The notes under the pieces: generated by a model | What the model saw: only the letters and a program-made list of their open reading frames with translations | Database searches by the model: none | What the model was told of the DNA's origin: nothing | Position numbers and translations under genes: made by a program | NCBI GenBank assembly: GCA_003212295.1 | Contig: QCQC01000002.1 | Location: 1 to 64,000 of the forward strand | DNA length: 64,000 nt | DNA from: Pelagibacteraceae bacterium AG-447-E22 | Lineage (GTDB): Bacteria > Pseudomonadota > Alphaproteobacteria > Pelagibacterales > Pelagibacteraceae | Direction: 5' to 3' | Shown here: positions 1 to 64,000 of the stretch, piece after piece | Numbering within the stretch: the first letter of the stretch is position 1 | How the letters are laid out: the number at the start of each line of letters is the position of its first letter

Positions 1-618
1 AATATGATTTGCCCATCCTTTAGATATATATCCCAAAGATACAGCGGACAATGTTGAGGAAAAAATGATTGATGATCCAACATATCCTAAATATAAAATT
101 GGTGGATGAATGGCTAATGCCGGATCTTGCAAAATTGGATTAAGACCCAATCCCTCATCAGGTACGGGAAATATATAATTAAAAGGACTAGAGGTTTTAA
201 TGACAAAAATAAAAAAACCAATAATTATGATCTCTTGAAATAGTAAAGTTAATATTCTGTATCGTTTTGTTTGATCTTTTGATTTTATTAAAAATAAAAA
301 TATAAATAAAGTTAATACCAATAACCAAAGAAGCAAGCTTCCCTCATGGTTTCCCCAGGTTCCAGAAATTTTATAAAAAAGAGGTTTAGTTGAATGAGAA
401 TGATTAAATACTGTTTCGTTACTAAAATCTGAAGCAATAAACGAAAAGATCAAACCAAGAAAACTAATGCTTACGAAAAATAATTGTAAAAAGGTTAAAG
501 ATATTATCTTTACATCAAGGTCATTAGAATTTTTAAAATTTTTAATTGAAAAGAAAATGATAACAAAAGATAAACAAAATCCAAAAATTAAAGAATAAAA
601 ACCAATTAAACTTGCCAA
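1..618 (-). CDS. ccmF: Cytochrome c-type biogenesis protein CcmF (heme lyase), N-terminal part; truncated by window edge
   Basis: Reverse-strand reading from a TTG start at 616-618 gives MASLIGFYSLIFGF...KISGTWGNHEGSLLLWLLVLTLF...EGLGLNPILQDPALAIHPPILYLGYVGSS, characteristic CcmF (WGxHEGS, LNPxLQDPxLxxHPPxLYLGY). Lies directly downstream of ccmE. Confidence 0.93.
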   Translation of the reverse strand, partial: MASLIGFYSLIFGFCLSFVIIFFSIKNFKNSNDLDVKIISLTFLQLFFVSISFLGLIFSFIASDFSNETVFNHSHSTKPLFYKISGTWGNHEGSLLLWLLVLTLFIFLFLIKSKDQTKRYRILTLLFQEIIIIGFFIFVIKTSSPFNYIFPVPDEGLGLNPILQDPALAIHPPILYLGYVGSSIIFSSTLSAVSLGYISKGWANHI

Positions 619-620
619 AA

Positions 621-1040
621 TTATTTCTCCTCTAAAGCTGATTTAACTTCTGGTGGCATGTAATTTTCATCATGTTTAGCTAAAATCTTTGTAGCTAAAA
701 ATAAACTTTTATCTTTTAAAAATCCTTCTGCAACAACCCCTTTTCCTTCAGAAAAAAGATTTGGAATTAAACCTGAATAGACAACGTTTATTTCGTTTTT
801 AAAATCTGTAACTATAAAATTTAATTCTTTCTCCTTCATTAAAATTGAATCATTCTTTACCATCCCACCAATTCTAATCTTTTTTTTATTAATCTCTGCT
901 AAAGCCTTAACTTCTGTAGGAGATTTAAAATACACCACATTATCTTTAAGCGATTTGAGAATTAAAAAAACTGATAACGAAAGTATAAATAAAATTATTA
1001 ATACAAAAAAAAATCTTAATTTAACTTTTCGGCCATACAT
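621..1040 (-). CDS. ccmE: Cytochrome c maturation protein CcmE (heme chaperone)
   Basis: 139 aa, N-terminal [15 protein letters not shown]...[20 protein letters not shown]-terminal [12 protein letters not shown] motif with the heme-binding His. Confidence 0.95.
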
Positions 1041-1050
1041 GTTTTAAGAT

Positions 1051-1278
1051 TTAAAAACTTGTAGTGTTTGATAAAATTTCTTTATTAATACTTTGAGATT
1101 TTGCAACTGTTGCTCTTTCAGAGTTAAGAGAGCCAAATTTAGTAACAAATTTTCTCTTCTCTTTAACATATTGGATTTTAATGATTAAATAAAGTGAAGT
1201 GAAACTTAGAAGAGTAAAACTAAAAGCAGACCAGACGTAAAGTCCATATCCATTCATTGTTAAGATTTCATTTATCAT
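1051..1278 (-). CDS. ccmD: Heme exporter protein CcmD-like small membrane protein
   Basis: 75 aa, MNGYGLYVWSAFSFTLL motif typical of CcmD; lies between ccmC and ccmE. Confidence 0.8.
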   Translation of the reverse strand: MINEILTMNGYGLYVWSAFSFTLLSFTSLYLIIKIQYVKEKRKFVTKFGSLNSERATVAKSQSINKEILSNTTSF

Positions 1279-1982
1279 AATCTATCTAAGCCCTTATTTT
1301 TAATTTTTATCAGTTCTGTATTATATTTCATTAAAAAAATTAATAGAGAAAACAGAGCAAATGCCGCAGTCATAATCAATAAAGGGTACAACATTGATAG
1401 ATGGATGGATGATTTTGATAAGATATTAATTGAAGCTGGTTGATGTAAAGTATTCCACCAGTCCACAGAATATTTAATTATAGGCACATTTATTATTCCT
1501 AGTATTGTAATAAATGATGTTGCTTTAAAAGCTTTATCGTTGTCATCATAAATTCTCCAAGCAATTAAGTATAAAATGTAAAATAAAGCTAAAATTAGCA
1601 TAGAAGTAATCCTTGCATCCCAAGCCCACCAGGTACCCCAAGTTGGCTTTCCCCAAATAGATCCTGTCACTAAAGCAATAATATTAAATACAAAACCCGA
1701 GGGAGCTAAACTTTTAGAAATTAAAAAAAAATTTCTAATTTTAAAAATATATCCAGTAGTAGAAAGAAATGTAATTATTGAAAAAATTCCAAGACATGTC
1801 CATGCGGCAGGAACATGAACATACATAATTCTTACAGATTGACTTTGTTTGTAATCCTCTGGAGAAAATATAAGTGCCTCAGTCAATCCAATAGAAAGAA
1901 TTATAATAAATAAAAGTAAGACATATTTTGGTGCCTTAGATGTAATAGAAAAGATTTTATTAGGTTCAAAATATTTAAACAT
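1275..1982 (-). CDS. ccmC: Heme ABC transporter permease CcmC
   Basis: MYVHVPAAWTCLG, WGKPTWGTWWAWDARITSMLILALFYILYL (WWD motif), WWNTLHQPASI. Confidence 0.96.
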   Translation of the reverse strand: MFKYFEPNKIFSITSKAPKYVLLLFIIILSIGLTEALIFSPEDYKQSQSVRIMYVHVPAAWTCLGIFSIITFLSTTGYIFKIRNFFLISKSLAPSGFVFNIIALVTGSIWGKPTWGTWWAWDARITSMLILALFYILYLIAWRIYDDNDKAFKATSFITILGIINVPIIKYSVDWWNTLHQPASINILSKSSIHLSMLYPLLIMTAAFALFSLLIFLMKYNTELIKIKNKGLDRL

Positions 1983-2159
1983 TTAATTGTCTATTTTAAT
2001 TAAATTTTTAGATTTTATTAGGAAATAATTGTCTGATCAAGAATGTCAGAGGGAGATAATAACGAAGGGTAAATATTAACATCCTTGACCAGAATAAAGG
2101 TAATATAAGATACTGCTGTGTCAAACTTTTGAACTAAATGTGTTTAAAAAGTGATTTTT

Positions 2160-2480
2160 CTAATTTGAAGGCTTAAAATAACTAGAACCTTTTTTTCCAG
2201 AGAAAATTTCCTCAATTAAAGGATGTTTAATTGGCTCATCAGAATCATCACTTAAAAGATTTTGTTCTGAGACATATGCTTCATAGGTTATTTCGTCATT
2301 TTCAGCTAATAAATGGTAAAAGGGCTGATCTTTTCTAGGTCTCACATTTTTTGGGATAGATTGATACCATTCCTCAGAATTATTAAATTCAAAATCAACA
2401 TCATAAATCACACCTCTAAACTCAAAATGTTTATGTTTTACAATATCACCTATGGAAAATTTTGCTTTTTGAATTGCCAT
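2160..2480 (-). CDS. hspQ: Heat shock protein HspQ
   Basis: AKFSIGDIVKHKHFEFRGVIYDVD...RPRKDQPFYHLLAENDEITYEAYVSEQNL. Confidence 0.9.
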   Translation of the reverse strand: MAIQKAKFSIGDIVKHKHFEFRGVIYDVDFEFNNSEEWYQSIPKNVRPRKDQPFYHLLAENDEITYEAYVSEQNLLSDDSDEPIKHPLIEEIFSGKKGSSYFKPSN

Positions 2481-2567
2481 TTAGTTTAGTATGGGTATTT
2501 AAAAATAAAAATCAATAAGAAAAATTAAAGTTTTTATCGAAATATTATTTATGTTAATATCCTTTTA

Positions 2568-3122
2568 GTGAATAAATCATTTTTAAAGTTTCTTACCGAT
2601 TTTGGGCCATTAGTTATTTTTTTTTACTACTACTACGATAGTGAAAAAGATTTAAAAATTGCTATTCCTCCATTTATTATTGCGACAATTGTGGCATTAG
2701 TAGTAGTGTGGTTATTAGAAAAAAAAGTACCAAAAGTTCCTCTTATCAGTGGAATATTAATTACTTTATTTGGAGGATTAACAATCTATTTTAATAATCC
2801 AGTATTCATTTATATCAAACCCACAATTATAAACATTTTATTTGGTCTTGCTTTAATATTTGGAAGATATTTTACCGTCGAACCTGTTCTAAAAAAATTG
2901 ATGGGTAAATCAATTTCATTAACTAATGAGGGTTGGGAAATATTAAATAAAAGATGGATATATTTCTTTTTTGGTTTAGCGATTTTAAATGAATTAGTTT
3001 GGAGAACACAGTCTGAGGAATTTTGGGTAAATTTTAAAGTTTGGGGTTTATTACCTATAACTTTTATTTTTACAGCTTTTCAAATTGGATTGATAAACAA
3101 ATATAAAACAAATGAATCATAG
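2568..3122 (+). CDS. yciB: Septation protein A / inner membrane-spanning protein YciB (GTG start)
   Basis: Multi-TM; KFLTDFGPLVIFFYYY, NILFGLALIFGRYF..KKLMG, LNKRWIYFFFGLAILNELVWR. Confidence 0.88.
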   Translation: MNKSFLKFLTDFGPLVIFFYYYYDSEKDLKIAIPPFIIATIVALVVVWLLEKKVPKVPLISGILITLFGGLTIYFNNPVFIYIKPTIINILFGLALIFGRYFTVEPVLKKLMGKSISLTNEGWEILNKRWIYFFFGLAILNELVWRTQSEEFWVNFKVWGLLPITFIFTAFQIGLINKYKTNES

Positions 3123-3453
3123 CTTAAAACTTGTAGTAAATAATATTGATATAAAAAGACTAGAAGATAGTCATTTTTTTGAAAAAGATGAATTAAAAAT
3201 TATACTAGATTTATATGCAAAAATGGTTTCGGAAGGTTCATGGAAAGATTATGGGCTTAGTATCTCAAGTAAACAAGTTGGTTTCAGTGTTTTTAAAAAT
3301 GCTGCTGAAAATGCACTTTATAAAATTTGCAAAAATTTCAAACCTAAGAATAAAAATCTTAAATATTTAATAACAGATACTAACGGAAAAATATTAAAAA
3401 ATTCATCAGAGCTAAGCTTATTATTAAAAAATACCAACTGGAAAAAACTTTAA
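3112..3453 (+). CDS. DUF2794 domain protein
   Basis: FFEKDELKIILDLYAKMVSEGSWKDYGLSISSKQVGFSVFKNAAENALYKICK resembles DUF2794; overlaps the yciB end. Confidence 0.75.
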   Translation: MNHSLKLVVNNIDIKRLEDSHFFEKDELKIILDLYAKMVSEGSWKDYGLSISSKQVGFSVFKNAAENALYKICKNFKPKNKNLKYLITDTNGKILKNSSELSLLLKNTNWKKL

Positions 3454-3459
3454 AAAAAA

Positions 3460-4233
3460 TTATCTTCTTTGACCAAAAAGTCTTAAAAGCATAATGAATA
3501 GATTAATGAAATCTAAATAAAGAGTTAGGGCGCCCATTACAGCTTTCTTGCCCATTAACTCGCCTGTGTCACTAGCAACATACATATTTTTAATTTTCTG
3601 AGTATCGTATGCTGTAAGACCAACAAATATTAAAACACCTAAAACTGAAATCACAAAGTACATCATTGAGGACTTCATAAATATATTTACTAACGACGCA
3701 ATAATTATACCAATTAAACCCATCATTAAAAATGAACCAAATTTAGTTAAATCTCTTTTTGTTGTGTACCCATAAATACTCATTGCTCCAAAAGTTGCGG
3801 AACATATAAAGAAAACTCTTGTAACACTTAAACCAGTATAAATTAATAAAATTGATGATAGTGACAAACCCATTAAAGCGGCAAAAACCCAAAAAGTTGT
3901 TTGAGCTTTTGATGCACTCATTTTATTAATTCCAAAACTCATATAAAAAACAATACCTAAAGGCGCAAGCATAACTAGCCATTTAAGTCCTGACATGTAA
4001 ATAGCATTCCCTATTTGAGTTAGACCAACTATAGCTCCACTATCACTCGTTACCACTGACATTTTAAAAGTCAGAAGGGCAATTATTCCTGTTAACAATA
4101 TTCCTGTTGCCATATAGTTATAAACTTTTAGCATATAGGCTCTTAGGCCTTCATCTGTTACAACAGTTGATTCACTAACTGCAGCTTTGGCTCGTGCAAG
4201 AATTCCTTTTTTATCAAATTCCATAATTCTCAA
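3460..4233 (-). CDS. Bax inhibitor-1/YccA family membrane protein
   Basis: Seven-TM protein; GLRAYMLKVYNYMATGILLTG, ATFGAMSIYGYTTKRDLTKFGSFLMMGLIGIIIA, TAYDTQKIKNMY...GALTLYLDFINLFIMLLRLFG. Confidence 0.92.
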   Translation of the reverse strand: MRIMEFDKKGILARAKAAVSESTVVTDEGLRAYMLKVYNYMATGILLTGIIALLTFKMSVVTSDSGAIVGLTQIGNAIYMSGLKWLVMLAPLGIVFYMSFGINKMSASKAQTTFWVFAALMGLSLSSILLIYTGLSVTRVFFICSATFGAMSIYGYTTKRDLTKFGSFLMMGLIGIIIASLVNIFMKSSMMYFVISVLGVLIFVGLTAYDTQKIKNMYVASDTGELMGKKAVMGALTLYLDFINLFIMLLRLFGQRR

Positions 4234-4306
4234 AATATATAGTCTTTTACTAATTATTCAAGATGTCATAAAAGATAAATAAAAGATTTAATTCAAAAAA
4301 ACCTTT

Positions 4307-5344
4307 ATGAACTACAAAAAATTAGGAAATACTGATCTTGATGTAAGTACAATTTGTCTCGGGACAATGACATGGGGCGAACAAAATACTCAAGAGGAAG
4401 GTTTTGAACAAATGAATTACGCTTTAGACCAAGGTGTAAATTTTTGGGATACTGCTGAATTATATGCGATACCACCAAAAGAAAAAACTTACGGTAAAAC
4501 AGAAGAAGTAATTGGAAATTGGTTTAAAAAATCAAAAAAAAGAGAAAAAGTAATTCTTGCAACTAAAGTTGCAGGACCTGGGCTTGATTGGATTAGAGGT
4601 GGAGGAAATCAGTATGATGAAAAAAATTTAAATGAAGCAGTAAACGGAAGTTTAAAAAGATTAAAAACTGATTACATAGATCTATATCAACTTCATTGGC
4701 CTGAACGAAAAAGTAATTTTTTTGGGAGACTTGGGTATCAACATATAGAGGAAAATGATTGGAACAAATTTGAGAATATTCTTAGTTCTTTAGATAAAAT
4801 TATTAAAAGTGGTAAAATTAGATATATAGGGCTTTCCAATGAAACTGCGTGGGGTCTTTCGAAGTTTTTGGAAATATCTAAATTAAAAAATCTTCCTCGT
4901 ATAATGTCAGTTCAAAACCCTTATAGTCTTTTGAATAGGACCTATGAAGTAGGTCTTGCTGAAGTCTCAATACGGGAAAAGAGTGGTTTATTAGCTTATT
5001 CTCCTCTTGCCTTTGGATACTTAACTGGAAAATACAAGAATGGAAAATTGCCTAAAAATTCAAGAATGAAATTATTTGGTGACCAATTTGTGAGATATAA
5101 AACAAAAAACGGTCAATTAGCTATAAATAAATACGATGAAATAGCAAATAAACATGAATTAAATTTCGCTCAAATGAGTTTAAAATTTTGTGAACTTCAA
5201 CCTTTCATGACAAGTGTAATAATTGGAGCTACGACAATGGATCAGTTGAAAACTGATATAGAAAGTGTAAATATAAATTTGACTGAAGAGGTAATAAATG
5301 AGATTAATGAAGTACAAAAAATTTATCCAAACCCATGCCCATAA
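4307..5344 (+). CDS. Aldo/keto reductase (Tas-like)
   Basis: LGNTDLDVSTICLGTMTWGEQNT, FWDTAELYAIPP, DYIDLYQLHWPER, IRYIGLSNETAWG, VIIGATTMDQL. Confidence 0.92.
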   Translation: MNYKKLGNTDLDVSTICLGTMTWGEQNTQEEGFEQMNYALDQGVNFWDTAELYAIPPKEKTYGKTEEVIGNWFKKSKKREKVILATKVAGPGLDWIRGGGNQYDEKNLNEAVNGSLKRLKTDYIDLYQLHWPERKSNFFGRLGYQHIEENDWNKFENILSSLDKIIKSGKIRYIGLSNETAWGLSKFLEISKLKNLPRIMSVQNPYSLLNRTYEVGLAEVSIREKSGLLAYSPLAFGYLTGKYKNGKLPKNSRMKLFGDQFVRYKTKNGQLAINKYDEIANKHELNFAQMSLKFCELQPFMTSVIIGATTMDQLKTDIESVNINLTEEVINEINEVQKIYPNPCP

Positions 5345-5847
5345 TTAGAAAAGTTTTATTTTTATCAACAATAATTTTGGTAGTTTCACTATCTAATGCA
5401 TACGCAAATAATCTTAAAAAAGTTGGAAAATTTAAAGATTGGGAGGTGATGGTAATGTCAGAAACATCAGGCAAAGTGTGTTTTGCTCAGTCAGCACCTG
5501 TTCTACAAGCTCCAAAAAAGAGTAAAAGAGATGCAAGATTATTTGTAACTTTTAGACCTAATGAAAAAATTTCAAATGAGATCAGCACGACTGCAGGTTA
5601 TGAATTTAATAAAAATAATTCTGTTTTAGCAACCTCAGGTAATAATAAATTTAAGTTTGATATAAAACAACAAGGTTTTGCCTGGATGACAAGTAATAAA
5701 AAAGAAAAGATCATGGTTAAAGTGATGAAAAAAGGATCAAGAATCATGGTTACTGGTTACAATGAAAAAGGTTCTCAAACTATAGATCATTATTCACTGC
5801 TTGGATTTACAAAAGCATATAGTACTGCAAAAAAAGCTTGCAGTTGA
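5335..5847 (+). CDS. Invasion-associated locus B (IalB)-like periplasmic protein
   Basis: Signal peptide, then GKFKDWEVMVMSETSGKVCFAQSAP...ARLFVTFRPNEK...STTAGYEF; C-terminal STAKKAC. Confidence 0.65.
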   Translation: MPIIRKVLFLSTIILVVSLSNAYANNLKKVGKFKDWEVMVMSETSGKVCFAQSAPVLQAPKKSKRDARLFVTFRPNEKISNEISTTAGYEFNKNNSVLATSGNNKFKFDIKQQGFAWMTSNKKEKIMVKVMKKGSRIMVTGYNEKGSQTIDHYSLLGFTKAYSTAKKACS

Positions 5848-5850
5848 TAA

Positions 5851-7038
5851 ATGAGATTAAAAAAAAGAATTGTTTTAGCTTACTCGGGTGGATTAGATAC
5901 TTCTGTAATTCTAAAATGGCTTCAAGAAAATTATAATGCTGAAGTAATTTGCTACACTGCAGATATTGGACAAGAAATTAATCGAAAAAAAATCATATCT
6001 AATGCTAAAAAATTTGGAGTTAAAAGTATAATTATTAATGATTTAAAAGATATTTTTGTAAAAGATTATATTTATCCAATGATAAGAGGTCATGCAGTTT
6101 ATGAAGGTGTATATTTATTAGGAACTTCAATTGCAAGACCACTTATTGCGAAAGATCAAATTAAAATTGCAAAAAAGTATAAAGCATTTGCAGTTTCTCA
6201 TGGTGCTACTGGTAAAGGAAATGATCAAGTTAGATTTGAACTTGGATATCATTATTTTGGTCCAAAAATAAAAATTATTGCACCTTGGAGAATATGGAAA
6301 CTAAAATCTAGAACAGATTTAATCAATTATGCAAAAAAATATAATATTTCTATTCCTAAAGATAAAAAAGGTGCGCCTCCTTTTTCTGTGGATGACAATT
6401 TATTTCACACTTCAACAGAGGGAAAAGTTTTAGAAAATCCAAAAAATTCAGCTCCAGAATTTATTTTTCAAAGAATCGTTTCACCTGAAAAAGCTCCAAT
6501 CAAACCAACAATTGTTACTATAAATTTTAAAAATGGAGATCCAGTTGCGGTTAATGGAAAAAATTTAAGGCCTTCAAAACTGCTTGAAAAGTTGAATCAA
6601 TTAGCTGGAAAGAATGGAATCGGAAGAGTTGATCTTGTTGAAAACAGATTTCTAGGAATTAAATCAAGAGGAGTTTACGAAACACCAGGTGGAACATTAT
6701 TAATTCATGCTCACAGAGCAATTGAATCAGTAACTTTAGATAGAGAAACAATGCATAAAAAAGACAACATAATGCCAAAATATGCAGAGCTTATTTATAA
6801 TGGTTATTGGTATTCCAAGGAAAGGTTTAAACTTCAAAAAGTTGTCGATCTCAAAAGAAATAAAGTTAACGGGTCAGTTAAACTTAAACTTTATAAAGGT
6901 AATATTACAATTCAATCTAGAGTCACAAAAAGCACAGCCTACTCATTAAAGAAGGTTTCATTTGAAGAAAACAAATCGTTTAATAAATCGAATGTAGAGA
7001 AATTTATAAATTTCCATAAAAAAAAGTTAAGAAACTAG
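5851..7038 (+). CDS. argG: Argininosuccinate synthase
   Basis: RIVLAYSGGLDTSVILKWL, SHGATGKGNDQVRFE, GVYETPGGTLLIHAHRAIES. Confidence 0.98.
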   Translation: MRLKKRIVLAYSGGLDTSVILKWLQENYNAEVICYTADIGQEINRKKIISNAKKFGVKSIIINDLKDIFVKDYIYPMIRGHAVYEGVYLLGTSIARPLIAKDQIKIAKKYKAFAVSHGATGKGNDQVRFELGYHYFGPKIKIIAPWRIWKLKSRTDLINYAKKYNISIPKDKKGAPPFSVDDNLFHTSTEGKVLENPKNSAPEFIFQRIVSPEKAPIKPTIVTINFKNGDPVAVNGKNLRPSKLLEKLNQLAGKNGIGRVDLVENRFLGIKSRGVYETPGGTLLIHAHRAIESVTLDRETMHKKDNIMPKYAELIYNGYWYSKERFKLQKVVDLKRNKVNGSVKLKLYKGNITIQSRVTKSTAYSLKKVSFEENKSFNKSNVEKFINFHKKKLRN

Positions 7039-7098
7039 CTAATTATTTGAGGACAATTTAGAGATTGTTTATTTTTGAAAAAAACATAATTTAAATTT

Positions 7099-7557
7099 AT
7101 GGAATCACTTAAAAATTGGATGAGAGATACTGCAAATATTTTGTTTGATGATAGTAAAAACGATCTTAGATCATTACCAAAAACAGTAAGGTTACAAATT
7201 TTATTAGTTTTAAGTTTTATTTGGACCACAGTTTTTAGCTTATACGTTTTCTCATACACAACTTTTGTTTTTGGTTGGACAGGACTTTTTTTAGCACACA
7301 TTGGTTTAATATTTGCAGTGTATATGACCTTTAAACATTTCCATAGAGCTGAAGAAAATTCAGCTAGCGTTTTTAAGACTAAAAATTTTGATCCATTCAA
7401 AATAATGGTTCTTGTTTTTGTAATTGTGTTTATATTCGTCTTCTCCAAAGGAATTGAAGTATTAACTAGCCCGAACCCATATTCTTATTCAATTCCCTAT
7501 GATGGTTCTTCAAAATCAGTATTTGAAAAATGGCTACCATTTAGTAAAGATAAGTAA
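7099..7557 (+). CDS. Hypothetical membrane protein
   Basis: 152 aa with about 3 predicted TM segments; abuts the downstream psiE-like gene (stop/start overlap TAATGG). Preferred over the antisense ORF 7035..7448. Confidence 0.7.
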   Translation: MESLKNWMRDTANILFDDSKNDLRSLPKTVRLQILLVLSFIWTTVFSLYVFSYTTFVFGWTGLFLAHIGLIFAVYMTFKHFHRAEENSASVFKTKNFDPFKIMVLVFVIVFIFVFSKGIEVLTSPNPYSYSIPYDGSSKSVFEKWLPFSKDK

Positions 7558-7937
7558 TGGAAAAAATAGCAAAAAATTTACAACTTGTTTTGATGGTTAT
7601 CATTTTGATAAGCACGGTAATTGCAGTCGGTATTGAAATAAGTAAAATGTTCTATAATCGATCAGTAACATTAGCTGATTTGCTATTAATGTTCCTATAT
7701 TTAGAAGTTCTAGCAATGGTAAGAGTTTTTTGGAACCAGCAATCAATTAGTATTACTTTGCCATTGTTGATAGCCATTACTGCTCTAGCACGATTTATTA
7801 TCCTTCAAGGAAAAGAAATGGATCCAACTGCATTGGTTTATGAAGCTATAGCGATTGTTTTAATTGCTGGAGCAATTGTAATCTTGAGATTGAGACACAG
7901 CGATAAATTAGGTCTTAAGAAAAAAAAATCAAAATAA
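7557..7937 (+). CDS. PsiE-like (phosphate-starvation-inducible E family) membrane protein
   Basis: Four hydrophobic segments; LLLMFLYLEVLAMVRVFW, ITALARFIILQGKEMDP. Confidence 0.75.
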   Translation: MEKIAKNLQLVLMVIILISTVIAVGIEISKMFYNRSVTLADLLLMFLYLEVLAMVRVFWNQQSISITLPLLIAITALARFIILQGKEMDPTALVYEAIAIVLIAGAIVILRLRHSDKLGLKKKKSK

Positions 7938-7943
7938 TTTAGT

Positions 7944-9083
7944 ATGAATTTTGAAGCTTCAAGGGCTAAGGCCTTAGACAAATTAAATTATTTTGTAGAA
8001 AATAATCTTTCAGAATACTCTAAACTTAGAAATTTTGATTTTGGACCAGAAAATAGATCCAATATTTCTTGTTTATCTCCTTACATTACTCACGGAATTA
8101 TTAGTGAAAAAGAAGTAATTGAAAAATCACTTGGTAAATTTTCTTTCTCAAAAAATGAAAAGTTTATACAAGAAGTTTTGTGGCGTACATATTGGAAAGG
8201 TTGGTTAGAATTAAGACCAAATGTTTGGTCAGATTATTTGATAGAATTAAATAAAATCAGTGAAGATTTTCAAAAAAATCAGAATTACATTAATGCTGTA
8301 GAAGGAAAAACTAACATTGAATGCTTTAATAAATGGGTAAATGAGCTAAAGGAAAACAACTATTTACATAATCACACAAGAATGTGGTTTGCTAGTATTT
8401 GGATTTTTACTTTAGAACTACCTTGGCAATTAGGTGCAGAATTTTTTATGCAACATCTTTATGATGGAGACGCTGCATCAAATACTCTTGGATGGAGATG
8501 GGTCGCTGGTATTCAAACTCAAGGAAAACATTATTTGGCAAGTGAATGGAATATAAAAAAATTTACTAATAATAGATTTAATAATGTTAAATTAAATGAA
8601 AATGCTCCTCCAAAAGTATCTCAAAGAACTTACCCAGTCATAAAAAAAGATTTTAATAATCCACAAAATATAGAGGATAAAAATCTATTAATTTTTGAGA
8701 ATAATCTCTCTTTTGAAATCACTGATTTTCAAAATAATAAATTTAAAAAAATTTATTTAATTTCTAATAAAAATGAAAATAGGTCTATAAAACTTAGTGA
8801 AAAAGTAGTAAAATTTAAATCTTTATTAATCGAAGACCAAGAACAAAGATTAAAAGCTATGTCTATTGATTGTGAAGTCATAGATATAAGTGAAATTAAA
8901 AAAAATGTAAATTGTTATAGTTTATATCCAACAGTGGGTGAAAACTTAGACTATCTAAATTCAAATAATATAAAAATAGATTTTTTATATAGAAAACTTG
9001 ATCAGTATTCTTGGCAATATTGTAATAAAGGTTTTTTCAATTTTAAAAATTATATTCCTAAAATAATTTCAACTTTCAATTAA
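7944..9083 (+). CDS. Cryptochrome/photolyase-like protein: N-terminal FAD-binding domain with a C-terminal alpha/beta extension
   Basis: FIQEVLWRTYWKGWLELRP, YLHNHTRMWFASIWIFTLELPWQLGAEFFMQHLYDGDAASNTLGWRWVAGIQTQGKHYLA: photolyase FAD-binding core, placed at the N-terminus. Confidence 0.88.
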   Translation: MNFEASRAKALDKLNYFVENNLSEYSKLRNFDFGPENRSNISCLSPYITHGIISEKEVIEKSLGKFSFSKNEKFIQEVLWRTYWKGWLELRPNVWSDYLIELNKISEDFQKNQNYINAVEGKTNIECFNKWVNELKENNYLHNHTRMWFASIWIFTLELPWQLGAEFFMQHLYDGDAASNTLGWRWVAGIQTQGKHYLASEWNIKKFTNNRFNNVKLNENAPPKVSQRTYPVIKKDFNNPQNIEDKNLLIFENNLSFEITDFQNNKFKKIYLISNKNENRSIKLSEKVVKFKSLLIEDQEQRLKAMSIDCEVIDISEIKKNVNCYSLYPTVGENLDYLNSNNIKIDFLYRKLDQYSWQYCNKGFFNFKNYIPKIISTFN

Positions 9084-9301
9084 AACCACCTGAACATTCC
9101 AATAATGCCAGCTGTTGCATAAAAGAATTGTAAAAATAATATTCCTCTATGGCCACCCCTATAAGCCCAAATTCCAATTAAGATTGCAGATATAAGTAAT
9201 AAGCAAAAACCAAAAAACTCTATACCAATATTCATTGCTACAAATAATGAATACAATATTGCGGTAATAACCCCTGCCCATTCAAAAATTTTATTATTCA
9301 T
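9080..9301 (-). CDS. Hypothetical small membrane protein
   Basis: 73 aa, 2-3 hydrophobic segments; start overlaps the end of the upstream amidotransferase gene. Confidence 0.65.
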   Translation of the reverse strand: MNNKIFEWAGVITAILYSLFVAMNIGIEFFGFCLLLISAILIGIWAYRGGHRGILFLQFFYATAGIIGMFRWF

Positions 9302-10017
9302 AAAAGTTTTTTAAAATTAATATAAAGAATCTTAGAATAATTATTCATATCTGTCATATTATCTTTTGCAGATTGATCAAATTTTTCTAATGCTCCATCA
9401 CCTAATTGATCCTCTAAAGCTTTTTTATATTCTGGCACACATCCCCATTCATTGACCGTTGTATCCTTTATTTCAATATGAAATTGAATTCCATAAGCGT
9501 GATCTTTATATTTAAAAATTTGATATTTAGTAACAGGTGATGAGGCTAACAAAGTAACATCTTTATTATTTTCTATTCCTTGAACCTCATATGAGTGCCA
9601 TTGCAAACTTTTAATTTCATCAGGAAATTTAGAAAATAAATTATCTCGATTTTTTTCTTTGGTAAAATTGATATTCATCATACCAATTTCAGCTGGACTA
9701 GACTTTACAACTTGACCTCCAACTACTTCACCTAGTAACTGACAACCTAAACAAAAACCTAAATAAGGTTTTTTTAAATCAACAACAAACTCTTTAATTT
9801 TTTTTTTTTCTTCAATTAACCAAGGATATTCTTTTTCCATATAAGTATCCATTGGACCACCCATACAAAACATCCCATCAAATTTACTTAAATCATTTGG
9901 GATTTTCTCACCCTCATCTAGCTCAATTGTAGTGAGATTTAATCCATCAGCTAACATAAGATCTTTTATGTAACCAGGATCTTCAATTTTAATGTGTTGT
10001 AAAATTATTATGTTCAA
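9298..10017 (-). CDS. Type 1 glutamine amidotransferase (GMP synthase-like)
   Basis: DGMFCMGGPMDTYMEKEYPWL, KPYLGFCLGCQLLGEVVGG (nucleophile elbow), AYGIQFHIE. Confidence 0.92.
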   Translation of the reverse strand: MNIIILQHIKIEDPGYIKDLMLADGLNLTTIELDEGEKIPNDLSKFDGMFCMGGPMDTYMEKEYPWLIEEKKKIKEFVVDLKKPYLGFCLGCQLLGEVVGGQVVKSSPAEIGMMNINFTKEKNRDNLFSKFPDEIKSLQWHSYEVQGIENNKDVTLLASSPVTKYQIFKYKDHAYGIQFHIEIKDTTVNEWGCVPEYKKALEDQLGDGALEKFDQSAKDNMTDMNNYSKILYINFKKLL

Positions 10018-10022
10018 TAATC

Positions 10023-10151
10023 TTAACTTAGCTTAGAACACTTCTTAGAACAATATTTTACTCTTTCCCAATTTAATCTCCATTTCTTACGCCAAACAAA
10101 AGGCCTTTTACAAACAGGACAAATTTTTGAGGGAAGATTTTCTTTTTTCAC
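10023..10151 (-). CDS. DUF2256-type small zinc-ribbon-like protein (42 aa, GTG start), missing from the supplied ORF track
   Basis: Read directly from the reverse strand: [42 protein letters not shown]. CxxC...CxxxC with RPFxWRKKW. Start overlaps the photolyase stop (TAGTG). Confidence 0.85.
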
Positions 10152-11641
10152 TAAATTGTATTTTGTTTAATAAATTTATCCGCAGCTGACAAAATCAATT
10201 TTTTTCTATCAGTTTTCATTTTATCAAAAATTCTAACCATCATTGAAAGTCTTGGATTTTTCAAAAAAAATTTTCTATTGCGATCAATAAATCTCCAATA
10301 AAGTCCATCCATTGTGTTGCACCATTCACCTTTTTTAAAATCCATCATTTTCATAAAATAACTTGATCCACATATATAAGGTTTAGTAGCAAATATTCCT
10401 CCATCACTAAACAATCCCATTCCATAAACATTAGGCACCATTACCCAATCTGAAGAATCTACAAACATCTCCATAAACCATTTATAAACAATGGTAGGTT
10501 TTATTTCACAAAGATTCATAATGTTAGATAAAATCATTAATCTTTCAATGTGATGAGACCATCCATAATTTAAGGCATTCTTAATTGCATAATCAAGAGG
10601 AGGTAATCCAGTTGTGCCCTCATACCAGGATTTTTTCATTTTTCTATTTTGTTTAAAAAAGTTTCCAGTTTCTATTTCGTTTGAATAACTTTGATAAATT
10701 CCTCTCATAAACTCTCTCCAACCAATTACCTGACGTATGTAACCCTCAAGTGAATTTAATCTTATCTTTTTACTTTTGTGAAATTCTAAAACTTTTTTAA
10801 TAATAAATTCTGGGGTAATCAAACCTAAGTTAATGTATGGACTTAATGCGCTATGAAATAAGACATTATCTTTTTGATCAACAGCATCCTCATAATCTCC
10901 AAATAAATTTGATTTTTCTTTAATAAAAAAATTTAAAAGCTTGATGACATCATTATATTCAGTAGCGAACCAAAAATTATCAGTTTTCCCTGGATGATCT
11001 TTGAATAATTTTTCAATAATTGGTTTTAACTTTTTAGTATGATTAGTTTCATTTATTTTTGGAAATTTTGGAATTGAAATATTTTTTGGTAATTTATTTC
11101 TATTATCTTCATCAAAGCTCCATTTACCCCCAATTGGGTTTCCATCTGAACCCATTAAAATCCCTGATTTTTTTCTGACATCTTTGTAAAAAGTTGCCAT
11201 GAACGGTTTTTTTGATTTAGATAAATATTGTTTAAATTCCTCTCTTGAATTTAAAAACATTGGAGTTTGTACAACATTCCATTTTATTTTTTCTTTTTTA
11301 AGGAATTGATTTATTTTTTTTTCAAAAAATTTATCTTCAACTTCAAAACTTGAAATCTCTTTAATTTTTTTTGAAATAATTACTTTTTTTAATTTTTTTA
11401 AATAATCATCTTTAAATTCTTTATCCTCAATTTTAATATACTCTAATTTAAATCTATTTCTTTTAAGACTATCTGCATGTGAACGCATTGATGATAAAAA
11501 AAGAAGTATTTTTTGTTTATGATGTTTTTCATACGTACATAATTGGTAATCTTCAGCCATAAAAAATAGGTGATCCTTTTTGAAGCGGTCCAAGTATTTT
11601 GATGGAAATAATTGATTACCCAGTATAAAAAATAACTTCAT
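10151..11641 (-). CDS. Cryptochrome/photolyase family protein (deoxyribodipyrimidine photolyase-related, PhrB/CryPro-like)
   Basis: [92 protein letters not shown]. Confidence 0.93.
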
Positions 11642-11668
11642 AGTTAAATATAACGAATAAAATTTTTT

Positions 11669-12379
11669 ATGTCAGGAAAATATCTTATTTTTGGTGCGAC
11701 AGGTTCAATCGGATCTAGCTTAGCTGATCAACTGGTAAACTCAGGAAATTCTGTTCATTTAGTTGGAAGAAATGAAAATGAAACAAAAAGTATTTCGGAA
11801 AAACTTGGTTGTACTTTTACTATTGCCGATGTTTTAGAAGATGGATTTATTGAAAAGGTTAAAAATGACATTTCAGATATAAAAGGTATTGCTTATTGTG
11901 TTGGTTCAATAGATTTAAAACCTTTGAGAATGGTTAATGAAAATGATTTTAATAAATGTATGAAATTAAATCTCTATTCGGCAGTTGAAGTTATTAAAGG
12001 TTATCAAGAAAATTTAAAAAAAAATAAAGGTTCTATAGTTTTATTCTCTACAGTAGCAGCACAAAGAGGATTTACTAATCATACGATAATTGCTTCGGCT
12101 AAAGCAGCTGTTGAGGGATTAACTGTTTCATTAGCTGCTGAATTTGCTCCAAATATTAGAGTTAATTGTATTGCACCAAGTTTAACTAATTCAAAGATTG
12201 CAGAACCAATGCTGAAAAATAAAGCATTATCAGATGGAATAGCGAAAGCTCATCCTTTAAAAAGATTGGGTGAAGGAAAAGACTCGGCTTCACTTGCAAA
12301 ATTTCTCATTACTGATGATAGTTCATGGGTTACTGGTCAGATTATTGCCGTTGATGGTGGTAGATCAAAACTTTCTTAA
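11669..12379 (+). CDS. SDR family oxidoreductase
   Basis: YLIFGATGSIGSSLA (Rossmann), STVAAQRGFTNHTIIASAKAAVEGLT, VRVNCIAPSL-like, WVTGQIIAVDGGRS. Confidence 0.95.
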   Translation: MSGKYLIFGATGSIGSSLADQLVNSGNSVHLVGRNENETKSISEKLGCTFTIADVLEDGFIEKVKNDISDIKGIAYCVGSIDLKPLRMVNENDFNKCMKLNLYSAVEVIKGYQENLKKNKGSIVLFSTVAAQRGFTNHTIIASAKAAVEGLTVSLAAEFAPNIRVNCIAPSLTNSKIAEPMLKNKALSDGIAKAHPLKRLGEGKDSASLAKFLITDDSSWVTGQIIAVDGGRSKLS

Positions 12380-12380
12380 A

Positions 12381-13445
12381 GTGAGTAAATTTTTTATTTC
12401 CATATTTTTATTTTTAGTTTCTATAAATGTTTCATTTGCAGAAAATCTTATTTTTAAAAAAATTGTAGATTTAAATGACCCATGGGGCTCTACATTCATC
12501 AACAATAATAAACTATTGATTACAGAAAAAAGTGGGAAAATTAAAATGATTAGTCTTAATTCTAAAAAAATCTCTGAAGTTAATCATAATCTTAATTATC
12601 TAGAGCATGGTCAGGGAGGTTTGTTAGATATTCTGTTTAAAGATGGTTTTGTTTATATTTCATATTCAGAAAATAGAGGAAGTGGAAAAACAAGTACTTC
12701 AATAGCTAAAGCAAAATTTGATGAAAAAAGATTAAATTTTAAAAATATTTTTCAGGCAAACCCTCCCATTAACTCAGGATATCACTTTGGATCAAGGTTG
12801 GCGATTAAAGATAATTTCTTATTTGCTTCAGCTGGTGAAAGAGGTGAAGGAATGATTGCTCAGGATCCAACAAAACATCCTGGAAGTATTATTAGAATTA
12901 ATATTGATGGGAGTATTCCTAAAGATAACCCAAAATTTCTAGGAAAATCTGACTGGCAACCAGAAATTTATCAAATAGGAATTAGAAATCCTCAGGGTTT
13001 AACTTTATCTTCATTTGATAAAAAAATTTATATGAGCAACCATGGTGCAAGAGGTGGTGATTGGTTTGGTGAAGCAAAAAAAGGTGAAAACTATGGATGG
13101 AAAATTCTAGGGTGGGGAGGTACAAATTATTCTGGTATTCCAATTGGTCCAAAATGGAAACCAGGTTTTACAAAAGCAATACATTATTGGGTACCTTCAA
13201 TTGCTACAAGTGCAATAACTATCTACAAGGGTAAAGAATTTAGTGATTGGAATGGACATGCGTTAGTTACCTCACTTAAAGACCAATCCTTAAGAAAACT
13301 AATTTTCAATGATCTATCAAATGTTAAAGAAGATATTATCTTTAAAAATGAAATAGGAAGAATAAGGGATATACAAGTGCATCCAAATGATGGAAAAATT
13401 TATTTTTTAGCAGGAGATAGTTTATGGCTGATGGAAAAAAGTTAA
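12381..13445 (+). CDS. PQQ-dependent sugar dehydrogenase (soluble glucose dehydrogenase/Yli-like beta-propeller); probable GTG start at 12381
   Basis: From 12381: VSKFFISIFLFLVSINVSFA signal peptide; DLNDPWGSTFI..LLITEKSGKIKMI, YHFGSRLAIKD, PEIYQIGIRNPQGL, NHGARGGDWFGEAKKGENYGWKILGWG. ORF track start 12270 would overlap the SDR gene and lacks a signal peptide at its N-terminus. Confidence 0.88.
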   Translation: MSKFFISIFLFLVSINVSFAENLIFKKIVDLNDPWGSTFINNNKLLITEKSGKIKMISLNSKKISEVNHNLNYLEHGQGGLLDILFKDGFVYISYSENRGSGKTSTSIAKAKFDEKRLNFKNIFQANPPINSGYHFGSRLAIKDNFLFASAGERGEGMIAQDPTKHPGSIIRINIDGSIPKDNPKFLGKSDWQPEIYQIGIRNPQGLTLSSFDKKIYMSNHGARGGDWFGEAKKGENYGWKILGWGGTNYSGIPIGPKWKPGFTKAIHYWVPSIATSAITIYKGKEFSDWNGHALVTSLKDQSLRKLIFNDLSNVKEDIIFKNEIGRIRDIQVHPNDGKIYFLAGDSLWLMEKS

Positions 13446-14488
13446 TTCAAATTTTATTAATTTTAATTGGAATTTTTTTAAATAATTGTTTAAGTATTGC
13501 AATGGAGAAACCTTATCACCATCTTCCAGATGGAACTTTTAGAAACCCTGAGGGATCTCCTGTAAGATCAAAAGATGTAAAATTTTCATACAGAACATTT
13601 ATTAAAGAAAAAAAGAAAATTGATATTACTGTTCCAAAAGATCATGTCATCGATAAAAAAATTGTTAAAGAAAATTTAGAGAAATTTAAAGATGATGATT
13701 ATATTGCTTGGATAGGGCATGCTACATTCTTAATTAAATTAGGTGAGACAACTATTATTACAGATCCAGTTTTTTCAAAAAATGCAGGACCTTTGATATT
13801 TGGACCAAAGAGATATGTCGAGCCAGCTATTCAGTTAAAAGAAATTCCAAAAACAGATGTATTTCTGCTTACTCATAATCATTATGACCACCAAGATATG
13901 TCAACTATTAGAGGATTTCCTTATAAAGATGCAAAGGTTTTGCTCCCACTTAAGCTTGGTAAATATTTTCAAAGATACAAAGATGTAAATGAAATGGATT
14001 GGTATGATGAAATAAAAATTAACAATGATTTAAAAATTACATTATTGCCTGCGGTTCATTGGTCAAAAAGAAGTTTAACAGATATGAACAAAACCCTTTG
14101 GGGAAATTTTTTAATTGAATATAAAAATAAAAAAATATTGTTTGCGTGTGATACTGGCTATGGAAATATTTATAAAGACTTAGGTAAAAAATACGGACCA
14201 ATTGACCTAACGATGATCAATATTGGGGCCTATGATTTTAGACCGATGTTTGAAAAATCAATTTATCATACTACACCTGAAGAGGCACTAAAAGTTGCCC
14301 AAGATTTAAGGAGTAAAAAAGTTTTAGGAACTCACTGGGGTACTTTTGTATTATCTTTAGAACCTATAATGGAACCTCCGTTAAGATTTAAAGCTAGTGC
14401 GGAAAAATATGGTTTTAAAAAAGAGGATGCTATTATTTATAAAATTGGTGAGTTTGGATCGTTAAAAAAATTACTTAATTACAATTAG
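13424..14488 (+). CDS. MBL-fold metallo-hydrolase (NAPE-PLD/UlaG-like)
   Basis: IAWIGHATFLIKLGETTIITDPVFS, LLTHNHYDHQD (HxHxDH), ALKVAQDLRSKKVLGTHWGTF. Confidence 0.92.
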   Translation: MADGKKLIQILLILIGIFLNNCLSIAMEKPYHHLPDGTFRNPEGSPVRSKDVKFSYRTFIKEKKKIDITVPKDHVIDKKIVKENLEKFKDDDYIAWIGHATFLIKLGETTIITDPVFSKNAGPLIFGPKRYVEPAIQLKEIPKTDVFLLTHNHYDHQDMSTIRGFPYKDAKVLLPLKLGKYFQRYKDVNEMDWYDEIKINNDLKITLLPAVHWSKRSLTDMNKTLWGNFLIEYKNKKILFACDTGYGNIYKDLGKKYGPIDLTMINIGAYDFRPMFEKSIYHTTPEEALKVAQDLRSKKVLGTHWGTFVLSLEPIMEPPLRFKASAEKYGFKKEDAIIYKIGEFGSLKKLLNYN

Positions 14489-14748
14489 CTATCTAATAAT
14501 TTTTTTTTAGCTTTTTCAAATTCTTCCTGAGTTAAAACACCATCTTTTAAAAGATTGTTTAATTTGTCAATTTCCTCACTTAAATTTTTTTTATTATCAA
14601 GAGAATTTTCATTCTCATCATTTTTTAAATTTGCTTCCTCCTTAAGTGCGCTTTTAGCCTCTGACCCTTTCATTATCGCACTAACACCTAAATAAAGTAC
14701 AAAAGCAAAAATTGGTATAACAAGACCAAAAAAAATTATTTTTTCCAT
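14485..14748 (-). CDS. SHOCT-domain small membrane protein
   Basis: N-terminal TM; C-terminal EEIDKLNNLLKDGVLTQEEFEKAKKKLLDS is a typical SHOCT motif. Confidence 0.85.
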   Translation of the reverse strand: MEKIIFFGLVIPIFAFVLYLGVSAIMKGSEAKSALKEEANLKNDENENSLDNKKNLSEEIDKLNNLLKDGVLTQEEFEKAKKKLLDS

Positions 14749-14751
14749 TAA

Positions 14752-14955
14752 TTAATCTTCATCGTCCTCTCTCCAATTTTTTTCGTACATTAACCAAGCA
14801 GCATATATTACTGAAAATGTTCCTGCAATCATACCATAATCAAATCCAGTTTGCTGATCATATAAGTACCAACCTAGTTGAGTTGCTCCTATGGGAGGTA
14901 TTGTAAGAATGGCCATAATAATTGCAATCCTGTAAGGGTATTTAGGTTTTTTCAT
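14752..14955 (-). CDS. Hypothetical small membrane protein
   Basis: 67 aa, 2 hydrophobic segments, directly upstream of the SHOCT gene. Confidence 0.6.
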   Translation of the reverse strand: MKKPKYPYRIAIIMAILTIPPIGATQLGWYLYDQQTGFDYGMIAGTFSVIYAAWLMYEKNWREDDED

Positions 14956-14984
14956 AAAATAATTTTACAACAAAAAACTATAAT

Positions 14985-15665
14985 TTAAGATTTAGATCTA
15001 AATATGTGACTAAATACACCTGACCAAATTAATTCATAGTTACAACTATCTAAAAACTTAAATGTTTTATTTTCTTTTATATTTTTATCATGAATTTCTA
15101 CACAAATTAATTCAGGTTTATGTTTATCAAAAGATAAACTTTGAAGAACTTTAAAATCTGCACCTTCGACATCAATGTCTAGAAGATCAATTTTTTTTTC
15201 TATTTTAGATTTTTTTAAAATTTCATCTAAAGTCAAAGCTTGTATTTTTTTTTCTTTAATTGGACCTTGGAAAACCTTTTTTGCTTGCTCATATTCAATT
15301 GTGCTTAACTGACTCAATTCTTTTTGATAATACATATTTAACGTTTCATGTTTATTTGAAATAGCAAAATTATAATTTAAATCTTTTGGCCTAAGATGAT
15401 TAAATAAATCAATTGAAAAACTATGAATATCTATATTTATTCCTTTCCAACCTTTTTTATATAATAAGAAAGTATTATTTCGATGTATTGGATGGTAACA
15501 ACCAGCATCAATAAAAAAACCATCATTCTTATTTTTGAAATAATCAAAGATTATTAAATCTTCCCCATCCATTGAATATGACTTTTTGGATATAAAATAT
15601 TTATGCTTAATATAAATATTATGAATAATATGTAATTTCTTTTTAATTATTTCATACATTTTCAT
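14985..15665 (-). CDS. FkbM family methyltransferase
   Basis: YSMDGEDLIIFDYF...DGFFIDAGCYHPIHRNNTFLLYKKGWKGINIDIHS, KKIDLLDIDVEGADFKVLQSL. Confidence 0.87.
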   Translation of the reverse strand: MKMYEIIKKKLHIIHNIYIKHKYFISKKSYSMDGEDLIIFDYFKNKNDGFFIDAGCYHPIHRNNTFLLYKKGWKGINIDIHSFSIDLFNHLRPKDLNYNFAISNKHETLNMYYQKELSQLSTIEYEQAKKVFQGPIKEKKIQALTLDEILKKSKIEKKIDLLDIDVEGADFKVLQSLSFDKHKPELICVEIHDKNIKENKTFKFLDSCNYELIWSGVFSHIFRSKS

Positions 15666-15696
15666 AGAATAATTAAATTTGAGATTTTAGTAAAAT

Positions 15697-16542
15697 CTAT
15701 TTTTGCGATCTTTTGAAACAATCAATCGTATTTTTTAATAAACAAGCGATTGTCATTGGTCCTACTCCGCCAGGTACCGGCGTTAATGCTTTGGCATTTT
15801 TAGAAACCTCCTCAAATGCTACATCACCCACAATTCCTTTATCAGTCTTATTGATACCAACATCTATTACAATAGTATCTTTTTTAACCCAATCGCCTTT
15901 TACAAGTTCAGGTATTCCAACTGCTGCAACAATGATATCTGCCTCAAGACATTCAGCTTTTAAATCTTTTGTTCTTGAATGTGTGATTGTTACAGTACAA
16001 TTTTCTTTTAAAAGAAGTTGTGTCATTGGCTTTCCATTCAAATTTGATCTACCAACTACGACTGCTTTCTTTCCACTTAAATTTGGTTCAATTTTCTTTA
16101 TCAACAAATAACATCCTAATGGTGTACAAGGCACCGAACTTTCATAACCAGATGAAAGATTACCAACATTCATAGGATGAAAACCATCCACATCTTTAGA
16201 AGGATCAATGGCTTCTATAACTTTTTGTTTATCTATATGTTTTGGAAGGGGTAACTGAACTAAAATACCTGATACTGAATTATCTCTATTAAGTTCCTTA
16301 ATTTTTTCTAAAACAACCTTTTCCTCAACCGAATCTGGATATTTTATAACATCAGATTTAAGACCAACTTCATTGGCTGATTTTTCTTTGTTTCGAACAT
16401 AAATCTGACTTGGGGTCAAGTCACCAATTAAAATTACTGTTAATCCAGGTACTTTGTTATATTTCACTTTTAATTCAGATACTTCTTTTTTTAATTCTTC
16501 TCTGAGAAGTGCTGCCTCTTTTTTTCCATCTATTAAAATCAT
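15697..16542 (-). CDS. folD: Bifunctional methylenetetrahydrofolate dehydrogenase/cyclohydrolase
   Basis: PGLTVILIGDLTPSQIYVRNKEKSA, GILVQLPLPKHID, KDVDGFHPMNVG, VVVGRSNLNGKPMTQLLL, TPVPGGVGPMTIACLL. Confidence 0.98.
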   Translation of the reverse strand: MILIDGKKEAALLREELKKEVSELKVKYNKVPGLTVILIGDLTPSQIYVRNKEKSANEVGLKSDVIKYPDSVEEKVVLEKIKELNRDNSVSGILVQLPLPKHIDKQKVIEAIDPSKDVDGFHPMNVGNLSSGYESSVPCTPLGCYLLIKKIEPNLSGKKAVVVGRSNLNGKPMTQLLLKENCTVTITHSRTKDLKAECLEADIIVAAVGIPELVKGDWVKKDTIVIDVGINKTDKGIVGDVAFEEVSKNAKALTPVPGGVGPMTIACLLKNTIDCFKRSQK

Positions 16543-16548
16543 AAATAA

Positions 16549-16839
16549 TTAAAAAATTATTGGTGCAATGTAGAGCTTCATACACATTTCTATAAACCAA
16601 ATCAATAGAAGTAAAATTATTGGTGAAATATCTAAGGCACCTAAATTTGGTAAAAATTGTCTAATTTTATTTAAAAAAGGATTAGTTAATCTATAGGTTA
16701 GTTCTAAAATTGAATAAACAAATCTGTTTTGTGTATTTAAGATATTAAAAGCAATCAACCAACTTATAACTACATTTGCTATCACAACATAAGAATAAAG
16801 TTTTAATATCTGTAAAACTAAGTAAAAAATAGCAATCAT
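16549..16839 (-). CDS. YggT family membrane protein
   Basis: YVVIANVVISWLIAFNILN...LTYRLTNPFLNKIRQFLPNLGALDISPIILLLLI. Confidence 0.92.
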   Translation of the reverse strand: MIAIFYLVLQILKLYSYVVIANVVISWLIAFNILNTQNRFVYSILELTYRLTNPFLNKIRQFLPNLGALDISPIILLLLIWFIEMCMKLYIAPIIF

Positions 16840-17927
16840 TTTTTTTCGATATAAATTGACTGACTTGGAAAAGCAAAAGAAGCTTTATTACTTTCTACAA
16901 TTTGTTTAATTTCTAGTGCTAAACGCTCTTTTACTGAAAGCCACTCATTCCAACTATCTGTTTTTGTAAAACAACGAACATACATATCTATTGAACTGTC
17001 TGAAAACTTATCCACTCTCACCGCAATGCCTATACTTGTATTAAAATCATCATTCTTATTTATATGATTTTCAATCTGATTTCTTATAGTTTTTAATTGA
17101 TCGACTGTAGTGTCATACTGGAGAGTAATTATCCAACTTATCAACCAATTTGAAGTTTCGCTAATATTAATAACTGCATTTTCTGCAAATTGAAAATTTG
17201 GAATAATAGCTAAAGATTTATCAAATTTTCTAATTGTAGTAGATCTAAAACCAATTTTTTCAACAATGCCCTCAATTATTCCATCAACTAAAATCCAATC
17301 ACCAATTTTAAATCTCTTTTCTACAAGAACTAAAATTCCTGAAATTAAATTTTTAAATAAATCTTGTGCTCCTAAAGCTACAGCCACGCCAAATAAACCA
17401 AGTCCGGCAATAATAGGTCCAATTTTAATACCCCATAATTCTAAAACTGCTGCCAAACCTAAAATAAAGATAAGAACTTTTAATGATTTAATTATCCAAC
17501 CAATTAATTCTCTGGTTAGAAGTTTATCAAGACCACTTAAAATGTATGACACTGGTTCTATAATTTGATGAATTATCCAAAAAATTAAAATTGTAATTAA
17601 AGTTCTATTAATAGTATCAACAACCTCTCTTCCCTCAATTGAAAATGTCATATAATAGCTAGCAATAAAAAAACCTAAAACAATTGGTAAAAATCTTGCT
17701 GGTCCAATTAAGGCATTTACGAAAGTATCGTCTAATTTGTTTGTAGTCCTTTTAGAAATAATTTCTAATTTTTTAATTATAAGTTTACTTATAAGTCCTC
17801 TAAAAATTAGAAAGATTAAAAAAATCCCAATTCCAATTAATATTTGAAAAATATCTACTCCAAAGATTCCTTTATTCCATACTGATAGAAATATTTCTGA
17901 AAAATTTTCTATTAATTCCATAATCAA
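16836..17927 (-). CDS. MscS family mechanosensitive ion channel
   Basis: GLGLFGVAVALGAQDLFKNLISGILVLVEKRFKIGDWILVDGIIEGIVEKIGFRSTTIRKFDKSLAIIPN. Confidence 0.95.
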   Translation of the reverse strand: MIMELIENFSEIFLSVWNKGIFGVDIFQILIGIGIFLIFLIFRGLISKLIIKKLEIISKRTTNKLDDTFVNALIGPARFLPIVLGFFIASYYMTFSIEGREVVDTINRTLITILIFWIIHQIIEPVSYILSGLDKLLTRELIGWIIKSLKVLIFILGLAAVLELWGIKIGPIIAGLGLFGVAVALGAQDLFKNLISGILVLVEKRFKIGDWILVDGIIEGIVEKIGFRSTTIRKFDKSLAIIPNFQFAENAVINISETSNWLISWIITLQYDTTVDQLKTIRNQIENHINKNDDFNTSIGIAVRVDKFSDSSIDMYVRCFTKTDSWNEWLSVKERLALEIKQIVESNKASFAFPSQSIYIEKK

Positions 17928-18622
17928 ATTTTATATAACAAAAACTCCTCTTCTCCAGGATTAAAAAGAAATATTTTTTTCCATTTAATTTCATTCAATA
18001 TATTTGAGGTTTTTTCACCAATACACATTAAATTTGTATCCATCCATATGTTTTCTGCTCGATAAATCTTTATGAAATTTAAAAGACTAGAGGCACTATT
18101 TTGAGAATACACATATACTATATCTGGCATATTCACTTTCAATTCCTTAATAAAATTTTCATCAAATTTTTGATTATGGCTTACTCGGTAATTAATGATT
18201 CTTTTAATATTGTAACCTTCATTCAAAAGCTGCTTGCCCAAATCGACTGAAATTGTTTCTCCACTGACATAAAGTAGTGGTTTATCTTTAATTTCATAAT
18301 TCTGTAAAATTAATTCCTTTAAATTTGAAACATTTCCTTCAGCAGAAATTGTATTTTGGAATCCTGCAGTTCTTGCTTTTTTTTCAGTTATATTTCCAAC
18401 ACAAAAGCATGTAATATCTTTATCAAATTTATTTAAATCTAAAAATTTTATAGCGTTAGCACTCGTAAAAATAATTCCGCCATATTCAAAAATTTTAATT
18501 TTTTCATAATTAATTTTTTCTATAGTTAATAATGGAAGATGGGAAACTTGATGACCTAATGATTTAAATTTCAAAATCATTTCTGAACAATCCTCTAAAG
18601 GTCTAGTTAATAAAATATGCAT
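17924..18622 (-). CDS. hemD: Uroporphyrinogen-III synthase
   Basis: ILLTRPLEDCSEM, GGIIFTSANAIKFL, VGNITEKKARTAGFQNTISAEGNVSNL; directly downstream of hemC. Confidence 0.88.
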   Translation of the reverse strand: MHILLTRPLEDCSEMILKFKSLGHQVSHLPLLTIEKINYEKIKIFEYGGIIFTSANAIKFLDLNKFDKDITCFCVGNITEKKARTAGFQNTISAEGNVSNLKELILQNYEIKDKPLLYVSGETISVDLGKQLLNEGYNIKRIINYRVSHNQKFDENFIKELKVNMPDIVYVYSQNSASSLLNFIKIYRAENIWMDTNLMCIGEKTSNILNEIKWKKIFLFNPGEEEFLLYKI

Positions 18623-18623
18623 A

Positions 18624-19541
18624 CTATCTTTTATATGAATTATTTGATTTAGTTTTTAAAATTTCACCAATTTCTTTTCCAATTTCTCTATATTTATCAA
18701 TCTTTTTAATTTTTTTTTCGTAAAATCTTTTTGAACCATCTAAGGAAAAAAGTTCTGCTTCAACAATAATATTCTCTCCATCAATTATGGAATGTGCTCC
18801 AATAGCAGTTTCACAATCTCCTTCCAAAACCTTTAAAATATTTCTCTCTGAATGAGCTCTTTTGTAAGTTTCTTCATGATTAACTTTTTTTAAAAGAGAA
18901 ATTATCTCTTGATCATCTTCTTTACATTGTAACGCAATAATACCTTGACCTACACTTGGAATTATTTCCTCAATTTTAAATATTTCTGTAATTTCATTTT
19001 CAAGTTGTAAATATTTTAGTCCTGCGTAAGATAAAATTATTGCATCATACAAACCGTCTTTTAATTTTTTTATTCTAGTATCAACATTGCCTCTAATAAG
19101 TTTACAATTAATATCAGGTCTTATTTTTTTAATTTGAAATTCTCTTCTGAATGAAGATGTTCCCACAATCGATTTAACATCTAACTCTTTTAATTTTTTT
19201 TTATCTTTGGAAATTAATATTTCTTTTGGATCATTTCTTTCTAAAAATGCATCTGTTATTAATCCATCTGTTTCAATAGCTGGTAAATCTTTAAGAGCAT
19301 GAACTGCTATATCAATACTTTTATCTTGAAGTTCTTTTTCTATGTTACTTGAAAATAAACCTTTACCTCCAAATTCAGATAGTCTTGAATCTTTAACTTG
19401 ATCACCTTTTGTAGTAATTGACTTAATGATAATATCCTCATCACTTAAGCTCGAATTTTTAATAATAACTTCCTTAGCTTTTTGTGCGTAGAGCAAAGCT
19501 AATTTACTACCTCTGGATCCAATTATAATCTTTTTAATCAT
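18624..19541 (-). CDS. hemC: Hydroxymethylbilane synthase
   Basis: IIGSRGSKLALLYAQ, GGKGLFSSNIEKELQDKSIDIAVHALKDLPA, GTSSFRREFQIKKIRPDINCKLIRGNVDTRIKKL, EGDCETAIGAHS. Confidence 0.97.
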   Translation of the reverse strand: MIKKIIIGSRGSKLALLYAQKAKEVIIKNSSLSDEDIIIKSITTKGDQVKDSRLSEFGGKGLFSSNIEKELQDKSIDIAVHALKDLPAIETDGLITDAFLERNDPKEILISKDKKKLKELDVKSIVGTSSFRREFQIKKIRPDINCKLIRGNVDTRIKKLKDGLYDAIILSYAGLKYLQLENEITEIFKIEEIIPSVGQGIIALQCKEDDQEIISLLKKVNHEETYKRAHSERNILKVLEGDCETAIGAHSIIDGENIIVEAELFSLDGSKRFYEKKIKKIDKYREIGKEIGEILKTKSNNSYKR

Positions 19542-19597
19542 TAATAAATTTATTTCTTTTTTGTATTGAGATTGTACAATTAATAAAAACTATTTGA

Positions 19598-20671
19598 ATG
19601 AGTAAAAAGCCCTTAATTCTCGGAATAGAGTCAAGTTGTGACGAAACAGCAGCATCCATAATATCAGAAAATGATCAAGGAAATCCTATTGTCTTATCTA
19701 ATATTGTGTCAAGCCAAGTGGATATCCACAAAGAATTTGGTGGTGTTGTCCCTGAACTTGCTGCTCGATCTCACATAGAAAAAATTGACTGGATAGTCCA
19801 AAAAGCAATTGATGATAGTGGAAAAAAAATTGACGAAATAGACGCTATTGCATCAACAGCAGGACCTGGTTTGATTGTTTGTCTCTCAGTTGGATTAAGT
19901 TTTGGAAAAGCTTTTGCTACTTCTTTAAATAAACCATTTATAGCCGTAAATCATTTGGAAGGTCATGCTTTAAGTCCTAAACTAAATTCAAAATTAGATT
20001 ATCCATATTTACTTTTATTAATTTCAGGGGGTCATTCACAATATTTGAGTGTAAAAAATTTAAGTAAATATAAAAGACTTGGAACAACTATTGATGACGC
20101 TATAGGAGAAGCATTCGATAAAACTGCAAAACTTTTAGGTATAGATTTTCCTGGCGGCCCACAAATAGAAGTTTTTGCAAAAAAAGGAGACCCAAATAAA
20201 TATAAATTACCTAAACCAATTTTTAATAAAGGTGGTTGTAATTTATCTTTTGCTGGACTCAAAACATCAATATTAAAAATCTCAAAACAAATTAAAACTG
20301 ATCAAGAGAAATTTGATCTTGCAGCATCTTTTCAAAAAACAGTAATAGAAATTTTATATAAAAAAACAAAAGTTGCTTTTACTGAATTTGAAGAACAGAT
20401 TAAACCAAAAGAAAAAAAATTCGTTGTTGCTGGTGGTGTTGCTGCAAACAGAGTGATTAGAAATATGTTAATTAAACTTTGTGAAGAAAAAAATTATAAA
20501 GCTATTTTTCCTCCTATTGAATTATGTGGTGATAATGCAGCAATGATTGCAATGGTTGGATTAGAAAAATTCAAACTGAAGCAATTCGATAAATTAGATT
20601 ATCCCGCAAAACCAAGATGGCCTCTAGATGAAGATGCTGTGTTTTTAAAGGGTGCTGGAGTTCAGTTGTGA
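19598..20671 (+). CDS. tsaD: tRNA N6-adenosine threonylcarbamoyltransferase TsaD
   Basis: ILGIESSCDETAASII, GGVVPELAARSHIEKI, NHLEGHALSP, LLLISGGHSQYL, GGVAANRVIRNML. Confidence 0.98.
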   Translation: MSKKPLILGIESSCDETAASIISENDQGNPIVLSNIVSSQVDIHKEFGGVVPELAARSHIEKIDWIVQKAIDDSGKKIDEIDAIASTAGPGLIVCLSVGLSFGKAFATSLNKPFIAVNHLEGHALSPKLNSKLDYPYLLLLISGGHSQYLSVKNLSKYKRLGTTIDDAIGEAFDKTAKLLGIDFPGGPQIEVFAKKGDPNKYKLPKPIFNKGGCNLSFAGLKTSILKISKQIKTDQEKFDLAASFQKTVIEILYKKTKVAFTEFEEQIKPKEKKFVVAGGVAANRVIRNMLIKLCEEKNYKAIFPPIELCGDNAAMIAMVGLEKFKLKQFDKLDYPAKPRWPLDEDAVFLKGAGVQL

Positions 20672-21087
20672 GAAGAAATTATTGGTTAATGAAATCAGAA
20701 CCAGATGTCTGGTCTATTGAACAACAAAGAAAAGCTGGGAGTAAAGGAGCTTCTTGGGATGGTGTTAGAAATTACCAGGCTGCAAAAAACTTAAAATTGA
20801 TGAAAAGGGGTGATCAATGTTTTTTTTATCACTCAAACATTGGTAAAGAAATTGTTGGAATTATAGAAGTTATAAAAGAAGCTTATTTAGATAAATCAGA
20901 CCAAACTGGACGATTTGTAGCCGTAACTGTAAAATTTATCAAAAAACTTAATAAGCCCATTACTTTGGAAAATATAAAGAAAAATAAGGAATTAAGCCAT
21001 TTATCTTTAATCAAACAAAGCCGATTGTCTGTTATGCCTATTGATTCTAAAAGCTGGAAAATTTTAAACAACATGGGTAAAATTTAG
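20668..21087 (+). CDS. EVE domain-containing protein (GTG start)
   Basis: NYWLMKSEPDVWSIEQQ..SKGASWDGVRNYQAAKNLKLMKRGDQCFFYHSN. Confidence 0.95.
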   Translation: MRRNYWLMKSEPDVWSIEQQRKAGSKGASWDGVRNYQAAKNLKLMKRGDQCFFYHSNIGKEIVGIIEVIKEAYLDKSDQTGRFVAVTVKFIKKLNKPITLENIKKNKELSHLSLIKQSRLSVMPIDSKSWKILNNMGKI

Positions 21088-21110
21088 TATAAATATATAA
21101 ATAACAGCAT

Positions 21111-23186
21111 ATGCCAAAAAAAAAGAAAAAAAATAAACCTAAAAAAAAATCTTCCAAAAAAAAAGGAAAAAAAATCAAAAAAAAATCCCAAAAAAAAAGA
21201 AAAATTTTAACTAAGAAAAAAAGCTCAAAGAAAAAAGAAAATTCTCAACCTTCTGAAGTTGTATTTAAAAATAGATCTGAATGGATAAGAAGTAGTCTTG
21301 TTAATAAAGCTCAATATCAGAAGAAATATAACGAGTCGATAAAAAATAATAATGCATTTTGGAAAAAAGAGGGAAAAAGAATTACTTGGATAAAGCCATA
21401 TAAAAAAATTAAAGACATTAAGTATAGCAAAGATGAAGTTAGAATTAAATGGTTCGAAGATGGAACATTAAATGCATCAGTGAACTGTATTGATAGACAT
21501 CTAAAAGATAAAAAAGATAAAACTGCAATTATTTGGGTAGGTGATGATCCGAAAGATAATCAAAAGATTTCATATAAACAATTGCATCAAAAAGTTTCTA
21601 AAGCCGCTAACGGTCTAAAAAAACTAGGAATTAAGAAAGGTGATAGAGTAACAATTTACTTAACAATGATTCCAGAACTTGCAATTTTAATGTTGGCTTG
21701 CGCGAGAATTGGTGCAATTCACTCTATTATTTTTGGTGGTTTCTCAGCAGAATCTATATCAGGTAGGGTTAATGATTGCGAGTCAGAATATATAATTACT
21801 GCTGATGAAGGTGTTAGAGGTGGAAAAACAATTCCTCTTAAAGCCACAACAGACGAAGCACTTGCAAACTGTCCAAATGTTAAAAAATGTATTGTTGTAA
21901 AAAGAACCGGAAATTATGTTTTTTGGGACGCCGAGAGAGATGTTTGGTATCATGATTTAATTAAAGACGTTTCAAATCATTGTGATCCAGAAGAGATGAG
22001 TGCTGAAGATCCTCTGTTTATTCTTTACACCTCGGGCTCTACCGGTAAACCAAAAGGAGTACTACATACAACTGGTGGGTATATGGTTTATGCATCGATG
22101 ACTCATCAATATATTTTTAATTATAAACCAAAAGATATCTATTGGTGTACAGCTGATATTGGATGGGTTACTGGTCATAGCTATATAATTTATGGACCAT
22201 TATCTAATGGTGCTACTACAATAATGTTTGAAGGTGTTCCTAATTATCCTGATAGTTCGAGATGGTGGCAGATAGTTGATAAGTTTAAAGTTAATACATT
22301 CTATACTGCTCCTACAGCAATCAGAGCTTTGATGAGAGAAGGCGACGAACCAGTAAATAAAACCTCGAGAAAATCACTAAAATTATTAGGCACAGTTGGA
22401 GAACCAATTAATCCTGAAGCATGGATGTGGTATTATAAAACTGTAGGTAATTCAAAATGTCCGATAGTTGATACTTGGTGGCAAACTGAAACTGGAGGAA
22501 TATTGATTGCACCACAAACGGGTGCAATTCCATTAAAACCGGGTTCAGCAACTAAACCCTTTTACGGAATTAAACCTTGTATTTTAGATAAGGATGGTAA
22601 AGAAATTAAAGGTGCAGGAGAAGGAAGACTATGTATTTCGCAATCTTGGCCAGGACAAATGAGAACTGTATATGGTGATCATCAAAGATTTATAGATACT
22701 TATTTTTCTCAATTCGATGGGAAATATTTTACAGGAGATGGATGTAGAAGAGATAAAGATGGTTACTATTGGATTACTGGTAGAGTTGACGATGTAATAA
22801 TAGTATCAGGACACAATCTTGGTACTGCTGAAATTGAAAGTGCATTCGTTGCACATCCAAAAGTTGCTGAAGCAGCGGTTGTTGGATACCCACATGATAT
22901 AAAAGGAAATGGTTTATATTGTTATGTTACACTTAATGCAGGTGAAGCAGAATCTGGGGACTTAGAGAGAGAATTAAAACTGTGGGTAAGAAAACAAATT
23001 GGACCTTTAGCAACTCCCGATTTAATTCATTTCACACCTGGATTACCAAAAACGAGATCAGGTAAAATCATGAGAAGGATTTTGAGAAAAATTGCAGCTA
23101 ATGAGCATAATCAACTTGGAGATACCACAACTTTAGCTGATCCAAGTGTTGTTAACAGTTTAGTTGAAAATAGAAAAAATACTTAA
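21111..23186 (+). CDS. acs: Acetyl-CoA synthetase with Lys-rich N-terminal extension
   Basis: [81 protein letters not shown]; preceded by about 50 aa of low-complexity Lys-rich sequence. Confidence 0.97.
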
Positions 23187-23806
23187 AAATTAATTCTTTC
23201 TTTAAATTCCTTTTTAACTATATCCCATTTCAAAATAACTGAGTTGAGAACTATTTTACGATCTAATGTTTTTAATTCTTCAGCAATTGGCGCCCACTTA
23301 TATAAAGATAGTGCACTTGGGTTAAATGGTAAATCATTAAAATGAGTTTCCCAATTTATTTTTTCTAGTCTTTCATTAAAATTTTTTTTTGTTTCTTCTA
23401 TAATATCTAAAGGCATCTTATTTGAAATTTCATCATCTAAAATTTTCAAAAAAATTTCTTTAGCATTTTTAGTATCATTATAATGACAATTAGCTTTCAA
23501 ATAAGAAAATGTAAATAGTGTAAGGTCTTGAAGAGAAATTGCATAAATATTCCATTTAGCCAAATTAACTGAGGACATAAATTCATCGTTTTCAAAATGA
23601 AGTACATACCTTGTTCCCATTCTGGTTTTTAAATAACCATAAAGAGTTACTTGAGTAACCCAAGCTGACTTTGTTTGAATAAAATTTTCAAGATCATCTA
23701 AATTCGTAATTTTTTTCTTAGGAATAAATGCTTTGAACAAAGCAAAAAGATAAATTTTAAAATCACTCCAAGAAAGATCTTTCCAAGATAATTTATATTT
23801 TGCCAT
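23183..23806 (-). CDS. Hypothetical protein
   Basis: 207 aa intact ORF with [26 protein letters not shown]; occupies its locus without a competing ORF. Confidence 0.7.
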
Positions 23807-23932
23807 AAAATGCGGTATTTTGCTTACTTATACCTCAAAAAGTCGCTTATTTTGAACAATTTTAATACTTTGAATCTCTTTCATAATGGTTATGATTTTC
23901 GCCAGTTATAACTAAAAAGAGAGAGGTATATA

Positions 23933-24193
23933 ATGTCAAAACAAGCACAACACTGGGAAAAAACCAGGGGATTGTTAATGGTTACATTGGCAATTTGGTT
24001 TGTATTCTCAATTGGCATCTTCCTTTTCGGAGCAGAAATGAACGAGGTTACGGGACCATTTGGTTACCCGCTAACTTATTGGTTCACTTGTCAAGGTTCT
24101 CTTGGAATTTTCGTAATCTTAATTTTCTGGTTTGCGAATAGACAGGAAAAAATTGATGAAGAGTTCGGCTTCAGCGAGAGAGGAGACGACTAA
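23933..24193 (+). CDS. DUF4212 domain protein (small subunit of sodium/substrate symporter)
   Basis: WEKTRGLLMVTLAIWFVFSIGIFLFG..MNEVTGPFGYPLTYWFTCQGSLGIFVILIFWFANRQEKIDEEFG; directly upstream of the symporter. Confidence 0.93.
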   Translation: MSKQAQHWEKTRGLLMVTLAIWFVFSIGIFLFGAEMNEVTGPFGYPLTYWFTCQGSLGIFVILIFWFANRQEKIDEEFGFSERGDD

Positions 24194-26004
24194 TGATAAA
24201 AGGTAATTTTATAGACAATTTGCCTAAAGTTTATGGAATCTATACGGGTGGATTTTTAGCTTTCATAATCATTATGGCGATCGCAGAACAAATGGGTATG
24301 TCTGCAAAAGTAATCGGAATTTGTTTCGTTGCTTTTACAGTAGCCATTTATGCGATAATTGGTTGGCTATCACGTACAGCGCAAGCAGATGCGTATTACG
24401 TAGCTGGAAGGCAGGTACCTACAGTATTCAACGGAATGGCAACAGCAGCAGACTGGATGTCTGGTGCATCATTCGTTGCAATGGCTGGTGGTATTTACTT
24501 TAAAGGTTACGGTTATATGGCACTACTTGTTGGTTGGACTGGTGGTTATGTATTAGTTGCATCTTTATTAGCACCATACCTAAGAAAATTTGGCTGTTAC
24601 ACAGTTCCAGATTTTATTGGTACAAGATACGGTGGTAATTTAGCAAGGTTACTTGCGGTAATAGTATTAACTGTTGCTTCATTTACTTATGTGACTGCAC
24701 AAATTAACGCTACAGGTACTATTGCATCTGTTGCTCTTGATATTCCATTCCAATACGCAGTTTATGTTGGATTAGTAAGTATCTTACTATGTTCAATGTT
24801 AGGTGGTATGAGAGGAGTAACTTGGACACAGGTTGCACAATATATCGTACTAATTATAGCTTACTTATTACCAGTATTCTGGATCAGTAACAAAATTGGA
24901 GCGGGATTCTTCCCTCACTTCATGTTAGCTGATGAAGTAGCTAGAATTGGTGATTTAGAACAACAGTTTGGTTTTGTGGCAAACTCGAAAGAGAATCTTG
25001 CTCTTGTACCAAAAGGCTTAGCTGGAATAACTAAAGCTCACTCAGCGGTTAACGCTACACCTTGGGCATTTATTTCATTAGCATTAGCGATGATGATGGG
25101 AACAGCTTCATTACCGCACGTGATGATGAGATATTTCACTACTCCAAGTGTAAAAGCAGCTAGAAAATCAGTAGGTTGGTCATTATTCTTTATCTTCCTA
25201 CTTTATTCTTCTGCTCCAATGTTAGCAACACTGTCTAAGTTGTCATTGATGGACCCTTCTTTACCAACTGGTATTATCGGTAAATCAGTAGCAGATGTTC
25301 AAGCGATAGATTGGTATCAAAACTGGAACCAAGCAAACTTGATGTTTATCAGCGACTTTAACGGAAATGGAACTGTTGAATTAAACGAGTTCTTCATGGG
25401 TGGTAAAGCCGTTGTATTAGCAACTCCAGAAATAGCTGGATTACCATATGTAATCTCAGGTCTAGTTGCTGCTGGTGGTATGGCTGCTGCCATGTCAACA
25501 GCTGATGGTTTGATTCTAGCAATTGCGAATGCTTTATCTCATGACTTGTACTACAAGATCATTGATCCAAAAGCAGAAACTGCAAAACGACTAGTTGTTG
25601 CAAGGGTATTACTTGTAGTAATTGGTTTTGCTGGAGCAACTATTGCGGCTATGGAAATCCAAGGTATCTTAGGTTCAGTTATCTGGGCTTTTGACTTTGC
25701 GATGTCTGGTTTATTCTTCCCACTTGTACTTGGTGTATGGTGGAAGAGAGCTAACAGAGAAGGTGCTATAGCTGGTATGGCTTTAGGATTAATTTCTGGT
25801 GCTGGTTACCTAATTTGGGTAAGAAACGGCGGAAGTGGATTCTTAGGTATTACACAGTTAACGTTTGGTATCTTTGGTTCAGCTGTCAGCTTAGTAGCTA
25901 TGGTAGTAGTAAGTTTAATTACTTCAGAGCCTAATGCTGCAACTCAAAAAATGGTTGATGAGGTTCGTGTACCATCAGGTAGAACGATCCTTGGCAAACA
26001 ATAA
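24193..26004 (+). CDS. Sodium:solute symporter family protein (acetate permease ActP-like, VC_2705 type)
   Basis: AYYVAGRQVPTVFNGMATAADWMSGASFVAMAG, GYMALLVGWTGGYVLVASLLAPYLRKFG, ASLPHVMMRYFT, LVAAGGMAAAMSTADGLILAIANALSHDLYYK. Confidence 0.95.
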   Translation: MIKGNFIDNLPKVYGIYTGGFLAFIIIMAIAEQMGMSAKVIGICFVAFTVAIYAIIGWLSRTAQADAYYVAGRQVPTVFNGMATAADWMSGASFVAMAGGIYFKGYGYMALLVGWTGGYVLVASLLAPYLRKFGCYTVPDFIGTRYGGNLARLLAVIVLTVASFTYVTAQINATGTIASVALDIPFQYAVYVGLVSILLCSMLGGMRGVTWTQVAQYIVLIIAYLLPVFWISNKIGAGFFPHFMLADEVARIGDLEQQFGFVANSKENLALVPKGLAGITKAHSAVNATPWAFISLALAMMMGTASLPHVMMRYFTTPSVKAARKSVGWSLFFIFLLYSSAPMLATLSKLSLMDPSLPTGIIGKSVADVQAIDWYQNWNQANLMFISDFNGNGTVELNEFFMGGKAVVLATPEIAGLPYVISGLVAAGGMAAAMSTADGLILAIANALSHDLYYKIIDPKAETAKRLVVARVLLVVIGFAGATIAAMEIQGILGSVIWAFDFAMSGLFFPLVLGVWWKRANREGAIAGMALGLISGAGYLIWVRNGGSGFLGITQLTFGIFGSAVSLVAMVVVSLITSEPNAATQKMVDEVRVPSGRTILGKQ

Positions 26005-26014
26005 AAAATCTTTT

Positions 26015-26050
26015 AAAGGGGCGATTAATTTCGCCCCTTTTAATTTTTAT
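26015..26050 (+). terminator. Rho-independent terminator after the symporter gene
   Basis: Perfect 10-bp stem AAAGGGGCGA (26015-26024)/TCGCCCCTTT (26031-26040) with a 6-nt loop, followed by a T-rich tract (TAATTTTTAT). Confidence 0.88.
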
Positions 26051-26071
26051 ATTTTCCAATATAAATTTTAA

Positions 26072-26428
26072 ATGTCAGCTAATTTTCATCCATTAGTTTA
26101 TATAATTGATTATATTCTTGGAGTAATTATGTGGACTCTGATTGGAAGAGTAGCAATGAACATTTTCCAGAGAGAAGACTCTCAATTCTTTTTTATGAGA
26201 GTATTTGTAAAATTTACCAATCCTTTAATGACTTTATTCAAACCAATTACTCCATCTTTTATTATTGGTCCTTTGGTACCTTTGTATGTAGCTTGGTTTT
26301 TTTTCATGATAAGGTTTTACTTAATGCCATGGATTTTAGGATATTCGGTGATGGGAATGTTATCTTTTCCATTGGAAAGTGAAATTTCGAGACAAATTTA
26401 CCAATTTTTTAATTCAATTAAATTTTAA
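26072..26428 (+). CDS. YggT-like membrane protein
   Basis: IIDYILGVIMWTLIGRVAMNIF...FVKFTNPLMTLFKPITPSFIIGPLVPLYVAWFFFMIRF; YggT-like hydrophobicity and TNPLM..F.P motif. Confidence 0.68.
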   Translation: MSANFHPLVYIIDYILGVIMWTLIGRVAMNIFQREDSQFFFMRVFVKFTNPLMTLFKPITPSFIIGPLVPLYVAWFFFMIRFYLMPWILGYSVMGMLSFPLESEISRQIYQFFNSIKF

Positions 26429-26456
26429 AAATTGATACTAGTTAATCTAGCTATCA

Positions 26457-27116
26457 ATGAAAAAAATACAAATATCCCCCTCTATTCTTTCTGCTGATTT
26501 TAGTCGGTTAGGTGAAGAAATAAAAAAATTAGAGGAAGCGGGCGCAGACATGATTCATATGGACGTTATGGATGGACACTATGTGCCAAATCTTACGATA
26601 GGACCGCCCGTAATTAAGTCGTTAAGAAAACATACACATTTAAAATTTGATGTACATTTAATGATAGCGCCTGTGCACAATTTTATAGACTCTTATGCAA
26701 ATGCAGGTGCAGATATAATAACCATACATCCCGAGGCTACTGAAAATCTACAGGACTCAATTAAAAAAATTAAAGATTTAAACAAACAAGTTGGTTTATC
26801 GTTAAACCCTGAAACCAATATACAAATTATTGAAAAATTTTTAGAAAAAATTGATTTGATACTTATAATGAGTGTTAATCCTGGTTTTGGAGGACAAAAA
26901 TTCATGCCCGAAGTATTAGACAAAGTAAAAAGGCTTAAAGAAATACGTGACACTAGAGGGCTTAGTTATGATATTGAGATTGATGGTGGAATTAATTTTG
27001 AAAATTCAAAAATAGCAATAGAAGCAGGAGCAAATATACTAGTTTCTGGAACAACAATTTTTAAGAGCAATAACGGTGATATTAAAAAAAATATTGATTT
27101 ATTGAGATCAACCTAG
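26457..27116 (+). CDS. rpe: Ribulose-phosphate 3-epimerase
   Basis: ISPSILSADFSRLGEEIKKLEEAGADMIHMDVMDGHYVPNLTIGPPVI, MSVNPGFGGQKFMPEVLDKV, DGGINFENS. Confidence 0.98.
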   Translation: MKKIQISPSILSADFSRLGEEIKKLEEAGADMIHMDVMDGHYVPNLTIGPPVIKSLRKHTHLKFDVHLMIAPVHNFIDSYANAGADIITIHPEATENLQDSIKKIKDLNKQVGLSLNPETNIQIIEKFLEKIDLILIMSVNPGFGGQKFMPEVLDKVKRLKEIRDTRGLSYDIEIDGGINFENSKIAIEAGANILVSGTTIFKSNNGDIKKNIDLLRST

Positions 27117-27144
27117 TTAATATTTCTTAAAAAATCTTTAAAAT

Positions 27145-28728
27145 ATGATTAATGCTTTAAGAAATTTTTACTTAAATTCATTTTTATATGACAAAAAAAT
27201 ATCAAAAACTTTTAATGGTTCGCTTAAATATAAACCTAGTACCTATTTACTTTCATCAATAGTTAAAATACAAACCAAAAAGATAAACATTGATGAATTT
27301 GCTCTTGAAAGTGTTTGGAATGACAATAATTTAAATCAAAAACAATTTAGAAAATTAAACAATTTTTTTTGGATTTTCAGTTTAGACTTAAAATCATCCA
27401 GTTCTTCTGTTCAAAAAATTATAAAAAATTGGATCGAAGTTAACCATAAATATAATTCAAAAAGTTGGGAATTCGATACAACATCAAAAAGAGTAATTTC
27501 TTGGTTATCTAACACTAAACTGACATATGATAGTGGCTCTGAAAAATATAAATTAGAATTTAATTTAATATTACAAAAACAAATACTTCACATAATTAAC
27601 CAAATTAAAAATTCTAATAAATATAATAATAAATTAATTGGTATTGCAGCAGTAATAATTTTTTCATTAAGTTATAGTAATCAAGAGAAACATTTATCAA
27701 CAAGCTTATACTATTTAAAAAAGATAATTCAGAATTCTTTAGATAAGTATAATTTTCCTAAATCGCGAAATATCAAACAATCAATTTTTTTCTTTAAATA
27801 TCTAATCTTGATTCGGGAATGGTTTAAAGAATCTCAAATTTTAATGCCAGAGTTTATCAACGAGTATATATACTACCTCGGCCAATCATATGCTTTTTTT
27901 TGGAAAAATATAAAATTTGACCCTCTCTTTAATGGAAACAATAACTCAGATAATGAAGAGTTTGATCATTACTTAAAGAGACTAGGATATTCGTTTAAAA
28001 ATGAAAATTATGAACATTCTGATTATATTTCTTTGTTAAATAAAAAAATAAATCTTTTTATGGATGTTGGTCCATCACCACAAAAAAAATACTCAAATGA
28101 ATATCAAGCTGGAGCATTGTCTTTTGAATTTTTATCTTCTGGTAAAAAAATTTTTACTAACTCGGGTATATACCAAGGTAATAATTTCAAATTAAATGAG
28201 CTATCAAGATCTTCAGCGGCCCAAAATACTCTTGTAATTGATGATAGTTCATCCTGTAAATTTAGCAAAAAAAATAATAATGAATTCGAAATAAAACATG
28301 ATTTGAAAATATTAAAAAAAAATATTATTTTTGAAAAAAATTACTGGAAAATCAATTGTGCACATGATGGCTTTTTAAAAAAATATAATATTATACATGA
28401 GAGAGAAATTGAGTTTTATCCAGATAATTCTAAACTAATTGGTGTTGATAAGATCATTGGAAAAAAAAAATTGCCCAATCTTATATTTGACATTCGTTTC
28501 CACCTCGATCCATTATCAAAAGTAATGAAAACTCAAGATAATAAATCAATATTGATTGAAATTGGAGATCAAGGTTGGAAATTTAATTGCAAAAATCATA
28601 AGATAGATATTGATAATGGATTGTATTTCGGTAAGAAAAATACATACAAAGAAAATCAAAATATTTTTATTTCAGGAATTATAAATTCACAAAATAATGA
28701 TATTAAATGGGAGTTAACAAAAATTTAA
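27145..28728 (+). CDS. Heparinase II/III family protein
   Basis: NLFMDVGPSPQKKYSNEYQAGALSFEFLSSGKKIFTNSGIY...LNELSRSSAAQNTLVIDD is typical of heparinase II/III family members adjacent to purH. Confidence 0.85.
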   Translation: MINALRNFYLNSFLYDKKISKTFNGSLKYKPSTYLLSSIVKIQTKKINIDEFALESVWNDNNLNQKQFRKLNNFFWIFSLDLKSSSSSVQKIIKNWIEVNHKYNSKSWEFDTTSKRVISWLSNTKLTYDSGSEKYKLEFNLILQKQILHIINQIKNSNKYNNKLIGIAAVIIFSLSYSNQEKHLSTSLYYLKKIIQNSLDKYNFPKSRNIKQSIFFFKYLILIREWFKESQILMPEFINEYIYYLGQSYAFFWKNIKFDPLFNGNNNSDNEEFDHYLKRLGYSFKNENYEHSDYISLLNKKINLFMDVGPSPQKKYSNEYQAGALSFEFLSSGKKIFTNSGIYQGNNFKLNELSRSSAAQNTLVIDDSSSCKFSKKNNNEFEIKHDLKILKKNIIFEKNYWKINCAHDGFLKKYNIIHEREIEFYPDNSKLIGVDKIIGKKKLPNLIFDIRFHLDPLSKVMKTQDNKSILIEIGDQGWKFNCKNHKIDIDNGLYFGKKNTYKENQNIFISGIINSQNNDIKWELTKI

Positions 28729-30263
28729 TGTCTAAAATTAAAAAAGCCTTAATATCAGTTTCTAATAAAGATAATTTAAAACCCCTTTTGAAGTGCTTAA
28801 AAAAAAATAAGATTCAAATAATTAGTTCTGGTGGAACTTATAAAATGATTAAAAGATTAAAATTTGATTGTATAGAAGTTTCAAATTTCACTAAATCACC
28901 TGAAATATTAAATGGACGTGTAAAAACTTTACATCCAAAAATTCATGCTGGAATTCTTAATAAAAGAAATAATTTTAAACATAAAAATGAATTAAAAATA
29001 AACAATTTTGAAAACATTGATTTAGTAATTGTTAATTTTTATCCTTTTGAAGAAACAATTAAAAATTCGAAAAATCATGAAAAAATTATTGAAAATATTG
29101 ATATAGGTGGACCAACAATGGTTAGAGCTGCAGCAAAGAATTATAATGATGTAACAGTTATTACATCTATAGATCAGTATGATGAACTAATAAATCAACT
29201 TAATCAAAATAATGGATCAACATCAAAAGATTTTAGACAAAAAATGTCAAAAGAAGCTTTTGCTGAGACCGCTTATTACGACAGTCTTATCTCAAATTAT
29301 TTTAACAAAATTTCGAATGATAACTTCCCAAAAAGAAAAATTGTTGGAATAAATTTGATAGATAAACTACGTTACGGAGAAAATCCTCATCAGTTTAGTG
29401 CCATTTATTCATCTCAAAACTCTTTAAATCTTCAACAACTAAATGGTAAACAGTTAAGTTACAATAATTTAAACGATATTTTTGCTGCTCTAACCATTTC
29501 AAAATCTCTACCAAAAAATAAAGGAGTGGTTATTATTAAACACGCAAATCCATGTGGAGTTTCAATTAAAAATGATAAAATTAAATCTTTCATTTCTGCT
29601 TTAAATTGTGATCCAGTGAGTGCTTTCGGGGGAGTTGTTTCTTGCAACTTTAAAGTAAATTCGAAATTGGCTATTGAATTAAGTAAAATTTTTCTTGAAG
29701 TGATCATTGCAAACGATTTTGATACAAATGCTCTTAGGATATTAAAAAAAAAGAAAAATTTAAGATTAATTAATTCAAATAAATTTAGTTTATCAGAAAA
29801 TTATAAAATTAACTCATATAACAGTTCATTTTTAACTCAAAATGAAGATACCATTCAATTTGAACCAAAAAATTTTAAGATAGTTTCAAAAACAAGACCT
29901 TCCAATTTACAATGGAAAAATTTGATTTTTGCTTTTAATGTTTGTAGATATGTAAAATCTAACGCTATTGTTTTAGCTCATGAAGATACTACTGTAGGAA
30001 TTGGCTCTGGACAACCTAGTAGATTGGACAGTTGTCAGATAGCAATTAATAAAATGAAGAAGTTTGTTAATCCTAATGATGAAATTGTTGCTGCCTCAGA
30101 TGCCTTTTTCCCTTTTGTTGATGGGATTGAAAAACTTGTTCAATCTGGAGTTTCTGCTGTAATTCAACCTGGTGGATCATTAAGAGATAAAGAAATTATA
30201 AAATATGCAAATGATACTGGAACTGTCTTAGTGTTTTCAAAAACAAGACATTTTAGACATTAA
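28728..30263 (+). CDS. purH: Bifunctional AICAR formyltransferase/IMP cyclohydrolase (start at 28728, overlapping previous stop TAATG)
   Basis: KKALISVSNKDNL, SSGGTYKMIK, GRVKTLHPKIHAGIL, DIGGPTMVRAAAKN, LRYGENPHQ, KHANPCGVSI, FPFVDGIEKLVQSGVSAVIQPGGSLRDKE. Confidence 0.98.
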   Translation: MSKIKKALISVSNKDNLKPLLKCLKKNKIQIISSGGTYKMIKRLKFDCIEVSNFTKSPEILNGRVKTLHPKIHAGILNKRNNFKHKNELKINNFENIDLVIVNFYPFEETIKNSKNHEKIIENIDIGGPTMVRAAAKNYNDVTVITSIDQYDELINQLNQNNGSTSKDFRQKMSKEAFAETAYYDSLISNYFNKISNDNFPKRKIVGINLIDKLRYGENPHQFSAIYSSQNSLNLQQLNGKQLSYNNLNDIFAALTISKSLPKNKGVVIIKHANPCGVSIKNDKIKSFISALNCDPVSAFGGVVSCNFKVNSKLAIELSKIFLEVIIANDFDTNALRILKKKKNLRLINSNKFSLSENYKINSYNSSFLTQNEDTIQFEPKNFKIVSKTRPSNLQWKNLIFAFNVCRYVKSNAIVLAHEDTTVGIGSGQPSRLDSCQIAINKMKKFVNPNDEIVAASDAFFPFVDGIEKLVQSGVSAVIQPGGSLRDKEIIKYANDTGTVLVFSKTRHFRH

Positions 30264-30597
30264 TAATTTTATCAATTTTAGCCGCAAGAATAAAATCATT
30301 TTCAGATAATCCTTCGATTGCATGAGTAGTTATGATAATTTTGGAATAACCCCAACCATAAGTAATATCAGGGTGGTGACCCTCTCGCTCGGCAATCTTA
30401 CCAACTTCATTATTAAAGTTCTGACTTTCTATAAAATTTTTAAATTTAAATATTTTTTGTAAAAAATAAATCTTTTTATCATTTTTAATAACTTCCCAAC
30501 CGTCAACTTTTTTTTGATATTCATGAATTTTAGATATATCGAAAGGTATAACTCCGCCTTCACATGGTACACATTTTTTATTTATTAATTCTGACAT
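30253..30597 (-). CDS. phhB: 4a-hydroxytetrahydrobiopterin dehydratase; real start at internal MSELINKK
   Basis: WEVIKNDKKIYFLQKIFKFKNFIESQNFNNEVGKIAEREGHHPDITYGWGYSKIIITTHAIEGLSENDFILAAKID. The ORF track extends upstream into a tRNA gene and is trimmed here. Confidence 0.95.
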   Translation of the reverse strand: MSELINKKCVPCEGGVIPFDISKIHEYQKKVDGWEVIKNDKKIYFLQKIFKFKNFIESQNFNNEVGKIAEREGHHPDITYGWGYSKIIITTHAIEGLSENDFILAAKIDKIINV

Positions 30598-30611
30598 ATT
30601 TTCATCTTTAA

Positions 30612-30686
30612 TGGAGCGGGCAAAGGGGCTCGAACCCTCGACCTTCTCGTTGGCAACGAGACGCTCTACCACTGAGCTACGCCCGC
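30612..30686 (-). tRNA. tRNA-Gly (anticodon GCC), 3' CCA encoded
   Basis: Reverse strand GCGGGCGTAGCTCAGTGGTAGAGCGTCTCGTTGCCAACGAGAAGGTCGAGGGTTCGAGCCCCTTTGCCCGCTCCA: complete cloverleaf arms, anticodon loop TTGCCAA, T-loop GGTTCGAGCC. Confidence 0.97.
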
Positions 30687-30755
30687 TTATATATAAACAT
30701 TAAAAATAGTGGTTTTTTGAAAATTAAGCAATAGTCCTTTTAGTAAAATTTAAAT

Positions 30756-32231
30756 CTATTTAAGCCAGTTATATTTATTTTTGAACTGATCTAACAATTT
30801 AAAATAATTTCTATATTTATTATAATTATTTTTTTCTAATTTATTTCGTATTTGCACATTACTCGCATTGCTCACAAATTTAAAATCTTTATAAAACTCA
30901 GAATATTCTTTATTAAACTCTAAATTACAAAATTTAAAAAGATTTTTTATTTTTTTTTCATTCAAGTTTTGAATATCTTCTAATTTGATAGAGTAAATTT
31001 TTTCTTTATATTTTTTTTTATAAAAATCAGTAATTTTTTTATAGTTATCTATATATTCAACTATGTCTGATAAAGTGTGGGCCCAGGGAATATCTAATAA
31101 GACTTTTTTGTATATACCTATAATATTGTCTTGTATTTTTCTTTCTGTTAAAACAAACTTAGCTTTAGGAAAAATTTCAATTATTAAATCAATATAAAAA
31201 AAATTTTCTAAAGATTTATCGACTAAAATACAATTATTAAAGTTTGAAATCTTAAAGTTTTTAAGAAATGTAAGAATTTTTTTTTCTATAAATTTTATAT
31301 CAATTTCTAAATTGTCTTTTTTAGATACATTAAACAGTTTATCATTATAATTATTTATTAAACTATAATTTATTAAACTGGTTTCTCCCAAAGTATGTTT
31401 AAATGTTTTTGAACTAGATATAATTAATTCTATTATAGTTGATCCAGATCTAGGTAGTCCAATAATAAATATCGGACACATATCTTTAAATATTCTTTCA
31501 TTAGATCTCTTATAAAAAAATTTGTTAAAATAATAAGGAATGATTTTTAGCCAATACTCATAGGATCTTTTATTTGCATTAAATTTTAAAAAATCTTGGT
31601 GTGCATAATCTAGATATTTAATTTCATTAAAATAATCATTTTTTCTTTCAAAATTTTTACTTAAAATAAAGTTTTTTAAATATTGATCTTTTTCTAAAAT
31701 ATTATTCCCACTAATGATATTTTTTATGGAATTAAATTTTTTATCATCAAGATAATTAGGATTTAATCTTATTTGATTTAAATGAAACTTTAAATTATTT
31801 GGCTCAATTTTATTTGCAAGAATATAATATTTTTTGGCTTTATTAATTTTACCAACACCCTCGTATAAAAAACCTAGATTTGTAATTGCAGGTAAATATT
31901 TATCATTTATCTTTAAAATTTTTTTATAATTTTTTTCTGCTTCCTCAATATTTCTAGTTTTGAGTTGTAAATTTGCTAATAATAATATTGCCTCAAGATC
32001 TTTAGTATTAATTTGAAGATGTTTTAAAAGATAATCTTTTGCGTCTACAAGTTCATTTAATTGAACGCATATTTGAGATAAAGTAAAATAAATTTTTGCA
32101 TAATATTCTCTTGAAATTTTAAGTGTTTCTAAATTTGATTTTTTATTTTTTTTTAGAAATTTTATTATAATTTCTTTTGCTTCACTAAATTTTCTTTGAT
32201 TTATTAAATTATTAATATCTTTAAATTCCAT
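30756..32231 (-). CDS. TPR-repeat sulfotransferase family protein
   Basis: N-terminal TPR repeats (ITNLGFLYEGVGKINKAKKYYILANKIEPNN) and FIIGLPRSGSTIIELIISSSKTF PAPS-binding-like motif. Confidence 0.87.
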   Translation of the reverse strand: MEFKDINNLINQRKFSEAKEIIIKFLKKNKKSNLETLKISREYYAKIYFTLSQICVQLNELVDAKDYLLKHLQINTKDLEAILLLANLQLKTRNIEEAEKNYKKILKINDKYLPAITNLGFLYEGVGKINKAKKYYILANKIEPNNLKFHLNQIRLNPNYLDDKKFNSIKNIISGNNILEKDQYLKNFILSKNFERKNDYFNEIKYLDYAHQDFLKFNANKRSYEYWLKIIPYYFNKFFYKRSNERIFKDMCPIFIIGLPRSGSTIIELIISSSKTFKHTLGETSLINYSLINNYNDKLFNVSKKDNLEIDIKFIEKKILTFLKNFKISNFNNCILVDKSLENFFYIDLIIEIFPKAKFVLTERKIQDNIIGIYKKVLLDIPWAHTLSDIVEYIDNYKKITDFYKKKYKEKIYSIKLEDIQNLNEKKIKNLFKFCNLEFNKEYSEFYKDFKFVSNASNVQIRNKLEKNNYNKYRNYFKLLDQFKNKYNWLK

Positions 32232-32309
32232 TTAAGAGACAATAAGTACCTATGAACATTTTGATTTAATTAAACTTTAAAGTTATATTATTATATAATT
32301 TTAGTTCAT

Positions 32310-32951
32310 ATGGAAAATTTACCAAAAAAAATACCAGTTTTTCCTTTAAGTAACTTTATTATTTTTCCAAAAACAACTGTTCCTCTAAATATTTTTGAAC
32401 CAAGGTATGTTGATATGATCAATGATAGTATGAAATCAAATAAGTATATTGGGATGGTACAACCAAAAAGTAAAAATAATAATGACAATACCGTGCCTGA
32501 ATTATATGAAATTGGATGTATGGGCAAAATAACAAGTTTTAAAGATATGAATGATGGTCGTTATTTAATTGAGTTAAAAGGGCTCATAAGATTTCAAATT
32601 TTAAAAGAAATTAAATCTAGTAAAAAATATCGTGAATGTGAAATTAATTTTGAAAAATTTCAGGATGATTTAAATGATAAAAAAGAAAATTTAAAATTTT
32701 CTGATCTAGAATTAATTTTTAAAGATCTTAAAACTTTATTTGAAAGAAGAGGGTTCATCATTAATTGGAAAGCACTTGAAAAACAAAGTTTAGATGAAAC
32801 TATAAATGCTTTAGCCATGGCATCACCGTTTACTTTGGAAGAAAAACAAATTTTGTTAGAAGCAAAAAATTTGGATTCAAGAAAATCAAAGATAGCTGAT
32901 ATTTTAACTACATACACTTACGATCAATATAATAACAACACAATTCAATAA
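32310..32951 (+). CDS. LON peptidase substrate-binding domain protein
   Basis: KIPVFPLSNFIIFPKTTVPLNIFEPRYVDMINDSMKSNKYIGMVQP...LYEIGCMGKITSFKDMNDGRYLIELKGLIRFQI. Confidence 0.93.
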   Translation: MENLPKKIPVFPLSNFIIFPKTTVPLNIFEPRYVDMINDSMKSNKYIGMVQPKSKNNNDNTVPELYEIGCMGKITSFKDMNDGRYLIELKGLIRFQILKEIKSSKKYRECEINFEKFQDDLNDKKENLKFSDLELIFKDLKTLFERRGFIINWKALEKQSLDETINALAMASPFTLEEKQILLEAKNLDSRKSKIADILTTYTYDQYNNNTIQ

Positions 32952-32953
32952 AT

Positions 32954-34024
32954 TTAAATTACTAAACCATTATCGGCAACTTTAGTAAAAAATCGATTTA
33001 TTATTCTATTTTTACCCAAGAATTTTACTGATTTACTTAAAATATTATTTTTAATTCTATTCTCAAAATTAAAGAACTCATAAATAAAGTCTATTCCACT
33101 TAAAAAAAGATAATTTTTATGTTTTGTATTTTTTTCAAAATCTTTACAAATTGAAATGTCTAGATCTAAACCGTTATTAATCCTTGATTCAATTAATAGT
33201 AATAATTCTTTTATATCTCTTAAAGTCATATTAAATCCTTGTCCAGCTAAAGGATGTAACTTATGAAGTAAATCTCCGAAAGCTAAAATATTTTTATGAT
33301 AATATGATCTGAGTAAAAATGATTTTAATTCAAAACAAGAAGGTTCTTCTATATTTAATATTTCATATTTTTTATTATATTTTTTGATTAAATTATTGAA
33401 ATCTATTTTTTCACTTTCTCTTACAGAATATACAACAGAAGTTTCTGTTTCTGAAATTGGCAAAAAAGCCATTGGCCCTTTAGAAGTAAAAACTTGTATA
33501 GCAATATTATTATTGATTTTTTTGTGTTTAATAATCGATGTGAAAGCTTTACTATTATAATTTTTAGTCACATTCTTATAAAAAAATTTTTTTGAAATAA
33601 AATTATTAAAATCACAATTAATTATTAATTTAGAATTATCATTAATTTTATCTTCTGAAATTTTATTTTTATTTATTTTAAATAATTTATTTTTGCTTAA
33701 TTCAGATAATAATAGCTTTGACAATTCATGATTTTTAACAATTGAAAATAGTTCTTGTCCTTCCTCATTAAAATCAATTATTTTTTCGTTATGAAAATTT
33801 TCACTATAAATTTCTATTTGATTTATATTCCATAACAAGTTTTCAATATTTAAAATATTTTTATTAAAAAATTCGACGTTTGATTTAGAGATTCCTAGTG
33901 TTCGATTTTTATTTGCAGGTCTTAAATTATCATTAGGATAAATATCGACTTTTATACCTTTATTAACCAAAGTTTTAGCCAAGGTTAAGCTTGTTACTCC
34001 ACTTCCTAATAAACATACTTTCAT
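32954..34024 (-). CDS. FAD-dependent ubiquinone biosynthesis hydroxylase (UbiH/UbiF/UbiL family)
   Basis: VCLLGSGVTSLTLAKTLVNKG (dinucleotide-binding motif), ILAFGDLLHKLHPLAGQGFNMTLRDIKELL (GDAxHxxxPxxGQG-like). Confidence 0.88.
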   Translation of the reverse strand: MKVCLLGSGVTSLTLAKTLVNKGIKVDIYPNDNLRPANKNRTLGISKSNVEFFNKNILNIENLLWNINQIEIYSENFHNEKIIDFNEEGQELFSIVKNHELSKLLLSELSKNKLFKINKNKISEDKINDNSKLIINCDFNNFISKKFFYKNVTKNYNSKAFTSIIKHKKINNNIAIQVFTSKGPMAFLPISETETSVVYSVRESEKIDFNNLIKKYNKKYEILNIEEPSCFELKSFLLRSYYHKNILAFGDLLHKLHPLAGQGFNMTLRDIKELLLLIESRINNGLDLDISICKDFEKNTKHKNYLFLSGIDFIYEFFNFENRIKNNILSKSVKFLGKNRIINRFFTKVADNGLVI

Positions 34025-34056
34025 AATAAATTTTTAATTTTAACAACAAAAATTAG

Positions 34057-36180
34057 ATGATACAAAGTGATATATTTGATTCACATAAAATGAATATTAA
34101 AAATATTGCTAATTTAACATTAATTTTCCTACTAAAAAGGTTAATCGAAATTTCAGGCATATTAGTCTCAATTTTAGGAGTTTTACTACTAATATCCCTT
34201 CTTAGTTATTCACCAGAGGACCCGAATTTTATATTTCCTGAAAATACTGAAATAAGAAATTTGCTTGGATATCAAGGAAGTTATGTATCAGATCTTTTCT
34301 TTCAATCAATCGGTCTGATAGCTTTTTTAATTCCAATAACATTAGTTTTTACGGGGTATAATATTTTCAGAAAAAAAGAAATATATTTATTTATAGAAAA
34401 TTTATTTTTTTTACTTATTTCTACTACTTTGGGCGCATTATTCTTTGATTATTTTTATACTGAAGCATTTAATCTTTATATAAATGGGAATGGAGGTTTT
34501 GTTGGAAACTATCTAAATAAAAATTTTATTAATAGTTTTATTAATTCTAATAACACATTTTCTTATTATTTTTTGATTTTTATGATTTTTATTTTATTTT
34601 TAAAAAGTATAAATTTTAATTTAAAAAATTTTAATGATTCTTTAAAAAAAATTTTTTATTTTTTATTTAAAAAAAATGAAAAAAATTACACAAATAAAAG
34701 TGAATTAATTAATGAATATATTCCACAAGATGAAATAAAAAATCTAATTCAAGAAGATTTACCTTTTATCAAAACTGAAACAAATTTTAGCCAGAATAAA
34801 ACTAAATTTAAATTACCTTCAATAGATTTATTAAAAATTCCTTCTAAAAGAGAAAAAATAAAATCAAATAATAATGAAAATAATGAATCAAAATTTCTTG
34901 AAAAGATACTTCTAGATTTTGGTGTTAATGGTAATATTAAAAAAGTTAGTCATGGCCCAGTAGTAACTTTAAATGAATTTGAACCTGCTGCAGGTGTAAA
35001 AGTATCAAAAATAATTAATCTTTCAGACGATATAGCAAGAAATACAAGTTCAGAATCTGCTCGTATTTCAACAATTCCTGGAAGCAATACTATTGGGATA
35101 GAGTTACCAAATTCAGTCCGAGAAAGCGTTTATTTAAGTGAGATTTTAGACAGTCAAGATTTCAAAAAAAAAGATATCAAATTGCCTATTGCTTTAGGAA
35201 AAAATATTTCTGGTGTTCCTATTATAAGAGATCTTGCTTCAATGCCACATTTGTTAATTGCAGGTACTACAGGTTCGGGTAAATCTGTATGTATAAATAC
35301 AATTATTTTATCTCTTTTATTCAGACATACTCCAGAAAAATGTAAATTCATTTTAATAGATCCTAAAATGTTAGAACTATCTACTTATGAAGGTGTCCCA
35401 CATTTACTTTGTCCAGTAATAACTGAAGCTAAAAAAGCTGCATCAGTTTTAGGCTGGGTTGTTAAAGAAATGGAGAGTAGATATAGATTAATGACTCGAG
35501 AAGGGGTTAGAAATATCGATGGTTATAACTCCAAACATAAACTTCCGATGCCTTATATAGTCGTTGTGGTTGATGAAATGTCCGATTTAATGTTAGTTGC
35601 TGGAAAAGAAATTGAGAATTATATTCAAAAATTATCTCAAATGGCAAGAGCAGCGGGAATTCATATAATAATGGCAACTCAAAGACCAAGTGTTGATGTT
35701 ATCACTGGAACCATTAAAGCAAATTTTCCTACTAGAATTTCTTTTCAAGTGACATCAAAAATTGATAGTAGAACCATTTTGGGTGAACAAGGTGCTGAAC
35801 AATTGCTCGGAAAAGGTGATATGCTTTATATGTCTTCTGCTAATCGAATAGTTAGAATACATGCTCCTTTTGTTTCAGATAACGAAATTGAAAAAATAAA
35901 TAATTTTTTAAGGACACAAGCTGAGCCTGATTATGTAGATGAAATACTAAATTTTGCAGATGAAAAAGAATTAGGTGAAAATTTAAAAAGTCAAGGAGAT
36001 AAAGACGAACTTTATGATAATGCAGTAGAAATTATTAGATCAGAAGGCAAAGCTTCAACATCATTCTTACAAAGAAAACTTCAAATAGGCTATAACCGAG
36101 CTGCAAGGATTATTGATATGATGGAAGCTGAAGGTATCGTAAGTAAAGCTAATCATGTTGGAAAACGTGATGTTCTTTGA
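34057..36180 (+). CDS. ftsK: DNA translocase FtsK
   Basis: N-terminal TM region; MPHLLIAGTTGSGKSVCINTII, ILIDPKMLELSTYEGVPHLLCPVIT, IHIIMATQRPSVDVITGTIKANFPTRISFQVTSKIDSRTILGEQGAEQLLGKGDML, C-terminal gamma wHTH. Confidence 0.97.
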   Translation: MIQSDIFDSHKMNIKNIANLTLIFLLKRLIEISGILVSILGVLLLISLLSYSPEDPNFIFPENTEIRNLLGYQGSYVSDLFFQSIGLIAFLIPITLVFTGYNIFRKKEIYLFIENLFFLLISTTLGALFFDYFYTEAFNLYINGNGGFVGNYLNKNFINSFINSNNTFSYYFLIFMIFILFLKSINFNLKNFNDSLKKIFYFLFKKNEKNYTNKSELINEYIPQDEIKNLIQEDLPFIKTETNFSQNKTKFKLPSIDLLKIPSKREKIKSNNNENNESKFLEKILLDFGVNGNIKKVSHGPVVTLNEFEPAAGVKVSKIINLSDDIARNTSSESARISTIPGSNTIGIELPNSVRESVYLSEILDSQDFKKKDIKLPIALGKNISGVPIIRDLASMPHLLIAGTTGSGKSVCINTIILSLLFRHTPEKCKFILIDPKMLELSTYEGVPHLLCPVITEAKKAASVLGWVVKEMESRYRLMTREGVRNIDGYNSKHKLPMPYIVVVVDEMSDLMLVAGKEIENYIQKLSQMARAAGIHIIMATQRPSVDVITGTIKANFPTRISFQVTSKIDSRTILGEQGAEQLLGKGDMLYMSSANRIVRIHAPFVSDNEIEKINNFLRTQAEPDYVDEILNFADEKELGENLKSQGDKDELYDNAVEIIRSEGKASTSFLQRKLQIGYNRAARIIDMMEAEGIVSKANHVGKRDVL

Positions 36181-36728
36181 TGAAAAAATTTTTTTTTATT
36201 TTTATTTTAATTTGTTCTACTAATGAAAGTTTAGCTTCAATTAAAAATAATATCATTAAAAATTTAGAAGCAATAGAAAACTTTTCATTTAATTTTGAAC
36301 AAAATATAAATGGGAAAAAGGAAAAAGGAAATTGCGTCATTCAATATCCAAAAAAAATATATTGCAAATATGATCTTAAAAATAATAAAATTTTAGTTTC
36401 AAATGGAAGGTCCTTGGTTATTAAGTCAGATAATAGTTACTATCATTATCCTCTAAAAAAAACGCCTCTTAATTTGATTCTAGATAAAAATTTTGTACTA
36501 AATAAGATAAGAAATACAAATGAAGAAATTATTGATGATAAATATGTAATTTTTAAATTTAATGAAAACGAAATTAAAATTAATATTTTTTTTGATGTTA
36601 AAAACTTTCAATTAATTGGCTGGCAAACTGAAGATTTATATCAAAATTTAAGTATAACTTATCTATCTTCTGTAATTTTAAATCAAAAAATAAAAAAAAA
36701 TATATTTATAAAACCAATGCAACACTAA
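36177..36728 (+). CDS. lolA: Outer-membrane lipoprotein carrier protein LolA
   Basis: Signal peptide; LEAIENFSFNFEQNINGKKEKGNCVIQYPKKIYCKYD...KILVSNGRSLVI; follows ftsK. Confidence 0.88.
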   Translation: MMKKFFFIFILICSTNESLASIKNNIIKNLEAIENFSFNFEQNINGKKEKGNCVIQYPKKIYCKYDLKNNKILVSNGRSLVIKSDNSYYHYPLKKTPLNLILDKNFVLNKIRNTNEEIIDDKYVIFKFNENEIKINIFFDVKNFQLIGWQTEDLYQNLSITYLSSVILNQKIKKNIFIKPMQH

Positions 36729-37232
36729 CTATAAAGATATAGTTTCTTTTTTGAAAATTTTCATTCCACGCGAAATATAATTGTTCAAAGCATTTTTATG
36801 ATCTAAAGAACAAGTATGAACCCATACTCTTTTTGGATTGTTTAAAAATGAATTTTTTATTGCTGATGATAATAAATATGATCCTAATTTTTTATTTTGA
36901 TATTCTTCTAATAAGCCTAGATAAGCAATTTCTATTTCGTTTTTATCTCTATGTATAATTAGTTCAAAATATCCTACTAAATCCTCTTTTTTTTTTAAAA
37001 CAAATGTTTCTAATTTTTCATCTGAAACATATTTAATCCACTGATTATTAGTCCAGGATAAACGATCAACCCAGTTATGATTCTTTCCAATATTTTTATA
37101 AAAAAATTTATTAATTTCAAAGTTTACAGGGCTCAAAAATTTCACTTGATAATCATCTGATAAAGTAGATGAACTATTTAACTCTGCTAAAGAATTAATT
37201 TCTAAATAATTTCTTTCAATTTTTTTTGTCAC
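36729..37232 (-). CDS. GNAT family N-acetyltransferase
   Basis: VGYFELIIHRDKNEIEIAYLGLLEEYQNKKLGSYLLSSAIKNSF (acetyl-CoA-binding motif). Confidence 0.87.
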   Translation of the reverse strand: MTKKIERNYLEINSLAELNSSSTLSDDYQVKFLSPVNFEINKFFYKNIGKNHNWVDRLSWTNNQWIKYVSDEKLETFVLKKKEDLVGYFELIIHRDKNEIEIAYLGLLEEYQNKKLGSYLLSSAIKNSFLNNPKRVWVHTCSLDHKNALNNYISRGMKIFKKETISL

Positions 37233-37594
37233 TCAACCATTTTGCCAACTCTTTCACCCCCAAATAAATGAAAGTGTAAATGAGGTACTTCCTGGCCTCC
37301 ATGTTCGCTAATATTAACTAAAGCTCTATATCCTTTTCCTACATCAACTGAAATCCCAAGTTTTTTTGCTACAATGTTTATTCCTTTTAATAAACCCACC
37401 ATTTCCTCCCGTGAAGCATTCAAACTAAAATCATCTAGATTAATATATTTTCCTTTCGGTATTACTAAAGCATGAATTTTTTTTTGAGGATTTATGTCAT
37501 GAAATGATAATACAAAATCGTCTTCATAAATTTTTTTACAAGGAATTTCACCTCTTAAAATTTTTGCAAAAATGTTGTTATCATCATAACTCAT
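37229..37594 (-). CDS. HIT family protein (HinT-like)
   Basis: NIFAKILRGEIPCKKIYEDDFVLSFHDINPQKKIHALVIPKGKY, EHGGQEVPHLHFHLFGG (HxHxH). Confidence 0.96.
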   Translation of the reverse strand: MSYDDNNIFAKILRGEIPCKKIYEDDFVLSFHDINPQKKIHALVIPKGKYINLDDFSLNASREEMVGLLKGINIVAKKLGISVDVGKGYRALVNISEHGGQEVPHLHFHLFGGERVGKMVE

Positions 37595-37863
37595 TTTTTT
37601 CTTTTATTTAATTCGTTCATAACATCCTCAATTTTTACATCATTTGCCTCTAGATACATTATAAAGTGATACAAAACATCTGCAGCTTCATGAATTTTGT
37701 TCGAATTATTCTCAACAGCTTCGATCAGTTCATTTATTTCTTCTTGGACTTTTTCTTTGCTTAGCGATTTGTCACTAAGTAATTTATTCGTATAAGATCC
37801 ATCTACTGGGCTTTTTTTCCTTTCCCTAGCTAGATAAATTAAACTTTCTAAAGTGTTTAACAT
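37591..37863 (-). CDS. hisE: Phosphoribosyl-ATP pyrophosphohydrolase
   Basis: GSYTNKLLSDKSLSKEKVQEEINELIEAVENNS...HEAADVLYHFIMYLEANDV; next to hisF. Confidence 0.93.
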   Translation of the reverse strand: MLNTLESLIYLARERKKSPVDGSYTNKLLSDKSLSKEKVQEEINELIEAVENNSNKIHEAADVLYHFIMYLEANDVKIEDVMNELNKRKK

Positions 37864-37867
37864 ATTA

Positions 37868-38623
37868 TCAAATTCTAACAGGTATTCCTTTTGAGTCCAA
37901 ATAATCCTTAGCTTCTTTTACAGAGTATTTTCCATAATGAAATATAGATGCTGCTAAAACAGCGCTAGCTTTACCAAATTTAATTCCATCTACAAGATGA
38001 TCTAAATTACCTACTCCTCCTGATGCAATAACTGGAATGTTTATCTTAGATGAAATTTTAGACATCAACTCAATATCATAACCAGCTTGTGTTCCATCTC
38101 TATCCATGGAAGTTACCAATAATTCCCCTGCACCATTTTCTTCCATTTGTTTTGCATAATCTAAAGCATCAATACCACTATTATTCCTTCCACCATGAGT
38201 AAATACTTCCCATTTATCTCCATTCTTTTTTGCATCAATTGCAACAACAATGCATTGTGACCCAAACTTTTTTGAACTATCAATAACTACTTTTGAATTT
38301 TCAACTGCAGCTGTATTAATTGAAACTTTATCTGCGCCACAATTTAGTAATTTACTTATATCTTCTACACTTCTAATTCCACCACCTACAGTTAAAGGAA
38401 CAAAGCATTTCTTTGAAGTTTTTTTTACAACATCATAAATAATATCTCTGTTTTCATTAGATGCCGTAATATCTAAAAAACAAATTTCATCTGCCCCACC
38501 ATCACTATAAATTTTAGCTTGTTCCACAGGATCACCTGCGTCTTTTAAATCAACAAAGTTTATACCTTTAACGACACGACCATTTTTGACATCTAAACAA
38601 GGAATTATTCTATTTTTAAGCAT
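37868..38623 (-). CDS. hisF: Imidazole glycerol phosphate synthase cyclase subunit
   Basis: [91 protein letters not shown]. Confidence 0.98.
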
Positions 38624-39332
38624 CTTCTTTTGCTAGCTCATCTAGTTTTATGTCGCCATCATATATAGCTTTACCAACTATTATACCTTCAACATTTTTT
38701 AAATTCTTTGCTTTTTTAATATCATCTATTGATGAAACTCCACCAGATATGATCACAGGGCAATTTGAGATCTCGCCAACTTTTGATGTTTCAGAAAAAT
38801 TTGGGCTTTGCTTCATACCATCTCTATTTATATCAGTATAAATCAATCTACTAACACCATAATTATTAACTTCTTTCAAGTAATCTAAAGTTAATTGATT
38901 AGAGTTTTCTTTCCATCCAGATACTGACAAATACCCATCTTTAGCATCTAAACCTAAAGCAATTTTATTTGGAAACTTTTTACATGCTTCTTTTAAAAAA
39001 TTTTTATCTTTTATAGCAGCACTTCCTAAAATTACTTTTTCAGCGCCGGCATCGATATATTTTTGAATACTATCAAAATTTCTAATACCACCACCTATCT
39101 CCACTCTTAAATCAAATTTATTAACTATGTCTTTAATAATATCTTGATTAACTGTTTCACCAGTTAAAGCTCCATCTAGATCAACAATGTGTAAGTTTTT
39201 AAAACCATAATCCTGATATTTGCTAGCTTGATCAACTGGGGATATTTGATATTCAGTTTTGTTGTCAAAATCTCCTTTGACTAACCTTACACACTTTTTG
39301 TCTTTAATATCTATTGCAGGAAATATTTTCAT
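38616..39332 (-). CDS. hisA: Phosphoribosylformimino-5-aminoimidazole carboxamide ribotide isomerase
   Basis: [64 protein letters not shown]. Confidence 0.98.
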
Positions 39333-39959
39333 TTATAGATTAATAAAATTACTAATTATTTTAAGTCCAATTTTATCACTCTTTTCAGGATGAAATTGAG
39401 TTCCAAATATATTTTCTTTTTCAACAGAACAAACAATATTTGATGAATAATCTGTTGTAGCAGAAACTACATTTTTGTCCTCTGGAACAAATTCATAACT
39501 GTGAACAAAATACATGTGAGAATTATTTTCTATGTCTTTAAAAATTTTACCATCTTTTACAATATTAATTTGATTCCAACCAATATGAGGAAGTTTATAC
39601 TTTCCATTTTGATTGTCTATTTTTGAGACTTTGCCTAAAATCCAACCTAGTCCTTTAGTTTCAATTTCTTCATAACCGATATCAGCAAACATTTGCATGC
39701 CAACACAAATTCCAAGAAGGGGTTTTTTATTTGTTATTGCAAATTCATTGAGAGTATCTGTTAGGCCACCAATTTTATTTAAAGCATCTACACAACTTTT
39801 AAATGAGCCCTGCCCTGGTAAAACAACTTTATCACTTGATTTAATTTTATTTAAATCTGCAGTTACCTTAATATTTACTTTGTCTTTAGCAACTTCCTTA
39901 AAAGAGTTTATTACCGAGCTAATATTACCCGAGTTATAGTCAACAATTGTAACGTTCAT
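39333..39959 (-). CDS. hisH: Imidazole glycerol phosphate synthase amidotransferase subunit
   Basis: VTIVDYNSGNISSV, KVVLPGQGSF, PLLGICVGMQMFADIGYE, GTQFHPEKSDKIG. Confidence 0.98.
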   Translation of the reverse strand: MNVTIVDYNSGNISSVINSFKEVAKDKVNIKVTADLNKIKSSDKVVLPGQGSFKSCVDALNKIGGLTDTLNEFAITNKKPLLGICVGMQMFADIGYEEIETKGLGWILGKVSKIDNQNGKYKLPHIGWNQINIVKDGKIFKDIENNSHMYFVHSYEFVPEDKNVVSATTDYSSNIVCSVEKENIFGTQFHPEKSDKIGLKIISNFINL

Positions 39960-39964
39960 TAAAC

Positions 39965-40555
39965 TTATAAAGAACCTTTAGTAGAAGGAATTGATTTTTT
40001 ATTCCTTGGGTCCATTTCCAATGCGGTTCTTAAAGATCTTGCTAATCCTTTAAAGCAAGACTCAATAATATGGTGACTGTTATCACCATAAATATTTTCA
40101 ACGTGTAATGTAATTCCAGCTGCTTGCGAAAAAGCTTGGAACCACTCTTTGAACAATTCTGTATCCATCTCGCCTAATTTTTCTACTTTTAGCTTAACTT
40201 TCCAAATTAAGTAGGGTCTGTTAGATATGTCTATTGCAACCCTTGTTAATGTTTCATCCATTGGAATCATTGCATGTGCATACCTTCTTATCCCAATAAA
40301 TTTTTTAGATGCTTTTTTTAAAGCTTCACCAATAGCGATTCCAGTATCCTCAGTTGTATGATGTAAATCTATGTGGGTATCACCTTTGGCTTTAATATTC
40401 ATATCGATTGATGAATGCTTAGATAATTGTTCAAGCATATGGTTTAAAAAACCAATTCCAGTATCAATTTTATATTTACCATTACCATCAATATTAAGAT
40501 CAACACTGATACTTGTCTCTTTGGTTTTTCTGCTTATTTTGCCTTTGCGCTTCAT
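39965..40555 (-). CDS. hisB: Imidazoleglycerol-phosphate dehydratase
   Basis: [72 protein letters not shown]. Confidence 0.98.
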
Positions 40556-40611
40556 AATTAAAAATAGGTATACATATATTATTCAATTATGGCAATAATA
40601 CTAAACCTGGT

Positions 40612-40639
40612 CTTGAACTATTGAATTTAGTATCCATTT
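40612..40639 (+). promoter_or_regulatory. Candidate RpoH (sigma32)-type promoter of hslVU
   Basis: CTTGAA (40612-40617), 16 nt, CCATTT (40634-40639); resembles the sigma32 CTTGAA...CCCCATnT consensus ahead of a classic heat-shock operon. Confidence 0.4.
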
Positions 40640-40646
40640 ATAAGCT

Positions 40647-41162
40647 ATGACAACGATTGTATTAGTTAGAAAAAATAATGAAGTAGTTGTGGCGGGAGAT
40701 GGCCAAGTAAGTATGGGCAATACTGTTGTGAAAAGTACCGCTTCAAAAGTTAGAAAAATTGAAAAGAGAGGCGTTGTTGCGGGATTTGCTGGATCAACAG
40801 CTGATGCGCTTACATTGTTTGAAAGATTAGAGGCAAAATTAGAAAAACATGCTGGGAATTTATCAAGAGCTGCCGTTGAACTGGCTAAAGATTGGAGAAC
40901 AGATAAATATTTAAGAAGACTTGAAGCTTTAATGGCTGTTGGTGATAAAGAAAATAGTTATATCATTTCTGGAACTGGAGATGTTTTAGAGCCTGAGGGT
41001 GATGTGATTGGAATAGGTTCAGGAGGTAATTATGCTTTAGCAGCTGGTAAGGTTTTAATGGGAACAGACATGAATGCTGAACAACTTGCTAAAAAAGCGA
41101 TAGAAGTTGCTGCAGAAATATGTGTATTTACTAATAATAACGTTAAAACAGAAAAAATATAA
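40647..41162 (+). CDS. hslV: ATP-dependent protease subunit HslV
   Basis: [65 protein letters not shown]. Confidence 0.98.
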
Positions 41163-42535
41163 TGGACAAATCTAACGTAACAAAATTACATCCAAAAGAT
41201 AAAAATTCATCGAAAGAAACTTTTTTAGGTAGTTCTTTATCTCCAAGAGAAATCGTTTCTGAACTAGATAGATTTGTAGTTGGTCAAAATAAAGCTAAAA
41301 GAGCAGTCGCAGTTGCATTGAGAAATAGATGGCGAAGACAAGCTCTTAAGGGTGAGATGAAAAATGAAATATTACCCAAAAATATTTTGATGATAGGTCC
41401 TACAGGTGTTGGAAAAACTGAAATATCAAGACGATTATCAAAACTTGCTGAAGCTCCATTTGTAAAAGTAGAAGCTACAAGGTTTACTGAAGTTGGATAT
41501 GTCGGAAGAGATGTAGAACAAATCGTAAGAGATTTAATTGAAATTGCGATATCAATGGAAAAAATAAAAAAAAGAAAAGAGGTAAAAGCAAAAGCTCAAA
41601 AATTTGCTGAAGAAAAAGTACTGGACGCTTTAGTTGGTAAGAAAGCCAGTTCTGCTACAAGAGAAAGTTTTAGACAAAGATTAAGAAACGGTGATTTGGA
41701 TGATAATGAAATTGAAATAGCTGTTAATGACACTGGAAATAACGGGACTTCTTTTGAAATACCCGGAATGCCAGGTGCAAACATTGGAATGATTAATATT
41801 GGAGAAATGATTGGAAAATCTATGGGTCCCAAAGAAAAAAAGAAAAAAATGACAGTTAAAGAATCTCACGAAATATTAATAAATGATGAGTCAGATAAAT
41901 TAATTGAGCAAGACAAGATTGTTAAAGCAGCAAAAATTTCTACTGAAAATAATGGTATAGTTTTTTTAGATGAAATTGATAAAATTTCAGGTCGTACAGA
42001 TAGAGTTGGTGGTGATGTATCAAGAGAAGGTGTGCAAAGAGACTTACTACCTTTAATCGAAGGTACCACAGTAAATACTAAGTACGGCCCAATAAAAACT
42101 GACCATATATTATTTATTGCCTCAGGAGCTTTTCAACTTGCTAAACCGTCCGATCTACTTCCTGAACTTCAAGGAAGATTACCTATCAGAGTTGAGCTTG
42201 AAGCATTAACAAGTGAAGATTTTAAAAGAATTTTAAAAGAGCCTGATTACAGTTTAATCAAACAATACGTTGCTTTACTAAAAACAGAGAATGTGGATTT
42301 AGAATTCTCAGAAGATGGGATTGATGCTATTGCAAATATAGCCTCAGAAGTAAATTCGACGGTAGAAAATATAGGCGCAAGAAGATTGCATACAATAATA
42401 GAAAAAATTTTAGATGAAATTAGTTTCACGGCCACAGATAGAGCTGGAGAGAAAATAATTATTAATAAAGATTATATCTCAAAAAATCTGAATAATTTAG
42501 TCAAAGACACTGACTTATCAAAATTCATTTTATAG
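41162..42535 (+). CDS. hslU: ATP-dependent protease ATPase subunit HslU
   Basis: [77 protein letters not shown]. Confidence 0.98.
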
Positions 42536-42943
42536 TTTTTTTTTTAAATAAATATAAAAAGCTCCTTCTCCTCCGTCATAGATTTTAGCAACTTCTATAT
42601 CTTGTATCAAACTCATTAAATTTTTATTATTTTGAATAAAATCTGGCACAGAGTTTTTTAAAATTCCCAAATCTTTAGATCTATATGGATCTTTTGAGTT
42701 ATCAGAATGTAGACCTTTTCCAGTAATAACAATTATTTTTTTTACTCCAATTTTATGTGAGTCTATTATTACTTTCTCTATTTTTTTATTTGCATCCTCT
42801 AAAGAATATCCATGAAGGTCTATCTTTTTTGTGGAAATCTCTTTTTTAATATTTAATTCTAAATCTTTGTTGGGTAATGAGCCTTTACTGGATAAAAAAT
42901 TTTCCCAATCTTTTTTATCCTTGTCTGAGATTTTTTTTTTCAA
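42530..42943 (-). CDS. Smr/MutS2 domain protein
   Basis: [55 protein letters not shown]. Confidence 0.93.
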
Positions 42944-43582
42944 TTACGTTAATGTTTCGACTAATTGCCAATTTGGGTTATTTGATTTTGTATCTCTTGA
43001 AAACACCCATGTATCGTAAATTTTTTTAATTTTTTCTGGATCACCAGAAATTATTTTTTTTTCTTTATCTTTTATACAAGTTATAACTTCACTTACAAAA
43101 TCTACAGTAACTTTCAATATGCTGTCACTTTTTTTATGCTCTTTAATATTAGCAGAGTTAATTCCAATAAAAGTAATTTCTGCATGAAGACCTTTATTGT
43201 TTCTTTCTTTTAAGGCTTCATTAAATTGATCAAAAATTTTTTTACTTAGTAAAGGTTTGCTAGTTGTTAGCTTATTATCATTATCACTAAAATCTGTAAT
43301 AATGGTTTCATAAGCAATTTTTGCACCTCTAAGAAATTCCTTCTGAGCTTCTTCATCAAATATTTCAGTATTTTTAAACTTATTATTTAAAGCTTGATTT
43401 TTAATGACTTCTTCAAATTGTGTAGTTGATTTAGCTTCAAAACCAGATCTCCTTCCCAATATTCCTCTTAATCTTAAAAAGATAAAGCCCGCAATCATTG
43501 CAAGAAGTATTATATCAATGTACTCTAAACTATAATTCATGACATGATAGTAATTACTATGTTGAATAATTTCAACTAGCAA
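42944..43582 (-). CDS. Tim44/TimA domain-containing protein
   Basis: N-terminal TM, FLRLRGILGRRSG, EFLRGAKIAYETIITDFSDNDN, VDFVSEVITCIKDKEKKIISGDPEKIKKIYDTWVFSRDTKSNNPNWQLVET. Confidence 0.92.
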   Translation of the reverse strand: MLVEIIQHSNYYHVMNYSLEYIDIILLAMIAGFIFLRLRGILGRRSGFEAKSTTQFEEVIKNQALNNKFKNTEIFDEEAQKEFLRGAKIAYETIITDFSDNDNKLTTSKPLLSKKIFDQFNEALKERNNKGLHAEITFIGINSANIKEHKKSDSILKVTVDFVSEVITCIKDKEKKIISGDPEKIKKIYDTWVFSRDTKSNNPNWQLVETLT

Positions 43583-43597
43583 TTACATTAAAGACAA

Positions 43598-44023
43598 ATG
43601 AACTCAGTTATTTTAACAATTATATTGGTCCCGATAGTTGAAATTTATCTTTTTATTAAAATTGGGGGCAATATAGGAGCTTTTAACACTATTTCATTAA
43701 TTTTTATAACAGCTTTAATTGGCGTACTTTATGCAAGATATGAAGGTCTTAATACACTAAGGTCTGGTTTCACACAATTGGTCAAGAACGAATTACCAGC
43801 GTATGAAATAATATCTGGAGCAGCAATAGCCTTTGCAGCTCTGTTACTTATAATTCCTGGTTTTGCGACAGATCTTGTTGGTTTTTTATTAATTTTTCCG
43901 TTAACAAGGAAACTATTTTTTCGAAATATTATTGGAAAAATAAAAAAGAAAGAAAATAAAAGTAAAGATTATATAGATGGAGATTTTGAAGATATAGAAG
44001 AGGATAATGACAAAAAAGTTTAA
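43598..44023 (+). CDS. fxsA: FxsA family membrane protein
   Basis: VPIVEIYLFIKIGGNIGAFNTISLIFITALIGVLYARYEGLNTL, FAALLLIIPGFATDLVGFLLIFPLTRKLF. Confidence 0.95.
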   Translation: MNSVILTIILVPIVEIYLFIKIGGNIGAFNTISLIFITALIGVLYARYEGLNTLRSGFTQLVKNELPAYEIISGAAIAFAALLLIIPGFATDLVGFLLIFPLTRKLFFRNIIGKIKKKENKSKDYIDGDFEDIEEDNDKKV

Positions 44024-44429
44024 AATATTAGGTCAATATATAAAAGATATGTCAAGCGAAACAGCGGATGTTGAAACATTCTTGTTTGTTAAAGATAATA
44101 TTTCTAAATATCAATTAAATATTGATATTAACTCGAAGGCTATAAAAAATAAACTAATTGAGGTAAATGTAACTCTGAAGTTTGAAGATAAAGAGCCTAG
44201 CGAAAAAAAATCTTACTTCGAAATAGTTTATGCTTCAATTATTAGATTAAGTGAAGATGTAAAAGAAAAAAAAGAGCTAGAAAAAATAATTTTAAGTGAT
44301 GTTCCTACTGAAATTTTTCCAAATTTAGAAAAAGCTTTTTTGAACTTGATACATAATTCTGGATATCCAGGTATAAAATTAGAAAAAAAGATTGATTTTA
44401 TTAAACTATATAACGAAAAATTTAACTAA
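44007..44429 (+). CDS. secB: Protein-export chaperone SecB
   Basis: FKILGQYIKDMSSETADVETFLF, YFEIVYASIIRL, FPNLEKAFLNLIHNSGYPGIKLEKKIDFIKLY. Confidence 0.88.
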   Translation: MTKKFKILGQYIKDMSSETADVETFLFVKDNISKYQLNIDINSKAIKNKLIEVNVTLKFEDKEPSEKKSYFEIVYASIIRLSEDVKEKKELEKIILSDVPTEIFPNLEKAFLNLIHNSGYPGIKLEKKIDFIKLYNEKFN

Positions 44430-45087
44430 AAAAATTTTTCTTTAAATTATCAGTCAAAAATTTTTTATGTCTTTTTAATTCATCTGATGATAACTCAACA
44501 ACTTCCTTATAATAAGATGTTTCTTTTATTTTTTTTTTATTTAAATGAATATTTTCAACTTTAAAGTCTAAGGTAGGTTCTTTTTGATCGAGTAAATTTA
44601 TATATACTTTTGCTAAAAGATCACAATCTATTAGTGCGGTATGTTGAGTTCTTTTAGAATTATCAATTCGATATCTCTTACAAAGAGCATCTAAACTAGT
44701 TGATGAACCAGGAAATTTATCTCTTGCTAAAATTAATGTATCTACAATTTCATTTTCTAATCTTTTAATTCCAAGCAAGCCGAGTTCATTATTCAGATGT
44801 GCTAAATCAAATTCTGCGTTATGTATTACCAAAGTTTTATCCTTTACAAAGTCTAAAAAATCTTGAGCGACATCTTTAAACTTTTGTTTAGAAGCAAGAA
44901 AATCATCAGTATAACCATGAACTTCAAGAGCTTTTTCAGAAACTTTTCTCTCAGGATTTAAATAACAATGAAATTTATTTTTTGTCGGAATTAGATTCTC
45001 TAATTCTATACATCCAATTTCAACTATACGATGCCCATCTTTAACTGAAATTCCAGTCGTTTCTGTGTCTAAAATAATTTCTTTCAT
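44422..45087 (-). CDS. dnaQ: DNA polymerase III epsilon subunit
   Basis: EIILDTETTGISVKDGHRIVEIGCIEL, LVIHNAEFDLAHLNNEL, RYRIDNSKRTQHTALIDCDLLAKVY. Confidence 0.97.
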   Translation of the reverse strand: MKEIILDTETTGISVKDGHRIVEIGCIELENLIPTKNKFHCYLNPERKVSEKALEVHGYTDDFLASKQKFKDVAQDFLDFVKDKTLVIHNAEFDLAHLNNELGLLGIKRLENEIVDTLILARDKFPGSSTSLDALCKRYRIDNSKRTQHTALIDCDLLAKVYINLLDQKEPTLDFKVENIHLNKKKIKETSYYKEVVELSSDELKRHKKFLTDNLKKNFFS

Positions 45088-45089
45088 AA

Positions 45090-45656
45090 TTAAATTTGAT
45101 TAAGAATTCTTTTAACATATTTTTCGATAGTTTTTGTTTTAAAATCATTTTTAATAATAAAATTTGATTTTTTTTTTTTATAATCAAGTGAAAGTTGAAT
45201 CTTTTTAAATATTTTAAAAAGTTTTTTATTGTAATTTTTTCTCTTTTTTAAGCGTCTTAAAAGCTCTGATTTTTTTGGTTGTATAAATATTAGTATATCT
45301 TTTGGTTTGTTAATCTTATTTTCTAACAAAAGAGGTATATCTAAAATTACTATCTTTTTATTTTTATTTTTTTTTAAAAAGATATTCATTTTTTTTCTTA
45401 TTTCTAAATGAACAATTTTTATAATTTTTTTTAAATTATTTTTTTCGGCTAATATAGCATTCGAAATATCTGATTTATGTATTGGAAATTTAATAAAATA
45501 TTCCGGTAAACTTTTTTTTAATTTTTTAAAGATTGATCTATCTTTTTTATATAATTTACCTACTTCTTCATCTGCATTAAATACTGGATATCCAAATTTT
45601 TTAGCAACATAACTTTTCCCAGATCCTATTTCTCCTAAAATACCAATTATTTTCAT
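45090..45656 (-). CDS. coaE: Dephospho-CoA kinase
   Basis: IIGILGEIGSGKSYVAKKFGYPVFNADEEVGKLY, KIVILDIPLLLE; next to dnaQ and aroE. Confidence 0.93.
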   Translation of the reverse strand: MKIIGILGEIGSGKSYVAKKFGYPVFNADEEVGKLYKKDRSIFKKLKKSLPEYFIKFPIHKSDISNAILAEKNNLKKIIKIVHLEIRKKMNIFLKKNKNKKIVILDIPLLLENKINKPKDILIFIQPKKSELLRRLKKRKNYNKKLFKIFKKIQLSLDYKKKKSNFIIKNDFKTKTIEKYVKRILNQI

Positions 45657-46447
45657 TGATCTAAAACTTTTAAAACTTCATCGTTAATTTCAGGTTGAAT
45701 TCCGTGCCAAATTTTAAAAGCGGCTGCAGCTTGATGGATAAACATTCTTTTACCATTTTCTACGCGGTTTCCCATTGATTTTGCATTTTTTAAAAAATTA
45801 GTTTCCTTTGGATTATAGATTACATCATAAAAAAATTTTTCATTTTCAATTTTTGAAAGATCCAAGTTAATTTCTTCATTGTTATTAAGCCCTACACTTG
45901 TCGCGTTAATTATCATATCAAATTGTGGAATTTCCCCCCATTCACATATTGTCAAATTGACAAATATTTCTTTTAATTTTTTAACTTTAGCTATCGTCCT
46001 ATTGGTTATCATAATATTTGATGCATTCATTTTCATAAGAGAAAAAATAATAGATGGTACTACTCCTCCTGCACCAATTATAAAAATCTTTTTTCCATTA
46101 ACATTAAATTTTGTATCTTGTATGGCTGATGAAAACCCGTCAATATCTGTATTGTGGCCAATAATTTTTTTATCTTTTAAATAAATTGTGTTAACAGATC
46201 GTGTTTCCTCAGCTTCATGGCTTAGTTCATCCAAGTAAGAAATAACTTCATTTTTAAAAGGTATTGTAACATTTGCGCCTTCTATTTCTTTGTTTTTAAT
46301 TTTAAGAAATAAATTTTTTAAATCTGAGCTTTCTAATTTCTGTTTTTCAAATACGGCTTTTATATTATTCTTTTTAATCCAAAAATTGTGAAGTTGAGGA
46401 GATTGTGAATGATTTATTGGATTACCAATTACTAAATATTTTTTCAT
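45653..46447 (-). CDS. aroE: Shikimate dehydrogenase
   Basis: YLVIGNPINHSQSPQLHNFWI, GANVTIPFKNEVISYLDELS, IGHNTDIDGFSSAI, IFIIGAGGVVPSIIFSL, MINATSVGL. Confidence 0.97.
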   Translation of the reverse strand: MKKYLVIGNPINHSQSPQLHNFWIKKNNIKAVFEKQKLESSDLKNLFLKIKNKEIEGANVTIPFKNEVISYLDELSHEAEETRSVNTIYLKDKKIIGHNTDIDGFSSAIQDTKFNVNGKKIFIIGAGGVVPSIIFSLMKMNASNIMITNRTIAKVKKLKEIFVNLTICEWGEIPQFDMIINATSVGLNNNEEINLDLSKIENEKFFYDVIYNPKETNFLKNAKSMGNRVENGKRMFIHQAAAAFKIWHGIQPEINDEVLKVLDQ

Positions 46448-46448
46448 T

Positions 46449-47030
46449 TTAATAATTATTTAAATGTTCTTTTATTTTATTTATTGGAAGACCCATTATT
46501 GTATTTTCATCTCCCTCAATATTTGAAAAAAGATTTCTCCCTTCTCCCTCAATTTGATATACGTTATAGGCGTATAAACTCTCGTCTGGTATTTTTTCTA
46601 GATAAGATATTAGGTCTTTTTCATCAAAAGTTTTCATGGTTAAAGTCGCTTTATCAGTATAATTCCATACCATTGAACCATTTTTTGAAATACAAACTGA
46701 ACTGATAAGGTTATGTTTTTTCCCGTTAAGTTTTTTTAAAATAAACAAAGCCTCTTCTCTACTTTCTGGTTTGGAAATTAGTTCACCATTCAAATCAATA
46801 ACACTGTCAGCACCTATTACGATTTTCTCAAGTTTCGTTTGACTAATTTTATTAGCTTTTAATTCTGCAAGATTTTTAGAAATGGTTTCTGGTGTAGCCT
46901 TTTCTTTTATTAAACTTTTTTTAACAATATCTTCGTCAATATTTGAGGGTAAAACACTACAATTTATTCCATTTTTATTTAAAATTTCTTTTCTAACTTT
47001 ACTTTTTGATGCAAGAATTATTTCAATCAT
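46449..47030 (-). CDS. maf: Maf family nucleotide pyrophosphatase
   Basis: IILASKSKVRKEILNKNGI, VIGADSVIDLNGELISKP, YAYNVYQIEGEGRNLFSNIEGDENTIMGLPI. Confidence 0.95.
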   Translation of the reverse strand: MIEIILASKSKVRKEILNKNGINCSVLPSNIDEDIVKKSLIKEKATPETISKNLAELKANKISQTKLEKIVIGADSVIDLNGELISKPESREEALFILKKLNGKKHNLISSVCISKNGSMVWNYTDKATLTMKTFDEKDLISYLEKIPDESLYAYNVYQIEGEGRNLFSNIEGDENTIMGLPINKIKEHLNNY

Positions 47031-47847
47031 TTTTTTTATAAATTTCGTAAATTTTTATTATGGATGCAACTGTTTCTTCTACAGATTTTCTTGTTACATC
47101 AATGACAGGCCATTTATATTTTCTAAAAGTATTTTTGGCTCGATCAACTTCTTTCTTAATATTTTCAAGATTTGTATAATTTTTATTTTCAGATTCTTTA
47201 ATAGAATTCATTCTATTTTTTCTTATATCTGCCAGCCTTTCCGGTTCTGTATTTAAACCAATTACGCACGCCATATTTGGATTATCTTTTAAAGATTTAG
47301 GAATAGAGTTTTCGTCTACTAAAGGTATGTTTGAGGTTTTAAAACCTTTGTTTGCAAGATAGATTGATGTTGGAGTTTTGCTTGTTCTGCTTACACCTAA
47401 AAGAATTATGTCAGATTTATTTAATTCTTTAACTAAATTTCCATCATCATGATTCATTGTAAATTGTATTGCTGCAATTTTCTTATAATATTCTTCGTTT
47501 AATGCGTACTGACCGCTTGGTTGGTGTGAAGCCTTTTGATTCAAAAGTTTTGAAAAGCTTAGTATTAGATCTCCAAGAACACCAAAACATGGAATTTTTT
47601 TATCTTCACTTGTGTTGGCTAAAAATTTTGCCAAATTACTATCAACAATAGAATATAAAATAATTGAATTCGAATTTTTTTCTGCTTCTGACAATATTTT
47701 AAAAATTTGATTTTCTGTTCTTGTAAAAGAATAAGTATGAATTTTATAATCTATATTTTTAAATTGAGCTTTTATAGCTATAAATATTCTATCTAATGTT
47801 TCTCCTGTAGAGTCAGATATAAGATAAATTTGATATGTATTGTTCAT
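47023..47847 (-). CDS. Pyruvate, phosphate dikinase regulatory protein family (kinase/pyrophosphorylase, DUF299)
   Basis: YLISDSTGETLDRIFIAIKAQF, KASHQPSGQYALNEEYYKKIAAIQFTMNHDDG, DIILLGVSRTSKTPTSIYLANKGFKTSNIPLV. Confidence 0.96.
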   Translation of the reverse strand: MNNTYQIYLISDSTGETLDRIFIAIKAQFKNIDYKIHTYSFTRTENQIFKILSEAEKNSNSIILYSIVDSNLAKFLANTSEDKKIPCFGVLGDLILSFSKLLNQKASHQPSGQYALNEEYYKKIAAIQFTMNHDDGNLVKELNKSDIILLGVSRTSKTPTSIYLANKGFKTSNIPLVDENSIPKSLKDNPNMACVIGLNTEPERLADIRKNRMNSIKESENKNYTNLENIKKEVDRAKNTFRKYKWPVIDVTRKSVEETVASIIKIYEIYKKND

Positions 47848-48128
47848 GTATAAACTGTTAACAATATTTTATTATTTAAATCAAATTTTACTAATTTAAT
47901 ATTTTAAAATTTTTGTTGTAAAACCGAAGTTTTATTAACATTATCAAACATCTGTACAATATTTTAGGTAATTTTAAAGAATTGTTAATAAGCTTCAATT
48001 TTTCATATATATTAAATTAATTTAAAACATTAAATGTTAATAAATTGTTTATAAAATGTTCATTAAATTTAATCATCATTATTCACAGGATCTACTAATA
48101 CTACAACCTTATATATTTAATTATTAAT
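47848..48128. other. Putative chromosomal replication origin (oriC)
   Basis: AT-rich noncoding region between ppsR-type gene and hemE; perfect DnaA box TTATTCACA (48079-48087) and three one-mismatch boxes: TTATTAACA (47932-47940), TGTTAATAA (47983-47991), TGTTAATAA (48035-48043). Confidence 0.7.
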
Positions 48129-49130
48129 ATGTCTCCAATTACAGAAGTAATAGTAAATAAAAAAACCAACATTCAACCAGTTTGGATTATGAGACAAGCA
48201 GGCAGATATTTGCCTGAGTTTAGGGAAATTCGAAAAGTTAATACAGATTTTATTAAATTATGTTTAAATGAAAAACTGGCTTCAGAAATAACACTTCAAC
48301 CTTTAAAAAGATTTGAATTAGATGCAGCAATTATTTTTTCAGATATTTTGATGCTCCCATATGGTCTAAATCAAAAGGTTGAATTTAAAAAAAATTTTGG
48401 TCCTTTACTAGGTGACTTAAATTTAGATGAAATTTCTAAAATAGATGAAGTTGACTTTGTTGAAAAAATTTACCCTGTTTATAAAGCCATTAATTTAGTA
48501 AAAAAAAATAAACTTACTAATAATAAAACCATAATAGGTTTTACTGGTGCTCCTTGGACATTACTTGTTTACATGATAAATAAACAATCTCCAAAATTGA
48601 AGCTCAAAGATGATTTTTTTAAAGATGAATTTGTAATAAATCGAATTTTAATAATTCTTGAAAAATTTTTGAAAGTTCATATTAAAAATCAAATAGATAA
48701 TGGAGCTGAGGTAATACAAATTTTTGATAGTTGGGCGGGACTATTAAGTGAGAAAGATCTACCAAATTATATATATATTCCAACTTTAAGTTTAGTTGAT
48801 TACGTTAAGTCTTTAGGAGTGCCTGTAATTTGTTTTCCAAGAGGAATAAAAAATTATAAAAATTATTGTGAAATAGTAAAACCTGATGCAATTTGTATTG
48901 ATTATGATGTTGATCCTATTTTAATTGCTGATCAAATTAATATTCCGATCCAAGGAGGGATGGATCCGAAGATTTTACTATCTGATAAAGAAACTTTAAA
49001 AAAAGAAATAAACAAATATCTCAATATATTTAAACATCATCCATATATATTTAACTTAGGACATGGAATATTACCCGAAACAAAAATAGAAATGATGGAA
49101 TATCTCGTTAAAACAGTAAAAGATTTTTAA
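48129..49130 (+). CDS. hemE: Uroporphyrinogen decarboxylase
   Basis: PVWIMRQAGRYLPEFREIR, LDAAIIFSDILMLPYGLN, GFTGAPWTLLVYMI, QIFDSWAGLL, FNLGHGILPET. Confidence 0.98.
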   Translation: MSPITEVIVNKKTNIQPVWIMRQAGRYLPEFREIRKVNTDFIKLCLNEKLASEITLQPLKRFELDAAIIFSDILMLPYGLNQKVEFKKNFGPLLGDLNLDEISKIDEVDFVEKIYPVYKAINLVKKNKLTNNKTIIGFTGAPWTLLVYMINKQSPKLKLKDDFFKDEFVINRILIILEKFLKVHIKNQIDNGAEVIQIFDSWAGLLSEKDLPNYIYIPTLSLVDYVKSLGVPVICFPRGIKNYKNYCEIVKPDAICIDYDVDPILIADQINIPIQGGMDPKILLSDKETLKKEINKYLNIFKHHPYIFNLGHGILPETKIEMMEYLVKTVKDF

Positions 49131-50165
49131 ATGAAAAAAGCAGTAATATTATTTAATCTAGGTGGTCCTGACAAACTTGAAAATGTTGAACCTTTTTTAT
49201 TTAATCTTTTTAATGATCCAGCAATTTTAAACTTACCAAACTTTTTAAGATATCCATTAGCTAAATTGATAGCTAACAGAAGAGCTCCAACTGCAAAAAA
49301 AATTTATGAAGAATTAGGTGGCTCTTCTCCCATTTTAAAACTTACTGAACAACAAGCTAGTGCTTTAGAATTGAGACTAAATAAAGATGATAATTCATCT
49401 AATTTTAAATGCTTTACAGTAATGAGGTGTTGGCATCCAAGAGCAGAAAACGTTGTTAAACAGGTAATTAATTATAATCCAGATGAAATAATATTAATGC
49501 CATTATACCCACAGTATTCAGCGGCTACATCTGGTTCATCTATAAAAGAGTGGAACGATGTTTGTAAAAAAAGTAATTTTAAAAAGAAAACAAGTACGAT
49601 TTGTTGTTATCCAACTGATGAAAATTTTATTCAAGCACATAAAGATGAAATTTTAAAGAAAACAAATAATTATAAGAATTTTAAATTAATATTTTCTGCA
49701 CACGGTTTGCCTGAAAAAAATATTAAAAAAGGTGACCCATATCAATGGCAGGTAGAGCAATCTGTTAAAAAAATTGTTGATTCTTTGAATATAAAAGATT
49801 TAGATTGGATTTTAAGTTATCAAAGTCGTGTCGGACCTTTAAAATGGATTGGTCCATCTACAGAAGAAATTATTGTGGAAAATTCAAAATTAGGCAAACA
49901 TATTGTTTTGGTCCCTGTTGCATTTGTATCAGAGCATTCCGAAACATTGGTAGAGCTAGACATAGAATACAAAGAGTTAGCCAAAAAAAATGGCTGTAAG
50001 AATTATTCTAGAGTACCAGCACTAGGAACAAATGAAAACTATATTAAAGCAATGTCCGATTTAATAATAAAAAAACAAAATTACAATTTTAATGGAGAAA
50101 TCTTTCCACCAAAAATACAATGTCCAAACCAATTTAAAAAGTGTCCATGTCTAAGTTATGAATAG
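49131..50165 (+). CDS. hemH: Ferrochelatase
   Basis: AVILFNLGGPDKLENVEPFLFNLFNDPAI, LPLYPQYSAATSGSS-type motif, LIFSAHGLPEK, SYQSRVGPLKWIGPSTEE, FVSEHSETLVELDIEY. Confidence 0.98.
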   Translation: MKKAVILFNLGGPDKLENVEPFLFNLFNDPAILNLPNFLRYPLAKLIANRRAPTAKKIYEELGGSSPILKLTEQQASALELRLNKDDNSSNFKCFTVMRCWHPRAENVVKQVINYNPDEIILMPLYPQYSAATSGSSIKEWNDVCKKSNFKKKTSTICCYPTDENFIQAHKDEILKKTNNYKNFKLIFSAHGLPEKNIKKGDPYQWQVEQSVKKIVDSLNIKDLDWILSYQSRVGPLKWIGPSTEEIIVENSKLGKHIVLVPVAFVSEHSETLVELDIEYKELAKKNGCKNYSRVPALGTNENYIKAMSDLIIKKQNYNFNGEIFPPKIQCPNQFKKCPCLSYE

Positions 50166-50589
50166 CTACTTATTATTTAAAAGTTTACATTTGATTGCAG
50201 TCATTTCTTGGATGGCTGGACTTTTATACCTTCCAAGAATATTTGTATATCATTCTGAAAATAATAATGAAATTATAGCAAATGTATTTAAAACAATGGA
50301 AAGAAAATTATTTTATTACATAATGACGCCAGCAATGGTGCTAAGTTGGATATTTGGTTTAGTCTTAATTCACGAAATAGGTTTCGGACAATTAGCTAGT
50401 CTATGGCTTCAATTAAAGCTTATATTAGTGATATTATTAACTGTTTATCACTTCTATCTAGGTTCATTACTAAATCAATTTAAATTAGATCAAAATCAAA
50501 AAAGCACAAAATTCTATCGTTACATTAATGAGATACCTACATTAATGCTAATTTTAATAGTTTTTTTAGTAATTTTTAAGCCAATCTAG
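50158..50589 (+). CDS. hemJ: Protoporphyrinogen oxidase HemJ (CopD-like)
   Basis: LFKSLHLIAVISWMAGLLYLPRIFVYH, MERKLFYYIMTPAMVLSWIFGL, WLQLKLILVILLTVYHFYLG, RYINEIPTLMLI. Confidence 0.95.
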   Translation: MNSYLLFKSLHLIAVISWMAGLLYLPRIFVYHSENNNEIIANVFKTMERKLFYYIMTPAMVLSWIFGLVLIHEIGFGQLASLWLQLKLILVILLTVYHFYLGSLLNQFKLDQNQKSTKFYRYINEIPTLMLILIVFLVIFKPI

Positions 50590-50653
50590 GGTTGAATTAT
50601 CTTAAATTGTATATATATTAATCATATTATTAAGTCCTTAATAATTTTCAATC

Positions 50654-51922
50654 ATGAACATACAGGAATTAAAACTAAAATCATCTGAACAGCTTATTAC
50701 TCAAGCAGAAGAGCTTGGTATAGAAAATGCTAGCACTTTAAGAAAACAAGAGATTCTTTTTGCTATATTAAAAAAAGTTGCTGAAAAAGAAGAAATTACT
50801 GGCGCGGGTGTATTGCAGTTATTACAAGATGGATTTGGTTTTTTGAGAGCAATGGAGTCAAATTATTTGCCTGGACCAGATGACATTTATGTAAGTCCAA
50901 GTCAAATTAGAAAATTTGGTTTAAGGACTGGTGATACTGTAGAGGGACCTGTGCGAGCACCAAAAGAAGGAGAGAGATATTTTGCGTTGCTTCAGGTCAG
51001 TAAAATAAATTTTGAGGAACCAGAAAAATCAAGACATAAAATAGCATTTGACAACTTAACCCCTTTATATCCAGATAAGCAGCTTGTTATGGAAGTTGAA
51101 GCTGTAAAACCAGATAAAAAACAAGATCTGACCCCAAGACTAATTGACTTGGTAAGCCCGATTGGAAAAGGCCAAAGGTCAATTATTATTTCACCTCCTA
51201 AAGCTGGTAAAACTATGATTCTTCAGAGCATTGCAAACTCGATAGCAAAAAATTATCCCGAATGTTATTTAATAGTCCTTTTAATTGATGAAAGACCTGA
51301 AGAGGTAACTGACATGCAAAGAACAGTAAAAGGTGAAGTAATTAGCTCAACATTTGATGAGCCAGCACAAAGACATGTAGCTGTCGCTGAAATGGTCATT
51401 GAAAAAGCTAAAAGATTAACCGAGCATAAAAAAGACGTTGTTATATTATTAGACTCAATTACTAGATTAGGACGAGCTTATAATGCAGTTATTCCAAGCT
51501 CAGGTAAAGTTTTAACTGGTGGGGTTGATGCTAATGCTCTGCAAAGGCCCAAAAGGTTTTTTGGAGCTGCTAGAAACATTGAAGAAGGTGGTTCACTTAC
51601 AATTATATCTACAGCGTTAATTGATACAGGTAGTAGAATGGATGAAGTAATTTTTGAAGAATTTAAGGGAACAGGAAATAGCGAAACAGTATTGGATAGA
51701 AAAATAGCAGATAAAAGAATTTATCCAGCTATAGATATAACAAAATCTGGTACTAGAAGAGAAGAGTTATTGTTTGAAAAGGACGACCTTCAAAAAATGA
51801 ATGTTTTAAGAAGAATTATTGCCCCAATGGGAACTATGGATGCTATTGAATTTATCAGCTCAAAATTAAAGGATACAAAAAATAATTCTGACTTTTTTAA
51901 TTCAATGAATAAACCTGCTTAA
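50654..51922 (+). CDS. rho: Transcription termination factor Rho
   Basis: [108 protein letters not shown]. Confidence 0.99.
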
Positions 51923-53485
51923 CTATTCAATTATTTTCTTTAATTCAGTTAAATAACCTGAATAGTTTTCCCATTTTTTAATAGAAGATTTATAAACAGG
52001 TGTTCTAACTTGGGCCAAACTTGCAGTTGCAACTTTACTCCTATTTTTGTGAGGCTTTAAACAATTTTTATCCCAATCAAGATTACAAAATTCAAGCAAT
52101 TGTTTAGTTTCTTTTTCTTGATCACCTACTAATCTTTCATAGGATAAATTGTAAATATCTTTATCAAATTTTTTATTCCAATATTCCATAAGTTTTTTAT
52201 AAAGATTAAAAAAATTACCTAAATTTCTAAGATTGTAACCAAATGATAAAGATGGACCAGAGAAAGAGTTTTTATAATTTGAAAAACAGGTATCCATAGG
52301 GTCTCTTGTGCAATGTATAATTTTAGAATTGGGGAATAAAATTTTTATAAAGCCAATCCATCTAAAATTAAGAGGAGCTTTATCTACCAAATAATCTTCT
52401 TTAAAATTAAAATTTTCTAAATTTTCTAAATAATCGCTTTGAATTAATTTTAACTTTCCTTCAGGTATATTTTCAATTTTGTTATTTATAAATTTTTTAT
52501 CATTAATTACATATTGATAGATTGCATCACTTAAAAAACTTAACTCACCGGCTCCATAAACGTTGTTATGTGAAGATAATATCTGTTCGACTAAAGTGGT
52601 TCCAGATCTAGGCATTCCAACAATAAAAATAATTTTTGTTTTAATATCAGTTTTTAATTGACCTCTATTTGATTTAAATAATTCATGTAATTGCTGAAAA
52701 AGTCTTTCATCATCATTAAAATTATATTTATATTTGTCGTTTGCAATTTTGTTCCCTAAACTCAAAAATTCAAAAGACTCTTTATATGATTTAATATCCT
52801 CATACGCTTTACCTAAAGAAAAATATAGACTTTGTTTTTGGTCTTTACTCAAATTTAAATTTAATTTGTTTTCCATGGATTTTAAATGATCATGATTTTT
52901 ATCTTTGTATTTTGTAATTAAACTTATTGATTTATCAACTGTAGTATTTTGGGGGTTAATTTCGTTTACTTTATATAAATTTTTAAGAGCAAGTTCAAAA
53001 TTTCCAACTTGCTGATGGTAATGCCCAAGTGCAGTGTAAATTATTTCATCGGATTGTTTTGATTTACTTAATTCAAGAGCTCTTTCGTAATTAGATTTAG
53101 CATCATCCATGTTCATATCAGTTAAATCTAAATTTGCCAGATTAACTAAAGCATCAATATAATCTTTATTAATAGATAGAGCTTTTTCAAAGTATTCTCT
53201 AGCAATTTTATTTTTATTTAATCTTGTACTTATCAAACCCAGATTATTAAGAATAAAAATATTGTTGGGACTATTTTGAATACCTATTTTTAAAATTTTC
53301 ATAGCATCGTCATTCTTATTTAATGATGACAATGCCAGAGCAGTAGCATTAATAAATATCTCTTGATCTGGAAATTTTTTTATTAAAACTTTTCCTTTTT
53401 GAACTACTTCTTCATGTCTGCCAGTATTATAAAGATTTACTAATATTGAAACTTGTTTTTTAAGATATTCTATTTGATCTTTCAT
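51923..53485 (-). CDS. TPR-repeat sulfotransferase family protein
   Basis: TPR repeats (NNLGLISTRLNKNKIAREYFEKALSINKDYIDALVNLANL), FIVGMPRSGTTLVEQILSSHNNVYGAGELSFL, KIIHCTRDPMDTCFSNY. Confidence 0.95.
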   Translation of the reverse strand: MKDQIEYLKKQVSILVNLYNTGRHEEVVQKGKVLIKKFPDQEIFINATALALSSLNKNDDAMKILKIGIQNSPNNIFILNNLGLISTRLNKNKIAREYFEKALSINKDYIDALVNLANLDLTDMNMDDAKSNYERALELSKSKQSDEIIYTALGHYHQQVGNFELALKNLYKVNEINPQNTTVDKSISLITKYKDKNHDHLKSMENKLNLNLSKDQKQSLYFSLGKAYEDIKSYKESFEFLSLGNKIANDKYKYNFNDDERLFQQLHELFKSNRGQLKTDIKTKIIFIVGMPRSGTTLVEQILSSHNNVYGAGELSFLSDAIYQYVINDKKFINNKIENIPEGKLKLIQSDYLENLENFNFKEDYLVDKAPLNFRWIGFIKILFPNSKIIHCTRDPMDTCFSNYKNSFSGPSLSFGYNLRNLGNFFNLYKKLMEYWNKKFDKDIYNLSYERLVGDQEKETKQLLEFCNLDWDKNCLKPHKNRSKVATASLAQVRTPVYKSSIKKWENYSGYLTELKKIIE

Positions 53486-53571
53486 TTTGAGATATTAAAT
53501 TTTGAAAAGATTATAATTAGGCATAAAATAGATTATATTATAGTATATTTTTAATACTATATTTTTACAGA

Positions 53572-54903
53572 ATGACAATTTATGCGTTATCTTCAGGACC
53601 AGGCATTTCAGGAGTAGCAATTATAAGAATTTCAGGACCTGAAACATATACAGTGATCAAATCATTAACTGGACGAGATAATTTAAAACCTAGAATGGCA
53701 AACCTTCTAAAAATAAACAATATCAACACTTCTGAGCTTATCGATGAAGGTATAATTATATGGTTTCCTGGCCCTGAAAGCTACACAGGAGAGGATATGG
53801 CCGAAATTCATGTACATGGAGGAAAAGCCGTAGTTTTGAGTGTTCAAAATGAAATTTCAAAAGTTAAAAATTGTCGATTAGCTGAACCAGGAGAATTTAC
53901 AAAGCGTGCTTTTCAAAATGGAAAGATCAATTTGTTAAAAGCAGAAAGTATAGCTGATTTAATCTCTGCAGAAACCGAAATTCAAAGATTACAAGCTATA
54001 AAAATTATGAAAGGAAAATCTTCAGATAAATTTAATGAATTAAGAGAAAAATTATTGAAAATTTTATCATTTGTTGAAGCAAAAATTGATTTTCCTGAGG
54101 AAGATATACCAGAAGAAAATTTAAAAAAGATTAAACAAGACGCTTCAGAAACTTTAAATGAAATTAAAAAAATTTTAAATGATCAAAAAATTGGAGAGAT
54201 TATCCGTGAAGGTTTTAAAGTTGCAATTGTTGGCCCAACTAATGCCGGTAAATCAAGTCTTCTAAATAATTTATCGAATAGAGAGGTTGCTATAGTTTCT
54301 GAAATTGCTGGAACCACACGAGATGTTGTCGAAGCACACCTAAATATAGATGGATACCCAGTTATCATATCTGATACCGCAGGAATTCGAGACTCAACTA
54401 ACGAAATTGAAAAGAAGGGAATAAAGTTATCACTAAAAAAAGCTGAAAATGCCGACTTAAAATTAGTGGTAGTTGATGCTAAAAGCATTGATTTAAGCGG
54501 TTTTTTAGATGATTTGCTTAAAAATGATGCTATTTTAGTTATTAATAAATCAGATCTATTAAAAGAAAAATTAAATCAAAAAATTCTTAAACATAATCAC
54601 GTTTTAATTTCATTAAAAGATAATGTAAATATAGATTTGTTAATTTCAAAAATTAAAAATAGTTTGGAAAATAAATTTATAACAGAAGAGGATATTTTAA
54701 TTACTCGAGAAAGACACAGACAACATTTAGAGCAGTGTGCGGATCATTTGAAAAATTTTTTGGACAAAAATGATAAAAAAGATTTTGATAAAGCAGCTGA
54801 AGATTTAAGATTGGCAACTAGAAATTTGGGTATGATTGTTGGAAAAGTTGATGTAGAGGAGATATTAGGTAGTATTTTCAACGATTTTTGTATCGGAAAA
54901 TAA
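53572..54903 (+). CDS. mnmE: tRNA uridine-5-carboxymethylaminomethyl(34) synthesis GTPase MnmE
   Basis: TIYALSSGPGISGVAIIRISG, EPGEFTKRAFQNGKINLLKAESIADLI, VAIVGPTNAGKSSLLNNL, VSEIAGTTRDVVEAHL, C-terminal FNDFCIGK. Confidence 0.98.
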   Translation: MTIYALSSGPGISGVAIIRISGPETYTVIKSLTGRDNLKPRMANLLKINNINTSELIDEGIIIWFPGPESYTGEDMAEIHVHGGKAVVLSVQNEISKVKNCRLAEPGEFTKRAFQNGKINLLKAESIADLISAETEIQRLQAIKIMKGKSSDKFNELREKLLKILSFVEAKIDFPEEDIPEENLKKIKQDASETLNEIKKILNDQKIGEIIREGFKVAIVGPTNAGKSSLLNNLSNREVAIVSEIAGTTRDVVEAHLNIDGYPVIISDTAGIRDSTNEIEKKGIKLSLKKAENADLKLVVVDAKSIDLSGFLDDLLKNDAILVINKSDLLKEKLNQKILKHNHVLISLKDNVNIDLLISKIKNSLENKFITEEDILITRERHRQHLEQCADHLKNFLDKNDKKDFDKAAEDLRLATRNLGMIVGKVDVEEILGSIFNDFCIGK

Positions 54904-55018
54904 AAGCTATTTTGCTGTATTTTTGGCCCTTTTTTGACTATTTTCATTGATAAATAAGGCTTATTTAAAAAAAAAACTCAATTCTTGTAAATTTTTAAAT
55001 CAAATATAAATTTACAGC

Positions 55019-56890
55019 ATGAAAAAAGATATTTCATTTGATGTAGTAGTAATTGGTGGAGGGCATGCAGGCTGCGAGGCAGCAGCAGCATCTGCACGAC
55101 TTGGAATTGACACTGCTCTATTTACTCACAATAAAAATACCATTGGAGAAATGTCATGTAATCCTGCTATCGGTGGGTTAGGTAAAGGTCATCTGGTGAG
55201 AGAAATTGATGCTTTAGATGGAGTTATGGGTGAAGTAGCTGATAAGTCTGGAATACAATTTAGATTGTTAAATAGAAGTAGAGGACCTGCAGTAAGAGGT
55301 CCAAGAACTCAGTCAGATAGATCATTATACCGCAAATTTATGCAGGAAAAACTTGTAAACTATTGTAATTTAAGCATTTTTTCAGATCCTGTAATAAAAT
55401 TTATTTTTACAAATAATAAAATAAGTGGATTTATTACACAGAAAGGTAACAAAGTAAGTTGTAGCAAGTTAATCTTAACAACTGGGACATTTTTAAATGG
55501 TTTGATCCATATAGGAGATGAAAGAACTCCTGCAGGTCGATTTAATGAAAAACCAAGCACAGGTTTAAGTGAGCAGTTAGAGAAATATAAATTTAAAATT
55601 GGCCGATTAAAAACAGGAACACCTCCTAGGCTAGATTCTAGGTCTATCAATTATGAAAATTTGGAAAAACAGTTCGCAGATGATGTTCCATATTTTTTTT
55701 CTTTTTTAACAAAAAAAAATTTTAACAAGCAAGTGTCATGTTCCATGACCTATACTAATAAAAAGGTTCATAAGATTATCGAAAAAAATTTATCCAAAAG
55801 TGCAATGTATTCTGGAAGTATTCAGGGTGTAGGTCCAAGATATTGTCCTTCAATAGAAGATAAAATAGTGAAATTTGCGGACAAGACAAGACATCAGATA
55901 TTTTTAGAGCCTGAGGGGCTTAATGACCATACAATTTACCCAAATGGTATTTCGACTTCTCTACCTGAAGTTGTGCAAGCAGAAATACTCAATAATATCA
56001 ATGGTTTAGAGAATGTTAAGATTATTAGACCAGGATATGCCATAGAATACGATTATATTGATCCTAGAGAGCTTTTTTTGACATTGGAAACAAAAAAAAT
56101 AAAGAACTTATATCTTGCCGGTCAAATCAATGGAACCACAGGATATGAAGAGGCGGCAGCTCAAGGTCTTATAGCTGGCATTAACGCTGCCCTGTCTATA
56201 AAAAATATGGAGCCTTTTATATTAGACCGATCAGATGCTTATATTGGAGTGATGATTGATGATTTGGTAACAAAGGGTGTAGCTGAACCATACAGGATGT
56301 TCACGTCACGTGCTGAGTATAGATTGAGCCTTAGATCTGATAATGCAGATTTGAGACTTACCCATAAAGGAATTAAGATTGGATTGATATCAGACCTGAG
56401 AAAAGAGATTTTTGAAGATAAATTTAATAAATTGAGCAAAATCTCAATGCAAATGGCTAATTTAAATATATCACCTTCAAAAGCAGATAAGTTCGGGATT
56501 AAAATTGCGAAAGATGGTGTTTTTAGAACTGCTGATGAAATTTTAACCCAAAAAAGCGTAAATATGAAGAAAATTAGGGAAATTTGGCCAGAAATTATAA
56601 ATAGTGGGCATGAAATTGATGAGCAGATTGAAATTAATTCCCATTACAGGGGTTATTTGAAGAAACAAAAGGCAGATATTTTGGCTTTTAAAAGAGATGA
56701 GAACTTAATAATACCAGAAAATATTGACTATGATCAATTTTCTGGTCTTTCTAACGAGGTTAAAGCTAAATTTAAAGAAATAAGGCCTAAAACCATGGGT
56801 CAGGCACTCAGAATAGACGGAATTACACCTGCGGCCGTATATATTTTGTTGTCACATGTCAAAAGAAAGTCTATTAAGCATATAGCTTAA
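55019..56890 (+). CDS. mnmG: tRNA uridine-5-carboxymethylaminomethyl(34) synthesis enzyme MnmG
   Basis: [90 protein letters not shown]. Confidence 0.99.
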
Positions 56891-57537
56891 TGGATAATCA
56901 AATATTAAATTCTTACTCTAAATTATCAAACCTGAATGTTTCACGTGAAACTTGTAATGAGCTCGAAACTTTAGTTTCAATGATTCAACAAAAAAATAGA
57001 AAAATTAACATAATAAGCAGAAAAATATCTAAAAAAGAGGAAATAAGAGAGAGACATATCATTGATTCAGCACAAATTATTGATTTTGTTGACTTAAATA
57101 GTAATACAACCTCTGATTTAGGAGCAGGGGGAGGTATGCCAGGCCTAATAGTTGCAATAGTTATGAAAAAAATAAAAAATAATATGAAAATCAATCTGTA
57201 TGAAAAAAGTTATCACAAATGTGCTTTTTTAAAAGAAGTTTCAAAAAAATTAAATTTGAACACTGATATAATTCAAAAAGATATTTTTACGGTTAAAAAT
57301 ATTGAAACAGGAACAGTAATGTCCAGAGCTTTTAAACCTATGCCAGTAATCCTTGATTTGATAAATCAAAATTTCACAAAATATAAGAACATAATTTTGT
57401 TCATGGGAAGTTCAGGAAGAAAAATCTTAAATAACACACTCAAAGAATGGGATATAGATTATGAAGAAAAAAAAAGTTTAACCAATAATGATTCATTTAT
57501 ATTAAATTTAAAACAAATTAGAAAAAAATTTTCATGA
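56890..57537 (+). CDS. rsmG: 16S rRNA (guanine527-N7)-methyltransferase RsmG
   Basis: NVSRETCNELETLVSMIQQKNRKINIISRK, RHIIDSAQIIDF, SDLGAGGGMPGLIVAI. Confidence 0.95.
   Translation: MDNQILNSYSKLSNLNVSRETCNELETLVSMIQQKNRKINIISRKISKKEEIRERHIIDSAQIIDFVDLNSNTTSDLGAGGGMPGLIVAIVMKKIKNNMKINLYEKSYHKCAFLKEVSKKLNLNTDIIQKDIFTVKNIETGTVMSRAFKPMPVILDLINQNFTKYKNIILFMGSSGRKILNNTLKEWDIDYEEKKSLTNNDSFILNLKQIRKKFS
56937..56952. promoter_or_regulatory. parS-like ParB-binding site inside rsmG
   Basis: TGTTTCACGTGAAACT matches the canonical parS TGTTTCACGTGAAACA at 15/16 positions; about 580 bp upstream of parA. Confidence 0.92.
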
Positions 57538-58328
57538 AAATAATATCAATAATAAATCAAAAAGGTGGTGTTGGAAAAACAACTACAGTGATAAATCTTG
57601 CATCAGCATTATCGCAACAAGAAAAAAAAATTTTAGTAATTGATCTAGATCCACAAGGGAATGCAACGACAGGATTAGGGTTATCAAACACAGGACAATC
57701 AGATCAAACCATATATGGAATTTTAAATGGAACAATGTCAATCGCAAATGTTATTAAAAAAACAAAGTTTGAAAATTTAGATCTGATTACGTCTAACGTA
57801 GATTTGTCTGGTCTTGAAGTTGAAACTGCTGGCGATAATGATAGAGCATTCATTTTAAAAGCCAAATTAGCCGCATATTTAAACGATTCTGGAGCTTTTT
57901 ATGATTATATTCTAATAGATTGCCCACCATCATTGAGCTTATTAACTGTAATGGCTCTAGTATCATCAAATTCATTATTAGTCCCACTTCAAACAGAATT
58001 CTTTGCTTTGGAAGGCCTTACTCAACTAATGAAGACTATTGAAAGAATAAAAATTAATTTAAATCCATCGCTTGAGATTCAGGGGATACTTTTAACTATG
58101 TATGATAGAAGAAATAAGTTATCTTCTCAAGTCGAGCAAGAGGCCAGAGGTTACTTTAAAGAAAAAGTTTATCAAACAGTAATTCCAAGAAATGTTAGAT
58201 TATCTGAGGCCCCATCTCATGGCGTTCCAGTCTTAATATATGATAAAAATTGTCCAGGTAGTAAATCATATTATAGTTTTACAGATGAGTTTATTTCTCA
58301 AGAAAACAAAATAGGAAGTGCTGCATAA
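57534..58328 (+). CDS. parA: Chromosome partitioning protein ParA
   Basis: IISIINQKGGVGKTTTVINLASAL (deviant Walker A), VIDLDPQGNATTGLGL, LIDCPPSLSLLTVMAL. Confidence 0.98.
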   Translation: MKIISIINQKGGVGKTTTVINLASALSQQEKKILVIDLDPQGNATTGLGLSNTGQSDQTIYGILNGTMSIANVIKKTKFENLDLITSNVDLSGLEVETAGDNDRAFILKAKLAAYLNDSGAFYDYILIDCPPSLSLLTVMALVSSNSLLVPLQTEFFALEGLTQLMKTIERIKINLNPSLEIQGILLTMYDRRNKLSSQVEQEARGYFKEKVYQTVIPRNVRLSEAPSHGVPVLIYDKNCPGSKSYYSFTDEFISQENKIGSAA

Positions 58329-59173
58329 TGAATTCAAAAATTAAAAAAGGTTTAGGAAGAGGCCTTTCATCTTTAATTGGTGAGACAAAAATTGAAACCC
58401 AAACTAATAAATTGTTATTAAGCGATATAGTTCCAAATAAGTTACAGCCTAGGAAAAATTTTGATGAAGAAAATTTAACTGATCTAACTAATTCAATAAA
58501 AGAACGAGGAGTAATCCAACCTATTATTGTAAGAAAATCAAATTCTGAAAGTTCAAAGTTTGAGATTATAGCTGGTGAAAGAAGATGGTTGGCCGCTAGA
58601 AAAGCTGGTCTCCATGAAATTCCTGTTGTTGTTACTGAGGCAGACGATCTTAAATCCTTAGAATTCGCGATTGTTGAAAATGTTCAAAGACATGATCTCA
58701 ATCCATTGGAAGAAGCATTAGGATATAAACGACTTATAGATGAATTTTCATATGATCAGGAAAAAGTTGCAAAATTTATAGGTAAAAGTAGGAGTTATAT
58801 TACTAATTCTTTAAGACTATTAAACTTACCTGAAGAAGTGTTAAAGTTTTTAGAAGAAAAAAAATTAAGTTCAGGTCACGCAAAAATATTAGTAGGTATG
58901 GATAATGCACTATTTGTTGCAAATAAAATTATTGAAAAGAAATTATCAGTTCGTCAGGCAGAAAATTTTGTTAAAATTTTCAAGAAAAAAAATACTCCCA
59001 ATAAGAATATAAAAGATCCCAATATAAAAAATCTAGAAGTATCGCTATCTGATAAAATTGGGCTTAATGTTGAGATAAGAAATAATAAAAGAAATAAAGG
59101 TACAATTACTTTTTCTTATCATGACATTGATCAACTAAATAAGATAATAGAGGTTATAAAGTCTAATTATTAG
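58328..59173 (+). CDS. parB: Chromosome partitioning protein ParB
   Basis: KKGLGRGLSSLIG, NKLQPRKNFDEENLTDLTNSIKERGVIQPIIVR, EIIAGERRWLAARKAGL, AIVENVQRHDLNPLEEALGY. Confidence 0.98.
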   Translation: MNSKIKKGLGRGLSSLIGETKIETQTNKLLLSDIVPNKLQPRKNFDEENLTDLTNSIKERGVIQPIIVRKSNSESSKFEIIAGERRWLAARKAGLHEIPVVVTEADDLKSLEFAIVENVQRHDLNPLEEALGYKRLIDEFSYDQEKVAKFIGKSRSYITNSLRLLNLPEEVLKFLEEKKLSSGHAKILVGMDNALFVANKIIEKKLSVRQAENFVKIFKKKNTPNKNIKDPNIKNLEVSLSDKIGLNVEIRNNKRNKGTITFSYHDIDQLNKIIEVIKSNY

Positions 59174-60158
59174 CTAAATTAGCTTTGTAGAAAATAAAAT
59201 CTAATAGAATGTTTATTGATGAAGATATGTTCTTTTTTAAAATTAACTCCGTTTGATTTATTTCCTCAATTAAGTTTATAACGCCATCTGTTGTCCAACT
59301 CTGAACTTGTTTTTTTACTATTTCTTTTTCTTTCCAAAATATAGGTGGTTTAAAAGAGGTTATGGCAATATCAATATTATCTCTATTGTTTTCAATATGA
59401 TTTTTAATTCTCAAAAGTCTTTTAGATTTATTTAAGAAATATCTCAAAATCATTATTGAATCATCATTAGAAAAGTTATTTTCGTTTATTATTTTTATTA
59501 ATTGCGTTTTATTTTTAGCCAAACATGAGTCAATTAGAAGTGACACGTCATATTCTCCAGCTAGATTTGTTAATTTAAGAATTTCATCGAAATTTATTGT
59601 CTTCTTTTCTTTTAAGTAAATACTAATTTTATTTAGTTCATTTTTTAAATTTTGTCTTTTGCAATTAGCTCTTTCCACTAATAAATTGATAGATTGAGTT
59701 GATATATTAATTTTTTTTTCTTTAAAAAAATTGATAGCAATTGCATTTAAGTTTTGATTTGTGTCTGGATAGAAAGGTATACAAATTAAATTTTTATCTT
59801 TTTCAAATAAATTTCTTAATTTTGATTTTTTGTCTAGTAAATCAGATTCTATTACTATTATAAAATCCTCATATTTTTTTAAGATAATTTCATCTATAAT
59901 ATTTTTAATTTTATCCGATGCTTTTTTAATAACTATGAATTTTTCTTTATCAAAAAGTGACCCAGATGAAATAGAACTGAAAAAACTTTCCAAATTTTTT
60001 AATATTTCGTTTTCATAATAATTGAATCTATTTAAATTTCTTTTTTTATAAATATTATCTATTATCTCATTTTTAAAACCTTCATTATCACCATATAATA
60101 AAAATAGTTTCGATTTTTTATAATCTATTTTATTTATTTCGTAATTTTTAATAATCAT
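59163..60158 (-). CDS. holA: DNA polymerase III delta subunit
   Basis: KLFLLYGDNEGFKNEIIDNI, FIVIKKASDKI, LLVERANCKRQNLKNELNKISIYL; next to lptE and leuS. Confidence 0.87.
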   Translation of the reverse strand: MIIKNYEINKIDYKKSKLFLLYGDNEGFKNEIIDNIYKKRNLNRFNYYENEILKNLESFFSSISSGSLFDKEKFIVIKKASDKIKNIIDEIILKKYEDFIIVIESDLLDKKSKLRNLFEKDKNLICIPFYPDTNQNLNAIAINFFKEKKINISTQSINLLVERANCKRQNLKNELNKISIYLKEKKTINFDEILKLTNLAGEYDVSLLIDSCLAKNKTQLIKIINENNFSNDDSIMILRYFLNKSKRLLRIKNHIENNRDNIDIAITSFKPPIFWKEKEIVKKQVQSWTTDGVINLIEEINQTELILKKNISSSINILLDFIFYKANLANN

Positions 60159-60609
60159 CTAAATTTCTCAACTTTAAAATAAGTTTATCAAAAATTTTTT
60201 CTATTAAATTTTTTTCAATATTTTTCTTATATTGTTCAAATTCAAATTTATTTGATTGATTACCGTAACTAAATTTTTCATTGAATTTATAAGTTTTTGT
60301 TTCATTATTTGATAAAGATATAATCACAGTAGTTTGTATTTGCATCTCTAGGATTACAGGATCACCTTTATTATCTTTTGATAAAATAGCTTCATTTTTA
60401 TTTGAATTAATTTTTAATGAAATTTTTCTTTTTTCATTTATTTCAGTATAACGTTTTAAATTTCTTTCTATTGATCTTGAGATTTTATCATCGTTTTCAG
60501 TATCTATATTTTCTATATAAAAATTTAAGTCTTTAGATGAATAAATTGGTTCGTAGCCTGTACATTGTCCGAGTAACAAAAATATAGTTATAAAAATAAT
60601 TTTCCTCAT
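60148..60609 (-). CDS. lptE: LPS-assembly lipoprotein LptE-like
   Basis: Lipobox [14 protein letters not shown]; LptE-like size and conserved location between leuS and holA. Confidence 0.8.
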
Positions 60610-63161
60610 TTTACAATAAAATTTATTAGTTTATTTTTAACATAAATTTTTCTAACGATTTCTTTATCATTGAGATATTTTTTAAACTCATCTCTTTTTT
60701 TTACTAATTCAATTAAATTATCTTCGTTAATATCATTTTCACACTCTAATAAACCTCTTTTTTTACCATTGAATTGAACAACTATGGTATTAGATTTTTT
60801 TGATAAATATCTTTTATCAATTTCTGGCCATACAGTATCAATTTTTTCATTAATTGTGCTTATACATTCTGAAATCATGTGAGGTAACACTGGTTGCATT
60901 ACTTTCAATATTTTTAGGTAATTTTCTTTAAAAATTAATGTTTTAATTTTTTTTTCAATCTTACATGTATTAAGAAAATTATAAATTTCATGAAAATTTG
61001 CAATTATCACATTGTAGTGGAAATTTTCTAAATTAAATGTAATTTTTTGGATTATTTGGTTTGTAAAAATATTAATTTCTTCATCTATTCCATTATCTTT
61101 AGTTAATTTAGATTTTTCTAAAAATAATTTATCTCTAATTTCATTATGTAAATCCCAAAATTTTTGAACAAATTTATATGATGATTGCATGCCTGTATCT
61201 GACCATTGAACATCTTTTTCAGGTGGGCTGTCTGATAAAATAAAAAATCTCACAGCATCTGCTCCATAGGTTTCAAACATTATTTCAGGGTCAATTGTAT
61301 TTTTTTTTGATTTTGACATAGACTCTGAAGCACCTACCATAACTTTCTTCGAGCTATCATTTTTTAGATAAAAATCCTTACCATTCTCACTTGAAACTTC
61401 ATCTGGACTATACCAAGTATTATCTATTTTATAGGTTTGATGACAGACCATACCTTGTGTAAATAAACCTTTAAATGGTTCAGATATTTTGAATTTATCA
61501 TTTTTGAAGTCCAAGGCTTTTGTAAAAAATCGAGAATATAAAAGATGTAGAATAGCATGCTCAACTCCTCCAATATATTGATCTACTGGCATCCAATATT
61601 CTATATCTTTTAAGCTAAAACCTTCCTCTTTATTATTTGCAGAGCAAAATCTTAAAAAATACCAAGATGAATCTACGAAGGTATCTAAAGTATCTGTTTC
61701 TAATTTACATTCTTCATTTCCTATTTTTATTTTTTTCCATTCATCTTGATGGTCTAGTGGATTACCATTCACATTCAGGTTAATTTTTTCTGGTAGTTTT
61801 ATTGGAAGTTTATCCTGAGGTACTTTTAAAATTTCATTTTTTGAATTATACGCTATTGGAATTGGACATCCCCAATATCTTTGTCTTGAAACACCCCAAT
61901 CTTTTAATCTGAAATTGATTTTTTTTTTTCCTATATTTTTTTTTTCTAATATTTCAATAGTCTTTAAAATCGACTCATTTGGCACAACTAGACCATTAAG
62001 GAAATCTGAATTAAATATTTCACCAGGGCCTGTATAAGCAATTTTATCTATTTTGAAGTCATCCTTTTCATTCAATGGTTTAACAACTGGTTTTATTTTT
62101 AATTTGTATTTATTTGCAAAATCCAGATCTCTTTGGTCATGAGCTGGACAACCAAAAACTGCACCAAAACCATAATCCATTAAAACAAAGTTTGCAAAAT
62201 AAACTGGAACTTTTTCGTCATTCAAAGGATTTAAGGCGATTAAATTTGTTTTAAACCCTAGCTTTTCTGCTTGAGAAATTGATTCTTCTGTCGTACCCGT
62301 TTTTGAACAATTAGATTTAAACTTTTCAAATTCTTTATCACCATTATAAATTTCAGCTATTGGATGATCGACAGATACTGCAAGGAATGACATGCCAAAA
62401 AGAGTGTCAGGTCTTGTTGTAAAACATTTAATTTCTTTGAATTTGTTATTTCCTTCAATTTTAAAATTTAATTCACAACCAAAAGATTTACCGATCCAAT
62501 TTTTTTGCATTAATTTAACTTTGTTCGGCCATTCATCTAGTTTTTCGAGACCTTCCAAAAGTTCGTCTGAAAATTTAGTTATATTAAAAAACCATTGATT
62601 TAATTTTTTTCTTTCTACTATTGCTCCTGATCTCCATCCTTTACCATTAATTACCTGTTCATTAGCTAAAACAGTTTTATCTACAGGATCCCAATTGACA
62701 TAGTTTTCTTTTCTATAGACCAAACCTTTATCATATAGATCTAAGAAAAATTTTTGTTGGTGTTTGTAGTATTCTGGAGAGCAAGTAGAAATTTCTCTAT
62801 CCCAATCTATTGAAAGCCCAAGTTTTTTAAGCTGTGTTTTCATGGTAGCTATGTTTTTTTCCGTCCAATCTTTTGGATCAAGATTATTTAATTTTGCGGC
62901 ATTTTCAGCTGGCATACCAAAGGAATCCCATCCCATTGGATGTAGAACGTTAAAACCTTTTAGTTTTTTGTATCTTGATAATACATCACCAATTGTATAA
63001 TTTCTCACATGTCCCATATGTATTTTTCCAGAGGGATATGGAAACATTTCTAGACAATAAAATTTCTTTTTTTTAAGATCAATATCGACTTTGAAAGAAC
63101 TATTTTCCTCCCATACTTTTTGCCATTTTTTTTCGATAGATTTAAAATTGTACCTGTTCAC
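60606..63161 (-). CDS. leuS: Leucyl-tRNA synthetase
   Basis: [88 protein letters not shown]. Confidence 0.99.
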
Positions 63162-63165
63162 AAAT

Positions 63166-63729
63166 TTATTGATTTGACGGATCTGGATAAACCTTTTTAG
63201 GTCTTCTTTTTTTTAATTCCTCATCTAAATCTTTTTTATAAATTGCTGCCTTTTTTAAAATTTTACTTTTAATTTGGTTATCTAAATCACTTTCTACTTT
63301 TTTAATTACACACTGATTATTTTGATTACAGTCTCTTTTTCTTATATCAATTTTAAGTGCATCCGATCTAACTTCATTAGTTAAAAAAGTGATGGTTATT
63401 TTTACCGCTTCTTGTGGATTATCTTCACTATACCAATCAGTTATTATTAACCCGCCGGCATAATCAACATTTGAAATACTCATAAAATCAATTGTATCTA
63501 AAGATGCACGCCACAAAGGATTAGAAGAGGCAAATAAAAAATTGGTTTCTTTATTACCACCGAAACTTCCACCTATATTTATACCTCTTCCTTCTTTAAC
63601 ATTTTGTCTGGCTCTTTCTTTTCCACTAACGATAGGCTTTGAATCCCAATCAATTTTACTGCATGAATTTAAGGAAATTATTAAAAGTGGAATTAAGGAT
63701 ATTTTTGAAAAAGATTTAATTAAATTCAT
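63166..63729 (-). CDS. DUF3576 family lipoprotein
   Basis: Lipobox [75 protein letters not shown]; upstream of leuS. Confidence 0.9.
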
Positions 63730-63898
63730 AATAAATGATGGTTTAACTGAATAAATAGTGATTTCAAAAGGTAATTTTGTTGCAAAAATGCAACATAATT
63801 GAAAATTTTGATAAGATTACCAAGAATTTTGAAATTTGTGTCGTTTTTCTTGGTAAAAGCGCTCATTCATATAATTAATTATATAACAAAGGAGTAAT

Positions 63899-64000
63899 AT
63901 GAATAATTTAAAAAAACTGGGCTTAACAGCTCTAGCTGGTTCATTAGCGGTAACTGCTGCTAATGCTACTGAATATTCAGTAACTGGTGATGCAATATTA
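63899..64000 (+). CDS. Secreted/outer-membrane (porin-like) protein, N-terminal fragment; truncated by window edge
   Basis: RBS AAAGGAG then ATG AAT AAT TTA...: MNNLKKLGLTALAGSLAVTAANATEYSVTGDAIL, a signal peptide plus the start of a beta-rich mature protein. Confidence 0.75.
   Translation, partial: MNNLKKLGLTALAGSLAVTAANATEYSVTGDAIL

Follow-up and report, generated by a model that had tools for sequence, protein, structure and literature searches.

Members of SAR11 are among the most abundant bacteria in the sea. The window, a stretch of 64,000 nucleotides that comprises the whole of the DNA analyzed here, belongs to contig 2 of a SAR11 assembly of 34 contigs and 800 kb that is 67.7% complete. 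Within it, a ppsR-type gene (COG1806/DUF299; 47023–47847, minus strand) begins at position 47847 and hemE (48129–49130, plus strand) starts at position 48129, leaving an intergenic gap of 281 bp between them (47848–48128). The closest matches to this hemE were found in SAR11 (Pelagibacteraceae) genomes, with identity of up to 81%. The gap is 84.7% AT and thus richer in AT than its surroundings (60–79% AT in the 2-kb bins of the window), although this is a weak pointer to an origin, since intergenic DNA is usually AT-richer anyway. The original prediction had given the length, coordinates and flanking genes of the gap exactly and had called it AT-rich. Elsewhere in the window, GC content rose to 39.6% at 24001–26000, compared with 21–33% in the remainder.

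DnaA boxes and a candidate trio tract

One exact DnaA box, TTATTCACA, lies at 48079–48087 on the plus strand and is referred to below as the anchor box. It is accompanied by three boxes with one mismatch, each reading TTATTAACA, at 47932–47940 (plus strand), 47983–47991 (minus strand) and 48035–48043 (minus strand); the perfect box and these three were confirmed at the positions predicted, and they occur in both orientations. Two weaker boxes on the minus strand carry two mismatches, TTGTTAACA at 47856–47864 and TTATAAACA at 48046–48054, the latter 11 bp from the box at 48035–48043. When the gap was modeled as a first-order Markov chain, 0.43 boxes with at most one mismatch to the consensus (TTATCCACA/TTATTCACA) were expected, against the four observed (P about 0.001). 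The gap is the densest 300-bp box cluster of the window, with no other 300-bp stretch holding as many. Across the window as a whole, TTWTNCACA was not enriched (3 found, 12 expected), so that the unusual feature is the clustering of the boxes and not their window-wide number.

Gap length was 260–285 bp in 77 of 79 relatives, these being the relatives from the hemE search for which both genes lay on the retrieved DNA, and 258–289 bp in further members of the family, including other genera, wherever hemE adjoins. When 78 SAR11 gaps (the window included) were aligned, the most conserved 9-mer of the gap was the box at 47932, followed by the anchor box at 48079 (99th percentile), in a ranking that leaves aside the 9-mers overlapping these two. 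The boxes at 48035 and 47856 were near the 90th percentile (90th and 89th, respectively) and the weak box at 48046 was at the 62nd. Conservation among relatives had been proposed as a check on the four main boxes; it held for those at 47932, 48035 and 48079, and failed for the box at 47983, which ranked at the 24th percentile and is not conserved in relatives. The site at 47856–47864, originally listed only as related to a box, proved to be conserved, reading TTGTTAACA in the window and TTATTAACA in most relatives. Over 125 SAR11 gaps the mean was 3.4 boxes per gap where 0.37 were expected, the sequences being related and the counts therefore not independent. The gap of one single-contig relative, G020, has only two boxes with at most one mismatch and a degenerate anchor box, TAATCCACG, and for this reason the gap is not the place of highest box density in G020.

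Four base pairs past the anchor box TTATTCACA we found a run of four N-A-N trios on the minus strand (48092–48103, 3'-GAT GAT TAT GAT-5'), in the layout described by PMC8287927, whose published search rule is a DnaA box, a spacer of 0–16 bp and at least three N-A-N trios. The A/T-rich stretch that follows it up to hemE (48104–48128) is, judging from its sequence, a candidate unwinding region. In relatives the mean trio run was 3.2, compared with 2.7 in shuffles (sd 0.09), and 45 of 124 runs were shorter than three. Also in relatives, every third column of the tract on the top strand tends to hold an A (p = 0.005), and G makes up 0.4% of the tract compared with 7.4% gap-wide. However, the central A of the trios drifts and at some positions is only weakly conserved, and when information content was tested for a period of 3, the result was not significant (p = 0.54). 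We regard the tract past the anchor box as a candidate DnaA-trio tract that is partly degenerate.

Chromosomal position

As the assembly that holds the window is fragmented and incomplete, GC skew was measured in three single-contig relatives (G020, G015, and G054). Because raw GC skew over 20 kb gave a noisy signal, we turned to GC skew at third codon positions, fitted with gene strand as a covariate on sampled 20-kb stretches. The fit placed the origin on the ppsR side of the gap in every case, at a distance of 16 kb in G020 and of 10 kb in both G015 and G054. The penalty (2 × log-likelihood units, same order of genomes) was 2.8, 0.3, and 1.3 within 2 kb of the gap, 4.9, 1.8, and 1.3 at position 0 of the gap, and 13.2, 7.1, and 7.9 at dnaA; the nominal limit is 3.84, and these values are approximate because neighboring genes are not independent. 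Resolution is in the tens of kilobases, and in G020 the gap falls right on the margin of the supported interval. At that resolution the skew switches at the site in all three relatives, and the switch elsewhere that would have counted against the original prediction was not seen.

In these three genomes dnaA is found on the hemE side, at a distance of about 61–64 kb. No box cluster was found beside dnaA in the two relatives checked, and together with the skew penalty this disfavors a dnaA-proximal origin. A search of the window's own genome for DnaA returned a weak partial match only, so its dnaA probably falls in the missing third of the assembly.

A near-perfect parS-like site, TGTTTCACGTGAAACT (56937–56952), lies within rsmG, 8.8 kb from the gap and 0.6 kb before parA; parA and parB occupy 57534–59173 on the plus strand. 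A parS with at most one mismatch occurs 8–10 kb from the gap in the window, G020 and G015, and no other such match was present in the sampled DNA. In Caulobacter, too, parAB and parS lie near the origin.

Gene neighborhood and alternative explanations

The divergent arrangement of ppsR and hemE about the gap was seen in 29 of 29 class-level loci showing both genes. At two loci, L006 and L009, cargo genes of 1.4–3.4 kb (L006:1354–4726, L009:3346–4697) separate ppsR from the conserved core, which remains beside hemE as 274 or 303 bp with the anchor box kept. Both cargoes include a methyltransferase; that of L009 encodes a LicD-family protein, whereas that of L006 encodes a protein of similar size that matched nothing in Pfam, and additionally a PQQ beta-propeller protein. 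The ppsR frame of L009 stops after 133 aa. In genus g4 (L185 and L186; genomes G005 and G004) the element is adjoined by rho and not by hemE, while box-like sequences and a CTAATA tract remain beside ppsR; in G005 the best match to hemE was located at a distance of about 577 kb. The persistence of the element through both the insertion of cargo and the departure of hemE argues that it would be independent of either flanking gene and not a mere promoter.

These rearrangements bear on whether the gap is instead a shared regulatory region of ppsR and hemE, bound by DnaA as a transcription factor, with the origin elsewhere, for example beside dnaA. Divergent ppsR and hemE do require promoters in the gap, and DnaA is known to double as a transcription factor. 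However, the conserved core keeps its place next to hemE where cargo parts it from ppsR, box-like sites are retained beside ppsR in g4 although the best hemE match is so distant, and the region beside dnaA is disfavored as described above; we therefore consider this explanation very unlikely. An origin outside the gap yet within about 10–50 kb of it, as the skew optima 10–16 kb away on the ppsR side might suggest, is less probable still, since in each of the three genomes the approximate support range includes the gap or has it at its margin, the window holds no second 300-bp segment that is as box-rich, and the flanking genes are ordered as at Cori (PMC1914354).

Taken with its box cluster, conservation, skew switch, synteny and nearby parS, the gap is very probably the chromosomal oriC of the SAR11 cell, at which we infer that replication would initiate. 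The original prediction that it is the chromosomal origin is thus supported by skew, box conservation and the gene order of Caulobacter. In the steps that we propose, DnaA would bind the anchor box (48079–48087), aided by the boxes at 47856, 47932, 48035, and 48046, and the oligomer would then extend onto the bottom-strand trinucleotide tract starting at 48092. Melting would follow in the A/T-rich DNA that precedes hemE, helicase would load and forks would leave both ways, after which ParB on the nearby parS may segregate the new origins. Among the papers searched, we found none placing the SAR11 origin by sequence or stating the junction rule for SAR11. Metagenomic growth estimates depend on origin-to-terminus coverage, and a defined origin would give them a second anchor, the SAR11 terminus having been fixed from coverage minima in one study (PMC9589681).

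Comparison with known origins

The SAR11 case is one of the known alphaproteobacterial hemE/COG1806 junction, the general rule for which is already published: it has been described for Caulobacter, where the origin was mapped experimentally, and for Rickettsia (PMC1914354). The SAR11 gap shares with Caulobacter Cori and Rickettsia oriC the flanking genes, found here family- and class-wide, an AT-rich gap, and multiple boxes in both orientations, here clustered beyond chance. It is shorter than the oriC of R. prowazekii (281 bp vs. 384 bp) and, unlike the Caulobacter and Rickettsia origins, has no IHF consensus and no GANTC. A single TTAA-N7-TTAA site is present, unremarkable in such AT-rich DNA, so that CtrA and IHF sites of the Caulobacter type are not a feature of the gap.

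Also in contrast to Caulobacter, the CtrA regulator was not found in the three single-contig relatives. Each encodes four OmpR-family DNA-binding regulators; four representatives were scanned, among which one was identified as PhoB, none came near the NCBIfam CtrA cut-off, and the sole representative listing the CtrA family scored 120.6 of 350 bits. This agrees with a report that no ctrA was found in Pelagibacter (PMC2877005), and the origin is apparently without CtrA control. CtrA sites are not needed for this origin type, as they are missing in E. ruminantium (PMC1914354). The box map offers a small target for testing how a CtrA-less bacterium times initiation. All three genomes also encode, close to the origin, a short OmpR-type DNA-binding protein of 185–189 aa (L272 in G054, L273 in G020, and L274 in G015), which is located on the hemE side at a distance of about 17–20 kb. 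A scan of L274 gave no NCBIfam family match at E 1e-20.

A more tentative suggestion, which we hold to be possible though not probable, is that the SAR11 origin is a compact, CtrA-free, DnaA-timed autonomous module, staying when hemE leaves and tolerating cargo on one of its sides, and that its trio code is a variant conserving the terminal T over the central A. Unlike the B. subtilis-type system, the SAR11 gap has one anchor box with no clear tandem pair, and across relatives the last T of each trio is more strongly conserved than its central A. The candidate tract in the window has four N-A-N trios in a row, three of them 3'-GAT-5', and the order of box, 4-bp spacer, candidate trios and A/T-rich DNA is likewise that of the basal unwinding system of Bacillus subtilis and others (PMC8287927).
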